Assembly: GCA_934229785.1 (NCBI GenBank)
Contig: CAKQEA010000002.1
Span: 62,001-126,000 of the forward strand
Length of the DNA: 64,000 nt
Direction of reading: 5' to 3'
DNA from: an uncultured Anaeroplasmataceae bacterium
GTDB taxonomy: Bacteria > Bacillota_I > Bacilli_A > Acholeplasmatales > Anaeroplasmataceae
A model generated the notes under the pieces. That model searched no databases, was not told the origin of the DNA, and worked only from the letters and a program-made list of their open reading frames with translations. The number at the start of each line of letters is the position of its first letter. The first letter of the stretch is position 1. The translations under genes were made by a program, and so were the position numbers. Positions 1 to 64,000 of this stretch are shown one piece after another.

Positions 1-611
1 CTATAAACCACATGTTCGTTGGTAATCTTAATTTTCCTTTATTTAATAGCTTTGGATCTGTTGGCCATACATCTGATACTACATCTAAATTTCTACCCTC
101 TGGATTTGGCAATTCTAATAATGATAAAAACTCTGCAAAATAGTATTCCACTCTTGCTATATTCATTTCATCTAATACTGTTATATAAATCTGAGGATTA
201 TAATTTGCCTCATACATCTTATATAGCAATGTTGTTTCATTGAATTTTCTTGTAAATTCATTATAATATCCAATCAAATCTGTTCTTTCCTTCCACATTG
301 GTTGGATCGGAACTACAACTGCCTTATTATCTAAAAATTCTCCAAACGCATAGGCTAATGATGTCTTACCTGTTCCTGACATACCCTGCAATATCAAAAG
401 CTTTGTTACAGAAAGTCCTGCAATAAACCTTCTTATATCCGAGATATCATAATATAGCTTTAGCCTACCTGCTGAGAAATTCCTAAAATCATTACATATT
501 TCCTCAAGACTGATATTATCCTTAAATAACTCTTTTTCTTTATCCTCATATTCTAAATCTATTTGATTTAGCATATAAAATCTTGTATCAGTTGTATTTA
601 CCTCAATTGGT
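1..611. repeat. Long direct repeat, copy A (partner 3774-4384)
   Basis: Bases 1-611 match 3774-4384 with 4 mismatches, all in the right-hand 170 nt; the first 440 nt are identical. The repeat ends abruptly at 611, where the two genes' linkers become unrelated. It encodes the AAA+ domain of two neighbouring ATPases and probably extends left beyond the window. It fits recent duplication or ongoing gene conversion. Confidence 0.97.
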
Positions 612-1093
612 TCTTCAGCTATTTCACTAGATTTTAAATCATCTTCCTTATTTAACAAAGTAGCTTCTTTATTTAATTTTGTATTATCTTCTACAGGATT
701 ACTATTATAGTATTCATTAGTAATTACATTCTCTTTATCAACAGGTATATCCTTTTTTATAATTTTTCTTTTAGACTTATTACTACTTATCGGTTGTTGC
801 TGAATAATTTTTTCCTTATATTTTTTTTCATTCTTATCAAGACCTGAAAATTTATAAATATAAGAAGCATCCTTTCTATTTTTTACAACATTTCTAGATA
901 GTTTAATATATAAGATCATAACCAAAGATAAAACAACCATTATTACTAAGATATAATATTTTAAATTTGAAGAATCAAGGAAAAGGCGATTTCCATTTAC
1001 AAATGAATATTCATATACTGCAAACCCCAACATAATGAAAACAATTGTTGAAATTATTAACAATAATATATAAATATATTTTTTATTTTGCAT
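1..1093 (-). CDS. Membrane-anchored McrB/MoxR-like AAA+ ATPase, second copy (C-terminus off the window)
   Basis: Partial: the reading frame runs off the left edge of the window. The ATG at 1093 follows a strong ribosome site (AGGAGGTG). Two membrane segments lie at roughly residues 4-26 and 47-67, then a charged linker of about 95 residues, then an AAA+ module with Walker A GMSGTGKT, Walker B VLDEMN and the start of a sensor-1 strand. From the end of the linker onward the DNA is almost identical to the ATPase gene at 3283-4860 (4 mismatches in 611 nt), while the membrane and linker parts are unrelated to it. The McrB/MoxR-like assignment rests on the Walker B sequence DEMNIARVEYYFAEFLSLLE. 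It begins 19 nt after the coiled-coil gene and is probably in the same operon. Substrate unknown. Confidence 0.85.
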   Translation of the reverse strand, partial: MQNKKYIYILLLIISTIVFIMLGFAVYEYSFVNGNRLFLDSSNLKYYILVIMVVLSLVMILYIKLSRNVVKNRKDASYIYKFSGLDKNEKKYKEKIIQQQPISSNKSKRKIIKKDIPVDKENVITNEYYNSNPVEDNTKLNKEATLLNKEDDLKSSEIAEEPIEVNTTDTRFYMLNQIDLEYEDKEKELFKDNISLEEICNDFRNFSAGRLKLYYDISDIRRFIAGLSVTKLLILQGMSGTGKTSLAYAFGEFLDNKAVVVPIQPMWKERTDLIGYYNEFTRKFNETTLLYKMYEANYNPQIYITVLDEMNIARVEYYFAEFLSLLELPNPEGRNLDVVSDVWPTDPKLLNKGKLRLPTNMWFI

Positions 1094-1112
1094 AGAAATC
1101 ACCTCCTATTAA

Positions 1113-3266
1113 TTAATCTTTTTCATTTATTTTTTCTTTTTCTAAGCTTTTATCTACTACATTAACATCATCATTAGACATACTATTTACTTTATCATTA
1201 TAGCCAAGATTATCATCATTTTGAGTATCTGAGTCGACTAAATCTGAAGCTTTTGAAGAAAAATCAGTATTAATCGTTTTATTTTTCTTCTCTTTTTTCG
1301 TCCATAAAAGTTTTTTTCTAATAGACCTTTTAGTAAGACGCCATTGCTCCTTAAAAAACGTATTAAATGCTTCAAATTCTTCCTCTAATTCTTCAAATCT
1401 TTCCTTTGAGGTTAGCTCGTCATTTGGTTTTATAAGCTTATATTCACTTCTAATACCTCTTAGCATGGCAGCCATAAGGCGTCTATCATACATAGCCTGT
1501 TCTAAATTTTTCTGCATTGTATTTAGCTTTTCATTAGTTTCAATATTTGCTGTAGAAATCAAAGTGCTACAATCACTTTCCATCTTTTTAAGCTTATCCT
1601 CGTAGGAATCAACCATTTGATTATATTCATTTTGTAAAGTTAAAATCTTGTTGTTTAATATATCTAAATTGTTATTATATTCATTTTTAGCGTTATCAAG
1701 TTCATCATGTAATGATTCAATTTCATTATTTAAATTTGTAATCTCTTCCTCATGTGATTTTGTAATTGACTCTAATTTATTATAATGTTCTTCATTAAGC
1801 CTTTGAATTTCATTTTTATGATCATCCTCGAGCTCTAGAATTTCAGATTCATGTTTTATATTTATGGCATTAATTTCGCTTTCATAATATTCCTTTTGCT
1901 CATCAAGCCTTTCTAAATACATATCCTCTTGCTTCTTAATTTCTTCTTGATGCTCTTCATTTAATGTCTCTATTTCTAAGGCATGCTGACGTCTTAATTC
2001 AGCCATATCCTCAATATATTTTTTATTTAAATACGCAATTTCCTTATCCTTATTCTCAATAATAAGCTCAAGGTCCTTAATATGTCTTTTATGCTCTTCA
2101 ATAACAAGATTTAAATCATCTATTTTTTTATTTAAACTAATTATTTCATTTTTGGCTAAAATTAAATCCTGACTATCACGCTCAAGAATTTTATTTCTTT
2201 TCTCTAAAAGAACAAGATATTCCTCAATTCCCATACCTGATTCTTCAATTTTCTTTTTCATTTTTTTAATTTCAGCAAGAAGCTTATCGCTTTCCTCTTT
2301 TCTTCTTCTTTCCTCTTCTTCATCATAAGCTTGCTTTAATAATTTTTCGAGATCATTACCATGCTTATAGGTTAAAAAAGACATTAAAAGTGGGAGCTCA
2401 AACATTTCATCTGACATATTATCACTAAATGGAATTAAATTAATATTAACCTCTTTTTTTTCAAAGCCATCGCCACTGTAATTAACAATATAATCATATA
2501 ATGCTAAAGAATTTTTAAAATTATTATTCATCTTTAAAACATTAGTTTTAACAATAGGAGGCTTCACCATTGGTGCTTTTGATACCTCACTCATTAAATT
2601 GGTATTAAGAAGCATCATAACTATTTGTTGACAATTTTCAATTCTAGTTAATATTTCATCTGAAATTTTATTCTCAAGTGGATAAGGATTATCTATTCTA
2701 TTTTCATAATATTTAGTTTCATAAACCTTAGTAAATTTTTTGTTTTTTTCAGTTCTAACAATTGAAAAATCACAAACATATGTCATTCTTAATTCATTAA
2801 TTTTATCAAGACGTAATTGAATAAAATCTCTTAAATAGCATAATAGCATATATAAAAATCTATTTTCATAAACTGCATAATCATTAAGCTTTTCAACCAT
2901 ATAAATAGAGTCAGGTACAATTGTATCATTAGGATTTTTAGGTGCATGAGAAATCAAATTACTATGACTTGCAAGATGTACAACTGAATCTCTTGAAATC
3001 TTTTTAGCCTTTTCAATTGGAACAACCTCTCCATTTGTTCTAATAAATTGCCTTTCTTCCTTTACAGCACGCTCAACAAACTCAAGTCCCTTTTCAATTT
3101 GGATAACCCATTCCTCATCAATTGTACAAGTATACTTAGTTATATTAAATTTATCATTATCATCATGCTTGCCTAAAGCCTTTCTATTTTTTTTCAAAAT
3201 CTTATCGTTTTCACTATATTTTCTATATTCCTTATAAGCACGATAATAGGTATCAAGTAAATTCAT
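1113..3266 (-). CDS. DUF2357-like N-terminal domain fused to a long coiled coil
   Basis: A 717-residue soluble protein. Residues about 1-310 resemble the DUF2357 region found beside McrB-type ATPases: an EN-F segment (YENRFLYMLLCYLRDFI) and a PPIVKTNVLKMN segment are the recognisable points. Residues about 325-620 are heptad-rich, highly charged coiled coil (many E, K, N, L), followed by a basic stretch near 650-680 and an acidic tail. No PD-(D/E)XK nuclease motif of the kind often attached to DUF2357 is visible. The start has an excellent ribosome site (GGAAGGAGGG). It sits between two AAA+ genes, 16 nt after one and 19 nt before the other, so it is probably a structural or adaptor partner. 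DUF2357 kinship is by motif memory and needs profile confirmation. Confidence 0.75.
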   Translation of the reverse strand: MNLLDTYYRAYKEYRKYSENDKILKKNRKALGKHDDNDKFNITKYTCTIDEEWVIQIEKGLEFVERAVKEERQFIRTNGEVVPIEKAKKISRDSVVHLASHSNLISHAPKNPNDTIVPDSIYMVEKLNDYAVYENRFLYMLLCYLRDFIQLRLDKINELRMTYVCDFSIVRTEKNKKFTKVYETKYYENRIDNPYPLENKISDEILTRIENCQQIVMMLLNTNLMSEVSKAPMVKPPIVKTNVLKMNNNFKNSLALYDYIVNYSGDGFEKKEVNINLIPFSDNMSDEMFELPLLMSFLTYKHGNDLEKLLKQAYDEEEERRRKEESDKLLAEIKKMKKKIEESGMGIEEYLVLLEKRNKILERDSQDLILAKNEIISLNKKIDDLNLVIEEHKRHIKDLELIIENKDKEIAYLNKKYIEDMAELRRQHALEIETLNEEHQEEIKKQEDMYLERLDEQKEYYESEINAINIKHESEILELEDDHKNEIQRLNEEHYNKLESITKSHEEEITNLNNEIESLHDELDNAKNEYNNNLDILNNKILTLQNEYNQMVDSYEDKLKKMESDCSTLISTANIETNEKLNTMQKNLEQAMYDRRLMAAMLRGIRSEYKLIKPNDELTSKERFEELEEEFEAFNTFFKEQWRLTKRSIRKKLLWTKKEKKNKTINTDFSSKASDLVDSDTQNDDNLGYNDKVNSMSNDDVNVVDKSLEKEKINEKD

Positions 3267-3282
3267 GGGTTACCCTCCTTCC

Positions 3283-4860
3283 TTAAGCATTTTGTTCAAT
3301 AGTATAAATAGCATTCTTACATAATGGCATTTTATCAACACCAAATACTTCATCTATATAATTACACAATGCCTCTGATTGACTTTTTACATATACAGGA
3401 TTTTTACTCTCTAGCTTTCTTAATATCTTTCTTGATATTATATCATCTAGTGCATCTAGCTCACTTCCACCACACGCAACCATTACTGGAGCATAGATTT
3501 GTATCTGCTTCATTATACGATTTCCAAATGTAATATGAAATTTATCTATTAAATACTTATCTAGCATTTGTAATCTTCTTAGGTTTCTTTGGGATAGCTT
3601 ATATTCCTTTATTGCTTCATCAAATTTTACTTGTAAAAATTCACTCGTTATTCTCTTTGGCTCGATAGCCTCTGCTTCAAACACCTCTGCCTTGGTATCT
3701 AAATTTATTACCATCGCTCTATCATATACCTTATCTGATATTGCAAATGTTGAATCATCGTTATTAGCAGTTCCTATAAACCACATGTTCGTTGGTAATC
3801 TTAATTTTCCTTTATTTAATAGCTTTGGATCTGTTGGCCATACATCTGATACTACATCTAAATTTCTACCCTCTGGATTTGGCAATTCTAATAATGATAA
3901 AAACTCTGCAAAATAGTATTCCACTCTTGCTATATTCATTTCATCTAATACTGTTATATAAATCTGAGGATTATAATTTGCCTCATACATCTTATATAGC
4001 AATGTTGTTTCATTGAATTTTCTTGTAAATTCATTATAATATCCAATCAAATCTGTTCTTTCCTTCCACATTGGTTGGATCGGAACTACAACTGCCTTAT
4101 TATCTAAAAATTCTCCAAACGCATAGGCTAATGATGTCTTACCTGTTCCTGACATACCCTGCAATATCAAAAGCTTTGTTACAGAAAGTCCTGCAATAAA
4201 CCTTCTTATATCCAAGATATCATAATATAGCTTTAGCCTACTTGCTGAGAAATTCCTAAAATCATTACATATTTCCTCAAGACTGATATTATCCTTAAAT
4301 AACTCTTTCTCTTTATCCTCATATTCTAAATCTATTTGATTTAGCATATAAAATCTTGTATCAGTTGTGTTTACCTCAATTGGTCCATCACTATTTGTTG
4401 ATTGAATTTCGTTATCTAATAAATTCTCTTCAATTTCATCTAAATTCGATTCCACTTCATTAGAGTATGAATCATGTAAATCACCATTATCAAAATCATC
4501 ATTCGTTTTAACCTCTTCAAGATAAATATCATGATTTTCTTCATTTTGGTGGTTATTCTCTAATTCATCATCTAATGATGTATCAATATTTAATAAATCA
4601 TTTTTATCATTTATTTGAAATGAAACATCATCAATTTTTTTATTAACCTCATTTAAGATCCTATCAAGTTCTAAACTCACATTATTTTTTTCTAATTGTT
4701 TTTTACTCTTTTCCTTATCATTTTCATTAGTAATTACCATAATAAAAACGATAGCAAGTATAACAAAAATAATTGCAATATATATGAAAATGGCTTGTGG
4801 AGATGTTAATGAGTTTTTCAAATTATCAAGTATATATCCTAAAAATGAATATATAATCAT
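3283..4860 (-). CDS. Membrane-anchored McrB/MoxR-like AAA+ ATPase, first copy
   Basis: 525 residues from the ATG at 4860, which is preceded by AAAGGGTG; an in-frame ATG six codons upstream (4878) has no good ribosome site. One membrane helix at about residues 18-45, then an acidic linker to about 160, then the AAA+ domain: Walker A GMSGTGKT near 235-242, Walker B VLDEMN near 304-309, a sensor-1 strand (NMWFIGTANND) and an arginine-bearing KVYDRA near 377-382. The order and spacing match McrB/MoxR-class ATPases. Topology puts the ATPase in the cytoplasm. It lies 39 nt after the GH3-like/pseudo-AAA gene and 16 nt before the coiled-coil gene. Whether it uses ATP or GTP cannot be told from sequence. 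Confidence 0.88.
   Translation of the reverse strand: MIIYSFLGYILDNLKNSLTSPQAIFIYIAIIFVILAIVFIMVITNENDKEKSKKQLEKNNVSLELDRILNEVNKKIDDVSFQINDKNDLLNIDTSLDDELENNHQNEENHDIYLEEVKTNDDFDNGDLHDSYSNEVESNLDEIEENLLDNEIQSTNSDGPIEVNTTDTRFYMLNQIDLEYEDKEKELFKDNISLEEICNDFRNFSASRLKLYYDILDIRRFIAGLSVTKLLILQGMSGTGKTSLAYAFGEFLDNKAVVVPIQPMWKERTDLIGYYNEFTRKFNETTLLYKMYEANYNPQIYITVLDEMNIARVEYYFAEFLSLLELPNPEGRNLDVVSDVWPTDPKLLNKGKLRLPTNMWFIGTANNDDSTFAISDKVYDRAMVINLDTKAEVFEAEAIEPKRITSEFLQVKFDEAIKEYKLSQRNLRRLQMLDKYLIDKFHITFGNRIMKQIQIYAPVMVACGGSELDALDDIISRKILRKLESKNPVYVKSQSEALCNYIDEVFGVDKMPLCKNAIYTIEQNA
3774..4384. repeat. Long direct repeat, copy B (partner 1-611)
   Basis: Second copy of the ATPase-domain repeat at offset 3773. 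Divergence begins abruptly at 4385, inside the codons of the inter-domain linker, so the unit boundary coincides with the domain boundary. Confidence 0.97.
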
Positions 4861-4899
4861 AATTTCACACCCTTTCATTTCAAATTAAATTATTCAATA

Positions 4900-7800
4900 T
4901 TAAGAATTTTCTTCATTGTTTAAATTTTGTTTCTCATTAGAAGTATTTTCTTCATCTAAATCTTTATTACTTTTCTTTCTTGTTGTCTTTTTACTAGTTG
5001 TTTTAGTCTTTGTTGTAGTTTTCTTAGCTGATGTTGATTTGACTCCTGTTTTTGATGATGTTTTTCTTGTTGTCTTTTTAGGCTTTTCATTACTGGCTTC
5101 ACTACTTACATCATCTATAGCATTAACTACATTTTTTTCTTTTTGATCATCAGATTCTAATTCTTTATTTGTAACATTATCAGTAACTATTGACTCATCA
5201 GCAATCTCATCATTACTAGCTTCGTTTATTTGATTAGCGTCACCAGATTCACTATCATTATTTTGATTATCCTCTAGTTCAATTCTTTCAAGCTCAGTTT
5301 TGTTATCCTCTTGCTCTAATTTTACTTCTTCGCTTTCATTTTTGTTATTCTCTTTTAATTCATTAAACTCATTGAATAGATTATCTTCATTTTTTTCTGA
5401 AGTAATATTTTGTTTTTGAAGCTTAACAATAGACTTAGCTACATTATCCTCATTAAAGGCTTTTATTAATAAATTCTTAATGATTTCAACACCATTTTCT
5501 TTATTATATGTTGATGTTTTCTTTAATAAAGGTATTATATGAAGACCTAATAGCTCATCAATTATATCAGACATATCAACACCTAAAGCTATCATTAAAG
5601 AAGAAAGACGCTCTAAAAGTAATGCTGATTTATTATTAATTTTATAATCAGGTTCAGCCTGATTCATAAAATCCTCAAAATCATCAAACTTTTTCCACAA
5701 ATCCTCATCCATATAATTATTTTTAAGTGCTTCCTTCAAGTACTTTTTAATTTGAGAAAGTGAAATACAATCAACCTCCTCATTATTTGATGAAAGCTCA
5801 TTCTTTTGAATTACTAAATCTATAGAAACAGCATTTTCTAAATATTTTTTTGGTATTTCCTCTAAATAAGAGTTATCCTCAAAAATATATATGAAGCAAA
5901 TATTTTTAGGTATTTCAAATTGTCCATTTAAATTAATATAATATGCAAGTGATGACATAGATGATTTAATAAAATCATCAAATAAATTTATTTTATCATT
6001 TGAAACATTATCAAAAATCATTAAGTTTAAATGATTTTTCAATTCTTTTGCATTTACTAATTCATTTGATACATTTGTAAATTCAAATACATCATTTTCT
6101 CTTTTTGAAATCATTTCTACAAAATTACTAAAATCATTTGAATCGTTAACCTTTAAATCATTACCTAAAAATTTATTTAAACAATTTAAAACCTTAATTA
6201 ATAATTCATGCTGTAATGATGAAATAAATACTGTTCTTGATGAAAAAACTGAGGCAAGTAATGTTCTAATTGATAAAATCGATAATAAAACGCCATTAGC
6301 ATTTAAATATTTTTGGAATGTTGTTGCAACGTCTTCAATCGAAACATTTGAAAATATAGTTTCATCAACATATTCCTCTTCTTCTACTACATCAAGGACT
6401 TCATTATCATCTGCTAATGGTATTTCTTCATTATTTGAAGTATCATCAACAGCTACTTTTTCTTCAAAATTTAAATAATCCTCAGGATTTTCTGCGGTAA
6501 TTACCTCTTCATTTTCCAAATTATTATTTTCTAAATAATCATTAGGGTTATCCTCTTTAATGACATCATTTTTTTCTATAATAGGCTCCTTATAAGAAAT
6601 ATGCGCAATTGAAGAAAACTCCTGCATTTGATTAACATAATCAGTCAAAGTCTTTCCGCTTGAATAATTCTTTTCCTTTTTATTCCTATGGATAATGATA
6701 ATTAATAAAGTAATAAAAATCACAACAACTATAGCCATAGCACTACCAAAGCCAATAATCGCGTAAATATTATTTATATCCTCATACAAAATTACACCTA
6801 AGCAAGCTAGTAGGTATAGTGTCACTAATATTAATAAAATAAGCTTTAGCTTAAATCTATACTTCTTAGGCTCATTAGTAACACCCTCAAAAAATCCTTT
6901 AGCAATTTCCTCATCAGTTATAGTTTTTTTATCTAAGCTAGCATCTGTATTATCTAAAATTGCTGGGGTTAATTCTAATTCTGCTTCAAGCTTATCATTT
7001 GTAGATGACACTACAACTAATTGATACTTTCCACCATCAATTACATATTTATTTATTTCTTGATCAAATACAGCAAATGCATTAAGGCTTATAGGAATTA
7101 CAACATTACTCTTTTCATGAGCTTTTAATGAAATTTTTTCAAAGGCAATAAGCCTTAAATAATTATCTGATGGTCTTTTTAAATAAACCCTAACTAATTC
7201 CTTACCATCATATTCACCACTATTTTCAATATGAACACTCACATTTTCTTTGTTTGCTCTTAAATAGGAATATTCAAAGCTAGTATATGATAAGCCAAAA
7301 CCTAAATCAAAAAGTGGCTTTTTATTATTAATTATAAAATGCTCATAATTATAAATAATTGAATCATCAATAAGCATTGATATTTTTCCAGATGGATTTA
7401 CTTCACCAACTAAGGCATTTAATACTGAATTAACTGTCTCTTTACAAGGTGACATAGAATAATATATTAAACATTTTGCTAAATCATAAAAATCAATATT
7501 AAATAGTTTGTTTGAGTGTAGAATAATAATTATTTTATCATTGTATTCCTTGAGTCTTTCTAAGGCCTTTAAATTAATAGAAATATTATCATCATTATCA
7601 AGAAAATAAATGATGTATTTAGCTTTCTTAGCTAAAGTAATTGCGTTTAAATCTAAATTATTATCTTCTACAGCCTTTGAATAGCCAATAATATCAAGAT
7701 TATATTTTGAAATTTCAGATTGAAAGCTTACACTATCATAGGTATTTTCAAAAGAATAACCAAATATTGCTACACTACCTTTATCTGTAATTGGTAAAAT

Positions 7801-8655
7801 ATTATCAGTATTTTTTAATAATATTAATGATTCATTTGAAACATCCTGAATAGTTTTTTTATAATTAATTAAATTTGATGGTTCAACATTTACTAAAGTG
7901 GCATAATCATTAAGCTTATCAAGCAAAAAGTCAACAGCTGCATTTAGCATATCTTCACTTAAAATATCACCTGATGCTATAAACTCATAAAAATCTGCAC
8001 GATCAAGCTTACCTTCTTGTAATAAAAGCTTATATTCATTATATTTATTTATTGCGTCATTAATAATAGAAATAATACTATCATTTGATTCATCGCTTAA
8101 AACTAGACCCTTACCAATACTAATAGCTCTAACAATATCCAAAGAATTATTACACTTAACAAATAATAATCCATCATAAAATTCCTTAATACTTTCAATA
8201 AAAGTGGCATTTATCAAAACTGCAAAGGGCTTTTCATAGATCACATCATCATAAAAATTATTGCAAAATTCCCTTAGATTTTTAGCCTCTAAAGCATCAA
8301 CAACCATAACCCCATTTGCAAGCTTACTGCCAACAATAAGATATTTTTGAATTTGTGAGCTTAAATAATAGCTTGAAGAAAATAAAATACAATCACTATT
8401 ATCAAAGGCTATAGAGGAGGATTTGTTAGGGCTTACAACCTTAGTGTAACAACCCATTTTTTTAAATAAGTCCTTATTCCAGGTATTTGCTAAAAACTCA
8501 TAGTTATCGCTAAGATTAAACAAATTGTTAGATACATTCATTACCGGAAATTCGTAGTTTTCAATTTTATTATTTACAAACTTTCTCTTGGCTATAAGTA
8601 GACTAATTTTTTCATCTATTGACATATTTTTTAATAAGTCATAATATTTTAACAT
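4900..8655 (-). CDS. GH3-like degenerate region, membrane hairpin and inactive AAA+ domain in one protein
   Basis: 1251 residues from the ATG at 8655 (ribosome site GGAGG); a GTG one codon upstream is the alternative. Residues about 12-470 follow a shrunken GH3 beta-glucosidase plan: SIDEKISLL near 12-20, ESLILLKN near 275, NPSGKISM near 420, FGLSYTSFEYSYL near 453-465, then a fibronectin-III-like part (473-563). The usual SDW nucleophile block is not recognisable, so catalysis is doubtful. Membrane helices at about 603-624 and 631-657 leave both ends cytosolic; there is no signal peptide. Residues about 785-1080 align along their length with the AAA+ domain of the neighbouring gene, but Walker A and the catalytic Walker B residues are gone. 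A Lys/Thr-rich tail (about 1190-1232) ends it. Role unknown; context suggests a scaffold for the ATPases. Confidence 0.8.
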   Translation of the reverse strand: MLKYYDLLKNMSIDEKISLLIAKRKFVNNKIENYEFPVMNVSNNLFNLSDNYEFLANTWNKDLFKKMGCYTKVVSPNKSSSIAFDNSDCILFSSSYYLSSQIQKYLIVGSKLANGVMVVDALEAKNLREFCNNFYDDVIYEKPFAVLINATFIESIKEFYDGLLFVKCNNSLDIVRAISIGKGLVLSDESNDSIISIINDAINKYNEYKLLLQEGKLDRADFYEFIASGDILSEDMLNAAVDFLLDKLNDYATLVNVEPSNLINYKKTIQDVSNESLILLKNTDNILPITDKGSVAIFGYSFENTYDSVSFQSEISKYNLDIIGYSKAVEDNNLDLNAITLAKKAKYIIYFLDNDDNISINLKALERLKEYNDKIIIILHSNKLFNIDFYDLAKCLIYYSMSPCKETVNSVLNALVGEVNPSGKISMLIDDSIIYNYEHFIINNKKPLFDLGFGLSYTSFEYSYLRANKENVSVHIENSGEYDGKELVRVYLKRPSDNYLRLIAFEKISLKAHEKSNVVIPISLNAFAVFDQEINKYVIDGGKYQLVVVSSTNDKLEAELELTPAILDNTDASLDKKTITDEEIAKGFFEGVTNEPKKYRFKLKLILLILVTLYLLACLGVILYEDINNIYAIIGFGSAMAIVVVIFITLLIIIIHRNKKEKNYSSGKTLTDYVNQMQEFSSIAHISYKEPIIEKNDVIKEDNPNDYLENNNLENEEVITAENPEDYLNFEEKVAVDDTSNNEEIPLADDNEVLDVVEEEEYVDETIFSNVSIEDVATTFQKYLNANGVLLSILSIRTLLASVFSSRTVFISSLQHELLIKVLNCLNKFLGNDLKVNDSNDFSNFVEMISKRENDVFEFTNVSNELVNAKELKNHLNLMIFDNVSNDKINLFDDFIKSSMSSLAYYINLNGQFEIPKNICFIYIFEDNSYLEEIPKKYLENAVSIDLVIQKNELSSNNEEVDCISLSQIKKYLKEALKNNYMDEDLWKKFDDFEDFMNQAEPDYKINNKSALLLERLSSLMIALGVDMSDIIDELLGLHIIPLLKKTSTYNKENGVEIIKNLLIKAFNEDNVAKSIVKLQKQNITSEKNEDNLFNEFNELKENNKNESEEVKLEQEDNKTELERIELEDNQNNDSESGDANQINEASNDEIADESIVTDNVTNKELESDDQKEKNVVNAIDDVSSEASNEKPKKTTRKTSSKTGVKSTSAKKTTTKTKTTSKKTTRKKSNKDLDEENTSNEKQNLNNEENS

Positions 8656-8721
8656 CACAATTCCTCCAAGCTATGTATTTTATTAATTTTGTCACTTTGT
8701 ACTTTTTACACTTTAAATCAA

Positions 8722-8925
8722 TTATTTTTTAGTTATCTTATTCTCCAAAATACCTTTTATAATAGATGGACATTCTCCACCAATTTGAATATCATACAAA
8801 ATAATATTGTCATTTTCATAAATTTTAACAATATTACCAAGCTTTAAATCATTATTATAGTGAAAGAAAACTAAATCATTAACCTTAAATTTTGAATTTA
8901 TTATTTTTTTCTTTTTAAAAAACAT
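8722..8925 (-). CDS. Small protein, unknown function
   Basis: 67 residues, basic N-terminus followed by a beta-rich sequence (KFKVNDLVFFHYNN, then GNIVKIYENDNIILYDIQI) that looks like a small SH3/KOW-type barrel with a VxxGDxV-like opening. It lies between the YcjF-like membrane protein and the pseudo-AAA gene, all on the same strand, but a probable terminator upstream (8963-8986) suggests it has its own promoter or heads the AAA+ operon. I recognise no family. Confidence 0.55.
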   Translation of the reverse strand: MFFKKKKIINSKFKVNDLVFFHYNNDLKLGNIVKIYENDNIILYDIQIGGECPSIIKGILENKITKK

Positions 8926-8962
8926 ATATTCACCTTAAAAATCAATTTTTTATTAAAAAACT

Positions 8963-8986
8963 AAAAAGAGTGAAATCACTCCTTTT
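8963..8986 (-). terminator. Intrinsic terminator after the YcjF-like gene
   Basis: On the minus strand AAAAGGAGTGA/TCACTCTTTTT forms a short stem followed by a T-rich run; it overlaps the stop codon of the gene ending at 8985. Confidence 0.65.
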
Positions 8987-10001
8987 AAGCATTTTGTAAT
9001 ATTGGCTTCTTCTTTGTTTGATTTTTGGAAAATTCATTTTTAACCTCTTCCATCATTTTAGCCTCTTCCTCATCATTATCAGGAATATCAATACCATCTA
9101 AGATATCTTGAAGACGATATTCATCCTTTAAATACTTCTTTGTTTGAAAGCCAATAACTACAGTTAAAGTTGAATTGATTACACCTTGTAGTGATGAATC
9201 AATTACTGTACCTATTGCAGAACCTAAAATAGGAATACTATTAGCAACATTTCCCATTTTTTTAATTACTCCACTAGCCATACCACTTGTAGCATTATTA
9301 ACTCCATAGGCTGTTAAAGCACTCAATATTACATTTTTATAAATTTTTGCAAGCTTTGCATCTGATGGCCTATAGCCATATAGAAACACAATATCCTTTA
9401 TTAGATTTAACTCATAGACAGTTATTAATAAGGTATCAAGCTTTTCTGATTGAGATAACGCAGTTGTTAATCCAACCTTAAAGGCTCTATCTCTAATCAT
9501 TTTATTTGCAGCGGATTTAACATCTGTATTATAAATATCGGTTAATACAGTCTTAAGTTCCTCATCATTTTTAGTCTGACGAGCAATTGCTAAGCGTCCA
9601 ACCTTCTCACTACTATACCAATTAACATTATCAGTTTTAACTGTTAAATCTATCATCTTATCAGCAATATCTTCCCTTAGAGCTTTGTTATACTTTTGAG
9701 CCTTTTTAGCATTTAATGAATTAACATTAGTCATGAATGCTTTAGTATTTTTTAATTTAATTACCGGAACTAAATAAACTAAAATAAAAACAATAACTGC
9801 AACGAAAATAGACACATATCCAGCAATTTTATGAATATCAAACATCTTTAATACTATAAAAAACAAGCATGTAAATATTACAAGTCCAATTGTTGAAGCA
9901 AAAATAAATAAAAATGATTTTGCAGCCCTAGCATTTTCAGGATTTGTATATTTTTGTTCATATTCTTCTATAGTCATTTTCTTTTCGACATTATCCGACA
10001 T
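8985..10001 (-). CDS. YcjF/DUF697-like membrane protein
   Basis: 338 residues, ribosome site GGAGGTG. Two membrane helices at about residues 27-50 and 58-82. Residues about 185-320 carry the DUF697 pattern: an ALSxxxxLD segment, LIKDIVFLYGYRPS, then a glycine-rich stretch (IPILGSAIGTVID) and a long helix before an acidic, charged tail. DUF697 proteins such as E. coli YcjF accompany P-loop proteins (YcjX, dynamin-like GTPases) and act at the inner membrane in stress responses; their mechanism is poorly known. Here the nearest P-loop partner is the AAA+ cluster downstream on the same strand. The family call is from the LYGYRPS motif and its context; function is inferred. Confidence 0.6.
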   Translation of the reverse strand: MSDNVEKKMTIEEYEQKYTNPENARAAKSFLFIFASTIGLVIFTCLFFIVLKMFDIHKIAGYVSIFVAVIVFILVYLVPVIKLKNTKAFMTNVNSLNAKKAQKYNKALREDIADKMIDLTVKTDNVNWYSSEKVGRLAIARQTKNDEELKTVLTDIYNTDVKSAANKMIRDRAFKVGLTTALSQSEKLDTLLITVYELNLIKDIVFLYGYRPSDAKLAKIYKNVILSALTAYGVNNATSGMASGVIKKMGNVANSIPILGSAIGTVIDSSLQGVINSTLTVVIGFQTKKYLKDEYRLQDILDGIDIPDNDEEEAKMMEEVKNEFSKNQTKKKPILQNA

Positions 10002-10068
10002 ACTGCACCTCCATCGTCAACCACATTTGTATAGATTATACCATATTTAAGCTTTATATTAAAGAAAA

Positions 10069-10097
10069 ATGAAGAAGAAATTTAACTTTCTTCTTCA
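10069..10097 (-). terminator. Intrinsic terminator after phoR
   Basis: Perfect stem ATGAAGAAGAAA/TTTCTTCTTCAT on the minus strand followed by TTTTCTTT, 15 nt after the phoR stop. Confidence 0.8.
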
Positions 10098-10111
10098 TAA
10101 AAATTATAGAT

Positions 10112-11788
10112 TTAAGGTTTGAATTTTAATATAAATTCTGTACCATCACCAACATTTGACTTAACATCAATAGTAATATCATTATTCATACAAATATGCT
10201 TAACAATCGCAAGACCAAGGCCTGTACCACCTAGCTCCTTTGATTTTGCCTTATCAACTCGGTAAAATCTTTCAAATATTCTGTTTAAATGCTCCTTAGA
10301 AATACCTATACCTGTATCACTAATTGATAAGGTTTTATTTTTCTTATCAATAACTATAGAAATACTTCCATTTTCTTTATTGTATTTAATAGCATTATCA
10401 ATTAAATTTCTAATAACATGATAAAGCTCATCCATATTCATATTAACTGTAAAATCATTGTATTTTTTACCTATAGTGATATTTTTATTTTTTATCAAAA
10501 CATCAAAAGACTCTAAAACACCATCAATTGCACCAGAAAGTGACAATTCTTTTTTCTCAACTATAGTATCCATTTCAAGCTTAGAAAGCTCAAGCATCTC
10601 AATAATTATTTGATTCATTCTTGATGCTTCCTTAACTGTTTTATTAGTTGCATCCTTTATATCAGCCTCATCAGTAATAATTCCCTCACCTATTAATTCC
10701 TGATAACCAATAATCGATGTTAAAGGACTTTTTAGCTCATGTGAAGCATTAGCAAAGAAATCAAGCTTGACACTTTCAAGCTTTTTAGCCTCTGTAATAT
10801 CATGAATAAAAATTGCAACTCCAGATTTATTATCAACCATAACAAAATCAGCATACAACGAGCTAACTGCGATCGAATAATATTTATCCTTAGACTTATA
10901 TGTTGTTTCATAATTAACATTTTCCATCATAGCACGTTCAATTTCATCACTAATTTTCAAATCAACAAAGCTATAAAGATAAGATTTATTTTCTAAATCC
11001 TCTCTTTTTCTATCTAAAACCTTTAATGCTAAGCTATTAACAAGCATAACATTTCCATCACCTGCAATAATAATTACACCACTATTCATATTTTCAATAA
11101 TATAATTTAGCTTATTAGACTCGCTTTTAATTGATTGCATATTCGAATCAATAATTTTCCTTACTGATTCAATTTGGCTAGATAATTCAACTAAATTATC
11201 ACCATCATAAACCAGCTCGGTATTTGTAATTTTTGATAATTTAGAAATTTCTTCCTTTAACGGCTTTACAAGCTTTTTAGATGTTAAGTAGATAAAGCCA
11301 AAGGATATGATACTTAAAATGATAATTCCTGTAATACCATAATAAGTAAACCTATTAACAACATCAGAAACTGAAGCCTCAGGAATAGAAACTCTAACAT
11401 AAACATTATTTTTTTGATTGAAAGACGCAACATAATACATTCTCACATTTGTTGTATCAGAATATCTTTTTGAAATACTACCGATATTCTTTATTTCAGG
11501 TCTATCTAAATGATTTTCCTCACTTGTTTTAGAAGTATCATATAAAACCATACCATCGCTTGAAATAAAGGTAATTCTAACATTATTATTTGAAGCATGA
11601 ATTTCATCAGCTACTTCTTTCATATTTTTTCCATCGTAAACAGATTCAACAATTGATAAATAATTTTTTATAGAAGTATTAGTATTTCTTTCATTTAAAG
11701 AAGAAACAACATAAATAGAAATAAGTAAAAATAAAATTAATGATGAAAAAAGAATTAAAGTATTAATAAAAATATATTTTTTTCTCAC
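10112..11788 (-). CDS. phoR: PhoR-type sensor histidine kinase of the phosphate regulon
   Basis: 558 residues, starting at a GTG that overlaps the phoP stop codon (GTGA), a sign of translational coupling. N-terminal membrane helix (about 8-30), an extracytoplasmic domain, second helix (about 150-172), a PAS-like region (about 225-330), then the HisKA box ASHELKSPLTS with the phospho-accepting His near residue 345 and the HATPase N, G1 and G2 boxes (NLIDNAIKYN, DTGIGI, GTGLGL). It would phosphorylate PhoP at low phosphate. The assignment as PhoR rather than another kinase rests on its place beside phoP, a phosphate transporter and pst-phoU. Confidence 0.92.
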   Translation of the reverse strand: MRKKYIFINTLILFSSLILFLLISIYVVSSLNERNTNTSIKNYLSIVESVYDGKNMKEVADEIHASNNNVRITFISSDGMVLYDTSKTSEENHLDRPEIKNIGSISKRYSDTTNVRMYYVASFNQKNNVYVRVSIPEASVSDVVNRFTYYGITGIIILSIISFGFIYLTSKKLVKPLKEEISKLSKITNTELVYDGDNLVELSSQIESVRKIIDSNMQSIKSESNKLNYIIENMNSGVIIIAGDGNVMLVNSLALKVLDRKREDLENKSYLYSFVDLKISDEIERAMMENVNYETTYKSKDKYYSIAVSSLYADFVMVDNKSGVAIFIHDITEAKKLESVKLDFFANASHELKSPLTSIIGYQELIGEGIITDEADIKDATNKTVKEASRMNQIIIEMLELSKLEMDTIVEKKELSLSGAIDGVLESFDVLIKNKNITIGKKYNDFTVNMNMDELYHVIRNLIDNAIKYNKENGSISIVIDKKNKTLSISDTGIGISKEHLNRIFERFYRVDKAKSKELGGTGLGLAIVKHICMNNDITIDVKSNVGDGTEFILKFKP

Positions 11789-12450
11789 TCTATCACCTTA
11801 TATCCAACGCCATAAACTGTTTCAATTATATCATCATTACCGATTTTTTTCCTAAGTGCCTTAATGTGCATATCAATAGTTCTAGTTTGTAAATCGTCAT
11901 TATCACCCCAAATTTCATCTAAAATTTCATCACGAGATACAACACGTCCCTTAGAGGCAACAAGCATTTCTAAAATATCAAATTCCTTAACAGTAAGCTC
12001 AAGCTTATAATTATTATAATATGCCTGATGATATTCCTTATCAATTTTCAATTTACCAAAACAAATTGAATTATCCTTTTTTATTCTTCTAAACTTCGAA
12101 TTAACTCTTGACATAAGCTCTAAAATATTAAAAGGCTTTTCAATATAGTCATCAGCACCATAATCAAGACCATCAACCTTATCAGTCATCATACGTCTTG
12201 CTGAAATGATAATAACAAATACATCATCATATTTCGCCTCACTACGAATGCGCTTTAAAATATCTAATCCATCGTAATCTGGAAGCATCATATCTAATAA
12301 AATCATATCAGGCTTTTTATTATCTAAAGCCTCAAAAAAAGATTTGCCATCATAAAATGATTTAACTAAATATCCTTGTTTAGATAAAGTTAAATTTATT
12401 ATTTTAGAAATATCCTTATCATCCTCAACTGAATAAATAAGTCCCTCCAT
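11785..12450 (-). CDS. phoP: PhoP/PhoB-type response regulator
   Basis: 221 residues from the ATG at 12450, which overlaps the stop of the upstream transporter gene (TGATG); the TTG one codon earlier is less likely. Receiver domain (about 1-115) with the acidic pair EDD, phospho-accepting Asp in LLDMMLPDYDG and the conserved Lys in YIEKPF; OmpR-type winged helix (about 125-220) ending in TVYGVGYKV. It should bind the 11-bp-period TTTACAA repeats found ahead of three transcription units in this region, including its own. Confidence 0.93.
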   Translation of the reverse strand: MEGLIYSVEDDKDISKIINLTLSKQGYLVKSFYDGKSFFEALDNKKPDMILLDMMLPDYDGLDILKRIRSEAKYDDVFVIIISARRMMTDKVDGLDYGADDYIEKPFNILELMSRVNSKFRRIKKDNSICFGKLKIDKEYHQAYYNNYKLELTVKEFDILEMLVASKGRVVSRDEILDEIWGDNDDLQTRTIDMHIKALRKKIGNDDIIETVYGVGYKVIE

Positions 12451-14090
12451 CAAACCATCTCCTCATTTTGTGCTCCTGTGGGATTCATTATACTATAGCC
12501 AACATTTACTAGATGATCTCCTACTCTTTCTATATTAGAAATCAATGTTGTGTAATAAGCTGTAAGCTCAAGCTTACAGTTATCATTCATCAATCTAGTA
12601 AAGTGCTTAGCTGACATATCTTCTTTCATATTATCAGTCATTTCCTCTAATTTATCAAGATATGAAAGTCTTGATTTATCATTATTTTCAAATATATCTA
12701 AGCTGACCTCAAACATCAATAAGACATTATCATAGATTTTATTTAAATCAGCTTTAGCCGATTGTGAGAACTCTACTCCGTCATTTTTCATTTGTTCATA
12801 TAGCTTAATAATATTTGTAGCATGATCACCAATACGCTCAATATCATTTATAACATGTAAATATGAGCCAATAACTACCTCTTGACTTTGAGTTGAAACA
12901 CTGGATAAATCAATTAAAAATTTAGCAATTGCAGTATTTATATAATCAATTTCATCCTCAGTATTATTTATCTCATTAACACTACCACTAGCTCCCATAA
13001 GCATTTTAAAGGCCTTAACATAATTATCCTTAGCTAGTTCAAACATGTTTATAATTTCCTTTTTCGCCTGCATACCTGCAACAGATGGTGTTATTAATAA
13101 ATGAGAGTCGATATACTTTAATGCATTAGCATGAACATCCTTTGCATTTGGAATAATCTTACATGATAGTTTAACCAAATATTTAATAAATGGTAAAAGC
13201 AATAATGTTGTTGTAACATTAAAGGCTACATGGAATAATGCAATCTTAAATTCAACATTCATATTTAATCCATCTATAAATCCAATAATTGGCTTATTAA
13301 AAATTAATAAGATAATTGTAAAAATAACAGTTCCTGTAATATTAAACAACAAATGAATTAGACTCGCTCTTTTAGCATTTGGATTAGCTCCAATGGATGA
13401 AATTATAGCTGTAACACAGGTTCCGATATTTGTACCTAAAACAATAAATAATGCAGCATCAAGATTTATTGCTCCACCACCAGCCATAATAATAATGATA
13501 CCTGTCATAGCTGATGATGATTGAATTATAGCTGTAAATAATATACCAAAAAATATAAGCAATAATGGGAAATCAATCTTTGAAAAAACATCCATAAAAA
13601 AGCCTAAAACCTCATCATTTTTAAAAGAGGCCCCCATAAGATCAAGTCCAACAAATACAAGACCAAGACCTGCTAGAATATTTCCAATATTTTTTACACT
13701 ACTTCTTTTAAAAAACGTCATAAAAACACCAATAAACACTAATATTGATATATATTTACTAATGTTAAATGACGCAAATGAAGCCAAAATACCAGTGATT
13801 GTCGTACCAATATTTGCACCCATTATAATGGATGTTGCCTGAAATAAAGTGATAACACCTGCATTTACAAGACCGATAACCATTACTGTCGTTGCACTTG
13901 AAGATTGAACAATTGCTGTAACAGATGCTCCTATACCTACACCTAAAAAACGATTATTACTTATCTTACCTAAAATTTTTTTTACACCTTGACCACATGA
14001 TGCCTCTAGCGAATGACTCATCATATTCATTCCAACAATAAATACACCAACACCAGTCAGTAGGGCTAATATACATGAAAAAACTATCAT
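12450..14090 (-). CDS. Na+/phosphate cotransporter with C-terminal PhoU-like domain
   Basis: 546 residues. The membrane part (about 1-310) has the two inverted repeats of the NptA/YjbB family, each with the QSSSA signature (IVQSSSATT and IIQSSSAMT). Residues about 340-546 form a helical PhoU-like domain (IERIGDHATN and IERVGDHLVN). It imports or equilibrates phosphate using sodium. First gene of a phoP-phoR operon, with a pair of Pho boxes at 14166-14183 upstream and a GGAGGAAT ribosome site. Substrate could in principle be another anion, but the Pho setting makes phosphate by far the most likely. Confidence 0.9.
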   Translation of the reverse strand: MIVFSCILALLTGVGVFIVGMNMMSHSLEASCGQGVKKILGKISNNRFLGVGIGASVTAIVQSSSATTVMVIGLVNAGVITLFQATSIIMGANIGTTITGILASFASFNISKYISILVFIGVFMTFFKRSSVKNIGNILAGLGLVFVGLDLMGASFKNDEVLGFFMDVFSKIDFPLLLIFFGILFTAIIQSSSAMTGIIIIMAGGGAINLDAALFIVLGTNIGTCVTAIISSIGANPNAKRASLIHLLFNITGTVIFTIILLIFNKPIIGFIDGLNMNVEFKIALFHVAFNVTTTLLLLPFIKYLVKLSCKIIPNAKDVHANALKYIDSHLLITPSVAGMQAKKEIINMFELAKDNYVKAFKMLMGASGSVNEINNTEDEIDYINTAIAKFLIDLSSVSTQSQEVVIGSYLHVINDIERIGDHATNIIKLYEQMKNDGVEFSQSAKADLNKIYDNVLLMFEVSLDIFENNDKSRLSYLDKLEEMTDNMKEDMSAKHFTRLMNDNCKLELTAYYTTLISNIERVGDHLVNVGYSIMNPTGAQNEEMV

Positions 14091-14165
14091 AATTAATATT
14101 CCTCCGTCTACATTGTAAATATTAACATGTAGTTTTTAATTTTTTGCAAAGAAATTATGATTAAA

Positions 14166-14183
14166 TTGTAAAGAAGTTGTAAA
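14166..14183 (-). promoter_or_regulatory. Pho box pair ahead of the Na/Pi transporter-phoPR operon
   Basis: On the minus strand TTTACAA-cttc-TTTACAA, two 7-mers with an 11-bp repeat distance, matching the direct-repeat Pho box of Gram-positive PhoP. They lie about 75 nt upstream of the transporter start and downstream of the phoU stop. Confidence 0.7.
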
Positions 14184-14185
14184 AT

Positions 14186-14824
14186 TTAAAAAATTTGTTT
14201 ATCTTTGTAATATCCACTTAATATATACACAACCCATTCACACACATTAACAGCATGGTCAGCAACACGCTCAATGTATTTTACAACAAGAGTTGTATAC
14301 ACACTAAATTCACTACTATAATCTTTCTTATCATTATCAATTATAATTTTAAGACATTCCTCATATAGCCTATCAACAATATCATCAGTTTTAATAACCT
14401 CTTGAGCTAGCTCTAAATTCTTATTAACATACGATAAAACACTATCATTAACCATCTTTAAGGTAATATCAATTGCATCATCAAGCTTTTCGATTTCATG
14501 ATGCTCACAATTATTAAGCTTCCTTGCAAAATCTCTAATATCTTCAGCATGATCTCCAAGTCTTTCTAAATCTCCAACTAGCTTTAAAACACCTGAAACA
14601 ATTCTTAAATCCTTAGCATATGGTCTTTCTCTTAGCATTATATTTAGACATGATTCTTCAATTAATCTTTCATGCAGATCAACTAAATCATCATTTATTA
14701 AATCAGCCTTTGCCTCATCATACTTATAATAAATATCAAAGGCTATTTTTAAATTTTCAACAACCAAATTAGCCATCTTAATAAGCATTTTATTTAATTC
14801 TTCTATTTCTAATTCAAGCTTCAT
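14186..14824 (-). CDS. phoU: PhoU, phosphate signalling protein
   Basis: 212 residues from the ATG at 14824, one base after the pstB stop, with GGAAGG ahead of it inside pstB. Longer readings that begin inside pstB have no ribosome site. Two three-helix bundles each carry the PhoU metal-binding motif (LERLGDHAEDI near 77 and IERVADHAVNV near 184 in this numbering). It links PstB transport state to PhoR and damps Pho signalling when phosphate is plentiful. Last gene of the pst operon. Confidence 0.94.
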   Translation of the reverse strand: MKLELEIEELNKMLIKMANLVVENLKIAFDIYYKYDEAKADLINDDLVDLHERLIEESCLNIMLRERPYAKDLRIVSGVLKLVGDLERLGDHAEDIRDFARKLNNCEHHEIEKLDDAIDITLKMVNDSVLSYVNKNLELAQEVIKTDDIVDRLYEECLKIIIDNDKKDYSSEFSVYTTLVVKYIERVADHAVNVCEWVVYILSGYYKDKQIF

Positions 14825-14825
14825 C

Positions 14826-15659
14826 TTATCCAAACCTTCCTGTAATATAATCCTCTGTTTTCTTCTTCTTTGGATTTTTAAACAACTCACAAGTTAAGTT
14901 ATATTCAACAATTTCTCCTAACATAAAAAACGCTGTATAATCAGATACTCTTGTCGCTTGCTGCATATTATGAGTAACAATTATAATTGTAAACTCTTTC
15001 TTAAGCTCATCAATTAATTCCTCAATTTTTAAAGTAGCAATTGGATCTAAGGCACTTGTAGGCTCATCCATCAAAATAACATCAGGATTCATAGCAATTG
15101 TTCTAGCAATACATAATCTTTGTTGCTGTCCTCCTGATAATGCCAAGGCCGAATCCTTCAACCTATCCTTAACCTCATCATAAATAGCTGCCTTTTTTAA
15201 AGAATCAACTACAATTTCATTTAGCTTAGACTTATTTTTAATTCCATGACATCTTGGTCCATAAGCAATATTATCATATATAGACATAGGAAATGGATTA
15301 GGATTTTGAAACACCATTCCAACATTAGTTCTCAAAACCATTGGATTAATCTCATTAATGTCCTCATTATTATATTTAATACTACCTGTGATAGCACAAT
15401 TATCAATCAAATCATTCATTCGATTTAAGCATCTTAATAATGTTGATTTACCACATCCTGAGGGACCAATAAAGGCCGTAACCTTATTCTTATATAAATT
15501 TATATTAATATCCTTTAAAACATGCTTTTCCCCATAGCTTAGATTAACATTTTTAATTTCGAAAGCTGCTTCATTATTCTCATCTAAATTATTAGTAGGC
15601 TCATCGTCTATTGATAAAATATTCATTTCATCCTTCAAATTAACTAATTCCTCCATCAT
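14826..15659 (-). CDS. pstB: Phosphate ABC transporter ATP-binding protein PstB
   Basis: 277 residues, slightly longer than usual because of a 25-residue N-terminal extension. Walker [12 protein letters not shown] signature LSGGQQQR, Walker [13 protein letters not shown] and the H-loop [10 protein letters not shown] are all intact. The start overlaps the pstA stop by 4 nt. It energises phosphate import by PstSCA and is the partner of PhoU in signalling. Confidence 0.97.
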
Positions 15660-16852
15660 TTCACCTCAAATCGATTAAATCTTAAGCTTATAAGCTTAAC
15701 TGCCAAATTTAAAACTAATACCAACAATAAAATAATAATTGAAATTGCACAAGCCTGAGCATAATTAGGATTTTCTCCACTCATTACACTCCAAATGTGA
15801 ACAGCTAAGGTTGTTGAACCCTTTGTAACATTAATATCGTCTTGAATTGAAGTACCAATGGCAAATATCAAAGCTGCGCTTTCACCAATAATACGCCCAA
15901 TACATAAAAGACATGATGTTAAAATGCCAGGAATAGCATTAGGTAAAATCACCTTAAATGTTGTTTGACATTCTGATGCGCCTAAAGCTAATGATGCACT
16001 TTTATAGCTCCTAGGAATATTATTTATTGCTTCCTCTGTTGTTCTAATTACTGTAGGAAGTAGCATAACAGCTAAGGTTAGGGCACCTGCGATTATGCTT
16101 CCACCACTATTTTTAGTAGCTCCATTGACAATAGGAATAAAAACTATTACAGCAATCAAACCAAAAATTATAGAAGGTATGCCTGAAATCATATCTATAA
16201 GGCTTCTTAATGTTTTAGTAATAATATTATTTTTTGCGTATAAGGCTAAATACACTGCCGCAATTATTCCAATTGGTAGGACAATAGCTAATGTCAATAA
16301 AATTAAATAAATTGTTGATATTAAAGATCCTCTTATCCCTCCACCAACCTGTAAAAAATAAAGCTCATTGATTTGATATCCTGAATCTAGGGCATCACGT
16401 ATTCCTACTGCCTTATCCTTAGTAGTAGCAATATTTACTCCACTATCAGTTTGAACCTGAACACGCTTAATGATTTCACCAACTTTAATCTCTATACTAG
16501 TTCCATCACTAGCTTTAATATTTTTTATTGGTGATAAATTATCAATATAGACAATTTCAACAACATCATTTTTCTCTAAATCCTTAGAATCCTTAAGTCC
16601 AATACCAAAATTTTTAGAGTAATAAATACCATTCTCATCATCATAATCAAATAAACAGCTCTCTACGCTTGATGTAGAGCCAAAATAAGGAGTTTCATAA
16701 TAATTTGATGTAAGCATTTTAAATGATAAATTGCTTGATCCTCTTACAAGGACAAATATTACAATTGCACCAAGTATGATAATAGAAAAAGATGATGATA
16801 AATAGGTTAAAATATTTAAAATAATATCTTTTATTTTTCTACTTTTTTCCAT
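15656..16852 (-). CDS. pstA: Phosphate ABC transporter permease PstA
   Basis: 398 residues, about 100 more than typical PstA. The extra length is a soluble loop at roughly residues 45-165 between the first and second membrane helices, predicted outside the cell. The rest is a standard binding-protein-dependent permease with an EAA-type loop ([20 protein letters not shown]). It overlaps pstC by 14 nt. The loop may contact the circularly permuted PstS encoded upstream; that is inference. Confidence 0.93.
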
Positions 16853-17786
16853 TTATATTACCAATCCTATTCTTTATTACATTTAATATTAAATTTGTCA
16901 CAATAATAATAACAATTAATAACAATCCTACCGAAAATCTAATATCATAATCCATACCTGTTGTTTCATGAATACCCTGAAGCATAGTTGAGGTTAATGT
17001 TCTTGTTGTTTGAAGCAAATTTAAGCTTGGACCTGATATGGCATTACCACAAACCATTGATACGGCTGTTGCTTCTCCTAAAGCTCTACCAACACCAAGA
17101 ATAATTCCTGAAAAAATACCACTCTTTGCACTAGTTAAAACGACCTTAAAATTAGTTTGAGTAGTTGAAGCTCCAAGTGCAAGTGATCCTAAAACTAAAG
17201 AATTACTTACACTTTTTATAGACGTAACAGAAATCATAGTAATAGTTGGTAAAATCATCATTGCAAGGACAAGTGCTGTAGCTAAAAGTGATAGACCTCC
17301 AGCTGTTTGCACACCAAATAAATTACCAATACCAATTACTAACTTTGTTATAACTCCCATACCAAATAATCCATAAATGATAGAAGGAATACCAGATAAA
17401 AGCTCTACCATAGTATTTAATACCATTGCAATTTTTTTAGGGGCAATTCTTGCTATAAAAAGTGCAGTCAAAATAGAAATTGGAACCGAAATTAAAAGTG
17501 ACAAAACACTCACTAATATAGTATCAACAACTATATAGCCTGCACCATAAATATTAGGTGATTTAAACCATCTATTGCCAAACAAAAACTTTGTAACACT
17601 AACCTTATATAAATTACCATTTACCTCATAACTTTTAAAAAAGGGAGTTAATCCCTTAATTAAAATAAATATTGCGATAAATACAACACATAATGAACAA
17701 ATAATAGTTGTAGCTAAAAATAGAATTCTTACAATCTTATCAATTATTGTTTTTCTTTTTATACTAGCTAAATTAATATTTTCCAT
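16839..17786 (-). CDS. pstC: Phosphate ABC transporter permease PstC
   Basis: 315 residues with about six membrane helices and the EAA-type loop LGSLALGASTTQTNFKVVLT. It begins 18 nt after the pstS stop and overlaps pstA. It forms the membrane channel with PstA. An external loop of about 60 residues follows the first helix. Confidence 0.94.
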   Translation of the reverse strand: MENINLASIKRKTIIDKIVRILFLATTIICSLCVVFIAIFILIKGLTPFFKSYEVNGNLYKVSVTKFLFGNRWFKSPNIYGAGYIVVDTILVSVLSLLISVPISILTALFIARIAPKKIAMVLNTMVELLSGIPSIIYGLFGMGVITKLVIGIGNLFGVQTAGGLSLLATALVLAMMILPTITMISVTSIKSVSNSLVLGSLALGASTTQTNFKVVLTSAKSGIFSGIILGVGRALGEATAVSMVCGNAISGPSLNLLQTTRTLTSTMLQGIHETTGMDYDIRFSVGLLLIVIIIVTNLILNVIKNRIGNINGKK

Positions 17787-17804
17787 ATATGTAAATCATT
17801 CTTT

Positions 17805-18725
17805 CTACTTAACTTCGCTCCATTTTGCAACTTCACCAGTATAAATACTCTTTAACTGAGCTGCAGTTACCTTTTCAAGACTATTATTTTTATTAACTAC
17901 TGCAACAATCGCATCAATACACATCTTACCCTTAATAGATTGATCCATTACCTCACTTGAACTAAATTCACGAGAAGTAAATGCTAAATCACAAGCATTA
18001 GTTCCATCTTTTTCACTACCATTAGTTCTCTTATAAGCATCACCTGAGCCTGTTGGATTATAATCATACTTGAATTTTCCACATTTTGAAGAAAACTCTA
18101 ATAATAATTGTGAAACAATACCCTTAACTGATGTAGATCCACCAACCTTAATAGTAATGTTTTCATTATTTTGGCTAGCAATTGGATAATTTGCCTTAAC
18201 TTTTTCCCAAGATTGATCTTGTGATGAAGTAGTTAAAATTCCACCATGATCCTTAATTGTAGCCTTTCCTTCTGATGTTTGTAAATATGCAACAAATGCC
18301 TCGACAATAGACTTGTTATCAGTTGAAGAATATTCACTTCTTAAACAATAGTTAAAGTTTCTTGTAAGCTTGTATGTACCATTTAAAACATTACTTTCAT
18401 TTGGAACTACGCCCTCATATGTTAATCCCTTTAAGTTAGAATCTGCAAGTGATGATAATGAAATATAACCAATACCATTTTCATCATTTTTAATTGCATT
18501 AATCATATCACCATTTGAAGCTACCTCAACAGCGCCATCCTTTATCTTAGAATTGTCTTCCTTAGCCTCTGCTAAACCAATTCCTGTAAAGAATCCATCT
18601 CTTGTACCACTAGTTGTATCTCTTGTGTAAATTGTAATTTCCTTTTCACTAGAACCACATGATGCTAACCCTAATACTGCTGCACCTAAAGCAACTGCTC
18701 CTACTAATAAATTTCTTTTTTTCAT
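17805..18725 (-). CDS. pstS: Phosphate-binding lipoprotein PstS, circularly permuted
   Basis: 306 residues with a lipoprotein signal (LGLASC, Cys near 23). The two halves of the PstS fold are in reverse order: the usual C-terminal half comes first (YTRDTTSGTRDGF near 33-45, then GIGYISLSSL and a Gly-rich end near 163), followed by the usual N-terminal half (ITIKVGGSTSV near 186, PTGSGDAYKRT near 220, DLAFTSREFSSSE near 246) and finishing at YTGEVAKWSEVK. In canonical PstS the WxE element directly precedes the TSGTR element. The phosphate-binding motifs GSTS, SGSG-like and TSGTR are all present, so it should still bind phosphate. First gene of pstSCAB-phoU, with three Pho boxes upstream. Confidence 0.93.
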   Translation of the reverse strand: MKKRNLLVGAVALGAAVLGLASCGSSEKEITIYTRDTTSGTRDGFFTGIGLAEAKEDNSKIKDGAVEVASNGDMINAIKNDENGIGYISLSSLADSNLKGLTYEGVVPNESNVLNGTYKLTRNFNYCLRSEYSSTDNKSIVEAFVAYLQTSEGKATIKDHGGILTTSSQDQSWEKVKANYPIASQNNENITIKVGGSTSVKGIVSQLLLEFSSKCGKFKYDYNPTGSGDAYKRTNGSEKDGTNACDLAFTSREFSSSEVMDQSIKGKMCIDAIVAVVNKNNSLEKVTAAQLKSIYTGEVAKWSEVK

Positions 18726-18753
18726 TTTATTTCTTCTCCTTTTTACAGCTTCT

Positions 18754-18759
18754 ATTATA
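18754..18759 (-). promoter_or_regulatory. Probable -10 element of the pst operon
   Basis: TATAAT on the minus strand about 30 nt upstream of the pstS start codon and about 32 nt downstream of the last Pho box, a spacing consistent with PhoP-activated promoters that lack a good -35. Confidence 0.55.
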
Positions 18760-18790
18760 ATTTGTTACAAACTTCTAATCTTACACAATT

Positions 18791-18819
18791 AAGTAAATAA
18801 ATTGTAAAGGAATTGTAAA
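18791..18819 (-). promoter_or_regulatory. Triple Pho box ahead of pstS
   Basis: On the minus strand TTTACAA-ttcc-TTTACAA-ttta-TTTACTT: three 7-mers with exact 11-bp periodicity. This is the arrangement bound by PhoP~P dimers in Gram-positive bacteria. Confidence 0.78.
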
Positions 18820-18828
18820 TACAAAAAA

Positions 18829-19044
18829 CTAGAATATAAATGAAATTAATTGAAATGCAATTAAAATTGAACCTAAAGCTAATATCATCCTATTTCTTCT
18901 TTTATTAATAAAAATCAATAATAGACCACAAGCACCAATAATAAAATAAAGTGAAATTAAATAGCCATTAATATTTTTAAATAATGAAACAAAAATTACA
19001 ATTAATGATAAAATAGACCAAATATATGTAATAAATTTTTTCAT
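18829..19044 (-). CDS. Small membrane protein under a Pho-type promoter
   Basis: 71 residues from the ATG at 19044 (AAAGGA about 11 nt upstream); ATGs at 19056 and 19053 are possible but sit on top of that ribosome site. Three hydrophobic segments cover nearly the whole protein with a short basic loop (NKRRNR). No family recognised. Its upstream region holds three 11-bp-spaced Pho-like repeats (19095-19123), so it is probably part of the phosphate response. It lies just upstream of the pst promoter. Confidence 0.6.
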   Translation of the reverse strand: MKKFITYIWSILSLIVIFVSLFKNINGYLISLYFIIGACGLLLIFINKRRNRMILALGSILIAFQLISFIF

Positions 19045-19094
19045 ATTAATCATCATCCTTTACAATTTAATTATAATTTCTTCTTATTTTTTAA

Positions 19095-19123
19095 TCTTAA
19101 AGAACTTGTAAAAAAGATGTAAA
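19095..19123 (-). promoter_or_regulatory. Triple Pho box ahead of the small membrane protein
   Basis: Minus strand TTTACAT-cttt-TTTACAA-gttc-TTTAAGA, 11-bp period, the same architecture as at 18791-18819. A TATAAT-like element follows about 25 nt downstream. Confidence 0.65.
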
Positions 19124-19134
19124 ACAAAAGAAAA

Positions 19135-19156
19135 AGGCATCAAGTTTAAGATGCCT
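19135..19156 (-). terminator. Intrinsic terminator after the 171-residue membrane protein
   Basis: AGGCATC/GATGCCT stem then TTTTTC on the minus strand, 11 nt past the stop at 19167. Confidence 0.75.
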
Positions 19157-19166
19157 AAAACTAATT

Positions 19167-19682
19167 TTATTTTTTTGTCCTATATTTTTTAATTTCTGAT
19201 GCCAAATTTAAAAGTTCAGTTTGTTTATCTGTTGATAATAGTTTTAAAGGTATATAATAGCTTCTACCTTTATTTAATGTAGATAGTTCTATATATTTAC
19301 CAGTTTTATTTAGCAGATTTATTTCACCTTTTTCGGTATAAATTTCATTTTTCTTTGTTGTATTAAGACTATATTTATATTTGTTATCCTCTTCATCAAA
19401 ATACATTTTAATGCTCATTTCACCACTTAATCCTCTATTAACGTTTTTCCTAATAAAAATAATTGGAGAAATTATGATAACAAATACTGAAATATAAATA
19501 GCCAAATAAATTCCATATTTTTCAAGCTCATATATGGCACGATATCGACTAAAACTTAAAATAAAAATACCAATCAAAATAATAACTAAAGATAATACAA
19601 ATATAAAACTACAAAATTTTAGCTTTATCCACAATGTATCTATATATTTATGCTTATATTTTAAATTAAAATTTATATCCAT
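19167..19682 (-). CDS. Two-helix membrane protein, YcxB-like architecture, unknown function
   Basis: 171 residues. Membrane helices at about 27-49 and 62-84 are followed by a cytoplasmic beta-rich domain (about 90-160) with GKYIELSTLNKG and YIPLKLL. The layout resembles YcxB-type proteins, in which two helices precede a PH-like domain; that is resemblance of plan only. It begins 4 nt after the GNAT gene and ends at a terminator, so the two genes are cotranscribed. Confidence 0.6.
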   Translation of the reverse strand: MDINFNLKYKHKYIDTLWIKLKFCSFIFVLSLVIILIGIFILSFSRYRAIYELEKYGIYLAIYISVFVIIISPIIFIRKNVNRGLSGEMSIKMYFDEEDNKYKYSLNTTKKNEIYTEKGEINLLNKTGKYIELSTLNKGRSYYIPLKLLSTDKQTELLNLASEIKKYRTKK

Positions 19683-19686
19683 ATAA

Positions 19687-19956
19687 TCACCTACTTAATA
19701 CATCACTACACTCAGGATGACGTTCAAACCATTTTATAGCATAAGAACAGCTTAGCTTAGCTTTATAATTATGCTCACATATATCTAAGTAAGCTTCATT
19801 TAATAGTCTTGAAGCTATACCTTGACCTTGAAGTGATTCATCAACAACAGTATGATTTATTTCAACAACATTTTCCATAATAAATGGATATGTTACATAA
19901 GCAAGCTCTTTTCCATCAACAACATAACTGATTTTATTACCTAACCTTTTAAACAT
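19687..19956 (-). CDS. Small GNAT-family N-acetyltransferase
   Basis: 89 residues, the compact form of the acetyltransferase fold (COG2388-like, YidJ/YjdJ type). The acetyl-CoA loop is recognisable as QGQGIASRLLNEAY, with a preceding strand HTVVDESLQG and a closing CSYAIKWFERHPE. Start has GGAGGAG. It sits 9 nt after the SNF2 helicase gene. Substrate unknown; these proteins lack a full substrate pocket and the human homologue's role is unclear. Confidence 0.85.
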   Translation of the reverse strand: MFKRLGNKISYVVDGKELAYVTYPFIMENVVEINHTVVDESLQGQGIASRLLNEAYLDICEHNYKAKLSCSYAIKWFERHPECSDVLSR

Positions 19957-19965
19957 ATTCTCCTC

Positions 19966-22900
19966 CTAGTCTAAAATAAATGACAAGTCCTCACGAGTAA
20001 TACTAGAAATTGAAGATTCATCATTTGATATAAACTTATCTATAATATCCTTTTTAAAATTTTGTAGTTCAATTACTCTTTGTTCAATTGAATTTTCACA
20101 AATAAATTTAATAACCTCAACATTTTTAGTTTGACCAATTCTGTGCGCTCTATCAGTTGCTTGATTTTCAGCTGCAACATTCCACCATGGATCTAAATGA
20201 ATAACAGTATCAGCACCAATTAAATTTAAGCCAGTACCTCCAGCCTTTAAAGAAATTAAAAATAAACTTATACTATCATCATTATTAAATAAATTAGCAT
20301 AACTAACTCGATCTGAGGCAGATGTTTGACCTGTAATTTTTAGATATTTAATATTCTTTTTATTTAAAACAACCTCAACATCCTCTAAGCATTTAACAAA
20401 TTGAGAGAAAACTAAAATACGATGACCATTACTAATATATTCATCTACCATATCATAAAATAACTCAAGCTTGCCAGATTGTCCTTCATAGGATTCAACA
20501 AACATAGCTGGATCAACACAAATTTGACGTAATCTAGTTAAAATCGGTAACATATCAAAGGCTTTACCACCAGCAATTAAAGCATCCTTTGCTATTTTCC
20601 TATGAGCATCATAAAGCTTACGTTGTTCTTTTGTCATTTCAGCTGAAACAATACGCTCATATTTTGAAGGTAAATCAGATAAAACATTTTCCTTTGTTCT
20701 ACGTAAAATAAATGGTGAAATCTTCTTTAATATTCTATCACTATAGCTTTCCTCTGATTGATATCTTGATTTAAATGTTGACACCTCTTCAAAATATCCG
20801 GGCATAATAAAATCAAAAATACTCCACAAATCCAAAATGTTATTTTCAATAGGTGTACCAGTTAAGGCAAACCTATTTGCACCATCAAGCTGCTTAACAG
20901 AAATACTCTTTAAAGCCTGACTATTTTTAATATATTGAGCCTCATCTAAAATAATAAAATTAAACTTTAAATTATTATATAAAGAAATATCACTTCTAAT
21001 TGAATCATATGATGTAATATACACAACGTTTTCATTTAAATTTATGCCTTTAATTATTTCCTCTCTTAATACTTGATTTCCGTGAACACCTACAACTCTA
21101 ATATTAGGTGCAAATTTATGAAATTCATTTAACCAATTAAAAATTAAGCTTTTAGGGCAAACAATTAAAGATGGCATTTTACAATCATTTGAGGCAATCA
21201 AGGTTATTATTTGTAAGGTTTTACCAAGACCCATATCATCAGCTAAAATACCACCTAAATGATAACTAGTTAAAATACTTAGCCAATAGTAGCCTTCTTT
21301 TTGATATTGCCTTAAATTAGCATTAATATCTGGTAATTTAATATCTGCAGATTTAAAGCCTGATATATTATCAATCATATTTGATAAATACTCATCCATT
21401 TTTACATTATTTTTTATCGCATATGCGTTTAAAACCTGATATAAAGGCATTGGCTGAGGTTCTGATAGATTTTTAATGTCTAAATGCATATCATCAACAA
21501 TATTTTCAAACATATAGGCATTATCATCATTTAAATCAACAATTCTATCATCCTTTAAAATTACATATTTCCTTTTATGCCTTAATGCCTTAATAATCTC
21601 CTCTAGTTCTCTATCAGAAAACATTGAATCTTCAATAAAAACATCCATCATACCACTTTGATATGACATATTAATAGTAGGCACGCCCAAAGAAATAATC
21701 TTTTTATTTTGAATTGATTCAGATAAATATACATTGGCAAATCTCTTTAAATCAGAAAAATCCATTTGAAAGAAATTATAGATAGCATCATTATCCTTAC
21801 AAATACCCTCAACAAAACCTAGTAATTGTAAATAATTATGATATCCTGCAAGCTTAGACTTATCAAATTCATTTAAAGATTCTCTTGTTGCCTCTTTATC
21901 ATCCTTATAAAGCTTAGTTGTCAAGGTTAAATATTTATTAACAAAATCAAAATAAGCATCAATTTTTAATTCACTAATTTTAAATTGATCCTTAAGTTTA
22001 TCACAAACCACAATATTATTATATCTTGAAATAATAGAATTTTTTACTTCTTCTGCAACACTTTCAAGACTTTTGTCCTTATTATCAACTGTAAAGCTAA
22101 ATAAAGCCATATCCTTCATACTGATATTTTTAAATCTTAATGTATGAGTTTCATCATCAAAAGCAACAAGAAGAAAATCAGTAGCAAAAAAATTATACTT
22201 TGAATCAATAATTAGCTTGTAATTTTCATCTAATAAATAATTAAGTGAAAAATCCTCATCAACAATTAGATAATTTTTATTTTCAAAAATGATATTTTCT
22301 CCAACTAGTATTTTTAAAATATTTTCAAACATACCACTATTAATCTCTACATCTTTAGAATAATTAGTTTTCCAAGAGCGTTCTGGTATTGAAATAAAAT
22401 ACTTAACTAATTTATCATATGGAGACATCATATTTTCGATATTATGAGAAAATGTTAATTCCTTACCATATTTATAAACTTCATTTCGATAAAAGTTCAT
22501 TAAAATTTCATAGGTACCTTTACCTATATACATTTTATTTACACCTATTTTCAAACTCATACCTATTTCTCTATATGAACTAGAAATACTAACCTCTAAA
22601 TGAGGCTTAGCCTGGGGAATTATGCTATTATTTTTATTAATAAAGGAATCAAATCTATCAAGAGAACGCAATATATTTCTTCTATCCTCTTCATATTTTT
22701 CCTTTTTTATTTTTTCTAATTCAGCTTGAAATTTTTTGTTTATTTCATCATGAAATACAAGCTTTGAATACCTTAAAAAAGCATCCTGATATTTTATTTG
22801 AAAAAAAACATTTTCTGTTTTAGTATTAATAATCTTATCATTTTCATCAATTATTACAGAAAGAATAATTCCACCATAATCAAGCCTAAGATTATAGGTA

Positions 22901-24348
22901 ACATAAATATTTTTCCTTGTATTTTCAACAATATATGAAAAATGAAGATATTTAGAAAAAATATCATAATCAAAATCTGAAGAATTAGCTTGACCAATCC
23001 AATCATATTTACCTAAGGTTTCTAAATATTCACATAGATACAAAGAATCAGGATAATCCTCAATATAAGCTAATAAATTTCTTTTAAGCTTTGTATTACA
23101 ATTAAAATACATTTTTTCAAGTAATCCTAAGTACTTAAAACTATCAATACTTTTTAATCTAGTTTCATTTAAAATATATTTACAAAGATTCTCTGAATAA
23201 CTAATTCTATTAATTGCTTCAAAAATTTCAGCATCATTAAAATAACCTAAGTCTTCAATACCCAAACCAAAAGAAATATCCTCATCACTAATTATTTTTC
23301 TTACATAACTATCATCTAAAAGACGTTTAATAATTTTTAAAACATCATTATAGTTCCACTCTGATAAAATTTTGACAATAAAAATATATATTTCTTCTTT
23401 TGAATAATTTTTCTTTATATAGCCCAAAAACTCACTATATTTTTCTAAATCTACAATATTTTCTGCATTATCTAATAAACAATTTAAAGCATACTTAATC
23501 TTATTATTCATAAAACAATAGATTAAATATTCTTCAATATTTTTAAGTGGAACAAAACCTTCAGCATTTGAATATAAGCTAATAATAGAATTATAGTCTT
23601 TAAAATTATTTTTAAAGAAAATTGCCTCATCAAGTCTTCTATTTAAATTTTGTCCTATCTTTCTTGCTTTTGAATTAAAGAATAAATATTTTAATTGATA
23701 TTTATATTCATTTTTTTTAAGTAGATAACCTAAATAAGAACAAATACCATTAGAGTCGCATTTATTTAATTCATCTGAATAGTTTTTCAAAATATCAATA
23801 CTAGAGTTTTCATTAACTAAATTACCTACATTAATTAAATTTGTGATATTAGAATAATCCATTGTATCACTAATCTTATTCTCTTTAACATTATTACTAG
23901 TATTTAAATAGTTATCCTCTAATTTATCAAGCATCTTAAACTCATTATTTAAATAAATCATTAACGCTGCCGCATGCTTACAAGAAAATCCCACTGGACA
24001 AGAACAAATAAAAGTAAATTTATCACTATTCTTTTCAGCAACTGTTTCATATTCCTCAGTTCCTACAACAATTCCCTTAATTGATTGGCTTCTTGTAGCT
24101 AGAGTATAATCCTTAACCTTATTTTCTCTTGCATAATTTAAACCACGAGAAAATGTTAGAGTATCAAATGTGCTTTTATACCTTTCATTAATTAAATAGT
24201 CATATGTTTTAGAATCAACATCACGCAAAAAGCTATTGACTATATTTTTTTCACCAACATTATTAAATAGTACTCTTTTACTATCATTATCCTCACTAAT
24301 AACATAGCCAAATTTAAAGACATTATGATATACTACCTTATTTTTCAT
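19966..24348 (-). CDS. SWIM-domain SNF2-family helicase (large paralogue)
   Basis: 1460 residues. A SWIM zinc motif lies near residues 114-130 (FICSCPVGFSCKHAAAL, CxC...CxH). A long middle region of unknown fold (about 180-1010) precedes the SWI2/SNF2 motor: motif I DDMGLGKTLQ, motif II DEAQ, LTGTPIEN, and the helicase-C motifs GTGLNLIGADTVIHLDPWWN and QATDRAHRIGQ. Such proteins translocate on double-stranded DNA and remodel nucleoprotein; the bacterial ones have little assigned function. A shorter paralogue is at 43442-46519. The start follows TTGGTGAAGAT. It probably heads a unit with the GNAT and membrane proteins. Confidence 0.93.
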   Translation of the reverse strand: MKNKVVYHNVFKFGYVISEDNDSKRVLFNNVGEKNIVNSFLRDVDSKTYDYLINERYKSTFDTLTFSRGLNYARENKVKDYTLATRSQSIKGIVVGTEEYETVAEKNSDKFTFICSCPVGFSCKHAAALMIYLNNEFKMLDKLEDNYLNTSNNVKENKISDTMDYSNITNLINVGNLVNENSSIDILKNYSDELNKCDSNGICSYLGYLLKKNEYKYQLKYLFFNSKARKIGQNLNRRLDEAIFFKNNFKDYNSIISLYSNAEGFVPLKNIEEYLIYCFMNNKIKYALNCLLDNAENIVDLEKYSEFLGYIKKNYSKEEIYIFIVKILSEWNYNDVLKIIKRLLDDSYVRKIISDEDISFGLGIEDLGYFNDAEIFEAINRISYSENLCKYILNETRLKSIDSFKYLGLLEKMYFNCNTKLKRNLLAYIEDYPDSLYLCEYLETLGKYDWIGQANSSDFDYDIFSKYLHFSYIVENTRKNIYVTYNLRLDYGGIILSVIIDENDKIINTKTENVFFQIKYQDAFLRYSKLVFHDEINKKFQAELEKIKKEKYEEDRRNILRSLDRFDSFINKNNSIIPQAKPHLEVSISSSYREIGMSLKIGVNKMYIGKGTYEILMNFYRNEVYKYGKELTFSHNIENMMSPYDKLVKYFISIPERSWKTNYSKDVEINSGMFENILKILVGENIIFENKNYLIVDEDFSLNYLLDENYKLIIDSKYNFFATDFLLVAFDDETHTLRFKNISMKDMALFSFTVDNKDKSLESVAEEVKNSIISRYNNIVVCDKLKDQFKISELKIDAYFDFVNKYLTLTTKLYKDDKEATRESLNEFDKSKLAGYHNYLQLLGFVEGICKDNDAIYNFFQMDFSDLKRFANVYLSESIQNKKIISLGVPTINMSYQSGMMDVFIEDSMFSDRELEEIIKALRHKRKYVILKDDRIVDLNDDNAYMFENIVDDMHLDIKNLSEPQPMPLYQVLNAYAIKNNVKMDEYLSNMIDNISGFKSADIKLPDINANLRQYQKEGYYWLSILTSYHLGGILADDMGLGKTLQIITLIASNDCKMPSLIVCPKSLIFNWLNEFHKFAPNIRVVGVHGNQVLREEIIKGINLNENVVYITSYDSIRSDISLYNNLKFNFIILDEAQYIKNSQALKSISVKQLDGANRFALTGTPIENNILDLWSIFDFIMPGYFEEVSTFKSRYQSEESYSDRILKKISPFILRRTKENVLSDLPSKYERIVSAEMTKEQRKLYDAHRKIAKDALIAGGKAFDMLPILTRLRQICVDPAMFVESYEGQSGKLELFYDMVDEYISNGHRILVFSQFVKCLEDVEVVLNKKNIKYLKITGQTSASDRVSYANLFNNDDSISLFLISLKAGGTGLNLIGADTVIHLDPWWNVAAENQATDRAHRIGQTKNVEVIKFICENSIEQRVIELQNFKKDIIDKFISNDESSISSITREDLSFILD

Positions 24349-24388
24349 ATCTTCACCAATAACTACCTTTCAGCGTAATTATCCTAGC

Positions 24389-24415
24389 TAAATAGACATA
24401 ATAAATGTCTATTTA
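24389..24415. repeat. Perfect inverted repeat between nadE and the SNF2 gene
   Basis: TAAATAGACAT-aataa-ATGTCTATTTA, 11-bp perfect arms. Read on the plus strand it is followed by TATTTTTTTT, yet both neighbouring genes are on the minus strand, where no T-run follows the stem. It could be a weak terminator for nadE or an operator. Confidence 0.7.
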
Positions 24416-24423
24416 TATTTTTT

Positions 24424-26337
24424 TTAAATTTCTTCTAATTCTTTTAAATACATATTTGAATAGGTATCACTACTCATTCTTAAATCACCACGTGGAGATA
24501 AGCTAATACTTCCTACCTTTATACCATCAGGAATACAATTTCTTTTAAATTGTTGTGAAAAGAATCTTTTAATAAATATTTTTAATACATCCTTTATCTC
24601 ATTAGGTGTATAGGTATCACTAAATGTCTTACATGCTAAAAAATAAAGCTTCTTAACGCTAGCACCATATCTTAGGAAATGGTACAAAAAGAAATCATGT
24701 AAAATATAAGGTCCAACAGACTTCTGTGTATCCTGTTTAATATTTCCATTATTATCAAGTGGCAATAATTCAGGAGAAATAGGTGTATTTAAAATATCAG
24801 TTAATGTTTCCTTTAAAATTCCTTCAGATTCATCTCTTATAAAGGCAATCAACGTTGTTACAAGAGTTTTAGGGATTGAGCAATTAACAGCATAATTTGA
24901 CATATGATCACCATTATAAGTAGCCCAGCCTAAGGCAAGCTCTGATAAATCACCAGTACCAACAACGATTCCGCCTTCCATATTAGCAACATCAAATAAA
25001 ATTTGTGTTCTTTCTCTTGCTTGAACATTTTCATAAGTAACATCATATTTATCAATTGCATGACCAATATTATTATAATGCTCTAAACAAGCATTCTTAA
25101 TTGATATTTCTTTGAAATCAGCTCCTGATGATATTATTAAATTTTTAGAATTATTATAGGTTCTGTTACTTGTTCCAAAGCCTGGCATTGAAATAGCAAT
25201 TAAATTAGACATAGGCAAATTCAAAACCTTTAAAACCCTTAGACAAACCAAAAATGCCAAAGTTGAATCAGCACCACCGCTTATTCCTACAACCATTTTA
25301 GCATTTCCAATATGCTTAATCCTTTTTGCTAAAGCATAGGTTTGAATATTCAATATCTCTTCAAGTCCTTCTCTACTATGACTTAAAAATGGAGTTTTAC
25401 TATACACTTTAGTTAGCTCATTATTTTTTAACGCTAAGCTAAAGCTAGTATATAAGCATTCATCATTATCACTATTTTGTTCATAGCTTCTGTTTTTAAT
25501 TCTATCACTGTTAATTCTAAACACATCAATATCTTGATATATTATTGAGGATTTAAAGCTAAATCTTTCATTTTCAGTCGTATCACCACATGGCTCAGTA
25601 ATTATTGAGTGACCAGAAAATAAAATATCACTAGTAGATTCCCAAACGCCACATGATGCATATACATAAGCAGATAATGTTTTTTGGGCCTGCATCATAA
25701 CTAGATTTTTCCTATATTTCATCTTTCCAGCGATTTCATTACTTCCAGATAAATTAAAAATAATATTAGCACCATTTAATGAAGTAGTATTGCTTGGAGC
25801 ATTTACCATCCATAAATCCTCACAAATATCAATTGCATACGCTAAATCAAAATTATCACACTTATAGATTAGCTTATTTGAAATTAAAACATCTTCACCA
25901 AATAAATTAATCTTATTAGTCTTTAAATTATTAGCCTTTGAATAATAACGACACTCATAGAATTCATTATAATTAGGAATATATGTTTTAGGAGTAATTC
26001 CTATAATATGACCACCACAAAAGCTAAAAGCACAATTATATAACGAATTATTTATCTTTAAAGGAGCACCAACAATAAAAACAATTTTATATTTCTTGCT
26101 AAATTCTTTAAGCTCACATAATCCCTTTAAAACATTATTTAATAAATCATCAGTTAATACCATATCCTGAATAGTATATCCACATAAGGATAGCTCAGGA
26201 AATACAGCAATCTCAATTCCCTTTTCATAAGCTTCTGTAATAAGCTCTTTTATTTTTGAAACATTATAACCAACATCGGCTAAGTGAATTTCATTAACAA
26301 TAGCACCAACACGAACAAAACCATATTTTTTTAGCAT
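24424..26337 (-). CDS. nadE: Glutamine-dependent NAD+ synthetase
   Basis: 637 residues. An N-terminal nitrilase-type glutaminase domain (about 1-290) has the Glu in FPELSLCGY and the Cys in YVYASCGVWES; it supplies ammonia. The C-terminal NAD synthase domain (about 330-600) has the ATP loop GISGGADSTLAF and GTGDLSELALGW. It converts deamido-NAD to NAD. Length and two-domain layout match the glutamine-dependent form. Start preceded by TTGGAGTGAT. Transcription unit appears separate from the gene upstream (a decayed region). Confidence 0.97.
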   Translation of the reverse strand: MLKKYGFVRVGAIVNEIHLADVGYNVSKIKELITEAYEKGIEIAVFPELSLCGYTIQDMVLTDDLLNNVLKGLCELKEFSKKYKIVFIVGAPLKINNSLYNCAFSFCGGHIIGITPKTYIPNYNEFYECRYYSKANNLKTNKINLFGEDVLISNKLIYKCDNFDLAYAIDICEDLWMVNAPSNTTSLNGANIIFNLSGSNEIAGKMKYRKNLVMMQAQKTLSAYVYASCGVWESTSDILFSGHSIITEPCGDTTENERFSFKSSIIYQDIDVFRINSDRIKNRSYEQNSDNDECLYTSFSLALKNNELTKVYSKTPFLSHSREGLEEILNIQTYALAKRIKHIGNAKMVVGISGGADSTLAFLVCLRVLKVLNLPMSNLIAISMPGFGTSNRTYNNSKNLIISSGADFKEISIKNACLEHYNNIGHAIDKYDVTYENVQARERTQILFDVANMEGGIVVGTGDLSELALGWATYNGDHMSNYAVNCSIPKTLVTTLIAFIRDESEGILKETLTDILNTPISPELLPLDNNGNIKQDTQKSVGPYILHDFFLYHFLRYGASVKKLYFLACKTFSDTYTPNEIKDVLKIFIKRFFSQQFKRNCIPDGIKVGSISLSPRGDLRMSSDTYSNMYLKELEEI

Positions 26338-26471
26338 AATATCACTCCAAACTTATAATAGCTCTAATATCATTATATACTTTTAATAATAAAAAGTAAA
26401 AAGAAAAAGAAAGTCCTATATAATGAAAAACTAAAATGGATTATCAAAATAAAACAACTTTCTTAGATTTG

Positions 26472-26736
26472 TTAAATTACTTTAAATATATCATCACTAA
26501 CTGCTTCACACCATTCATTAAAGCACTCAACTCCAGGTACCTCAATGGCTAAATGAGAAAAACAACTATCCTTTGTAGCACCATGCCAATGCTTAACATT
26601 TGGCAATAATACATCTTGTTTTTAAATCAATATCCTCGTTATTCCAGTTCTTACCAAATAAAATATCATCATTAAAATGAACAAAATAAAATTCTCACAA
26701 TCTATTTTTTCCTGCAGTTTGAATAATCTTTGCCAT
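26472..26736 (-). pseudogene. Fused remnant of a carboxymuconolactone-decarboxylase/cupin protein
   Basis: Reading the minus strand from the ATG at 26736 gives MAKIIQTAG..., with an in-frame TGA at codon 14, then LFGKNWNNEDIDLKTR, the N-terminus of carboxymuconolactone-decarboxylase-like proteins. A second frame then gives LPNVKHWHGATKDS and FSHLAIEVPG, the C-terminal cupin of the same class of two-domain proteins, ending at 26472. The middle (most of the CMD domain and the cupin start) is deleted. An in-frame stop, a frame change and an internal deletion make it clearly dead. Family names are from motif recognition. Confidence 0.8.
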
Positions 26737-26888
26737 AAAAACTCCCTTAATTGTATTTTCTGTATATAGAATATTACCTAAAATTAACTTTAGGTTAAGA
26801 GTTATATTTTATTTAAATATTTAATACATTACCACACTTTAAAGCATTTATCACATAACATTCACTTAATTTTAAAGGAAAAATTTGT

Positions 26889-26894
26889 TATAAT
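26889..26894 (+). promoter_or_regulatory. Likely -10 element for the alarmone synthetase gene
   Basis: TATAAT 37 nt upstream of the start codon in an otherwise gene-free stretch; no convincing -35 at 17 bp. Confidence 0.4.
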
Positions 26895-26931
26895 TAAATA
26901 GAAACAAACTTAATTCAATGAGGTGAAACAG

Positions 26932-27645
26932 ATGGAAAACTTTGAACAATCACTTATAGAAATAAACAAGCTTGCTAAAGAAGAAATGAATCCTGAATTA
27001 AAAATGAAAATAGTAAAGGATATCGCTAAACCCTATACTGCCCTTTTAACCTATTATGAATGCGCAATTGATGAGGTTGAAACTAAGCTAAACATTTTAA
27101 ATAAGGAGTACTCATTAAACACTGAACAAAACCCAATTGATTCAATTAAATCAAGAGTTAAATCTATTGAATCAATAGTTGAAAAGGCATATCGTAAAAA
27201 CATACCATTTACAATTGATGCAATAGAAAAAAACATAAGGGATATTGCAGGAGTTAGAGTAATTTGTAATTTTCCAGAGGATGTTTATAAAATAAGAGGT
27301 GGGCTTCTTTTGCAAGATGATATTACATTAATTGAAGAAAAGGATTATATTAAAAATCCAAAACCAAATGGCTATAGATCACTTCATTTAATTATTCAAA
27401 CACCAATATTCTTATCAACTGGAAAAAAGCTAATGACTGTTGAAATTCAAATAAGAACAATTGCTCAAAATTGTTGGGCAGCATTAGAGCATCAGCTTAG
27501 ATATAAGAAAAATATAAATGAAAAAAAATCAATTTCTCTTGCCTTAAAGCTATTAGCTGAGGAATCAGCTGGAATAGATATTAAAATGGAAATGCTTAAA
27601 AAAAGAATTTATAAAGATAATATATTGACAGATAAAAAGAATTGA
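26932..27645 (+). CDS. Small alarmone synthetase (RelQ-like GTP pyrophosphokinase)
   Basis: 237 residues from the ATG at 26932, preceded by GAGGTG at 26920-26925; an upstream GTG overlaps that ribosome site. The RelA/SpoT synthetase core is at about 75-200: IRDIAGVRVIC, the G-loop region KPNGYRSLHLI and EIQIRTIAQNCWAALEHQ. There is no HD hydrolase or TGS/ACT region and the length fits RelQ/RelP-type small synthetases. It makes (p)ppGpp from ATP and GTP/GDP. Lone plus-strand gene ahead of the trpS T-box. Confidence 0.93.
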   Translation: MENFEQSLIEINKLAKEEMNPELKMKIVKDIAKPYTALLTYYECAIDEVETKLNILNKEYSLNTEQNPIDSIKSRVKSIESIVEKAYRKNIPFTIDAIEKNIRDIAGVRVICNFPEDVYKIRGGLLLQDDITLIEEKDYIKNPKPNGYRSLHLIIQTPIFLSTGKKLMTVEIQIRTIAQNCWAALEHQLRYKKNINEKKSISLALKLLAEESAGIDIKMEMLKKRIYKDNILTDKKN

Positions 27646-27649
27646 ACTA

Positions 27650-27828
27650 GAATGTAGATAGTACTTTTTATATTTTAGTTTCAAGCGATTGATGGATAGT
27701 GTTAGCATCAAAACGATATATTAAGGAATTGGTTAAAAACTAAAAAAAAGAGCCAAGAAATTGGAATTAAGGTGGCACCGCGATAATTCGTCCTTAAGAA
27801 TGTATAATTCTTAAGGTTTTTTTTATTA
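27650..27828 (+). promoter_or_regulatory. T-box riboswitch controlling trpS
   Basis: The diagnostic T-box AAGGTGGCACCGCG is at 27769-27782, followed by a terminator stem CCTTAAGAAT/ATTCTTAAGG (27792-27816) and eight T. An AGTA loop-E type sequence sits at the 5' side (about 27658) and a TGG triplet at 27693-27695 is the best candidate specifier, matching the Trp enzyme downstream. Stem I looks short for the class. Uncharged tRNA-Trp should promote readthrough into trpS. 5' end is approximate. Confidence 0.9.
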
Positions 27829-27847
27829 CAAAAGGAGATAATTAATT

Positions 27848-28852
27848 ATGGAACAAACTAAAAAAAGAATGCTATCAGGAATTAAACCTACAGGTAAACT
27901 AACACTTGGAAATTATATAGGAGCAATCAAGCAATTTATAAGCTATCAAGATGAATATGAGCTTCTTATCTTTATAGCTGACTTACACGCTCTTACTCTT
28001 CCTATTGATCCTAAGGAATTAAGACAAAATACAAAGGATTTAATTTCAATCTATTTAGCCTGTGGCTTAGATCCTAAAAAGGTAAAAATATTTAAACAAA
28101 GTGATGTACATGAGCATGCTGAGCTTGGCTATATTATGGCTTGTAATTCAAATATGGGTGAATTATCAAGAATGACACAATATAAAGATAAAACAGCCAA
28201 AATGTCAAACAAGGAATCAATCCCTACAGGTATTTTCTTATATCCAGCTCTAATGGCTGCAGATATATTATTATATGATCCTGATTATGTACCAGTTGGA
28301 ATCGATCAAAAGCAGCATGTTGAATTAACTCGTGATCTTGCCCAAAAATTTAATTCTCGTTATAGTGATACATTTAAGCTACCAGAGCCTATAACTCCAA
28401 AAACAGGAGCTAAAATTGCTTCATTATCTAACCCAACAAAGAAAATGAGTAAATCTGAATCAGACAAAGGAACAATCTATTTATTAGAGGATTTAAACAT
28501 TGCAAGAAAGAAAATAATGGCTGCAGTAACAGACTCAGATACTTCTATTCATTATGATTTAGAAAATAAACCTGGCATTTCAAACTTACTTACAATTGCT
28601 TCAAGCATTACAGGAAAAGAAATACCCGAAATTGAGGAAATGTTTAAGGATAAAGGCTATGGTGAATTTAAAAAATATGTTGCTGATGTTGTAGTAGCTG
28701 AATTATCAGAACTACAAAAGAAGGTAAAAGAAATTCAACAATCTAATATTATTGATGAAGTTTTACAAGATGGCGCTAAGGCTGCATCATACCTTGCAGC
28801 TAAAAAATTAAATAAGGTATATATCAAAGTTGGTTTAAGAAGCCGTAAATAA
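27848..28852 (+). CDS. trpS: Tryptophanyl-tRNA synthetase
   Basis: 334 residues, ribosome site AAAGGAG. The class I signature appears as PTGKLTLGNYIGA (HIGH-equivalent GNYIG) and KMSKSESDKGT (KMSKS loop). Length matches bacterial TrpRS. It lies 20 nt after the T-box terminator and ends just before an intrinsic terminator, so it is monocistronic. Confidence 0.98.
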   Translation: MEQTKKRMLSGIKPTGKLTLGNYIGAIKQFISYQDEYELLIFIADLHALTLPIDPKELRQNTKDLISIYLACGLDPKKVKIFKQSDVHEHAELGYIMACNSNMGELSRMTQYKDKTAKMSNKESIPTGIFLYPALMAADILLYDPDYVPVGIDQKQHVELTRDLAQKFNSRYSDTFKLPEPITPKTGAKIASLSNPTKKMSKSESDKGTIYLLEDLNIARKKIMAAVTDSDTSIHYDLENKPGISNLLTIASSITGKEIPEIEEMFKDKGYGEFKKYVADVVVAELSELQKKVKEIQQSNIIDEVLQDGAKAASYLAAKKLNKVYIKVGLRSRK

Positions 28853-28856
28853 TAAT

Positions 28857-28892
28857 AGGACTATAATGTGTATTAGCACAGATTATAGTCCT
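28857..28892 (+). terminator. Intrinsic terminator of trpS
   Basis: AGGACTATAAT/ATTATAGTCCT stem followed by TTTTTC. Confidence 0.88.
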
Positions 28893-28907
28893 TTTTCTTT
28901 TAAAATA

Positions 28908-29252
28908 CTATTTTTTTATTCCAGTTAAATCAAAATATTCTCCATCATATATTTCATGAAAATAATATTCATTTACATCATTTATATCATAAATAATCAA
29001 AACTTCAAGCTCTTCAACTTCTTTTTCTTTTTGTTTTTTTAATTTTTTACAATTTAAATTTTCTTTTCTTGTATTTACCTTTTTTAATGCATCTTTATTG
29101 CCTAATATAGCTAATTCTTTATAGGCACAAATATTATCAACATTAAATTTTTCTTTATATAAATTTCTAATTTCAATTAAATTTAAATCTTTGTCAAGAG
29201 TTTTAAGCCATAGCTTTGCAATTTTTAATCTTTCTTTTCTTGATTCACTCAT
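28908..29252 (-). CDS. Hypothetical protein, lysine-rich
   Basis: 114 residues, convergent with trpS. The N-terminal half is helical and basic (SRKERLKIAKLWL), the middle is a Lys/Glu-rich helix and the last 30 residues look like a small beta element (YYFHEIYDGEYFDLTG). No family recognised and no membrane segment. Codon use is like the surrounding genes and it has a plausible ribosome site, so it is likely real. Confidence 0.55.
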   Translation of the reverse strand: MSESRKERLKIAKLWLKTLDKDLNLIEIRNLYKEKFNVDNICAYKELAILGNKDALKKVNTRKENLNCKKLKKQKEKEVEELEVLIIYDINDVNEYYFHEIYDGEYFDLTGIKK

Positions 29253-29322
29253 ACTTACCTTTTACTGATAAAATATTATAAAAATGACCAATTTTTATTA
29301 ATTAAATTAGTGATTTTTCTCA

Positions 29323-29991
29323 TTATTTTAAAACATCATATTTTAATAAAACTGCATCATCATTATATTTCTTTAAGTCCTTTAATTTAAGGTTATAAAC
29401 ATCACTATGAATATTAATTCCATCAAACAATGAAGTCATTCCACCTCTACCATCAATTCCAGGACCAATGATAACTGAAACCTCATCAATAAGACCACAC
29501 TCTAAAAAAGCACCATTAATATTTCCACCACCTAGAATACCTAAGCTTTTAATATTAAACCTTTCTTCTAAAATTGTAACCACTCTATTTAAATCTATTT
29601 TATCCTTACCAGCTACAATATAGCTAATATTTAAACCACATAGATAATTTAAATATTCTAATGAAGCATTCTCACTTAAAACAATTAACAAATCATCATT
29701 ATCAATTTTATTACTATCCCATTTTAATGAGCCATATGTATCAGTTACAATTGCATAATGCTTACTATTATTTGAAATAAATACACTTTCCCTTCCAACC
29801 TCTTTTTTATCCTTTGCAATATAATCACCACTAGCATAATGCATTTTTGCGGTAACCTTACCAGTTAAATAAGAGTCAAAGCTATAGTCATTTAAAACTT
29901 CATAATATTCTTTGCTTCCATTAATTTTTTCTGTCATTGCGCAATCAATTCTACCATCTAATGACATCATCATAAAACATGTTATTTTCAT
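29323..29991 (-). CDS. RibD C-terminal / dihydrofolate-reductase-like reductase
   Basis: 222 residues from the ATG at 29991, preceded by GAGGTTGGTG; an upstream in-frame GTG overlaps this. The RibD_C fold is indicated by the opening strand ITCFMMMSLDGRID, the central GILGGGNINGAFLE (NADPH loop) and the late strand DEVSVIIGPGIDGRGG. It resembles the stand-alone pyrimidine reductase of riboflavin synthesis but the riboflavin genes are not here, so it may reduce another substrate. Confidence 0.85.
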   Translation of the reverse strand: MKITCFMMMSLDGRIDCAMTEKINGSKEYYEVLNDYSFDSYLTGKVTAKMHYASGDYIAKDKKEVGRESVFISNNSKHYAIVTDTYGSLKWDSNKIDNDDLLIVLSENASLEYLNYLCGLNISYIVAGKDKIDLNRVVTILEERFNIKSLGILGGGNINGAFLECGLIDEVSVIIGPGIDGRGGMTSLFDGINIHSDVYNLKLKDLKKYNDDAVLLKYDVLK

Positions 29992-30173
29992 TTTCACCAA
30001 CCTCACTAAACTAATTATAAAGTCTAAACTATACTTTAGGTCAAGAAATATTTAAAAATTTTTTTAAAAGCATTATTTTAAAGTTCTTATATAAAGAAAC
30101 CTACCTACTAGATAATCAATCAAAGATTTAATTTTGTTGTCATAGCTTATTTAAATTAAAAATATTATATTAT

Positions 30174-32798
30174 TTAGTTAATAATTTTTTCAACATATTC
30201 TCTATCTACTAATCTTAGTATTGTATCATCCTTTTTAGCCCATGAAAATGGATTAATACTTCCATACCAAAGAATTTCATCATCAATAATAATTGCATTT
30301 AATTCTGAATGTTTTTTTTCCTTTATTTTGCATTCAATATCTAAATCAGATACTAGCTTAATATTATCATTTAAAGTCAATAATTCATTTATTTTAGTTT
30401 TATCACAATAATTACAATAAAATTTAACATCATTTGCATTTTCTATGTCTTCTAGTAATTTTTTTGAATAGTTACTATATGAATATAAAATACTAGGTTG
30501 GTAGCCATCATTATATAAAAGATAATCATCTTTTTTATATGCTTTTAATCTTAATTGAAATTGATGTGCAAAAAGCCCAACTTTAATATCAACGTAATCA
30601 TATACAATAACTTTTTCTTTACCATCATTTACACGTCCAATTATACCAAGTGCTTGAGTTAACTTACCATTCCATTTAAAAGGCATTGTTAAAAATAATG
30701 TATCTAATGAAGGTAAATCAAATCCCTCACCTAAATACTTACAAGTTGAAATAATTATATATTGATTATTTAAAAATTTCATTTGGTTATTAAATATCTT
30801 CTTTTCTTTTTCTTTATCAGTTCCTTTTGACTTATACACATTATCACATTTATCTTTTAATAAATCATATAAAATTTCGATGTGCTCATTACGTTCTGTT
30901 AAAACAATTATACTTCTACCCTTATCATATTCTTCAACTATATCAGCAACTATTTGATAATTCCTCTCATTATTCTTATATAACTCAGTACATAAATCAG
31001 TATATGACATTATCTTATATTCATCATTATTTTTAAATCTGGTAAAACGCGGTTTTAATATCTTTTCAAAATTTACATTTTGTTTTTTTAATTCAAATCT
31101 GATGTCACCTATAGATTTATACACAATTTTCTCTAAATGATCAGAACGCATTGGTGTAGCTGTCAAACCATAAATATATCTAGCTTTAAATTTTCTTATA
31201 ATACTTTCATATGTTTTACTAGCTATATGATGAATTTCATCGCCAATTATTATCTCATATTTATCATATATGTCTAAATTATCACTTATCGACTTAATTG
31301 AGGCTATATCAACAATACAAGTAATTTTTTTCTTTGAACTTTGTAATATACCTGGTGAAATTTTTTTGTTTTTTTCAGTTATTATTGCAAAACGATCAAT
31401 TCTTTCTCTCCACTGCTCAATAAGTTTAACTTTATCAACAAGAATTAATGTTGGTTTTTTTATCCTATTAATTATCTCAATTCCCATGACAGTTTTACCA
31501 GAACCAGTTGGAGCAATTAATAATCCATTTTCATATTGAAGAAGACAATCTATAGCTTCTTTTTGATTTTCATATAAATTAATCTTTGATTCAAAATTAA
31601 TTTTTGACAATATGGGCCTTTTATCAATTATTTCATAATTAACCTTAGCATACTTTAAAATGTCGATTAAGTCATCTATACAGCCTCTAGGTAAGCTAAC
31701 ATATTCATCGTTCTCTTTGTATAGTTCGATAATTCTACTTATATTATATGTAGACATTCTTTTTGCCTGTTTTTCATAAAAATCAGGATTATATAGCACT
31801 GCTAATCTTTTTAAAATAATTAATGCTTTTGATGTTAAATCTTTTTTAGAAAAATAAATATCATCACTAATAATAATTTTAAAATTTATAGGAAAGTCAG
31901 ACTGCATAATTCCAATTTTTTTAACTAATTTTTTATTTATTTCTAACAATTCGTCCTTCACAGAAATAGAATTAAATAAAAGATTAAATTCAATATCAGA
32001 TATTTTCTTTACACTTGACAAGTAATCTATTTGATTGGGAATCATTTCAAAATTATCATCTACAAAAATAGACGTTTTATTTCTTACACAATTTCCTTGA
32101 AGTGGCAAAGCAATACAATTTCCATATCCTTTATTGTCAACTATATCCTGGGCTGGAAAAAATCTATCATATGATTTAAAACTAATATTTTTATTATTTG
32201 TCATAGCATTCAGTAAAATATAATCACCTAACATTCTTGCTTTCTTTGCATTTGTTAGATTTTCAAAGAAAAACCAAACATGTGCACCACTGCCAGATTG
32301 CGATAATTCTATAATAGAATCAATACCTAGTTTTTTACATTCCTCTTTATATGCTAAGGCTGCATTTTTAAATTTATCATCATCAAAATCTATAGCTAAA
32401 AAATAACATTTATCATTGTCAACAATAGGATAAACACCATATGCCTTATTACCTTTCATATGCTCAAATAAAAATGCATCATTGAATTTTTCATATTGTT
32501 TGTTTAAACAATTATAACAACTTTTAGACAACTTGTTTTTTTTCTGGCAAAGATAACCATTTTTATTTCTACAAACAATAAAATATCCTTTACTTCCGTC
32601 ATTTTTTAAGTATCTTTCTGTAAATACATCTTCTCTAAATCTAAAATAACTTTTATAAATTGAAATTTTTTCTATAGAAGATAATTTATCTTTTTCTTTT
32701 AGTTCATAAGATATTTTATATTTTTTTAATAAATCCTTAAGCCTAGCATTTTCTTCCTTCAGTTTTTTATTTTCCTCTAATAATTGATTAACGTCCAT
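30174..32798 (-). CDS. TOTE-type archaeo-eukaryotic primase fused to an SF2 helicase
   Basis: 874 residues. Short coiled coil (1-40), then a primase-polymerase domain of the TOTE class (about 50-290): cysteines of a small zinc element (near 76-97), catalytic acidic cluster AIDFDDD near 135-141, SGSGAHVWFFF near 168-178, and FPAQDIV near 214. Then an SF2 helicase (about 400-780): TGSGKT near 431, GDEIHHIAS near 519, LTATP near 545. A C-terminal stretch (IIIDDEILWYGSINPFSW) resembles a PLD-nuclease half whose HxK motif is altered. TOTE proteins come from transposon-linked conflict systems. The gene stands alone; no partner nuclease or integrase is adjacent. Confidence 0.85.
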   Translation of the reverse strand: MDVNQLLEENKKLKEENARLKDLLKKYKISYELKEKDKLSSIEKISIYKSYFRFREDVFTERYLKNDGSKGYFIVCRNKNGYLCQKKNKLSKSCYNCLNKQYEKFNDAFLFEHMKGNKAYGVYPIVDNDKCYFLAIDFDDDKFKNAALAYKEECKKLGIDSIIELSQSGSGAHVWFFFENLTNAKKARMLGDYILLNAMTNNKNISFKSYDRFFPAQDIVDNKGYGNCIALPLQGNCVRNKTSIFVDDNFEMIPNQIDYLSSVKKISDIEFNLLFNSISVKDELLEINKKLVKKIGIMQSDFPINFKIIISDDIYFSKKDLTSKALIILKRLAVLYNPDFYEKQAKRMSTYNISRIIELYKENDEYVSLPRGCIDDLIDILKYAKVNYEIIDKRPILSKINFESKINLYENQKEAIDCLLQYENGLLIAPTGSGKTVMGIEIINRIKKPTLILVDKVKLIEQWRERIDRFAIITEKNKKISPGILQSSKKKITCIVDIASIKSISDNLDIYDKYEIIIGDEIHHIASKTYESIIRKFKARYIYGLTATPMRSDHLEKIVYKSIGDIRFELKKQNVNFEKILKPRFTRFKNNDEYKIMSYTDLCTELYKNNERNYQIVADIVEEYDKGRSIIVLTERNEHIEILYDLLKDKCDNVYKSKGTDKEKEKKIFNNQMKFLNNQYIIISTCKYLGEGFDLPSLDTLFLTMPFKWNGKLTQALGIIGRVNDGKEKVIVYDYVDIKVGLFAHQFQLRLKAYKKDDYLLYNDGYQPSILYSYSNYSKKLLEDIENANDVKFYCNYCDKTKINELLTLNDNIKLVSDLDIECKIKEKKHSELNAIIIDDEILWYGSINPFSWAKKDDTILRLVDREYVEKIIN

Positions 32799-33202
32799 AT
32801 ACAGTCTCCATAAAAGTAATGCTTTAATTATATCAAATTATTTAAATAGTAATTAATTAGATTTAGCATCCATAAATTGCATCTCTAAATTATTTTTAGC
32901 ATTTTCAAGTGCAATTTTCAATTATATTTGCACTTGAAATAAATTAATAAAGAATCTAATACATTTATGATTATAATAATTTGTATTATTTTATATTGTA
33001 CTAATTTACATCATTTTCGGACGTTTGGCTGGATTTCAACCCGACGATTGGCAAATTACTATTATAATATTTTTACCTTCATATATAAATTTAAAAGATC
33101 CTATTAATTGAAAAATATAGTTTCATAATTAATATCATCTATATCTTCCTTAGCCGCAATACATTTTTATCATAGTTAAAGTAAACTTTCAAAAAAAGGA
33201 GA
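32799..33202. other. 404-nt gap upstream of the TOTE gene
   Basis: No gene. It holds an inverted repeat (32903-32939) and an oddly GC-rich block (about 33016-33052). On the minus strand that block reads SSG-stop-NPAKRPKMM, reminiscent of a scrap of a transposase, but too short to identify. Confidence 0.5.
32903..32939. repeat. Perfect 12-bp inverted repeat
   Basis: TTTCAAGTGCAA (32903-32914) and TTGCACTTGAAA (32928-32939), about 105 nt upstream of the TOTE primase-helicase start. It may be an operator, a terminator or the end of a lost element. Confidence 0.75.
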
Positions 33203-33213
33203 TTACTCTCCTT
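33196..33213 (-). terminator. Intrinsic terminator of the MBL hydrolase gene
   Basis: AAGGAGAGTAATCTCCTT then TTTTTG on the minus strand, overlapping the stop codon. Confidence 0.8.
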
Positions 33214-34084
33214 CATTTAAAAATACTAATCTATTATTTTTAAAGTAGTTTCTTATTCTTTTATTATTTGACAAATAGGATAGATAACTTCTTACTGTTG
33301 ATAATATAAGCATATACTTATTATATGTAATTTTTAAATTATAGAAATCAAAAATATGTGAAGCACATTCTGTACAGTTATGCTCCTCATGCAAATAATC
33401 AAGTAAAACATTCATTATTTCATACATAGTTTTCCTATTAAATTCCACTACTGGTTTAATATTTGTTGTAGCTGCACTATGAGATGGTACAACCATCTTA
33501 CCATTTAATGACTCAACAAAATTAAGCGAATTTAAGTAACCACCAACATCGTAAATTAACAAGATGTGAGCTCTCTCAACTAAATCAATCGAACCAAGTG
33601 TATCAGCCACAAAATACACATCATCTGAGGTTTTAATTCCAATCATCCCCCAGTGATGTCCTGGTAGATGAAACCACTCAATTCCCTGAGGAATCTCATC
33701 TAATGCATATATTTCATCATTCATATCAATATGCATTAATTTCCCATCATACTCATCAAGTGGATATCCACCATATAAAAACCCAATATCAAGCTTAGGA
33801 TCTCTAAAAAATCCTCTTTCCACCTTGCTTGCAATCATTTTACAATGAGTTTTTGAATATATATATTCCCATCCACCAGCATGGTCTGCATGGCAATGTG
33901 AAAATACTAAATGTGTAATTTTCATATTATTTTTAATTAATGTTTCATATATTTTCACTCCATCAGCATCTGTTCCACAATCAAAAAGTAAAACTTCATT
34001 TTTATCATTTAATACATATACCCCACAATTCGTTGGGCCATCAATATAATATGTATTTCCTTTTAAATAGTGTAAATCGTACAT
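33203..34084 (-). CDS. Metallo-beta-lactamase-fold hydrolase
   Basis: 293 residues. The metal site is intact: SHCHADHAGG near 63-72 (HxHxDH), a downstream His in HLPGHHWG near 140 and VADTLGS near 155, then SHSAAT near 203. Such enzymes hydrolyse thioesters, lactones or phosphodiesters; nothing here fixes the substrate. The C-terminal 60 residues hold a Cys pair (HNCTEC) in a helical tail. Monocistronic with its own terminator. Confidence 0.88.
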   Translation of the reverse strand: MYDLHYLKGNTYYIDGPTNCGVYVLNDKNEVLLFDCGTDADGVKIYETLIKNNMKITHLVFSHCHADHAGGWEYIYSKTHCKMIASKVERGFFRDPKLDIGFLYGGYPLDEYDGKLMHIDMNDEIYALDEIPQGIEWFHLPGHHWGMIGIKTSDDVYFVADTLGSIDLVERAHILLIYDVGGYLNSLNFVESLNGKMVVPSHSAATTNIKPVVEFNRKTMYEIMNVLLDYLHEEHNCTECASHIFDFYNLKITYNKYMLILSTVRSYLSYLSNNKRIRNYFKNNRLVFLNEGE

Positions 34085-34246
34085 ATAATTACTTCCTTTT
34101 TTAAATTACTTAAATCTTTTCACTCTTGATAACAAATAAATGATATTAACACATTGATACTTCTTTTCTATTTTAATTTCTCAATGCTATTTTTTCTTCG
34201 CATTTACCTATTTTAGAGTGATTTATCACATATGAATAATTTTATA

Positions 34247-34632
34247 TTATTGATTTTCTGTATATACATCGTATATAAATTCTAATTCTTTTGAAAAATC
34301 ATAAACATCATATTCTAAAATATACTTAATAATATTAATATCTTTACTTAAAACATTAATTTTTATTCTTTCTTTTTCTTCAAAATCTATTTCATGATCT
34401 CTTACATCAATCCAAAGCAATTTTAAGCCTTCCATACAAAAATTAATAATTTCATCTAAAAATTCAAATTTTTTATTATAAAATTAGTAACACTTTCATT
34501 AATGTAATATGCAAAAGAGTATCCTTCAAAATGAATTGGTATGTTTAGACATGGGATTAAAAAATCACTTTCAATATGTTCATTACACAGCAAAAGATGA
34601 TAAGATTCTTCATTTAAACTATATAAAATCAT
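34247..34632 (-). pseudogene. Frameshifted small gene, unknown family
   Basis: From the ATG at 34632 (ribosome site AAGGTGAT) the frame reads MILYSLNEESYHLLLCNEHI and stops after about 53 codons; a shift near 34465 restores an open frame KFEFLDEIINFCMEGLKLLW continuing to 34247. Together they would make a protein of about 128 residues. I recognise no family. Either a frameshift mutation or a sequencing error in a homopolymer (A/T runs at 34470-34485) would explain it. Confidence 0.6.
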
Positions 34633-35081
34633 TACCTAATCACCTTGCCTCTTTCAATTTTCAACTATAGTTGAATTTTACCACATTATTGGAAATTAAT
34701 CTAATGCTTAAATCAAAAATCAAGTTGATTATTGCTAAATGTATGGTGATTTATAAACACATAAGAAACTTGAACAAAAGAGGCTCAAATGAAATTAAAC
34801 ATATTTTATCAATTACGATGTTAACTGAGAAATAAATATAAGAACAAAAAAGATTTGATATGATATTTTCTTTGTATCAAAACTATTTTTCTACATAGCA
34901 ATAATTATCTAATTTAATCAAAAATGCGTAACACTTATTTTTTTCACGTAACATTTCTTTCAATTTGCGTAAAACTAAAAACTAATTGCTATATTCATCT
35001 TCTATATTAAAATAATTACATAATAATTGATAAGTAGCATATTCTTTTGATAGAAAAAAATGTATTATATTAACTTCTGAT
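34633..35081. other. Decayed intergenic stretch
   Basis: No intact gene. A short plus-strand open frame around 34727-34846 (KHIRNLNKRGSNEIKHIL) looks like the end of a lost gene. The motif GCGTAA or CGTAACA recurs three times between 34925 and 34975. Composition is typical of the host. Confidence 0.4.
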
Positions 35082-35210
35082 ATGTTTAAAGAACATTTTA
35101 AATATATTTCATTATATGAGATATATTACGATGATTGGAAAATAATTCATAAAAATGAAATTGAAAAAATACTATTTCCTAATGTCAACTATGACGAATT
35201 ACCATTTTAA
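35082..35210 (+). pseudogene. Short C-terminal gene fragment
   Basis: 42 codons (MFKEHFKYISLYEIYYDDWK and on) ending in TAA; the frame stays open about 48 nt further upstream to a TAA at 35031. A terminator follows at 35229, which is what one expects for the tail of a formerly complete plus-strand gene. Family not recognised. Confidence 0.4.
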
Positions 35211-35228
35211 TCGTCCTTAAATAATTTG

Positions 35229-35266
35229 CCTAATCATCTTAAATAAAGTGATTAGGTTTATTTTTT
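35229..35266 (+). terminator. Intrinsic terminator after the gene fragment
   Basis: CCTAATCA/TGATTAGG stem then TTTATTTTTT on the plus strand. Confidence 0.8.
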
Positions 35267-35294
35267 GAGGTATTATACGTCTTAAATAATTTTA

Positions 35295-35522
35295 TTATAG
35301 CTCCCTTAAATAAAATGATAATCTACTATGGCATTCTTTGTACTGGTATCTTCTCCTGTGATTGGAAGGAATGAATCCGTAACTTCTTATGCTCTTCGAA
35401 TGGCAGTACGGACATTCGTCCGGACAGAGGTCATAGATATCCTCAAGTTCATCGTTTCTCTTCCTGTCCCTTTTTGATCTGCCCCGTGCCGAAAACTTCG
35501 GATAGACTTTGGGCCCAACCAT
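35295..35522 (-). pseudogene. Transposase-type zinc-ribbon fragment
   Basis: 75 residues. CPYCHSKSIRSYGFI then RRRYQYKECHSRLSF matches the N-terminal zinc ribbon of IS1/IS1595/IS256-like transposases, in which the second pair reads CKEC; here the first Cys of that pair is Tyr. No catalytic domain follows. Base composition is clearly richer in G+C than the host genes. Start of a foreign stretch that runs to about 38020. Confidence 0.55.
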
Positions 35523-35678
35523 GGATTCTAGCTACTGAGATTTCCGAAGCCATGGCAGACAAGGAGTCGCTAAACATTTGCCTACCACGGCCACGGAAGT
35601 CTTAATGTTTAGCTCCGAAGATTATACCACTTTTCTGATAATCAATACTTAATTGGTATAACTAGTTTCTCGAATTAT

Positions 35679-35960
35679 GTGAAAACCTATTTAGACATGG
35701 ATATTTCTCAATTGATTGCTTTGAGGGACAAAGTCAAATTCGAGAATCTGCTTCGTGTTCTAGCCTATTTGACGGGACAGGAATTCATTCCGGACAATAT
35801 CGCTAAGACAATCGGCGTTGACAAAAACACAGTCAAGGCTTGGACTGATATCGCCATTGCGGGCGATATCGCGACTTTGCTTTCGCCATATTATGAAAAT
35901 TCGATCAACAAGAGAATCGTAAAACACCATAAGCTATATCATGACAAATCAATGAATTAG
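35679..35960 (+). pseudogene. Fragment of a DUF4143-type ATPase (middle part)
   Basis: 93 residues opened by a GTG. The segment LLRVLAYLTGQEF, then IAKTIGVDKNTVKAWTDIA and LLSPYYENSINKRI, matches the winged-helix/DUF4143 part of AAA ATPases of that family (which read ...LPxxxNxxKRxxKxPKxY). The P-loop domain is missing. The rest of the C-terminus appears at 36200-36388, separated by a transposase scrap, so the gene was broken by an insertion. G+C-rich relative to the host. Confidence 0.65.
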
Positions 35961-36071
35961 GTACACAATTCCGAGGTAAGAAATGACCTTGCAAGGGCTA
36001 AAAAGACCCTTTTTCTTTGGTTTCCGCTTCCGTTCCACGACGATTTTTGGTATAATTGTTATGTACACGAT

Positions 36072-36203
36072 ATGTATATGAAAAACGCCATTAGAAACTA
36101 CATCGTTCCGTCAGAGATTCTGGCCCTGAAGTCGAAAGGGACGACCATCAAGAAGATCAAATCTGGCTATTACGTCTATTCCCATTCACAATACAAGGAC
36201 TAG
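36072..36203 (+). pseudogene. N-terminal fragment of an IS transposase (IS1634/IS4-like)
   Basis: 43 residues (ILALKSKGTTIKKIKSGYYV near 17-36, then YSHSQYKD) resembling the opening of IS1634-type transposases, where GTTVKRIxGxYYVYEH is typical. A TATAAT preceded by TGG at 36048-36056 would be its promoter. Truncated by a stop at 36201, directly where the DUF4143 fragment resumes. Confidence 0.5.
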
Positions 36204-36388
36204 AAGACGAGAGATTGGACCTTATCGAATGTAAATCCGGGAATTCGTTTACATCGGAAAACGTCAAGTCGTTTTCCCAGTTAAAGATTACTTCCTTTGA
36301 GCTAAAAGGTCAGTGTATTGTCTGTACTAGTGATGATCCATACCGGATTTCTTCGAATGTTTACGCTTTTCCTATCCGCTGCCTGTAA
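36200..36388 (+). pseudogene. C-terminal fragment of the DUF4143-type ATPase
   Basis: Open frame LEDERLDLIECKSGNSFTS... ending at TAA 36386-36388. ERLDLIECKSG is the nuclease-like EIDLIxxKxG element near the end of DUF4143 ATPases. Same composition and strand as the fragment at 35679-35960. Together they are one gene split by the IS scrap. Confidence 0.6.
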
Positions 36389-36537
36389 TTTACGAAAATA
36401 CTGAAAATAGTATTTTTATGAATTTGGATGATCTGATGGATGGTTTTCCCGTGTTCTTCTGTTCTTTCCTGTTTTTTGTTTGTGGGTATGATGATTTTTC
36501 TTCTTCGGTATCTTATGATAGGGTAGAACAAAAATGA

Positions 36538-36578
36538 ATCAGATCTTTATCAATCATCATTGAAGAGATAGATCTGAT
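36538..36578. repeat. Inverted repeat in the pectinesterase leader
   Basis: ATCAGATCT (36538-36546) and AGATCTGAT (36570-36578), perfect 9-bp arms with a 23-nt spacer, ending 16 nt before the start codon and just before AAAGGGAG. It could be a repressor site or a leader hairpin. Confidence 0.65.
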
Positions 36579-36593
36579 AGAAAGGGAGTTTAT

Positions 36594-38021
36594 ATGAAAA
36601 CAATAAATACTTATCCTATGAATCATCAGAGTGACATCTGTATCGATGTCACTCTGATGATTGAGTTCAATACAAAGCCGGTTCTGAATCGGAAGGGTTT
36701 CATCAGGATCTATGATTATGATACGGACGAGCTTGTGGATGAATTAAATCTGAGTATTCCTTCTGGGCCTACGGCTCCTAGAAACAATACGGAGGCTAGA
36801 TATACTACCGACTACCGATATAAGAGCGAAAACATCACGAATAAGAATACGAAGGCCGGGAGTCTATCCATGGAATACAGAAGTTCTCCGGATCCTTATC
36901 AGCTGACGATCATCGGTGGGTTTAAGGAAGGGTTCCATTTCTATCCTGTCATCATCAAAGATGATAGAGCGATGATCCAGCTTCACCATAATCTTTTAGA
37001 ATACGGGCATAAATATTATGTCTTGATCGATAAAGAGGTATTCAATGGTTTTGATGGAATCGATCATAAAGACGTGTTCTGCTTCTCCACGAAGAAAGAA
37101 AGACCTATCGGAAACAGGTTCGTCGTCGATAAGAATCACGGTGATTTCTATACGGTTCAGGGAGCAATCGACAATATTCCCGATTTTTCAGATAGGAAAT
37201 ACTTCGTCGATATCAAAAACGGTGAATATGAGGAATTGGTCTATTTCAGGAACAAAAGCAATATCGTCATCACCGGAGAAAGTAAGAACGGTGTCTTGAT
37301 CCATTATGCCAACAATGAGGTATTCAATCCACATCCGGAATATGTGAAGACGAATGAAAAGGTAGGGACCTTTCCGTCAAGAAGAGCTGCGTTTTTTATG
37401 GACAACTGTCATGGTATCGTGATGAGAAATCTGACCGTGAAGACGGATCTGCATGGTCAGGCTGAGGGTCTTCTTGTCAACGGATACGATAACTGCTTTG
37501 AGAATATCCATATCATAGGTAGCGGGGATGCGCTTCAGACCAACGGTCCCGCCTATTACAGAAATTGCATCATCGATGGAGAGGGGGATACGATTCTAGG
37601 TAGAGGCCCGGCTTTCTTCGAGAATACGACACTGAATAGCCATGGTGCTTTCATGTGGATCAGAAACGGCAAAGAGAACCACGGGAATGTCTTCGTCAAC
37701 TGCATGTTCAACGGATTGGATGATGATGCTACGATCGTAAGACTTCCCGACAATAAAGGAATCAGTTATCCGGACAGCGAATGCGTATTGATCAACTGCA
37801 CTCTGAACCATGTTCCGGATATCGGATATGGACCTATTGAGGGTGACTCTAAAAAGGCAAGATTATGGGAATATGGTAGCAAGGATATTCATGGGAATGA
37901 GATTGATGTCAGATATCGAAACACTGTGGCTAGGATATTGAGAGATGAGGATAGGGATATCATCGAAAAATACATGGATTATCATTATGTTCTAGGCGAT
38001 GATTTCAAGATGTCTCTTTAA
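36594..38021 (+). CDS. CE8-like pectinesterase
   Basis: 475 residues, ribosome site AAAGGGAG. The N-terminal ~165 residues are a beta-sandwich with a Big-type pattern; residues about 178-440 are a right-handed beta helix with pectinesterase landmarks: FYTVQGAIDNIP near 186, a NGYDNCFEN element near 304, and YYRNCIIDGEGDTILGRGPA near 323 where the family has the catalytic DFIFG segment. No signal peptide is visible, so it may act inside the cell on imported oligomers. G+C content and codon use (GAC, ATC, GGA rich) differ sharply from neighbours, pointing to recent transfer. A perfect 18-bp hairpin lies in codons 10-23. Confidence 0.85.
   Translation: MKTINTYPMNHQSDICIDVTLMIEFNTKPVLNRKGFIRIYDYDTDELVDELNLSIPSGPTAPRNNTEARYTTDYRYKSENITNKNTKAGSLSMEYRSSPDPYQLTIIGGFKEGFHFYPVIIKDDRAMIQLHHNLLEYGHKYYVLIDKEVFNGFDGIDHKDVFCFSTKKERPIGNRFVVDKNHGDFYTVQGAIDNIPDFSDRKYFVDIKNGEYEELVYFRNKSNIVITGESKNGVLIHYANNEVFNPHPEYVKTNEKVGTFPSRRAAFFMDNCHGIVMRNLTVKTDLHGQAEGLLVNGYDNCFENIHIIGSGDALQTNGPAYYRNCIIDGEGDTILGRGPAFFENTTLNSHGAFMWIRNGKENHGNVFVNCMFNGLDDDATIVRLPDNKGISYPDSECVLINCTLNHVPDIGYGPIEGDSKKARLWEYGSKDIHGNEIDVRYRNTVARILRDEDRDIIEKYMDYHYVLGDDFKMSL
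36621..36662. repeat. Perfect 18-bp inverted repeat inside the pectinesterase start
   Basis: The 18-nt arm at 36621-36638 (AATCATCAGAGTGACATC) is exactly complementary to 36645-36662, with a 6-nt loop TGTATC. It starts 27 nt after the start codon and stays in frame (NHQSDICIDVTLMI). In mRNA it would be a very strong hairpin at the ribosome entry zone. Confidence 0.95.
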
Positions 38022-38023
38022 TA

Positions 38024-38376
38024 TGTACCATAAGTCAAGGACACTTATAAAAAAAGTGTAATTATTTGTGTTGGGTACCCAATAATTTTGACTAGATAAT
38101 TTAATATTATAATTGTGATAAGGATTGTTGTCTATATTGAAGTGGACTCAATCCTTTTCTTTTTACATTTATTCTTTCTTCTTCACTTATAAAAACTTGC
38201 CTTTGATATTGATTGTTTAATACAATACTCTTCAACCGCCCCTACATTTCTATCGTATCCTAATACAATATTTTTTTTCATTTCTTCGCTAAATTTCATT
38301 TCCATACCTCCAATGATAATTTAATAATATCATTTAAGGCTATTTATTTGTACCCGTTCCTTTTTTAACACTTACA
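38024..38376 (-). mobile_element. IS3-family remnant
   Basis: Bounded by TGTACC at 38024 and a TGTA-type end at 38373-38376, these being putative ends. Inside, an orfA start is fused to the last codons of orfB; the rest of the transposase is deleted. It lies immediately after the pectinesterase stop and may have helped bring the foreign block in. End positions are uncertain. Confidence 0.6.
38107..38305 (-). pseudogene. IS3 transposase: orfA N-terminus joined to orfB C-terminus
   Basis: From the ATG at 38305: MEMKFSEEMKKNIVLGYDRN then VEEYCIKQSISKASFYK, the helix-turn-helix of an IS3 OrfA, broken by TGA where a Trp is expected (FYKWR). A different frame ends with RKGLSPLQYRQQSL at 38107, the classic IS3 OrfB C-terminus. 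Almost all of the DDE domain is gone. Confidence 0.75.
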
Positions 38377-38408
38377 AAATAAGCGAAATAGCCCTTAAAA
38401 ATGAAAAA

Positions 38409-38434
38409 AGGACTGATATGATTAGTATCAATCC
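38409..38434 (-). terminator. Terminator of tRNA-Glu(CTC)
   Basis: AGGATTGATA/TATCAGTCCT stem (one G-T pair) then TTTTTTC on the minus strand, 14 nt past the tRNA. Confidence 0.8.
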
Positions 38435-38447
38435 TGTTGTTTCGATA

Positions 38448-38523
38448 TGGTGACCTGTATGGGATTCGAACCCATGAATGTTGCCTTGAGAGGGCAATGT
38501 GTTAACCGTTTCACCAACAGGCC
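38448..38523 (-). tRNA. tRNA-Glu, anticodon CTC
   Basis: Full cloverleaf on the minus strand: acceptor GGCCTGT/ACAGGTC, anticodon stem TTGCC/GGCAA with loop CTCTCAA (anticodon CTC at 34-36), T-arm with GGTTCGAATCC, and encoded CCA. Lies 58 nt upstream of no gene on its strand but just past gltX, which charges it. Confidence 0.95.
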
Positions 38524-38581
38524 AAGGCTTATATGTGCGTTACGCACATATAATGATACCATATTTTTTTTATTTTGCAAG

Positions 38582-40270
38582 TTAAAATTTACTTAAAACT
38601 GAATTAATTCTTGCAAAAACTTTATCTTTACCTAAAATTCTTTGTACATAATAGATATTTGGAGTATTTTTTCTACCGCAAATACATACTCTTAAGAATC
38701 CAGCTACGTCACCAGTCTGGCCGTTAAATTCAAGTGGATTAGCTTTATAAGCCTTACGATCTGATGTAAACTTATATTTCTCAGCCAAAGTCTTTAAATT
38801 ATTAAACCATTCTTCCTCAGAAACCTCAACGTTATATGAAGCCATATATTCATTTAAAACTTCTTTAATAATCTCCTTTGAAACATCTCTTGTTTCATTT
38901 TTATTTAAGCTAACTGTAAAATCTAGGCTATTCTTATCGATAGCATCATAAACATCATCGTAGAAGAATGAAATAATAGGATAAATATCAGAATATTTAG
39001 CATAATCCTTACGTGGTTTTTCTTTTTCACGTTCAATATTTAAGATTGCAGTAAAGAAATCTTCATCCTTAATTATTTTTTCATAAAAATCAGGTGCATA
39101 GGTTTTAGCCCATTCCTTTACCTCATCCTTTAGCTCAGAAGCCTTTTTGTAAGCCATTCTTTCCTTTGAAATATTTGCAACCTTAGCTATATCAAATAAA
39201 GCTCCATCAAGACTCATCTTATCAAATTGTAATTTAAAATCATAAAAATCCTTATCAAGATTTTCTTCTCTCCATGCTTCATAATTAGAATTTGCTATAG
39301 TTAATAAGTATTCAATAAAGCCATACTTTGGATATCCTTGCTCAAGGAAATAGCTTACTGCTGCTTCTTGATCCTTACGTTTAGAAAGCTTTCTTCTATT
39401 ACCATCCTCTACCTTCATTATTACAGGAAGATGGGCATACTTTGGACGCTTAAAGCCCATTGTATCAAATAATTCAAGATGAATAGGAAGACTTGATAGC
39501 CATTCTTCACCACGAGTTACATGTGTTGTACGCATAAAATGGTCATCAACCAAATGAGCAAAATGGTATGTTGGAAGTCCATCACTTTTTAAAATAACAA
39601 TATCCTGATCATTTTGAGTTAATTCCAAATCACCCTTAATTTCATCATGAAATAAAATCTTATTATTATGATCACCCATAGACTTAAAACGAATAATATA
39701 AGGATCACCATTTTTAATTTTCTCTATTGCCTTATCAATTGGAAAATCTCTATATTTAGCATATTTACCATAATAGCCAGGAATTTCCTTATTTGCTTCC
39801 TGCTCCTTACGAAGCTCAGCTAATTCTTCACTGCTACAAAAGCAAGGATAAGCACGTCCCATTTCAATTAAGTGCTTAATACATGTATTATAAATATCAG
39901 AACGCATTGACTGCTTATATGGTCCATAGTTTCCTATTTCCTCTGTGTCTGAAATATATCCTTCATCTGGAATAACATCAAATACAGCAAGCTGTTTAAT
40001 TAGTGATTCACCAGAACCTTGAATTTCTCTTTTAGTGTCTGTGTCTTCAAGTCTTATATAGAAAACACCACCACTTTGCTTAGCATATCTTGATGAAACA
40101 AGTGATGTAAATAAGCTACCTGTATGTAAGAAACCAGTTGGGCTTGGAGCAAATCTTGTCACCATAGCTCCCTCAGCTAGATTTCTTTGTGGATATCTTT
40201 TTTCTAAATCCTCAACAGTTGTTGTAATGTTGGGGAATATTAAATTAGCCAAATCCTTAAAATCTGACAT
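38582..40270 (-). CDS. gltX: Glutamyl-tRNA synthetase
   Basis: 562 residues, at the long end for bacterial GluRS. HIGH-type motif PSPTGFLHTGS near 41-51, KMSKS-type KLSKRKD near 301-307, and a CxC pair in YPCFCSSEEL near 140 that often marks the zinc-type insertion. It attaches glutamate to the tRNA-Glu encoded directly downstream (38448-38523). No other gene shares its unit. Confidence 0.97.
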   Translation of the reverse strand: MSDFKDLANLIFPNITTTVEDLEKRYPQRNLAEGAMVTRFAPSPTGFLHTGSLFTSLVSSRYAKQSGGVFYIRLEDTDTKREIQGSGESLIKQLAVFDVIPDEGYISDTEEIGNYGPYKQSMRSDIYNTCIKHLIEMGRAYPCFCSSEELAELRKEQEANKEIPGYYGKYAKYRDFPIDKAIEKIKNGDPYIIRFKSMGDHNNKILFHDEIKGDLELTQNDQDIVILKSDGLPTYHFAHLVDDHFMRTTHVTRGEEWLSSLPIHLELFDTMGFKRPKYAHLPVIMKVEDGNRRKLSKRKDQEAAVSYFLEQGYPKYGFIEYLLTIANSNYEAWREENLDKDFYDFKLQFDKMSLDGALFDIAKVANISKERMAYKKASELKDEVKEWAKTYAPDFYEKIIKDEDFFTAILNIEREKEKPRKDYAKYSDIYPIISFFYDDVYDAIDKNSLDFTVSLNKNETRDVSKEIIKEVLNEYMASYNVEVSEEEWFNNLKTLAEKYKFTSDRKAYKANPLEFNGQTGDVAGFLRVCICGRKNTPNIYYVQRILGKDKVFARINSVLSKF

Positions 40271-40355
40271 AATAGCACCTCAATTCTTTATACGTATCAA
40301 TTATATTAGAAATACACTATTTTTTCAAGAAAAATAAATCCTTGAATTCTACCAC

Positions 40356-41507
40356 TTATTTTAGCTTTAAGGCAAGCTCATCTAGTTTATTTTTAACATC
40401 ATTTGATACCCTACCCTTAATAGTAATTGTATCAACAATATTAATATTTTTTAAGCCATCAAGTAACATCTTCATACATTTACTTGCCATTGGTGCCCAC
40501 ATTCCATTTTCAATTAAGGCAATATTTCTATTTTGATAATTATGGTCTAATAAATGATGAATAAATTCTTTCATAAATGGAAAAATATCACCATTGTAGG
40601 TAGGAGTGGCTAAAACAAGCTTTGAATATCTGAAAGCATCCTCTAACGCCTCAGATTGATCACATCTAGCTAGGTCAAATAACGTTACCTTAACATTTTC
40701 AGCTTCTAGCTTGTTAAATAAGTATTTACATGCATCTAAAGTATTACCATAAATACTACAATAACAAATACATACTCCATCATCTTCAGGTGCATAGCTA
40801 CTCCATGTTTTATATAAATTTAAATAATAGCCTAAGTTCTCTTTTAAAATAGGGCCATGAAGTGGACAAATAATTTTTATATCTAATGCCTCTGCCTTTT
40901 TTAAAACATTAGAAACATTTAAGCCGAATTTACCAACAATGCCAAAATAATAACGTCTAGCTTCACATGCCCAATCAGCTGTATCTAAAGTTGAACCAAA
41001 TTTGCCAAAGCCATCAGCAGAAAATAAAATTTTATCATAAGAATCATATGAGAATATAACCTCTGGCCAATGAACAAGTGGGGCAGAAATAAATGATAAT
41101 GTATGCTTACCAAGTGATAGGCTATCTCCTTCCTTAACAACAATTCTTCGATTTTGATAATCAGTACCAAAAAGATTTTTCATCATATTAAAGGCACCTA
41201 CTGATGAAACTATCGTTGCATTAGGATATTTCTCCATAAAGGCATCAATATTTGCTGAATGGTCAGGCTCCATATGATGGACAATTAGATAATCAGGATT
41301 TCTACCATTTAAGGTATCATCCAAATTTTTCAACCACATATCCTTAAAATTTTTATCCACCGTATCCAAAACACAAATATGCTCATCTAAAATAACATAA
41401 GAATTATAGGTCATACCATCATTTACCTTATACTGACCTTCAAACAAATCTATATCTAAATCACTAACTCCAATATATTTAACATCATTTGTAATCACAA
41501 AAATCAC
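40356..41507 (-). CDS. Flavodiiron protein (FprA-type O2/NO reductase)
   Basis: 383 residues. An N-terminal metallo-beta-lactamase domain holds the diiron ligands: HHMEPDHSA near 77-85 (HxExDH), VHWPEV near 147, SADGFG near 164 and CPLHGP near 224. A C-terminal flavodoxin domain starts near 250 (YCSIYGNTLDA for FMN phosphate and TPTYNGDIFPF). These soluble enzymes reduce oxygen to water or NO to N2O in anaerobes. Monocistronic. Confidence 0.95.
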   Translation of the reverse strand: MIFVITNDVKYIGVSDLDIDLFEGQYKVNDGMTYNSYVILDEHICVLDTVDKNFKDMWLKNLDDTLNGRNPDYLIVHHMEPDHSANIDAFMEKYPNATIVSSVGAFNMMKNLFGTDYQNRRIVVKEGDSLSLGKHTLSFISAPLVHWPEVIFSYDSYDKILFSADGFGKFGSTLDTADWACEARRYYFGIVGKFGLNVSNVLKKAEALDIKIICPLHGPILKENLGYYLNLYKTWSSYAPEDDGVCICYCSIYGNTLDACKYLFNKLEAENVKVTLFDLARCDQSEALEDAFRYSKLVLATPTYNGDIFPFMKEFIHHLLDHNYQNRNIALIENGMWAPMASKCMKMLLDGLKNINIVDTITIKGRVSNDVKNKLDELALKLK

Positions 41508-41552
41508 CTCTAGTATTATTTTACTCTAATTTAAAAAAATAATAAAGAAAAA

Positions 41553-41568
41553 AGGCTCATATGAGCCT
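41553..41568 (-). terminator. Terminator of the trypsin-like lipoprotein gene
   Basis: Perfect AGGCTCAT/ATGAGCCT hairpin then TTTTTTC on the minus strand, immediately after the stop codon. Confidence 0.88.
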
Positions 41569-41570
41569 AA

Positions 41571-42905
41571 TTAAAATGTAGAAACATACCTATATTGTGA
41601 TAAAGTAATCGAAACTGTTATTTCACTTCTACCACGAATAATTGTAAGAATTACAGTATCTCCAACTGTAAGGTTTGAACTATTTAATGCTGTAAGCAAT
41701 ACTGATGTATCCTGATTTACAACTGATGACTTACCTACATCAGTTTTATTATCATCACTATAATCAATTTCATAAGCTGTAATTAAATCGTTAAGTTTTA
41801 GTAAATCATAATCTGAATAAGTATCATTTGAATAATCAATTGAAGTTATTGCATTATAGGTTCTATAGCTTCTACCTGTAGAATCTGAAACAATGTAGTC
41901 TTTAGCAGTAACATCAAATGAAAACTCATAATCACCTACAACATAGCCCTCAATAAAGTCAAATTTATCACTATTATATTTTGCAGTTTCATAGAAGTTT
42001 TCAATAACCTTCCACATTTCATTATATGATATAGCAAATTTTATACCCTCTACCGATGAACCAGATGTAGATGTTTCAACACCAGCATTAGTTATACCAA
42101 TTAATGCACCAGTAGTTGAAAATAAACCTCCACCTGAATTTCCACCATTAATTTCTGTAGTTATTTGAATTTGATTTATTGTTTTGTAGTCATATAATGA
42201 AGTTGTCCATGCTCTATTTGCATATGAAATAATACCATCTGATACAGTGTGTGAATAACCATCATTATTACCAATAGCTATAGCTGTTTGACCAGTATAA
42301 AGCTTAGAATCCTCATCAAGTAATGAAGCATATGTAAGTGAATGATCAGTTGGAGTTTTAATTGCAATAATAGCTAAATCCTGATCCTTATAGCCACCAA
42401 CAAGCTTAGCCTGATATTCACTACCATATACATCAACAACCTTACATGATGTAATTGAATCAATCATATGAAAGCAAGTCATAATGTAAGATAGTCCCAA
42501 TGTATCATCCCAACCAAATAAAACACCACTTCCCTGACCTTGAGAAGTATCAGATGTAATAAATAAATCAACAACACTATCATTACACTTATTTACAACA
42601 TCAATGTAAAGCTGTTCTTGTGTCTTTTCAGCACTACCATAATAGGCATCCTTTGTAGTATCAAGCATACTTAAGCCATCTTTAATACTTACATAGCCTG
42701 TAGTATCCTTATTAGTATCTACATTATAGCTACTACTATTTTCACCATCTGTTTTACCATTGTTTCTATCTAAATTAGTACCTGAATCTCCATTCGAATC
42801 ACCTTCAACATACTCAATATCTCCACTATTATTATTTGAACATGCACCTAAGGCTACAACACCACTAAAGGCTAGTAATGATAACATTATTTTTTTTAAT
42901 TTCAT
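41571..42905 (-). CDS. Trypsin-like serine protease lipoprotein (HtrA-related)
   Basis: 444 residues from the ATG at 42905 (ribosome site GGTGG); the longer reading from 42926 has no better site. Lipobox VALGAC near residue 21 anchors it outside the membrane. The triad is seen as His in TCFHMID near 151, Asp in DQDLAIIAI near 177 and Ser in GGNSGGGLFS near 257. The last ~90 residues (ending GDTVILTIIRGRSEITV) look like a PDZ domain. Envelope protein quality control is the likely role. Confidence 0.88.
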   Translation of the reverse strand: MKLKKIMLSLLAFSGVVALGACSNNNSGDIEYVEGDSNGDSGTNLDRNNGKTDGENSSSYNVDTNKDTTGYVSIKDGLSMLDTTKDAYYGSAEKTQEQLYIDVVNKCNDSVVDLFITSDTSQGQGSGVLFGWDDTLGLSYIMTCFHMIDSITSCKVVDVYGSEYQAKLVGGYKDQDLAIIAIKTPTDHSLTYASLLDEDSKLYTGQTAIAIGNNDGYSHTVSDGIISYANRAWTTSLYDYKTINQIQITTEINGGNSGGGLFSTTGALIGITNAGVETSTSGSSVEGIKFAISYNEMWKVIENFYETAKYNSDKFDFIEGYVVGDYEFSFDVTAKDYIVSDSTGRSYRTYNAITSIDYSNDTYSDYDLLKLNDLITAYEIDYSDDNKTDVGKSSVVNQDTSVLLTALNSSNLTVGDTVILTIIRGRSEITVSITLSQYRYVSTF

Positions 42906-42990
42906 ATATACCACCATCTTTTTCAAATAAAATTATAATTCTAAATTTTGTGAAAAATATGTGAATAATATACCAAAATGTAGAAAAAAA

Positions 42991-43005
42991 GAGGATCAAA
43001 TCCTC
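42991..43005 (-). terminator. Terminator of the Fur-family gene
   Basis: GAGGATTTGATCCTC then TTTTTTTC on the minus strand. Confidence 0.82.
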
Positions 43006-43007
43006 TT

Positions 43008-43385
43008 TTACTCATTTTTACACTTTGAACATAAGCCATACATATTAAGCTCATATTCATCAACTATATTACCATCGACTTTTTTTATTTGTTCTAAATC
43101 AACACCAAGTTCACTAGGAGTTATATCAATAACATTTCCGCAGCATCTACAAATAAAATGACAATGCTTTGCCTTAACTGTTTCATATACCTCACAATTT
43201 TGAAGCTTTATTTTTTTTACTAAATGCTCCTCCATCAAAATAGACAAATTACGATATATTGTTGCCAAAGAGATATCAGTATAATTATTATTAATATATT
43301 TGATTAAATCCTCACTTGTTACATGGCCTAAATAATCAATTGCTTCATAAACAATTTGTCTTTGGTTTGTATTTCTCCTTATCAT
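43008..43385 (-). CDS. Fur/PerR-family metalloregulator
   Basis: 125 residues. Winged helix (TSEDLIKYINN, SLATIYRNLSIL near 39-50), the regulatory metal segment HCHFICRCCGNVID near 73-86, and a C-terminal Cys pair CSKCKNE that with CRCC forms the structural zinc site. Whether it senses iron, peroxide or zinc cannot be fixed; the small size and HCHF segment resemble PerR/Fur of Firmicutes. A palindrome (43407-43423) just upstream suggests autoregulation. Confidence 0.93.
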   Translation of the reverse strand: MIRRNTNQRQIVYEAIDYLGHVTSEDLIKYINNNYTDISLATIYRNLSILMEEHLVKKIKLQNCEVYETVKAKHCHFICRCCGNVIDITPSELGVDLEQIKKVDGNIVDEYELNMYGLCSKCKNE

Positions 43386-43406
43386 AATAGCTCCTTATTA
43401 AGATTA

Positions 43407-43423
43407 ATTATCATTAAGATAAT
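43407..43423. promoter_or_regulatory. Fur/PerR-type operator
   Basis: ATTATC-attaa-GATAAT, an inverted repeat of the Fur/Per box kind, 22 nt upstream of the fur start codon. Confidence 0.6.
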
Positions 43424-43441
43424 TATAACATAAATATATTA

Positions 43442-46400
43442 TTATTCAAGAAGCTCTAAGATATCATTTTTAGTAAGTTTAACCTTGTTTTGCTCATCAG
43501 AATTAACAATACTTTCAGCAAGCTCACGTTTTAAGGCTTGAAGCTTAACAACTTTTTCCTCAATAGTATCCTTACAAATTAGCTTTACAACATAAACATT
43601 CTTTGTTTGACCAATACGATAAGCTCTATCTGTTGCTTGATTTTCAGCACTACTATTCCACCATGGATCTAGATGAATTACCATATCAGCGCCAACTAAA
43701 TTCAAACCAGTTCCACCAGCCTTTAATGATATAGCAAAAACCTTAATATCAGGATTTGAATTAAACTCCTCAACCATTTCCATACGTGTTTTAGCCTTAG
43801 TTGTACCATCAAGTTGGAAATACTTAATTTCCATTCTATCTAGTTCTTTAGTTAAGATAGAAAAGCTTTGAGCAAATTGTGAAAAAACTAAAATACGATG
43901 ACCAGCATCAACTGATGACCTGATTAAATCAACAGCCATATTTATCTTAGTATTTTCAAACTCCTCCTGATATATAAGCTCAGGTGTAATACAAATTTGA
44001 CGAAGTCTTGTTAGCATAGCAAGTATATTATTTTCACCATGAGCTAAATCATCCTTTAGCTTAGCAACATGAGCATCATATACAGCTCTTTGCTTATCAC
44101 TCATCTTACAATAATAGTAATCTTCAATCTTATCAGGTAAATCTGTTAACACATCTGACTTACGTCTTCTTAAGATAAACGGACTAACTCTTTTTTGTAA
44201 CTTAGTTAATGCATCTGTATCATCATGAACAATTAAAGATTCATATCTTGATTTAAAATGAGAATAGTTGGATAAATAACCTGGCATTAAATAATCAAAA
44301 ATACTCCATAAATCAGCTAATCCATTTTCAATAGGTGTACCTGTTAGGGCAAAGTTAATATCAGATTTTAATGTTTTAACCGCTTCACTCTTTTGAGCAA
44401 ATTGATTTTTAATAAATTGAGCTTCATCAGCAATAACAAATCTAAAATGAGATAAATATAAAGAAATATCTCGGCGTAGTGAATCATAAGATGTAATATA
44501 AATAACCTTCTTATTATCAGCTATATTTCTTATTATCTCCTCACGTTCTAAGGCACTACCTAAAACAAGCTTTACAGGAGATGTCAATCCCCATTTAATA
44601 CATTCATTTTCCCAGTTATAAACTAAAGACATTGGGCAAACAATCAAGCTTGGCTTCTTAGCCTCATCAGATTCAATAAAGCTAATAATTTCTAGCGTTT
44701 TACCAAGTCCCATATCATCAGCTAAAATTCCACCAAAGCCAAATGATGCCAAAGTTTTTAACCACTTAAACCCATCTAGCTGATATGGTCTTAATGTATT
44801 TTTAAAGCTATCAGTTGGTTCAAAGCTATTCTTTTTATAATTTTGAATTGTAGTAATCATTTTTAAAAGCTGTGAATCAAGTGATAGATTATTATCTTTT
44901 ACCTCAACAAGTTTAAGCAAATAATTTAGCGGCTTAGAAACATTCTTCTTTATATCCTTTATTGAAATATTAAAATCCTCAAGGAAGTCATCGATTTCCT
45001 TAGCATCCTCTACATTTATCTCAATAATTGTATTATCCTTTAGCTTAACAAATTTTTTCTTTTGATGGTAAGCCATAAGCATTGTTTGAATTTCTTCTAA
45101 AGTTAAAGTTGAATTTTCAAAAGTAAAATCTAAAAGTCCAACATTATAAGAAATATTAATTTGAGTTTTTCCACTTTTTTTAGCATGAATATCCTTCATA
45201 CTTTCATCAAAGAAAACATTACCAAAAGATTTTAAAGCGGTCAAATCACTCGTTAAAAATTTATATTGATTTTCTATATTACAAATATTGTATTTTCCGT
45301 CTTTATTTTTGGCGAAATAAAAAGATTCAATAAGTGAAAAATAACCATCTAAAAGCTCATTTAAATAAGGGCTATTTTCATCTTGAGGTCTTGATACAAC
45401 CTTATAATTTAAGTAAATATTTCCATTTTCATATGAAACAAAACTATCAACCTTAATATCTGGAACTGGGTATTTTTCATAAAATTCATTTTCAATCTTA
45501 ATGCTACCCTTAATCATTGGTAATAATGTAGATATAAAATTTTCACTATTAACATCAACCATTAAACCACCATCAACCTTGTAAAGACAATCAAAAATTT
45601 TACCTTCCATACGGTTTTTATATTGATATGTATAGATGAATTCATCATCAATGAAATATGCATTTTTTACTCCACAAATAAACACCTTAGAATCATTAGG
45701 AGCACAAACCTTTAGTTCTTCAGCGTTTAATATAAGCTCAACATTATCTATTTTAACAATTTTTCTTTCAGTAAGCTTTAATTCAAAATTAGATTTATAA
45801 AAAATGCTCTCACCCTGATAAATCTCTAAAATTTTAAGCATATGAGATTTACGAATGGTAACAGCTTTTTCTGTATTTTCATTACATATATTAGCTAAGA
45901 AGCTATAGAACTCCTTACTAACATCATCTAAGCATTCATATGAATGAACAAATGAAAGCTTTTGGCCATATGAATATTCAATATGATTTTCAATAAAATG
46001 AATAAATTCAGAAATACTTTTTACAACATAATCCTTATCAAAGCCAACCTTTAATGATAATAAATAATTATGTCCACATGCCTCAATACAAGGAATAAGG
46101 TGAATTTTACCAAAATATGAATTTGCCGTTTTCAATTCATTTGAAAGTCTATCTAAAATCTCACCATGCTTTTTAGAAACAACTTTTCTTTTATATTTTT
46201 CAAACTCAGAATCAAAAGTCTTCTTATTTAAAACCATCAAACTAATAGCGTATAAAGCAACAGTATGAATACAGTCATGCTTACGATAAAACTCCAAACA
46301 TCCACATTCTCTATTAACAATATTAAGTTTTGAATCAAGGACTATAGATGTCTTTGTAGCTCCCATAATCTTATAAAATAAAAAAGTTGGTTCAATTTTA

Positions 46401-46519
46401 TATTCTTTATTTTCAGATATAACAGTAATAAATGCAGTAGGGTTTTTTAATGCCTCTTCAAGTGTAGTATTTAACGTAGCATTTGCTTGATATTTAAATA
46501 ATAAATCACATAATTCCAT
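43442..46519 (-). CDS. SWIM-domain SNF2-family helicase (short paralogue)
   Basis: 1025 residues. SWIM-type zinc motif near 70-87 (ECGCLEFYRKHDCIHTVAL). The motor occupies about 570-1025: ADDMGLGKTLEI, DEAQFIKN, LTGTPIENGLADLW, GTGLNLVGADMVIHLDPWWN and QATDRAYRIGQ. It is clearly paralogous to the 1460-residue helicase at 19966-24348 through the motor and the PLY/LNYLLKL region just before it, but has a shorter middle. Likely a dsDNA translocase; role unknown. Confidence 0.93.
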   Translation of the reverse strand: MELCDLLFKYQANATLNTTLEEALKNPTAFITVISENKEYKIEPTFLFYKIMGATKTSIVLDSKLNIVNRECGCLEFYRKHDCIHTVALYAISLMVLNKKTFDSEFEKYKRKVVSKKHGEILDRLSNELKTANSYFGKIHLIPCIEACGHNYLLSLKVGFDKDYVVKSISEFIHFIENHIEYSYGQKLSFVHSYECLDDVSKEFYSFLANICNENTEKAVTIRKSHMLKILEIYQGESIFYKSNFELKLTERKIVKIDNVELILNAEELKVCAPNDSKVFICGVKNAYFIDDEFIYTYQYKNRMEGKIFDCLYKVDGGLMVDVNSENFISTLLPMIKGSIKIENEFYEKYPVPDIKVDSFVSYENGNIYLNYKVVSRPQDENSPYLNELLDGYFSLIESFYFAKNKDGKYNICNIENQYKFLTSDLTALKSFGNVFFDESMKDIHAKKSGKTQINISYNVGLLDFTFENSTLTLEEIQTMLMAYHQKKKFVKLKDNTIIEINVEDAKEIDDFLEDFNISIKDIKKNVSKPLNYLLKLVEVKDNNLSLDSQLLKMITTIQNYKKNSFEPTDSFKNTLRPYQLDGFKWLKTLASFGFGGILADDMGLGKTLEIISFIESDEAKKPSLIVCPMSLVYNWENECIKWGLTSPVKLVLGSALEREEIIRNIADNKKVIYITSYDSLRRDISLYLSHFRFVIADEAQFIKNQFAQKSEAVKTLKSDINFALTGTPIENGLADLWSIFDYLMPGYLSNYSHFKSRYESLIVHDDTDALTKLQKRVSPFILRRRKSDVLTDLPDKIEDYYYCKMSDKQRAVYDAHVAKLKDDLAHGENNILAMLTRLRQICITPELIYQEEFENTKINMAVDLIRSSVDAGHRILVFSQFAQSFSILTKELDRMEIKYFQLDGTTKAKTRMEMVEEFNSNPDIKVFAISLKAGGTGLNLVGADMVIHLDPWWNSSAENQATDRAYRIGQTKNVYVVKLICKDTIEEKVVKLQALKRELAESIVNSDEQNKVKLTKNDILELLE

Positions 46520-46758
46520 ATCTTCACCTCTTCATCACATTTATCAATTATAACATATTTAAAAATAATTTCTATATTCTAAAATTGTTTTTTTTACTAC
46601 ATTCTTATAAAAATGCTTACATTATTTTTCCATTTAATATATTTAATTTTTAAAATCTAAAATATGAAATATATGTGTAATATATTAATATTTATGCAAT
46701 ACAATTATATTTTGTAATATATTTAATTTATTTTTATATATTATTAATGGTGATATTT
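46520..46758. other. Very AT-rich gap before the small basic ORF
   Basis: No gene seen. Mostly A and T with several TATAAT-like and TTGTAATATAT repeats that could be promoters for the plus-strand unit; nothing specific can be called. Confidence 0.4.
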
Positions 46759-46881
46759 ATGAATGAAATAGCAAGAAATAACCAAAATGATAAGCTATCA
46801 GATAGATCATTAAACAATTGTGAACAAAGCCATATGGCTAAATTAAGAAATAAAAGTAAAAAAAGAAAAGAGAAAAAATAA
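46759..46881 (+). CDS. Small basic protein, 40 residues
   Basis: MNEIARNNQNDKLSDRSLNN then a Lys/Arg-rich tail (KKRKEKK) and TAA at 46879-46881. GGTGATATTT precedes the ATG at good spacing. A hydrophilic N-half and basic C-half without hydrophobic core suggest a disordered nucleic-acid- or ribosome-associated peptide. Small and unrecognised, so only moderate support. Confidence 0.4.
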   Translation: MNEIARNNQNDKLSDRSLNNCEQSHMAKLRNKSKKRKEKK

Positions 46882-46911
46882 ATAAAAGTTTATTTTTCCC
46901 CACTTTTTTAG

Positions 46912-46917
46912 TATAAT
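46912..46917 (+). promoter_or_regulatory. -10 element of mntR
   Basis: TATAAT 22 nt upstream of the mntR start codon, just before the GAGGTG ribosome site. Confidence 0.5.
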
Positions 46918-46938
46918 CATAGTAATGAGGTGATTACT

Positions 46939-47319
46939 ATGTCTATTTTAGAATCAGGAGAAAACTATTTAGAAGCTATCCTAAGACTATCAGAGCATCA
47001 AAGTGAAATTCACGCAATTGATGTAGTAAAGGAATTAGGCTTTTCTAAACCATCCGTTTCCATAGCTTTAAAAAAATTAAAGGATGATGGATATATAGAA
47101 ATTGATGGAATGAGCCACCTTCATCTAACAGATAGTGGTATGGCAATAGCTAAAAAAATATATGAGCGTCATAAGCTATTAACTAATATTTTCATTTCAT
47201 TAGGTGTTGATGAGGAAACTGCTGAATCAGATGCATGTAAAATTGAACATGATTTATCTGTAAAAACATTTGACGCTATAAAAAAGGCCTATGAGCATCA
47301 TAAGGGAAGAAACAATTAG
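46939..47319 (+). CDS. mntR: DtxR/MntR-family metal-dependent repressor
   Basis: 126 residues from the ATG at 46939 (GAGGTG upstream; an in-frame GTG at 46930 overlaps that site). Winged helix (AIDVVKELGFSKPSVSIAL) then the dimerisation helices with metal ligands ERHKLL and CKIEHDLS. The size without an SH3 domain matches MntR rather than DtxR. It likely senses manganese; mntP, a manganese exporter, is the next minus-strand gene but one. Confidence 0.85.
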   Translation: MSILESGENYLEAILRLSEHQSEIHAIDVVKELGFSKPSVSIALKKLKDDGYIEIDGMSHLHLTDSGMAIAKKIYERHKLLTNIFISLGVDEETAESDACKIEHDLSVKTFDAIKKAYEHHKGRNN

Positions 47320-47343
47320 TTTCTTCTTTCTTTTTTAAAGCCA

Positions 47344-47619
47344 ATGAAAAATAAAAGAGCAATTAAGCTAATTGAATTTTACCAAACCTCTATATCTCCT
47401 AATAAAAGTCCAAGATGTAGATTCACCCCTAGTTGTAGCCAATATGCAAAGGAATGTTATCAAAAATTTAGTTTTGTTAAAGCGAGCCTTTTAACAACTA
47501 AAAGAATATTAAAATGTAACCCACTATTTAAAGGTGGGTATGATCCTGTTCCTTTGACAAAGGAAGAAAAAAAACAATTTGAAAACGAAAAAAAACAATT
47601 ATCAAATGATAAAAAATGA
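47344..47619 (+). CDS. yidD: Membrane protein insertion efficiency factor YidD
   Basis: 91 residues. The family core is unmistakable: YQTSISPNKSPRCRFTPSCS near 13-32 followed by YAKECYQ, and CNPLFKGGYDPVP near 59-71. Helps YidC-mediated insertion at the membrane. 24 nt after mntR on the same strand; its lysine-rich tail overlaps the terminator stem. Confidence 0.96.
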   Translation: MKNKRAIKLIEFYQTSISPNKSPRCRFTPSCSQYAKECYQKFSFVKASLLTTKRILKCNPLFKGGYDPVPLTKEEKKQFENEKKQLSNDKK

Positions 47620-47625
47620 TAATTG
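47596..47625 (+). terminator. Terminator of mntR-yidD
   Basis: CAATTATCA/TGATAATTG stem then CTTTTTC; the stem's 5' arm is inside the yidD coding end. Confidence 0.82.
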
Positions 47626-47641
47626 CTTTTTCTTTATAAAA

Positions 47642-48259
47642 TTAAAACCAGCCAATGACACCTTTAACAAAAATTTCAATTCCAATTCCAATTAAAATAA
47701 TGCCACCAATAATTTCAGCTTTATGGCCTAGCTTCATTCCAAACTTTTTACCTAAAATTAAACCAACAAAGCAGAAAATAAAAGTTACAGTACCAACAAT
47801 TAATGAGGCAACAAGTGCATGAACATAATCATATTCAGCGATTGTAAAGCCAACAGATAGTGCATCAATTGATGTAGCTATACCTTGAACTAAAAGTCCA
47901 CCAATGGTTAATTTTTTTAATTTTTCTTCCTCTTTCAAATCAAGCTCAGGATGTTTACAAAGCTTTACACCTTCAATAATCATTTTACCACCGATAAATA
48001 AAAGTAATATTAAGGCAACACATGGTACAATATACTTTGAAAACACTTCAAACTCTTGAGCAATAAAATATACACAAACCCAGCCAATCATAGGCATTGC
48101 AAACTGAAATATTGCATAGACACCTGCCATAAGTGACATTCTTCTCTTTGTCATATTTGGTTCATTTAAACCATTTGCAAGTGATACAGAGAAGGCATCC
48201 ATCGTTAGTCCAATACCAAGTAAAATGCTATTTAAAAAAAATATAAAACTCCAACTCAT
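47642..48259 (-). CDS. mntP: Manganese efflux pump MntP
   Basis: 205 residues, six membrane helices in two repeats, each with an Asp-containing motif (LTMDAFSVSLANG near 18-30 and TSIDALSVGFTI near 126-137). It exports Mn2+. 28 nt after the CaCA exchanger on the same strand and so probably under the same riboswitch. Confidence 0.95.
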   Translation of the reverse strand: MSWSFIFFLNSILLGIGLTMDAFSVSLANGLNEPNMTKRRMSLMAGVYAIFQFAMPMIGWVCVYFIAQEFEVFSKYIVPCVALILLLFIGGKMIIEGVKLCKHPELDLKEEEKLKKLTIGGLLVQGIATSIDALSVGFTIAEYDYVHALVASLIVGTVTFIFCFVGLILGKKFGMKLGHKAEIIGGIILIGIGIEIFVKGVIGWF

Positions 48260-48287
48260 ATAAATTCTCTCTCTTCTTTAATTTATA

Positions 48288-49337
48288 TTAAATTACAGTT
48301 CTAATTATAAGATAAGTCAAGTAGCATGCATACAAAGCAACAAGTATAAAACCGTCTCTTTTTCTAATTTTGCCAGTTAAACAAATTCCAAATACAACAA
48401 CAGAAGTAGCCATCATAACAATTGCATCAACAACAATTTGTGATCCAGATGTTAAAGGATTAACAACGCCTGAAATACCCAAAACAAATACTATATTAAA
48501 TATATTTGAACCAATTACATTTCCTAATGCTAAATCATTTTGACCTTTTTTAGCAGCAATTATTGATGTTACAAGCTCTGGCAATGATGTACCAACAGCA
48601 ACAATCGTTAAACCAACAAGTGATTCTGCTAAATCATGATTAATATGTAAGGCATCAGAAGTAACAAGTGCTAACCCCTTTGCACCAAAAACAACAGCCT
48701 CACCACCAAAAGCTATGCCACATGCACCGACAATTACTAAAATTATCGCAAGCCAAAGCTTCATATCTTTTGGATTTTCTTCCTCTACTGTTTCCTCTTC
48801 GGGATGCAATTTAGCATTATGAATCAAAAAGAAAACATAGACGAATATTAAAACAACAAGAATTAAAGCCTCCCATCTTGTAATAGCATAATTACCAATA
48901 ACAGAATTAATTCCAAAGAAAATAATAAAAATCATTGCTAAAAATGTGATACCTAGCATAAAAGGAAATTCCTTTTTGCAAACTGACTTTTTTACAACAA
49001 TTGGTGTAAAAATAGCTGAAAAGCCTAAAACAATAAGTATGTTACAAATGTTAGAACCAACTACATTACCTAATGCAACATTAGCATTACCGCCCTCTTT
49101 TAATGTAGTTATTGAATCTGAAACAGAAACCGCAAGTTCTGGTAATGATGTACCGATAGCAACAACGGTCAAGCCAATAATAAGTGGCGAAATATGCATT
49201 TTTTTAGCAATTGCGGATGCTGAATCAACAAAGACATCACAAAATTTAACTAAACAAAATACACCAACAACAAGGCCTATAACAAACGCAATAATTTGTA
49301 GTACTAAAGGCCAAGAATCAACAAAGCTAAGAAACAT
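48288..49337 (-). CDS. CaCA-family cation exchanger (calcium/sodium antiporter type)
   Basis: 349 residues, about ten membrane helices in two inverted halves with the alpha-repeat motifs GTSLPELAVS near 63-72 and GTSLPELVTS near 252-261, each followed by LGNVxGSNI. YrbG/CaxA family members exchange Ca2+ (or Mn2+) for Na+ or K+. Placement behind a probable manganese riboswitch and ahead of mntP makes manganese a plausible substrate. Confidence 0.93.
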   Translation of the reverse strand: MFLSFVDSWPLVLQIIAFVIGLVVGVFCLVKFCDVFVDSASAIAKKMHISPLIIGLTVVAIGTSLPELAVSVSDSITTLKEGGNANVALGNVVGSNICNILIVLGFSAIFTPIVVKKSVCKKEFPFMLGITFLAMIFIIFFGINSVIGNYAITRWEALILVVLIFVYVFFLIHNAKLHPEEETVEEENPKDMKLWLAIILVIVGACGIAFGGEAVVFGAKGLALVTSDALHINHDLAESLVGLTIVAVGTSLPELVTSIIAAKKGQNDLALGNVIGSNIFNIVFVLGISGVVNPLTSGSQIVVDAIVMMATSVVVFGICLTGKIRKRDGFILVALYACYLTYLIIRTVI

Positions 49338-49365
49338 AATTTTTCCCCCTTATAAAAAATTAAAA

Positions 49366-49405
49366 CGAGACCTGTTAACCTTAATTATAGTTAACATAAG
49401 TCTCG
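49366..49405 (-). terminator. Riboswitch expression-platform terminator
   Basis: CGAGACttatGTTAAC pairs with GTTAACagGTCTCG on the minus strand, followed by TTTTAATTTTTT, 28 nt before the exchanger start codon. Confidence 0.85.
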
Positions 49406-49485
49406 TTCTTTAAGACTGAACCTGGAATAATCCATCATGTAGGTCAGCCACTATTCCTAGCGAACTACTCCCTTACGAAGTACTC
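49366..49485 (-). promoter_or_regulatory. Probable yybP-ykoY manganese riboswitch
   Basis: On the minus strand AAGGGAGTAG (49465-49474), the loop signature of the yybP-ykoY class, is followed after about 55 nt by AACGAGAC and then a strong terminator (49366-49405). The leader lies directly upstream of a CaCA exchanger and mntP, the latter a classic member of this riboswitch regulon. The class is called from the GGGAGTAG motif and the genes it precedes; a covariance search was not possible. Confidence 0.65.
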
Positions 49486-49500
49486 TATATATAAAATTAA

Positions 49501-49521
49501 AACTATGGTATAACCATAGTT
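49501..49521 (-). terminator. Terminator of tRNA-Glu(TTC)
   Basis: AACTATGGT/ACCATAGTT stem then TTAATTTT on the minus strand. Confidence 0.75.
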
Positions 49522-49532
49522 GAATTTTTAAA

Positions 49533-49608
49533 TGGTGACCTGTACGGGGTTCGAACCCATAAATGCATGCGTGAAAGGCATGTGTGTTAACCGTTTCACC
49601 AACAGGCC
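49533..49608 (-). tRNA. tRNA-Glu, anticodon TTC
   Basis: Complete cloverleaf on the minus strand: acceptor GGCCTGT/ACAGGTC, anticodon stem CATGC/GCATG with loop CTTTCAC (anticodon TTC), T-arm GGTTCGAACCCC and encoded CCA. Shares its acceptor and D-arm sequence with the CTC isoacceptor at 38448. Confidence 0.95.
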
Positions 49609-49779
49609 ATGTATATTAATGAGTCTTTTTAAGTGACTCAGCGATATACATTATACCATTTATTTTTTAGTTGTCAACAACTATTTTACATTTTTTTATT
49701 TTTTTGCAAAAAAAGTTAATTATTAACACAAACTATATTTTTAATAGTTATATTATTTAAAAATCTTATATTTTTCCTA

Positions 49780-50697
49780 TCATTTAAAAAGATTTAAAAA
49801 ATTATTAGGAACATTAGCCTCAATTGTAATTAAATTATGAGTGATTGGATGCTCAAAAACAAGCTTTGAAGCATGAAGTCCTAGTCTTTTTAAAGGATTT
49901 TTATTATAACCATACTTCTCATCACCAACTATAGGATGGCCTAAATCTTGCATATGAACACGTATTTGATTTTTTCTTCCAGTATCAATTTCAACCTTAA
50001 GTAAGGAATATTCATTATTTTCTTTAATAACCTGATAATGGGTAATAGCCTTTTGACCTTTGGGGTCTTCAGTTGAATATACTAAATTATTTTGGTTTTC
50101 CTTTAAATATGAAATAATAGTATCAGACTTCTTTTCCATTCTTCCTTCAACTACCGCATAATATTCTCTTACCTTAACATAATCATTCCAGTTTAGCTTC
50201 ATCATTGAATGAATTTTAACATTTTTAGCAAAAACTAAAACACCTGAGGTTTCCTTATCAATTCTATGCAAGATAAATGGTCTTAATGCCTTACTTCTTG
50301 CTTGAAGGTATGATAGCATATAAGCATAAGCACATTCTCTATCCTTATCACTTTCAACTGATAAAAGTCCATACGGCTTATCAATAGCAATAAAATCATC
50401 ATCCTCATAAATTATATTAATTGAATATACTCTTTTAGAAGCCTTAGGCATTCTTTTTTCTTCAGTATGAATAGGACGCTTTGAAATTTTTATTTCATCA
50501 TCCTTAGCAAGCATAAAGTTGTACTGACTAACAACACTACCATTAACTAGTACCTGATGATTTGTTAACAAATTTTTAACATTATTTCTTGATGTCTTAC
50601 ACTTGTTTAACAAAAACGTTAAAAGCTCATCACTTCTATTTACTTTATAAATTGCTGTTATTTCAAGCTTTTCTTTTTCATCAAAATTTCTTCTCAT
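49780..50697 (-). CDS. RluA-family 23S rRNA pseudouridine synthase
   Basis: 305 residues. S4-like N-terminal domain (about 20-75) and the synthase core with catalytic Asp in HRIDKETSGVLVFAKN near 146-161 and the late RKNQIRVHMQDLGHPIVGD element. It isomerises uridines in rRNA; RluD/RluC-type specificity cannot be told apart here. Start codon directly abuts the glpK stop (TAAATG). Last gene of the long operon. Confidence 0.94.
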   Translation of the reverse strand: MRRNFDEKEKLEITAIYKVNRSDELLTFLLNKCKTSRNNVKNLLTNHQVLVNGSVVSQYNFMLAKDDEIKISKRPIHTEEKRMPKASKRVYSINIIYEDDDFIAIDKPYGLLSVESDKDRECAYAYMLSYLQARSKALRPFILHRIDKETSGVLVFAKNVKIHSMMKLNWNDYVKVREYYAVVEGRMEKKSDTIISYLKENQNNLVYSTEDPKGQKAITHYQVIKENNEYSLLKVEIDTGRKNQIRVHMQDLGHPIVGDEKYGYNKNPLKRLGLHASKLVFEHPITHNLITIEANVPNNFLNLFK

Positions 50698-52173
50698 TTA
50701 AAACTCCATACAAGCATTAACTGCTTTTTTCCATCTATCATATTTTTCTTTTTCATCTTTGTTTATTTTAGGAACATATAATTTGCTATTTTTATAATGC
50801 TTCTTTATATCCATTAAATTATTAAACAAACCCTTATTTAATCCTACTAAATAAAATACTCCAAGTGAGGTAGCTTCACTAGTTGAAATTGTCTTTATTT
50901 GACTATACATCACATCAGCCTGAACCTGCATTAATTTAGAATTTAATGAAGCACCACCATCAACACTTATATCCTTTAATTCAAGCTTGGTATCCTCAAG
51001 CATAGATATCATAACATCCTTATTCAAATAAGCAACTCCCTCTATTGTTGCCCAGGCTATATTTTCCTTTGATGTTCCACGAGTTAAGCCAAAAATTGCC
51101 CCCTTACATTCAGAATTCCAATATGGCGCACCTAAGCCTGTTAAAGCAGGGATGAAAACTACACCATTTGAATTTTCCACAGCAAACTCAGAATCAGATA
51201 AATCCTTAACAAGCTCTAAGTTATCTCTAATAAATTGGAAGGCACTGCCTGCAACAAACACGCTACCCTCTAAAGCATAGCATATTTCATCATCAATCGC
51301 ATAAGCAATTGTACTTAATAGACCATTTTTAGAATTATAAATCTTCTTACCAGTATTCATAAGCATGAATGATCCTGTTCCATACGTAATCTTAAGCATT
51401 CCCTCTTCAAAACATGTATGACCAATAAGTGATGACTCTTGATCTCCAATCAATCCACATACCTCTAAATTACATATCTCTTTTATTCTTATCTCACTAA
51501 TATTACCAATTGTAGCATTTGATGATACAACCTTAGGAAGAGTATTTCTATTAATTTTAAACAATTTAAGAAGCTCATCATCATAATCTAGAGTGTGGAT
51601 ATTAAAAAGCATGGTTCTTGAGGCATTAGTATAATCTGTAACATGAATTCCACCACAAAGCTTATAAATTAGCCATGAATCTATAGTACCAAATAATAAA
51701 TTTCCTTCATCCATAAGCTCTTTAGCCCCGCTAACATTATCAATTATCCACTTCATTTTACTAGCACTAAAGTAAGGATTAATTAATAACCCCGTTTTTT
51801 CTTTTATCATTTTTTCATATCCAGAAACCTTAAGCTTTTCACAAATTTCATTTGTTTGAGTTGATTGCCACACAATTGCCTTATAAATAGGCTGTCCAGT
51901 TTTTTTATTCCAAGCAACAGTTGTTTCTCTTTGATTTGTAATTCCTACTCCAATAATATCAGAATAATCAATATTTACCTCATATAAGGCTGTTGTTATA
52001 AGAAAAACTACATCCTCATATATTTCTAAAGCATCATGCAAAACATAATTAGGGTATGGATAATATTGTTTAAATGCTTTAACATTCTTATAAATTATAT
52101 TTCCTCTTTCATCAAAAATAATTACTCTTGATGAGGTTGTTCCTTGGTCAATTGTAATAACATATTTACTCAT
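50698..52173 (-). CDS. glpK: Glycerol kinase
   Basis: 491 residues from the ATG at 52173 (ribosome site GGAGG inside the preceding gene). FGGY kinase motifs: DQGTTSSRVIIFD near 8-20, TNQRETTVAWNK near 76, and VDGGASLNSKLMQ near 395. It phosphorylates glycerol to glycerol-3-phosphate. Neither glpF nor glpD lies beside it; it sits instead in a mixed operon and overlaps the poly(Cys-Ala) lipoprotein gene by 8 nt. Confidence 0.95.
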   Translation of the reverse strand: MSKYVITIDQGTTSSRVIIFDERGNIIYKNVKAFKQYYPYPNYVLHDALEIYEDVVFLITTALYEVNIDYSDIIGVGITNQRETTVAWNKKTGQPIYKAIVWQSTQTNEICEKLKVSGYEKMIKEKTGLLINPYFSASKMKWIIDNVSGAKELMDEGNLLFGTIDSWLIYKLCGGIHVTDYTNASRTMLFNIHTLDYDDELLKLFKINRNTLPKVVSSNATIGNISEIRIKEICNLEVCGLIGDQESSLIGHTCFEEGMLKITYGTGSFMLMNTGKKIYNSKNGLLSTIAYAIDDEICYALEGSVFVAGSAFQFIRDNLELVKDLSDSEFAVENSNGVVFIPALTGLGAPYWNSECKGAIFGLTRGTSKENIAWATIEGVAYLNKDVMISMLEDTKLELKDISVDGGASLNSKLMQVQADVMYSQIKTISTSEATSLGVFYLVGLNKGLFNNLMDIKKHYKNSKLYVPKINKDEKEKYDRWKKAVNACMEF

Positions 52174-53125
52174 CCCTAGCCTCCATTTTTTTAACAAACT
52201 CCACGCTTATTTCAAAATTATAAAAATCCTTACGACTACAACCAGCTCTACCTCCGCCAGCACAAGCACAGGCACACGCACACGCACAGCTATGAGATGT
52301 ATGTGAGCTTGATGGTGGATTTATAGCCTTACCATTTTTACTTCTTCCACTATTATAAAATGTACAATAGTACCACATAGGATATCTTGAGAAATTTTCT
52401 CCAGAAAATCCTCTATAGGCCTCATAGCTATTATTCTTTGTCTTTATAACAACAATAATAAAAATAACAATAAATAAAACCACAAACATTGATATACTAG
52501 CCACTGCTATAATAATTCCTAGTTTATGATCCTTTGTTTCAATTAAATTTGGATATAATGCCTTATCATATGAAACTTTAACATTAATTTTTTCACCTTT
52601 TTTTAATGACTTATCCCACAATAAATAATCATCTATAACACTACTAGCATTAGAATCTTTTACGTTATTTTTATTCCATAAAACCTGTAGTTTTTTTACC
52701 TCAATATCATCAAACCATCCAGGAGTAAAATCATAGCTTATAATTTCATCATTAAATGTATATATTCTCAACAAATGAAATTTAAAATCAAATGTAACAA
52801 TATCATTCTTATAAGCCTTTTCTTTTAAATCGCAACGAATAAAGTCACCATCGTCATCAAATAAATAAGCATTTAAAACATCATTAGATAAATTTTTTAA
52901 ATCACCAATATATTTATTAGGAATACCAATCTTAACCCATTCTAATGGTTCTGTATCATCTAAAACTAACCATTTAATTTCATAACGTAAATCAAGTGTT
53001 CCATCATCACGCTGATCAACAGTTATCTTATAGCTTTCTATTTCATCTAAAGTCTTATCCTCATCACAGGAGCTTAGTAGAAAAAAAGAAAAAAAACAAA
53101 CAATTATAAATAAAAGCTTTTTCAT
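52166..53125 (-). CDS. Lipoprotein with cytosolic poly(Cys-Ala) tail, probable radical SAM substrate
   Basis: 319 residues from the ATG at 53125, which overlaps the TGA of the radical SAM gene (ATGA). Signal and lipobox LLSSC at Cys 20; ectodomain (about 25-195) with a DUF2207-like opening (IESYKITVDQRDDGTLDL); one membrane helix at about 201-228 followed by basic residues, so the C-terminus is inside. The tail carries SCACACACACAGGGRAGCSR near 278-297: five Cys-Ala units, three Gly, RAGC. Cys codons are all TGT but Ala codons vary, so the repeat is selected rather than DNA slippage. The overlap with the radical SAM gene suggests the tail is its substrate. Function of the mature protein unknown. 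Confidence 0.8.
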   Translation of the reverse strand: MKKLLFIIVCFFSFFLLSSCDEDKTLDEIESYKITVDQRDDGTLDLRYEIKWLVLDDTEPLEWVKIGIPNKYIGDLKNLSNDVLNAYLFDDDGDFIRCDLKEKAYKNDIVTFDFKFHLLRIYTFNDEIISYDFTPGWFDDIEVKKLQVLWNKNNVKDSNASSVIDDYLLWDKSLKKGEKINVKVSYDKALYPNLIETKDHKLGIIIAVASISMFVVLFIVIFIIVVIKTKNNSYEAYRGFSGENFSRYPMWYYCTFYNSGRSKNGKAINPPSSSHTSHSCACACACACAGGGRAGCSRKDFYNFEISVEFVKKMEARDE

Positions 53126-54474
53126 TTTTTCACCTCTTTTAGCTGACATAGTCCATGTGAAGTTGCGCTTATTTTTCTAATTTTTTTACACCTTTTACTA
53201 TTCCAAATATTTTTAAAGCTCTTATTTAAAATATTACCTAAGCCATCCTCAAACAACCAGCTTTGACATGGTAGAACCTCTCCATTAGGTGCAATTGCCA
53301 TATTAGACATACATGCTCCACATGATGGTATAATCATATGCATTTTTAAAAGTAAATCATCCTTAATCCAGCCAGGAGAGGTGAATGCTATCTCTAAATT
53401 TTTTGTTTTAGCATAGTCATATGCCAACCTCAAGCTTTTATAAATTTCGTTCTCATTAAGCTTAGTAACCTCTGAAATAGCATTTTTAGCATTTCCTGAT
53501 GGAATTAAGCCCGAGGTAGAAAAATACCTAACACCTAGGCTTTCTGCAAATTTTATAGTATTAACATAATCTTTATTTAAGCTGCAAAGTGGGGTATTAA
53601 TACTTACATCTAATCCAGCCTCCAAAGCATTTTTAATTCCTTCAACTGTTTCCTTGAAATGATTAGTCCCAACTAAAGTATTATGAATATCCTCATCAAA
53701 TGAATATAATGTAATTTGAACAGAATCTAAGCTTGCAGCATATAAATTTTTACATAACTCCTTTGTAAGTAATATACCATTAGTGTTTAAACGAGTAACA
53801 AACCACTTAGCATGATTAACAAGTGCAACCAAATCATTTCTTTTAGTTGGTTCACCACCAGTAAAAGTTAAAGCTGGTATTCTTGCTGTATAACATTTAT
53901 CAATAATTTTAAACCAATCCTCTGTTTTTAATTCCTCTACATTGGCCATTTTTTCATTGGCTGCATAACAATGTAAGCACCTTTGATTACAATTCCAGCA
54001 TCCATTTTTCTCCATTGCTGAAATCATCAAATCCATTCGATGAGGGGAATACATAAATTTTGAATATTTAGCTAATGTAGTATAACCGATTTCAACCTTT
54101 GGTTCCTTTCCTAAAGCAATATCAACTAATGTTTCAACAATATCCTTTAAATCAGATTTAATCATTTTATCCTTTGCCTCAGGATAAATCTTTTTAACAT
54201 TTAAAACAACCTTAGAAATAATTGTATCTAAATAGCTATCATCTATTTCATTACCATCTATCATATTAATGGTTAAAATAAATTCTCTTAATAATACTGC
54301 CCACGTAGTTTGAAGAGAAATTAATGAATAACCATTTATTATCGCCACAAAAGGAACACCAACAGCTAGCTTCTTTGGTGGAACAAGATGAATCCTAACA
54401 ACACCTGGGCCCTTAGGATTTATTGTAGTATGAACTACATTATTACATTCCTTCAAATATTTTTTTAAATTCAT
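53122..54474 (-). CDS. Radical SAM enzyme with C-terminal SPASM-like cysteines, probable peptide maturase
   Basis: 450 residues. An N-terminal domain of about 150 residues of unknown fold precedes the radical SAM core: CNQRCLHC near 161-168 (CxxxCxxC), FTGGEPTKR near 200, then a strand series ending near 350. The C-terminal region has Cys residues in IIPSCGACMSNMAIAPNGEV near 383-402, VLPCQSW and a final GLC, with LGNILNKSFKNIW, which is how SPASM/twitch auxiliary-cluster domains end. SPASM enzymes modify peptides and proteins, often linking Cys. Directly coupled to the poly(Cys-Ala) gene and downstream of Fe-S proteins that could donate electrons. Confidence 0.85.
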   Translation of the reverse strand: MNLKKYLKECNNVVHTTINPKGPGVVRIHLVPPKKLAVGVPFVAIINGYSLISLQTTWAVLLREFILTINMIDGNEIDDSYLDTIISKVVLNVKKIYPEAKDKMIKSDLKDIVETLVDIALGKEPKVEIGYTTLAKYSKFMYSPHRMDLMISAMEKNGCWNCNQRCLHCYAANEKMANVEELKTEDWFKIIDKCYTARIPALTFTGGEPTKRNDLVALVNHAKWFVTRLNTNGILLTKELCKNLYAASLDSVQITLYSFDEDIHNTLVGTNHFKETVEGIKNALEAGLDVSINTPLCSLNKDYVNTIKFAESLGVRYFSTSGLIPSGNAKNAISEVTKLNENEIYKSLRLAYDYAKTKNLEIAFTSPGWIKDDLLLKMHMIIPSCGACMSNMAIAPNGEVLPCQSWLFEDGLGNILNKSFKNIWNSKRCKKIRKISATSHGLCQLKEVKK

Positions 54475-54481
54475 ATATACC

Positions 54482-54844
54482 TCACCAAGATAATTTGCTT
54501 AAATTATACAAAACATCATTATAGCTCATATCATCATTAAAAATATCAATAAATTTTTTATATTCGGAAATTTTCTTATCTTTTTTACTGTCATCTAAAC
54601 TATTTAAATAAAAATCATTAGTTCTTCCACATGGATAAGCACATATAATACAATCAGGTAATAATTCTTTCTTTAGTTTAGCTAAATAATCAATATAGTA
54701 AGACAAATTATTTTTATTTTTCAAAGCTCTACATACCTCAAAAACAATAGGCTCAAGTTTTGAAATATCGCCTTCAGCTGTAACTCCATTAATTATTGCA
54801 ATAAGCTTAGCAAGTACAGTATTTTCTAAATCATCTAATAACAT
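54482..54844 (-). CDS. Small helical protein with CxxCxxxC motif
   Basis: 120 residues, all-helical. The centre holds DCIICAYPCGRTNDF near 79-93, a short cysteine cluster that could bind an Fe-S cluster and recalls the N-terminal helical part of hybrid-cluster (hydroxylamine reductase-like) proteins; that is a weak resemblance. It overlaps the 4Fe-4S gene by 10 nt and is 8 nt before the radical SAM gene, so it is probably part of one redox unit. Confidence 0.65.
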   Translation of the reverse strand: MLLDDLENTVLAKLIAIINGVTAEGDISKLEPIVFEVCRALKNKNNLSYYIDYLAKLKKELLPDCIICAYPCGRTNDFYLNSLDDSKKDKKISEYKKFIDIFNDDMSYNDVLYNLSKLSW

Positions 54845-55473
54845 TTAACAATCTCTCCCTTTATAGAAATAATTCTTACAGATGAGTGGATATCCTTACC
54901 ACTTTCTAAAATTGCATTTTTCATTTGTATTTCAAGTCCACCGCAGCAAGGAACCTCCATACGAACAAGTGTGATGCTCTTAATATTATTATTTCTTAAT
55001 ATTTCTGTTAATTTTATTTGATAATTAACACCATCAAGCTTAGGACAAGCAATAAATGTAATTCTTTTTTCCATAAAATCCTTATGAAAATTTTGATAAG
55101 CATAAGCTGCACAGCTTGCCGATAATAATATATGAGCTCCATCATAAGCCTCACTTGTTACAGGTACAAGCTTTAGCTGACATGGCCAAAAGCCTAATCC
55201 TGATCTATTAAAATTTAGCGTTTTGTTTAAACCACTACTCTTTTTATTTTCTAATACCAATTCTTCATTATAGGAATCGGCCTCTCTCATCACAATTTTA
55301 ATTGCATCCTTAGGACAATGTGGTAAGCAATCTCCTAATCCATCGCAATAATCATCCTTAATCAATTTAGCTTTACCATCAACAATCGTAATTGCTCCTT
55401 CATGACACGCCTTAGCACATAGTCCACAGCCATTACATTTTTCACTATCTATTTCAACAATTTTACGTATCAT
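54835..55473 (-). CDS. 4Fe-4S dicluster ferredoxin-like protein
   Basis: 212 residues. Two ferredoxin clusters at the start: CNGCGLCAKACHEGAI near 13-28 and a second CDGLGDCLPHCPKDAI near 43-58. The rest (about 95-212) is an alpha/beta domain with cysteines in FWPCQLKLVPV, CAAYAY, ACPKLDG and VPCCGGLE, so more metal or redox sites are possible. In clostridia this family travels with hydroxylamine reductase-type genes. Here it precedes the radical SAM gene and is a candidate electron donor. Confidence 0.85.
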   Translation of the reverse strand: MIRKIVEIDSEKCNGCGLCAKACHEGAITIVDGKAKLIKDDYCDGLGDCLPHCPKDAIKIVMREADSYNEELVLENKKSSGLNKTLNFNRSGLGFWPCQLKLVPVTSEAYDGAHILLSASCAAYAYQNFHKDFMEKRITFIACPKLDGVNYQIKLTEILRNNNIKSITLVRMEVPCCGGLEIQMKNAILESGKDIHSSVRIISIKGEIVKCY

Positions 55474-55481
55474 ATTCTTCC

Positions 55482-56780
55482 CTACCTATTATCATATTCA
55501 TCATTTTTATGATCATTTTCACCTTTAAAGCTAATATTTGAATCAACAAATAAAACATCAGCATATCTAATAAATCCATATTCCTTAGCTTTAATATTAA
55601 CATTTTTAAAGATAATATCATGCATGTATGAATCACTAAAGCCTTCTATGTTAAACGCTCTAGAAATACCATAATAATCATCTTTGTATGTCGATACAAC
55701 ATTATTAACAAAAATATTAGATACTTCCGTGTTCACTCCATCAGTTTTCATACATAAGGTTTTAATAGTTTTTGTTATTTCCCCATTATAATCATTAGGT
55801 AGGGTACAAATACTATAGTTCGGATTCCAATTTAAAAACCAATGAAATGCATATTTAACATTTATCATTTTGATATTATCAACATAAACATTTTTTATAT
55901 AACCTTTTCTAGGTAATGATGACTTAATTCTAAAGCCACAATCAGTCCCATCAAACACTAAATTCTTCAACCATACATTATAAATACCACCTGATACCTC
56001 ACTACCAATCGTAACACCAAAGCCCTCTTTAAATTTACAATCTACTATGCTTATATCATGACATGGTCTATTGACTCTTATTCCATCATAATCTCTACCT
56101 GATTTAATACTAATTGAATCATCATTTGTTCGTAATACACAATTTTTAACAATTATATTACTTGAAGAATCAATATCTATTCCATCAGTGGATGGAGCAC
56201 ATAAATTTGAAGAATCTATATGAATATTATCAACAATAATATTATCACTGTACAAAATATGAACATTCCAAAAGCCAGATTCAAATGAGGTAATATCCTT
56301 AATTTCAATATTACTAGAATTAGAAATAACTAAATTTCTAGGTCTCATACAATCATAGTCACATAAAAAGCGTAATCCTTTAGCATCATATTCCTTACGC
56401 ATTCCACCATGCATATCAATTCCCCAATATTTACTCCACCAATAAGGTCCATTTCCATTAATAATACCTTTACCAGAAATTGTAACATTATGGCAATTAT
56501 TACAATTTAAAATTCCCGGATACCATTTCATTTCAACACCAGCAATACGTGTATCAACTAACACATAATCACACTCATTAACAGAGGCAATTAATTCTGC
56601 ATTATTATCAATAATCAAATTAATATTACTCTTTAAAAATAATCCTGAAACTAAATATTTACCACTACTTATAACTAAGGTATCATCATTATGTAAAAAA
56701 TCTATTATTTTTTGAATATCTTTCGTAACATTTGTTTTACCATCATTTGCTACATTATATTTTTTTATATCTATAATCAT
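55482..56780 (-). CDS. GH28-family pectinolytic glycosidase
   Basis: 432 residues from the ATG at 56780 (ribosome site GAGGT); a longer frame from 56849 has no ribosome site. Right-handed beta helix with the family acids: PSTDGIDIDSS near 199 and RTNDDSISIKSG near 220. The next family landmark (GHG) appears as GFGVTIGSEVSGG near 253, without the usual His, as in some exo-type members; GFRIKSS follows near 280. No signal peptide, so a cytosolic oligogalacturonide- or rhamnogalacturonide-degrading role fits. First gene of the long operon down to 49780. Confidence 0.88.
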   Translation of the reverse strand: MIIDIKKYNVANDGKTNVTKDIQKIIDFLHNDDTLVISSGKYLVSGLFLKSNINLIIDNNAELIASVNECDYVLVDTRIAGVEMKWYPGILNCNNCHNVTISGKGIINGNGPYWWSKYWGIDMHGGMRKEYDAKGLRFLCDYDCMRPRNLVISNSSNIEIKDITSFESGFWNVHILYSDNIIVDNIHIDSSNLCAPSTDGIDIDSSSNIIVKNCVLRTNDDSISIKSGRDYDGIRVNRPCHDISIVDCKFKEGFGVTIGSEVSGGIYNVWLKNLVFDGTDCGFRIKSSLPRKGYIKNVYVDNIKMINVKYAFHWFLNWNPNYSICTLPNDYNGEITKTIKTLCMKTDGVNTEVSNIFVNNVVSTYKDDYYGISRAFNIEGFSDSYMHDIIFKNVNIKAKEYGFIRYADVLFVDSNISFKGENDHKNDEYDNR

Positions 56781-56842
56781 TTTAAACCTCAAAAGAAAAA
56801 GTACAACATTTATCTTATTATACTTTATTCTAAAGGAAAAAT

Positions 56843-56895
56843 AAAGCACTCAAAAAGAGAAACCTTAACCTTAAGGCTTCACTTAAAAGTGCTTT
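56843..56895 (-). terminator. Terminator of the LOG-family gene
   Basis: Outer stem AAAGCACT/AGTGCTTT enclosing an inner CCTTAA/TTAAGG stem; T-rich on both sides, so it may work in both directions. It lies between the LOG gene and the GH28 gene on the minus strand. Confidence 0.7.
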
Positions 56896-56924
56896 TTTAA
56901 TCCTAATAACATTACAAAATATTG

Positions 56925-57464
56925 TTATTTATACCTATTAATAATTGTACTTATTTCATTTAAATCATTTACAAAATAAACATTTTTTAATCTTTCATCT
57001 GATGAAAAATCAAATTTAACCATAGTATTAAGAAGTGATTTCAAGCCATCATAATAACCATTTACATTATATATAATGCAAGGAGAATTTAAATGGTTTA
57101 AAGCCACCTTAGACATAACCTCAGAAATTTCCTCCAAAGTACCAGTACCACCTGGAAAAGCAATAAAGGCATCTGCAAGCTCAATCATTTTTGTTTTTCT
57201 TTCTGCCATATCCTTTGTAACATATAATTTTGTTAAACCATCAAATTGAAGTTCCTTCTCAATAAAGAATTTGGGTTCTACACCTATTACCTTGCCTCCA
57301 CTTGTAAGTGTACTTTTAGCTATTATTCCCATTAATCCTGTTTTTGACCCACCATAAATAAGTGTATGACCATTACTACCAATAAACTGTCCAAGTTCTT
57401 CTACTTTTTCTAAAAAAATAGAATCATTTCCAAAATTAGCTCCTAAATACACTGCTATATTCAT
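56925..57464 (-). CDS. LOG-family nucleotide phosphoribohydrolase
   Basis: 179 residues. Rossmann fold with the lysine-decarboxylase-like signature as ERKTKMIELADAF near 88-100 and PGGTGTLEE near 104-112. LOG/YgdH-type enzymes cleave nucleoside 5'-monophosphates (cytokinin-type in plants, purine salvage in bacteria). Monocistronic. Confidence 0.93.
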   Translation of the reverse strand: MNIAVYLGANFGNDSIFLEKVEELGQFIGSNGHTLIYGGSKTGLMGIIAKSTLTSGGKVIGVEPKFFIEKELQFDGLTKLYVTKDMAERKTKMIELADAFIAFPGGTGTLEEISEVMSKVALNHLNSPCIIYNVNGYYDGLKSLLNTMVKFDFSSDERLKNVYFVNDLNEISTIINRYK

Positions 57465-57507
57465 TCTACCACCTCATATTCTAATTATAAATTTAAACAA
57501 TAAATAA

Positions 57508-59871
57508 CTATTCGCCAATAATCTTATCAATTAGCTTAATTCTACCATTATACTTTGATATCAAAAAATCAATTAACAAATACATTCCATAAGAGATAAT
57601 TAACAAAATAACAAATATAATCCAACCAGCTGCTGATAGATTTTTAAAGTCATAATAATAATTGAAAAATGGTGTAAAAAATGCCAACAAAACATTTAAT
57701 ATAAGACCAAAAATCGATAACACAACTACAACTACTTTATATTTATTAAATGGCCTACTTACATTAATTAATATTAAAATTCCTACAGATGCCATAATTA
57801 ATATTGAGGCAGTTGATATTTCATCATAAGATAAATTAAAGGCTAATCCAATAAAATACATTAAAGTTACCATTATAGCATTAGTAAGTCCAGCTGGGAT
57901 TGCATATTTTAATATATTTTTAATAAAGTTTCCTTTAATTAACTTTTTATTAGGACTTTGTGAAAGTAAAAAGGCTGGAAAACCTATTGTAAACATATTT
58001 ACAAGTCCTACTTGGGTAGTTTTGACAGGAAATTGACGTAAGCAAAGTAAAAAGATTAAAGTTAAAATTATGGCATAAACATTCTTAGATAAAAATAATG
58101 CACCACTTGTTTCTAAATTATTTACAACTCTTCTTCCTTCTAAAACAACCTGTGGCATATGTGAAAAGTTAGAATCAAGCAAAACAACCTGGCTTACCTG
58201 CATAGCAGCATCTGCTCCACTAGCAAGGGCAATAGAACAATCTGCTTCTTTAAGAGCTAATATATCATTTACTCCATCTCCTACCATCGCAACCTTATTC
58301 TTTTTATTTTTTAAAGTCCTTATAATAACCTGCTTTTGATGTGGTGTTACACGACCAAATACATTATATTTTTCTACAGACTCCATTAACTCATTATCAG
58401 TTAATTTAGAGGTATCAATATAATTTTCTGCACCTTTAATTAAAGCTTTAGAGGCTACCATTGAAACAGTTTTAGGATTATCTCCTGATATAACCTTAAT
58501 ATCAACATTATAAGACGAAAAATATTTAAATGTCTCAACCGCATTAAGACGTATAGGGTTATCTAGTACAACAAGTCCCATTGGTGTTAGTCTAGTGGTT
58601 ATTTCTTTTCCATCAATCATATTTACAGACCTGCATAATGCAAGAACTCTATAGCCTTCATTTTGGTAAGAATCAATTAAATCCTTATATTCTAAATAGT
58701 TTTCTTTGATAATAAAATCAGGTGCACCTAGAACATATGAAAATGACTCAAAATTTACTGCACTATATTTAAATTGTGATGAAAAGGCTGATTTTGAAAT
58801 AAATTTATCTCTAACATCACCTTTAAATTTATCCTTAATTGCTCTCATTGTAATATTATCAAAATCCTGAGCAAAAGAAAAATCGACAAGAGCCTGAAAT
58901 ATTTCTTCCTTTGAAATTTTAGAATCAATACTTAAATAATCAATAACATCCATATTATTATCAGTAATAGTACCTGTTTTATCAATACACAAGGTATTAA
59001 TTCTAGCAAGAGACTCAATCGATTTCATATCATGAGTTAAAACGTTATTTTTAGCAAGTCTTACAGCACTTATAGCCAAAGATACACTAGCAAGCAAAAA
59101 TAATCCCTCAGGAATCATCATTAAAATAGCAGCAACAGTAGAATCAACTGCATCCTTTATTGTAGCCCCATTAATAAAATAAGCTTCACTAAACAAACCA
59201 ATAGCAAAGGGGATTATTATTATACCTACCGCTTTAACCAATCTATTAAGCGATTTAATTATCTCGCTTGTCTCACGTGTCTTGTTCTCTTTAGCTTCAA
59301 GTGTTAATTTATTTATATAGGAATCACTTCCAACATTAGTAAGCTTTACATACACCTTACCTGAAACTATGTATGATCCTGATAGCAAGATAGAATCTAC
59401 CTCTTTTTTAATTTCATCGCTTTCCCCAGTTAAAAGTGATTCATTCACTAGCGCTTGACCTAATACAACACGTCCATCAGCACATATTTGGTTCCCAGCA
59501 CTAAATATAACTAAATCCCCTTCAACTAAATCACAAACATTTATTTTTTCTTCATTTCCATTTCTAACAACTAAAGCCTTGGGCTCAGCCATTAGGGTTA
59601 ATTTATCTAATACTCTTTTACTTTTAATTTCTTGAATAATACCAATTAATATATTAAGAATAATGAGTGGTAAAAAAGTTAATGCCTTATAAAGCTTAAC
59701 TAAAATTAAAATGATTGCAATTAAAAAAAATATTAAATTAAAATATGTGAATAAATTTGAAGTTATTATTTCTAAATAACTTTTAGAAGGATTTTTAATA
59801 CTACTATTAACCTTACCTTCTTCTTTCTTCTTATTCACTTCTTCATTTGTTAAACCTATCAATTTATCCAT
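57508..59871 (-). CDS. CtpE-like cation P-type ATPase
   Basis: 787 residues from the ATG at 59871 (GGTGAAGG just upstream). A longer frame from 59934 would run through the terminator at 59926-59948 and is rejected. Actuator LTGESDE, membrane MIPEGLFLL, phosphorylation site CIDKTGTITD and hinge MVGDGVNDILAL are intact. The PEG motif in the fourth helix and the VRLAKNNVLTHDMKSIESLA segment resemble the CtpE/YoaB group, linked to Ca2+ or Mn2+. Substrate not settled. Confidence 0.92.
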   Translation of the reverse strand: MDKLIGLTNEEVNKKKEEGKVNSSIKNPSKSYLEIITSNLFTYFNLIFFLIAIILILVKLYKALTFLPLIILNILIGIIQEIKSKRVLDKLTLMAEPKALVVRNGNEEKINVCDLVEGDLVIFSAGNQICADGRVVLGQALVNESLLTGESDEIKKEVDSILLSGSYIVSGKVYVKLTNVGSDSYINKLTLEAKENKTRETSEIIKSLNRLVKAVGIIIIPFAIGLFSEAYFINGATIKDAVDSTVAAILMMIPEGLFLLASVSLAISAVRLAKNNVLTHDMKSIESLARINTLCIDKTGTITDNNMDVIDYLSIDSKISKEEIFQALVDFSFAQDFDNITMRAIKDKFKGDVRDKFISKSAFSSQFKYSAVNFESFSYVLGAPDFIIKENYLEYKDLIDSYQNEGYRVLALCRSVNMIDGKEITTRLTPMGLVVLDNPIRLNAVETFKYFSSYNVDIKVISGDNPKTVSMVASKALIKGAENYIDTSKLTDNELMESVEKYNVFGRVTPHQKQVIIRTLKNKKNKVAMVGDGVNDILALKEADCSIALASGADAAMQVSQVVLLDSNFSHMPQVVLEGRRVVNNLETSGALFLSKNVYAIILTLIFLLCLRQFPVKTTQVGLVNMFTIGFPAFLLSQSPNKKLIKGNFIKNILKYAIPAGLTNAIMVTLMYFIGLAFNLSYDEISTASILIMASVGILILINVSRPFNKYKVVVVVLSIFGLILNVLLAFFTPFFNYYYDFKNLSAAGWIIFVILLIISYGMYLLIDFLISKYNGRIKLIDKIIGE

Positions 59872-59925
59872 ACCTTCACCATTAAAATGATTATATATCA
59901 TAAACATATTAAATGCAAAAGAAAA

Positions 59926-59948
59926 AGCAACCATACATTAAGGTTGCT
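59926..59948 (-). terminator. Terminator of the hydrolase pair
   Basis: AGCAACC/GGTTGCT stem then TTTTTC on the minus strand, just past the stop at 59955. Confidence 0.82.
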
Positions 59949-59954
59949 TAATAT

Positions 59955-60572
59955 TTATTTTACTTGATGATCATAATGGCAATCACAACAATCTCCACCA
60001 GATGCTAATGTATATTTTCTTTCAAATTTTGTATTATTCATCGATGCCATATCATAATCTAATGAGCACATTGCAGGAATATACTCATTTAGACCAAGCT
60101 TATTCATTAAATAACAAATACCACAGGTATAAAATATTGCAGTATATTTATTTATATTCTCACCATCAACAACCTCAAACCTCCAAGAGTAAGGATTAGA
60201 ATTGGTTTCGCTCATTTTAGCCTGTGCCTTTAATTTTTTTCTTCCCTCTATAGTATAACTTTTACTCTTAGATGTTGCCATTTTAGTCATTTTATTATTA
60301 CACATTGCATCACGATAATATTTCCTAATTTCTTCAACGTTATGTTTATTTTTTAAATTTAAAATAACTGCTGAGAGCATTGCACAGCTTAAGATATTCG
60401 TAATAAAACGATCACCTTTTTCAAATTCATCAACACTTAATACTATCTCTTTATATTTTAAATGAGCCTTTTTCATAATTTGAGGATCTTCACCTAAATC
60501 CATAATTAAATATTTTTTAAAAGTTTTTTTGTAAAAAAAACACATCATCTTTGGCATTAAAGAATATTTCAT
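59955..60572 (-). CDS. ATC-hydrolase-like protein (L-2-amino-thiazoline-4-carboxylate hydrolase family)
   Basis: 205 residues. The last 45 residues carry the family pattern: MCSLDYDMAS, then KYTLASGGDCCDCHYDHQ near 186-203, with a CxxC-like cluster near the end. Members hydrolyse a cyclic cysteine precursor in Pseudomonas; most relatives are uncharacterised. Its start overlaps the stop of the upstream alpha/beta hydrolase by one base, so the two probably act together. Confidence 0.8.
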   Translation of the reverse strand: MKYSLMPKMMCFFYKKTFKKYLIMDLGEDPQIMKKAHLKYKEIVLSVDEFEKGDRFITNILSCAMLSAVILNLKNKHNVEEIRKYYRDAMCNNKMTKMATSKSKSYTIEGRKKLKAQAKMSETNSNPYSWRFEVVDGENINKYTAIFYTCGICYLMNKLGLNEYIPAMCSLDYDMASMNNTKFERKYTLASGGDCCDCHYDHQVK

Positions 60573-61501
60573 TATTTACAACTCCATTTCCTAATTGCAG
60601 TCTTAATTTTCAAATCAATATCTATTCTAGTTTTTTTGCAATCCTTTGAATATTTTTTACAAGCGCTAAATGCCAATTTAACAAACAAATTTGAGCCAAT
60701 AGGAAACATCATTTTGATTAAGCTTTCTGGAAACACAAAATGAGTACCATGTTCATAAACATAAGCCTCCAAATCAACATTATTTTCAATCATACTAAGT
60801 CTTTTTTCTATACGATGAATATACTTAGCAGTATCCCATAATGAATCATCACAGGCACCAATAAGAAGAAGCTTACCATTTATTTTTTCAACCTTAATCA
60901 TTTCTTCTTCTAAAAGTGGATGTTTAACCTCTGAATCATTAAATATTTTTAATGAATTAATCATATCCTTGTTCTTCTTTGATTCTTCTATCATTATATT
61001 CCAATAATCAGGATGTTGATAGCAAAAAGGCATATAAGGAAGCATTACACCTCGATACGTAAATAAGGATTCACCATCAATAGGCCATTCCTTACAGCCA
61101 TCCTTATTTCCTTGAGCAAATCCCTGCCATATAAAATCACTTGGTGTCATAGCAATTGTCAATGTTATATCATTGAAATATGATGAAGCCGTTAAAGCAA
61201 GTGTTCCTGTAGTTGAAGCTCCTGTAATACCAATCTTATTATTTCCATTTTGTTTCAACCACTTAATAGCATTTTCAATACGTTCAAGTGGATAATTATG
61301 ATATGAATAGCTCTTTCTTTCAACAGACATAGTTAAAACATTAACATTTAATTTATTAAGCCATTTCGCAGCTGTTCTTGCCATGTAATCATCGCTATCA
61401 TCACCAAGCATAGTAATGATTGCACAATTTGAATTATTTTTACATTTAAAATAACTACCATGAAAGCCATCCTTAAAAGTATCAAAATGAATTCTTTTCA
61501 T
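60572..61501 (-). CDS. BAAT-like alpha/beta hydrolase
   Basis: 309 residues. The plan is that of the BAAT/acyl-CoA thioester hydrolase C-terminal domain: nucleophile elbow GITGASTTGTLAL near 92-104 (Ser followed by Thr where Gly is usual), acidic residue in GACDDSLWDTA near 214, and catalytic His in HGTHFVFPES near 252. No N-terminal BAAT domain. It abuts the ATC-hydrolase-like gene and lies in the same unit. Confidence 0.8.
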   Translation of the reverse strand: MKRIHFDTFKDGFHGSYFKCKNNSNCAIITMLGDDSDDYMARTAAKWLNKLNVNVLTMSVERKSYSYHNYPLERIENAIKWLKQNGNNKIGITGASTTGTLALTASSYFNDITLTIAMTPSDFIWQGFAQGNKDGCKEWPIDGESLFTYRGVMLPYMPFCYQHPDYWNIMIEESKKNKDMINSLKIFNDSEVKHPLLEEEMIKVEKINGKLLLIGACDDSLWDTAKYIHRIEKRLSMIENNVDLEAYVYEHGTHFVFPESLIKMMFPIGSNLFVKLAFSACKKYSKDCKKTRIDIDLKIKTAIRKWSCK

Positions 61502-61570
61502 ATTCTACCTCCAGTTAGATATAACTAACTATATTATACAACTAAATTGATAAAATCAACTTCAAAATTT

Positions 61571-62353
61571 TCAATTTGAAAAAACACAATCAAAAACTTC
61601 ATCAACCCAATCTAAATGATGACAGAAGAAAAATGTTTCATGATTCATATTTTGTTCCCTAATGTCAGGATTTTTAAAATGCATTAAATATCTTTTTCTA
61701 TATTTTTTGCCCATTTTTAAAGCATAAAAAATATGAACAGTTGTATTTTTATTATAAATATTTTTATCTATCTTTGTAACAAGATCTGAAACATATTGAT
61801 TATAAATACTTTTTTTTGTAACAACATTTTGTAATTCAGAAACCATAAATGAATTTAAAAATTCAATCATTTGATTATATCGTTTTGTATCATTTATTTT
61901 CATATCATCTAGTTTATTTTGCATAAAGCTAGGCAATTTTCTAGTATGAATCATCTTATACATTATTGGTGCAATAATTTTACCTTTAATAGAGGCTATA
62001 ATTTTATTACTTTGATCCATATCACTACTTCCCAAAATTATATGATCTACCTTTATATTATTTCTTTGAAGTAAATAGCTTGCAAATGAACCACCTAACG
62101 AACAGCCATAAATACACAATATATGATTATTGAAATTTTCTTTAATATATTTTTCAATCTTAATTGTTTCTTCTTCCATACTGACATATTCAGTTTTTTC
62201 ATTTTCATCAAAGCCATCAAAAGATACTACAACAGTATAAAATTTCTCTTTCAATAAAGGTACTACCTTATTAAATAAGCTATAATGACAACATGTACCA
62301 GGTATAAGTAAAATAACTGGATTATTTATATCACCAGATTCATAAAAATTCAT
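61571..62353 (-). CDS. Alpha/beta hydrolase
   Basis: 260 residues. Oxyanion strand ILLIPGTCCHYSLF near 14-27, nucleophile elbow YGCSLGGSFASYLL near 82-95, and a late HHLDWVDEVF that supplies the His. A cap region sits at about 120-200. Substrate not predictable. It is on the same strand as, and 70 nt upstream of, the BAAT-like gene. Confidence 0.88.
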   Translation of the reverse strand: MNFYESGDINNPVILLIPGTCCHYSLFNKVVPLLKEKFYTVVVSFDGFDENEKTEYVSMEEETIKIEKYIKENFNNHILCIYGCSLGGSFASYLLQRNNIKVDHIILGSSDMDQSNKIIASIKGKIIAPIMYKMIHTRKLPSFMQNKLDDMKINDTKRYNQMIEFLNSFMVSELQNVVTKKSIYNQYVSDLVTKIDKNIYNKNTTVHIFYALKMGKKYRKRYLMHFKNPDIREQNMNHETFFFCHHLDWVDEVFDCVFSN

Positions 62354-62957
62354 AGTTAGTCACCTCTAACCAAATTATATCATAAACCACTTATTTTTAA
62401 AAGTTTCGAATTAAATAAAATTAACAAGTTTTAGAATTTTCACATATATTTTGCAACAAAAAAACAATCAGTGCGATTCTTCCATTACTTTAAATCTACC
62501 TAAATGATGATTAACTCTTTGAAATGTAATTTGAGCAACCTACATCTCTTACTTTAGCTACTAAAATAAGCGATTATTTATTTAAGTAAACGATTTAACT
62601 ACCTTGCACAACAAGTCCTTTCAAACCTGTTCATGTGATCTGAACGCAGTTCTTCTGCCATCATATAATTTATTTTCAAAATTATCCAAAGCTATTAATG
62701 CTATTTTATTAATGATAATAATATGACTACTCTCAATATTTGCTAATCATTTAAAGCATGTTGATTTGTTAAATTTCTATCAAACACCAATTAAATCAAT
62801 TTAACTAATAAAAATGCTACGGGAATTTATGTCTATATTTCCGCATTTAAATTATCATGTTTTTCTCATTATTTCCATTAAAAAAAGTATCATTGAATCT
62901 TTAATATATTATGAAATCAATCGTTTTGTAGCAATATATAAAAAGAAAAAGAGCATC
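62354..62957. other. 600-nt decayed region
   Basis: No intact gene. On the minus strand a broken frame near 62610-62745 reads ALIALDNFENKLYDGRRTAF, and another near 62475-62540 reads ITFQRVNHHLGRFKVMEESH; both end in stops. They look like remains of one or two genes; a LytTR-type origin for the first is only a guess. Confidence 0.4.
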
Positions 62958-63404
62958 CTAAAAATGCCGTTTTACACTTCTACAAGACTCTAAAGTATTC
63001 TGGCGAAAAGGATATATGTTCCTATCTGCAAAGAAAAAAGGTCTGACACAATTTGTATCAAACCTATAACTTCGATATAGGATAATTATTCCAATTAGAA
63101 TCAATCCCGCTATAAGATATATCCACCACTGAAAACTAAATAACCATTTTATAAATTTAGCTATTTCAATACAAATAAATAATAACCCTAGAAATACAAT
63201 AATTCTAACAATCCAATGAGTATCACTCATTATATTAGAATCATAAAATCCGAGAGCATCAAATATCATACCAACAAATCCAAAAGCCACTAGAAAGGCA
63301 ATTATGCCAATAATAGCGAGGATTATTGAATCAGCTGTTGAATTTACTATAAAATTTGAAATAAAGTCTAAAAAAACACTCAAATTGCCTTTTCTCTTTC
63401 TCAA
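62958..63404 (-). CDS. Three-helix membrane protein, unknown function
   Basis: 148 residues with membrane segments at about 24-47, 64-86 and 91-110 and a basic C-terminal tail rich in Arg and Cys (RFDTNCVRPFFF). The tail looks unusual for a membrane protein and may be read into decayed sequence. Lies between a gene graveyard and an HsdR fragment. No family recognised. Confidence 0.5.
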   Translation of the reverse strand: MRKRKGNLSVFLDFISNFIVNSTADSIILAIIGIIAFLVAFGFVGMIFDALGFYDSNIMSDTHWIVRIIVFLGLLFICIEIAKFIKWLFSFQWWIYLIAGLILIGIIILYRSYRFDTNCVRPFFFADRNIYPFRQNTLESCRSVKRHF

Positions 63405-63429
63405 ATCAAAAATTCATTATTTGTATTAA

Positions 63430-63642
63430 TTATTTTCTATATTTCTTAAAGTTATCAGCTTGTTCAAAGATTTCTTTATATACATCGCCTTGTGTAACTA
63501 GAGGATATTTATATTCAGCTAATTTTAAAACAATATCTACTTTTAATTCAGCTTTAATATCTTTTTTCTTAAACCAGTCTGTATATTTGGATTTGTCATC
63601 TACAATAAGCTTTGTCACTAGTGATGTCACTGATTTTGTCAC
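63430..63642 (-). pseudogene. C-terminal fragment of a type I restriction HsdR subunit
   Basis: 70 residues, of which ELKVDIVLKLAEYKYPLVTQ and DVYKEIFEQADNFKKYRK match the extreme C-terminus of HsdR (helical end after the DUF3387 region). The nuclease and helicase domains are missing; upstream is only AT-rich, repeat-like DNA. Remnant of a lost restriction system. Confidence 0.7.
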
Positions 63643-63840
63643 GTGTCACGTGGTGGTACTTGAAAATATATATGCTCTTATATATGCCTATATATAGTAA
63701 GTAGCAGTTTAACGATTAATAATAATATAACTATTTAATTTTATATATTAATACCTATAAGTACTTCTAATATTATTTATAATAAAAAAAGCTAAAACCT
63801 ATAATAATTGTAATTTTAACCCTTATATAAAGAAAAAAAT
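63643..63840. other. AT-rich intergenic stretch
   Basis: No gene. Contains runs of TATATA and two short tandem-like TATATGC segments near 63670-63695; nothing functional can be named. Confidence 0.4.
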
Positions 63841-63862
63841 AGCCGATATTTTGGTATCGACT
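63841..63862 (-). terminator. Terminator of tRNA-Ser
   Basis: AGTCGATA/TATCGGCT stem then ATTTTTTTC on the minus strand. Confidence 0.75.
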
Positions 63863-63876
63863 ATACTTAACTCTAA

Positions 63877-63967
63877 TGGCGGAGCAGAAGGGATTCGAAC
63901 CCTTGCACCAGTTACCCGGTCTACTTCCTTAGCAGGGAAGCCTCTTGAGCCTCTTGAGTACTACTCC
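63877..63967 (-). tRNA. tRNA-Ser, anticodon GCT
   Basis: Minus-strand cloverleaf with the long variable arm of class II tRNAs: acceptor GGAGTAG/CTGCTCC, anticodon stem CTTCC/GGAAG with loop CTGCTAA (anticodon GCT), variable arm ACCGGGTAACTGGT, T-arm GGTTCGAATCC, G73 and encoded CCA. Confidence 0.93.
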
Positions 63968-64000
63968 AACTACCAAGCGCTTCTACATTATACTATAAGC

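Follow-up and report, generated by a model that had tools for sequence, protein, structure and literature searches.

The sporulation killing factor sactisynthase SkfB has a small peptide antibiotic precursor as its substrate, and membrane proteins of the DUF2207 type are generally built from a signal peptide, an ectodomain, a membrane helix and a low-complexity C-terminal tail. The auxiliary cluster of SkfB is ligated through CX33CXC (PMC6231123), and sactisynthases accept alanine as a cross-link partner (PMC8188230). In ranthipeptides and SCIFF peptides the bridges join cysteines to Asp or Thr acceptors, while the radical SAM enzyme QhpD makes several thioethers in the gamma subunit of quinohemoprotein amine dehydrogenase, where they are retained in the protein (both PMC8172795). 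TIGR04222 membrane proteins, lastly, carry a Cys-rich, low-complexity C-terminal segment and lie beside MNIO (DUF692) peptide-modifying enzymes; the segment is predicted to be periplasmic, and 490 of 1372 TIGR04222 genomes lack an MNIO (PMC12452194).

The gene pair described here lies in a 64,000-nucleotide stretch of DNA from an uncultured Anaeroplasmataceae bacterium, referred to below as the window. A preliminary description had noted a radical SAM gene and a gene for a Cys-Ala-tailed lipoprotein, with stop and start overlapping in ATGA. Both genes lie where that description put them, on the minus strand, and the ATGA overlap is at 53125-53122. The features of the pair are:

53122..54474, minus strand: radical SAM/Twitch(SPASM) enzyme, 450 aa
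54115..54435, minus strand: N-terminal RRE-like (PqqD-like) peptide-binding domain, residues about 14-120, from the model and structure alignments
53968..53991, minus strand: CX3CX2C SAM-cluster motif (C162, C166, C169), invariant in the 54-sequence alignment A4
53146..53322, minus strand: reduced SPASM (Twitch-like) auxiliary-cluster region (C385, C403, C443), invariant in A4
53122..53125, minus strand: ATGA overlap of enzyme stop and membrane-protein start
52166..53125, minus strand: tail-bearing single-pass membrane protein, 319 aa
53066..53125, minus strand: signal peptide with lipobox-like LSSC, residues 1-20, from sequence and hydropathy
52532..53053, minus strand: extracytoplasmic beta-domain, residues 25-198, from the structure model
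52436..52519, minus strand: transmembrane helix, residues 203-230, from hydropathy (model helix 201-230)
52238..52288, minus strand: Cys-Ala ladder CACACACACAGGGRAGC, residues 280-296, with residues 282-296 identical in 65/65
52220..52237, minus strand: SRKDFY after the ladder, residues 297-302, conserved positions counted in 120 homologues

The membrane-protein tail reads CACACACACAGGGRAGCSRKDF and is probably cytosolic, judging from the structure model and hydropathy. In the window protein the tail is HSCACACACACAGGGRAGCSRKDFY, which confirms the Cys-Ala ladder; the motif as first delimited ended too early, as the conserved stretch continues into S-x-K-D-F (K in 120, F in 118, D in 115 and S in 112 of 120 homologues). 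All 120 listed homologues contain CACACAGGGRAGC, a fixed core that contrasts with an ectodomain mean identity of 45-47% among these relatives. Likewise, ladder residues 282-296 do not vary among the 65 aligned sequences, that of the window among them; in this alignment mean identity to the window is 0.45 in the ectodomain and 0.29 in the linker. Alanine is the CxC spacer in 457 of 457 cases. On these sequence grounds, chance is excluded as the source of the conservation. DNA slippage as the origin of the ladder is rejected because the Ala codons are mixed (GCG, GCG, GCC, GCT and GCT, in order), as had been argued from the window alone. The Cys codons of the tail are all TGT, and the G+C content of the tail DNA is ~60%, versus 28% for the window. 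In the structure model of the window protein the ladder is unstructured and of low confidence. Part of the tail differs among lineages.

Outside the tail, the lipoprotein label suits the window protein, with its LSSC, but does not carry over to the family: a simple lipobox pattern finds a lipobox-like motif in only 56 of 120 homologues, which indicates that a lipoprotein anchor is not general to it. Fold matches of the ectodomain are weak (ribophorin I and M1 aminopeptidase beta-domains, TM about 0.4), and a sequence search of the PDB gave no meaningful match for it at E<=1.

The enzyme is modelled as an RRE-like domain followed by a radical SAM core and a Twitch-like auxiliary site, and in this architecture is closest to SkfB. 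Besides the CX3CX2C motif and the fold, it has radical SAM (7.4e-20) and SPASM (4.3e-10) Pfam matches. The SPASM region is reduced and Twitch-like; archaeal, Chloroflexota and Krumholzibacteria enzymes among the rows listed for A4 have a longer SPASM ending in CxxCxxxxxCxGGC. In the window enzyme the RRE-like domain is recognised from the model, which has strands at 14-54 and then three helices within 56-120, and Pfam PqqD finds no match there; of four active relatives scanned, two exceed the PqqD cutoff (L220, 36.6; L063, 25.5), L058 falls below it and L061 has no match. The nearest solved structures over the whole enzyme length are the RiPP maturases SkfB (6efn, the best match, aligned over 26-447) and SuiB (14-450), these ranges giving the first and last residue only, and matches that reach the N-terminal domain are mainly to these two. 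At 67.6 bits against a cutoff of 300, the window enzyme falls outside the NCBIfam SkfB family (TIGR04403), and no QhpD model is named among the best 25 of its 59 NCBIfam matches.

The two genes form a near-obligate pair. Across four taxon samples, each centred on a genome already known to hold the pair and comprising 856 genomes whose completeness is not given, the tail family occurs in 130 genomes, the enzyme in 134 and both in 125. In the order of the genome carrying locus L003 (n=160), there are 10 genomes with the tail and 9 with the enzyme, all 9 shared and adjacent; in the order of L005's genome (n=246), the same five genomes have both, always adjacent. The class of L058's genome (Bathyarchaeota, n=201) has 55 with the tail, 55 with the enzyme (counting rows with an identity of 45% or more, partial ones included; rows of 27-36% were excluded as other radical SAM proteins) and 53 with both, 51 pairs being on one strand and no more than 200 bp apart (Fisher p 1.5e-43). 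The class of L063's genome (Chloroflexota, n=249) has 60, 65 and 58, respectively. The expectation that the tail would be found beside radical SAM genes elsewhere was also borne out by a scan of public genomes, in which 60 of 64 loci have a radical SAM homologue next to the tail gene or close by (enzyme, ferredoxin and other matches of 60 bits or less were left out). We looked for the opposite pattern, tail proteins mostly without such a neighbour, and did not find it. Of the loci read in Bacillota, Bathyarchaeota, Thermoproteota and Chloroflexota, most have the two genes next to each other, as do single loci from Krumholzibacteria and Aminicenantes. At L009, L011 and L024 one enzyme gene is flanked by two tail genes.

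There are exceptions. In Chloroflexota 13 of the 30 best enzyme loci have no tail within flanks of about 1.5 kb, several of these genomes carrying it elsewhere; a tail-profile match is absent in 7 of the 65 enzyme-bearing genomes of this class. In L010's genome, where the tail is present, the best enzyme homologue is no stronger than E 4.6e-4. Tail types cluster on a tree of 125 rows (118 different enzymes, repeat copies included), with 14 changes versus 58.4 when shuffled; its noTail label also covers L006 and L015, which have tails in the locus scan, and loci whose flanks end before the tail gene. No third gene is widely kept beside the pair: every other family is limited to 8 or fewer of the 65 neighbourhoods, and a family identified by eye as an ABC-type ATPase is present in 6. 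Nothing points to phage or plasmid cargo: neither protein has a PHROGs match (E<=1e-5), the enzyme has no plasmid match (E<=1e-40), and there is no near-identical phage DNA for 50000-56900.

Taken together, an enzyme-substrate pairing is strongly supported. We think it probable that the radical SAM protein serves its neighbour as a dedicated maturase and oxidises the Cys-Ala ladder, with intra-tail thioethers as the likeliest product and the tail retained. The RRE-like domain would grip part of the membrane-protein substrate, and a SAM-derived radical, together with the Twitch/SPASM auxiliary Fe-S cluster, would oxidise the cytosolic ladder. We infer that the enzyme acts on the tail and that the tail stays attached; thioether chemistry is our guess by analogy, with Cys sulfur presumably bridged to carbon atoms in the backbone or side chains of Ala/Gly, in a manner related to SkfB, CteB or QhpD. 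Uncut, the tail would persist on the cytosolic side of the single-pass membrane protein as a cross-linked stretch, perhaps metal- or redox-active.

The enzyme could instead act on the tail to give another product, such as Calpha-formylglycine, an epimerised residue, a C-C bond or an oxidised or decarboxylated cysteine. We regard this as unlikely, given that the N-terminal domain is reached mainly by SkfB and SuiB and that the candidate substrate is densely set with cysteines at a fixed spacing. The sulfatase-type formylglycine motif is CxPxR-like, and we rejected it because the Arg of the tail sits at a different spacing and is missing from nearly all archaeal tails.

An unmodified ladder that binds metal or Fe-S, with the enzyme modifying another part of the protein or using the tail only for docking or as a cluster ligand, we hold to be quite improbable. 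A dense array of cysteines could bind metal as such, a second tail type in Chloroflexota has Cys and His repeats (CHSA), and some relatives have zinc ribbons between membrane helix and tail (the L009 match is just below the Pfam cutoff); the auxiliary cluster of CteB binds a substrate cysteine (PMC6231123), and residues scattered over the ectodomain (D27, W52, G67, N70, G136 and others) are likewise invariant. However, within Bacillota no block other than the ladder is the same in every sequence, while helix, linker and C-terminal extension drift, and the tail module is also borne by proteins with different cytosolic parts. It is scarcely credible that chance or operon inheritance alone has put the genes side by side, or that the tail is a low-complexity expansion. 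Such tails are common, an example being the Cys-free Gly tail of the ordinary DUF2207 protein of G657, whose genome has no enzyme match at E<=1e-50, but the ladder is invariant and its Ala codons mixed. Chance neighbours were rejected because of the co-occurrence counts, which hold in four taxon samples with the genes mostly adjacent where read.

If the tail is modified, radical SAM peptide chemistry would apply not only to natural products that are released but also to segments that membrane proteins keep, in a compact two-gene system for which enzyme, substrate and probable site have already been delimited. A tail core common to organisms from gut Bacillota through Bathyarchaeota, and nearly always accompanied by one enzyme family, suggests that the function is conserved; our searches gave no name for it. 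Because part of the tail varies between lineages, natural mutants are on offer for working out the enzyme's rules. A bolder reading, which we put forward only tentatively, is that bacteria and archaea share a two-gene system in which a multiply thioether-bridged ladder, with a CHSA repeat version in Chloroflexota, might act as an inbuilt metal or redox element linked to a sensing domain on the outside; the ladder might then, equally tentatively, be a protein-embedded RiPP-like cofactor.

The interpretation in the preliminary description is partly supported. We found no description of the pair in the open-access papers, Pfam or NCBIfam entries covered here; none of these papers has the tail string CACACACAGGGRAGC, CACACACAG within a word together with radical SAM, radical SAM together with DUF2207, or TIGR04133. 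Since in-protein thioethers made by QhpD (PMC8172795) and Cys-tailed TIGR04222 membrane proteins beside MNIO enzymes (PMC12452194) are already in print, the claim of a new kind of modified protein has to be softened. The occurrence of the pair side by side in distant bacteria and archaea suggests undescribed cross-linking of a membrane-protein tail.

With its 319-aa membrane protein as candidate substrate, the locus is not a classical RiPP cluster of short precursor, leader protease and exporter. In overall layout the tail protein resembles DUF2207 proteins, and this layout is seen in L225; Pfam DUF2207 (PF09972/PF20990) has no match in the window protein (E<=1), in six relatives (E<=0.1) or in three more (E<=0.01). 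SkfB likewise combines an RRE, a radical SAM core and a Twitch domain with one auxiliary cluster, but its auxiliary cysteines follow CX33CXC rather than C385/C403/C443, and its substrate is a small peptide precursor rather than a membrane protein. The ranthipeptide/SCIFF enzymes (CteB, Tte1186, PapB) are also SPASM radical SAM proteins with a Cys-rich C-terminal substrate region, CteB having an RRE as well; their substrates, unlike the tail protein, are small free peptides with no membrane domain. The TIGR04222/MNIO systems share a membrane protein with a Cys-rich C-terminus next to a modifying enzyme, and differ in enzyme class, in the predicted periplasmic tail and in looser pairing; the window protein has no match to the TIGR04222 signature at E<=1. 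QhpD, finally, acts on an enzyme subunit, bridges Cys to Asp/Glu and belongs to a multi-gene operon, whereas the candidate substrate here, made of Cys-Ala repeats, forms the cytosolic end of a membrane protein in a system of two genes only.

The Cys-Ala tail protein and the radical SAM enzyme are encoded by genes that overlap in the window, the stop codon of the enzyme and the start codon of the tail protein sharing the bases ATGA. The gene order is as follows, with a glycerol kinase gene coming next after the tail protein:

55482-56849, minus strand, GH28 protein
54835-55473, minus strand, dicluster 4Fe-4S protein
54482-54844, minus strand, 120-aa protein with CIICAYPCGR
53122-54474, minus strand, radical SAM enzyme
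52166-53125, minus strand, tail protein

The 120-aa and 4Fe-4S proteins (54482-55473) precede the enzyme in an apparent operon. Since no counterpart of either (E ≤ 1e-5 and >60 bits, respectively) was found around the 64 loci listed in a scan of public genomes, they are probably local.

A structural model and hydropathy indicate four parts in the tail protein: a signal peptide, which contains LSSC, an ectodomain of beta structure, a single membrane helix, and a disordered C-terminal region in which HSCACACACACAGGGRAGCSRKDFY sits. With just one helix besides the signal peptide, the tail is expected to lie in the cytosol. This location agrees with zinc-ribbon matches that fall between helix and Cys tail in two relatives, one archaeal (L057:7968-9431; L-numbers denote loci in other genomes), with a match above the Pfam cutoff, and one from Lachnospiraceae (L009:5122-6381), with a match just below it. 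The ectodomain model (52532-53053) weakly resembles ribophorin I of oligosaccharyltransferase, and in L062, an archaeal relative, Pfam Ribophorin_I matches below threshold (E 0.079).

A database search yielded 3058 relatives of the tail protein at E ≤ 1e-3, and motifs were counted in the 120 listed of these. All 120 contain CACACAGGGRAGC, and the residue between the two Cys of CxC is Ala every time (457 of 457). An alignment of 65 sequences shows no difference at residues 282-296, whereas mean identity to the window protein is 0.45 for the ectodomain, 0.20 for the helix, 0.29 for the linker and 0.19 for the final extension; the ectodomain also has scattered invariant residues, and the tail is the sole block identical throughout. 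The preliminary description called the protein a lipoprotein, which agrees with LSSC in the window protein but does not extend to the family: a lipobox-like motif is present in 56 of the 120 relatives listed and in none of 120 archaeal relatives, so that lipid anchoring, judged from sequence, is not a general feature.

The same description proposed looking for the tail beside radical SAM genes elsewhere. The public-genome scan with the tail-protein alignment gave at least 64 loci (65 of 592 pattern stretches encoded relatives), and an enzyme homologue lies inside the flanks in 60 of the 64 listed. At L052 and L054, where no enzyme was seen, the contig starts within the tail gene or right at it; at L064 the start of an enzyme gene was read 14 bases past the tail gene; and the genome of L010 gave no enzyme homologue better than 4.6e-4. 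Almost every Bacillota locus has the enzyme upstream of the tail gene, as do L055, L057 and L060; the order is reversed, with the enzyme downstream, at L046, L056, L058, L059, L061, L062 and L063. In L009, L011 and L024, two divergent tail proteins (mutual identity 55-58%) flank one enzyme.

Genome-wide, tail proteins do not occur mostly without the enzyme. Four taxon samples, each centred on a genome known to carry the pair and with genome completeness not given, sum to 856 genomes, of which 130 have the tail, 134 the enzyme and 125 both. Of 160 genomes from the order to which L003's genome belongs, 10 carry the tail family and 9 the enzyme (E ≤ 1e-20); each of these 9 also has the tail, next to the enzyme, and the one remaining tail gene begins at base 177 of its contig. 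Among 246 genomes from the order of L005's genome, the same 5 have both tail and enzyme (E ≤ 1e-60), side by side. The Bathyarchaeota class of L058's genome (201 genomes) has 55 with the tail protein, 55 with the enzyme (counting rows at ≥45% identity and leaving out those at 27-36%) and 53 with both, in 51 cases as neighbours on the same strand no more than 200 bp apart. The Chloroflexota class of L063's genome (249 genomes; enzyme E ≤ 1e-50) has 60, 65 and 58, respectively. There, two sampled genomes were scored as tail-only: in G731 a radical SAM frame does adjoin the tail gene on reading, and G657, with no enzyme match at E ≤ 1e-50, encodes an ordinary DUF2207 protein with a Gly tail without Cys.

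Read from the enzyme side, a Cys tail is encoded in the adjoining frame at all of the best 30 archaeal loci (L087-L116) and at 17 of the best 30 Chloroflexota loci (L160-L189), the remaining 13 having flanks of about 1.5 kb or less. Some of the genomes behind these 13 carry the tail at another place: G787 has two tail proteins a few kb downstream, and G842 has the tail gene on a different contig. Seven enzyme-bearing genomes (G618, G619, G637, G741, G770, G805 and G838) gave no tail-profile match. In Chloroflexota the enzyme family may therefore modify additional substrates or work on a tail encoded farther away. Chloroflexota also encode a degenerate enzyme paralogue without the CX3CX2C motif (L063:11199-12365, L227:2966-4285), which adjoins active enzyme or tail genes and is possibly a non-catalytic partner. 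At some Chloroflexota loci (L179, L180, L231), an enzyme relative without an adjacent tail is followed by a gene that looks methyltransferase-like by eye.

The tail varies by lineage. Bacillota have (CA)n-GGG-RAGC-SxKDF, with SSG replacing GGG in some Lachnospiraceae. Archaeal tails carry ten Cys in 118 of 120 proteins listed, mostly end in CACACAGGGVG and have Ala (702) or Val (134) among the spacer residues. Chloroflexota have CACACACAGCACACAGGGR and similar sequences at the extreme C-terminal end, and Krumholzibacteria (L055) and Aminicenantes (L060) have GGGGAGCSRK, then a CPxC segment. In a second Chloroflexota type, the C-terminus of the membrane protein consists of Cys-His repeats, (CHSA)n (L220, 1516-3228; L222, L223, L224, L226; L221 by script label), and its gene directly adjoins that of an enzyme relative 33-35% identical to the enzyme of L063. 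On a quick-method tree built from 125 enzyme rows, 118 of them distinct, 14 changes account for the tail labels, compared with a mean of 58.4 after shuffling, although a label carried by linkage would cluster too.

By analogy with its family, the enzyme would grip the tail protein through its RRE, its radical would take hydrogen from ladder residues, and a nearby Cys sulfur, aided by the auxiliary cluster, would close onto the carbon radical. Since sactisynthases tolerate Ala as partner residue, as stated in part of PMC8188230, the Cys-Ala spacing appears chemically reasonable for thioether closure. No protease or exporter widely conserved near the pair was found in the neighbourhoods of the tail loci, so the modified product probably remains on the membrane protein; an ABC-type ATPase, named by eye, lies near the pair in 6 loci. 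Cys density and the Cys-His variant lead us to guess at a redox or metal role for the modified tail.

The product of QhpD remains within its enzyme, according to part of PMC8172795, and the product here would probably stay on its protein in a similar way. In print, the arrangement is most nearly matched by TIGR04222 membrane proteins beside MNIO enzymes, although their Cys-rich ends are predicted to be periplasmic and their pairing is looser than here (PMC12452194, in part). A survey of radical SAM clusters reports Asp-Cys repeats, and Cys-Ala-like repeats were not found in the examined portions of that survey (PMC9062424). The present pair is set apart by its enzyme class, membrane side, invariance and two-gene economy.
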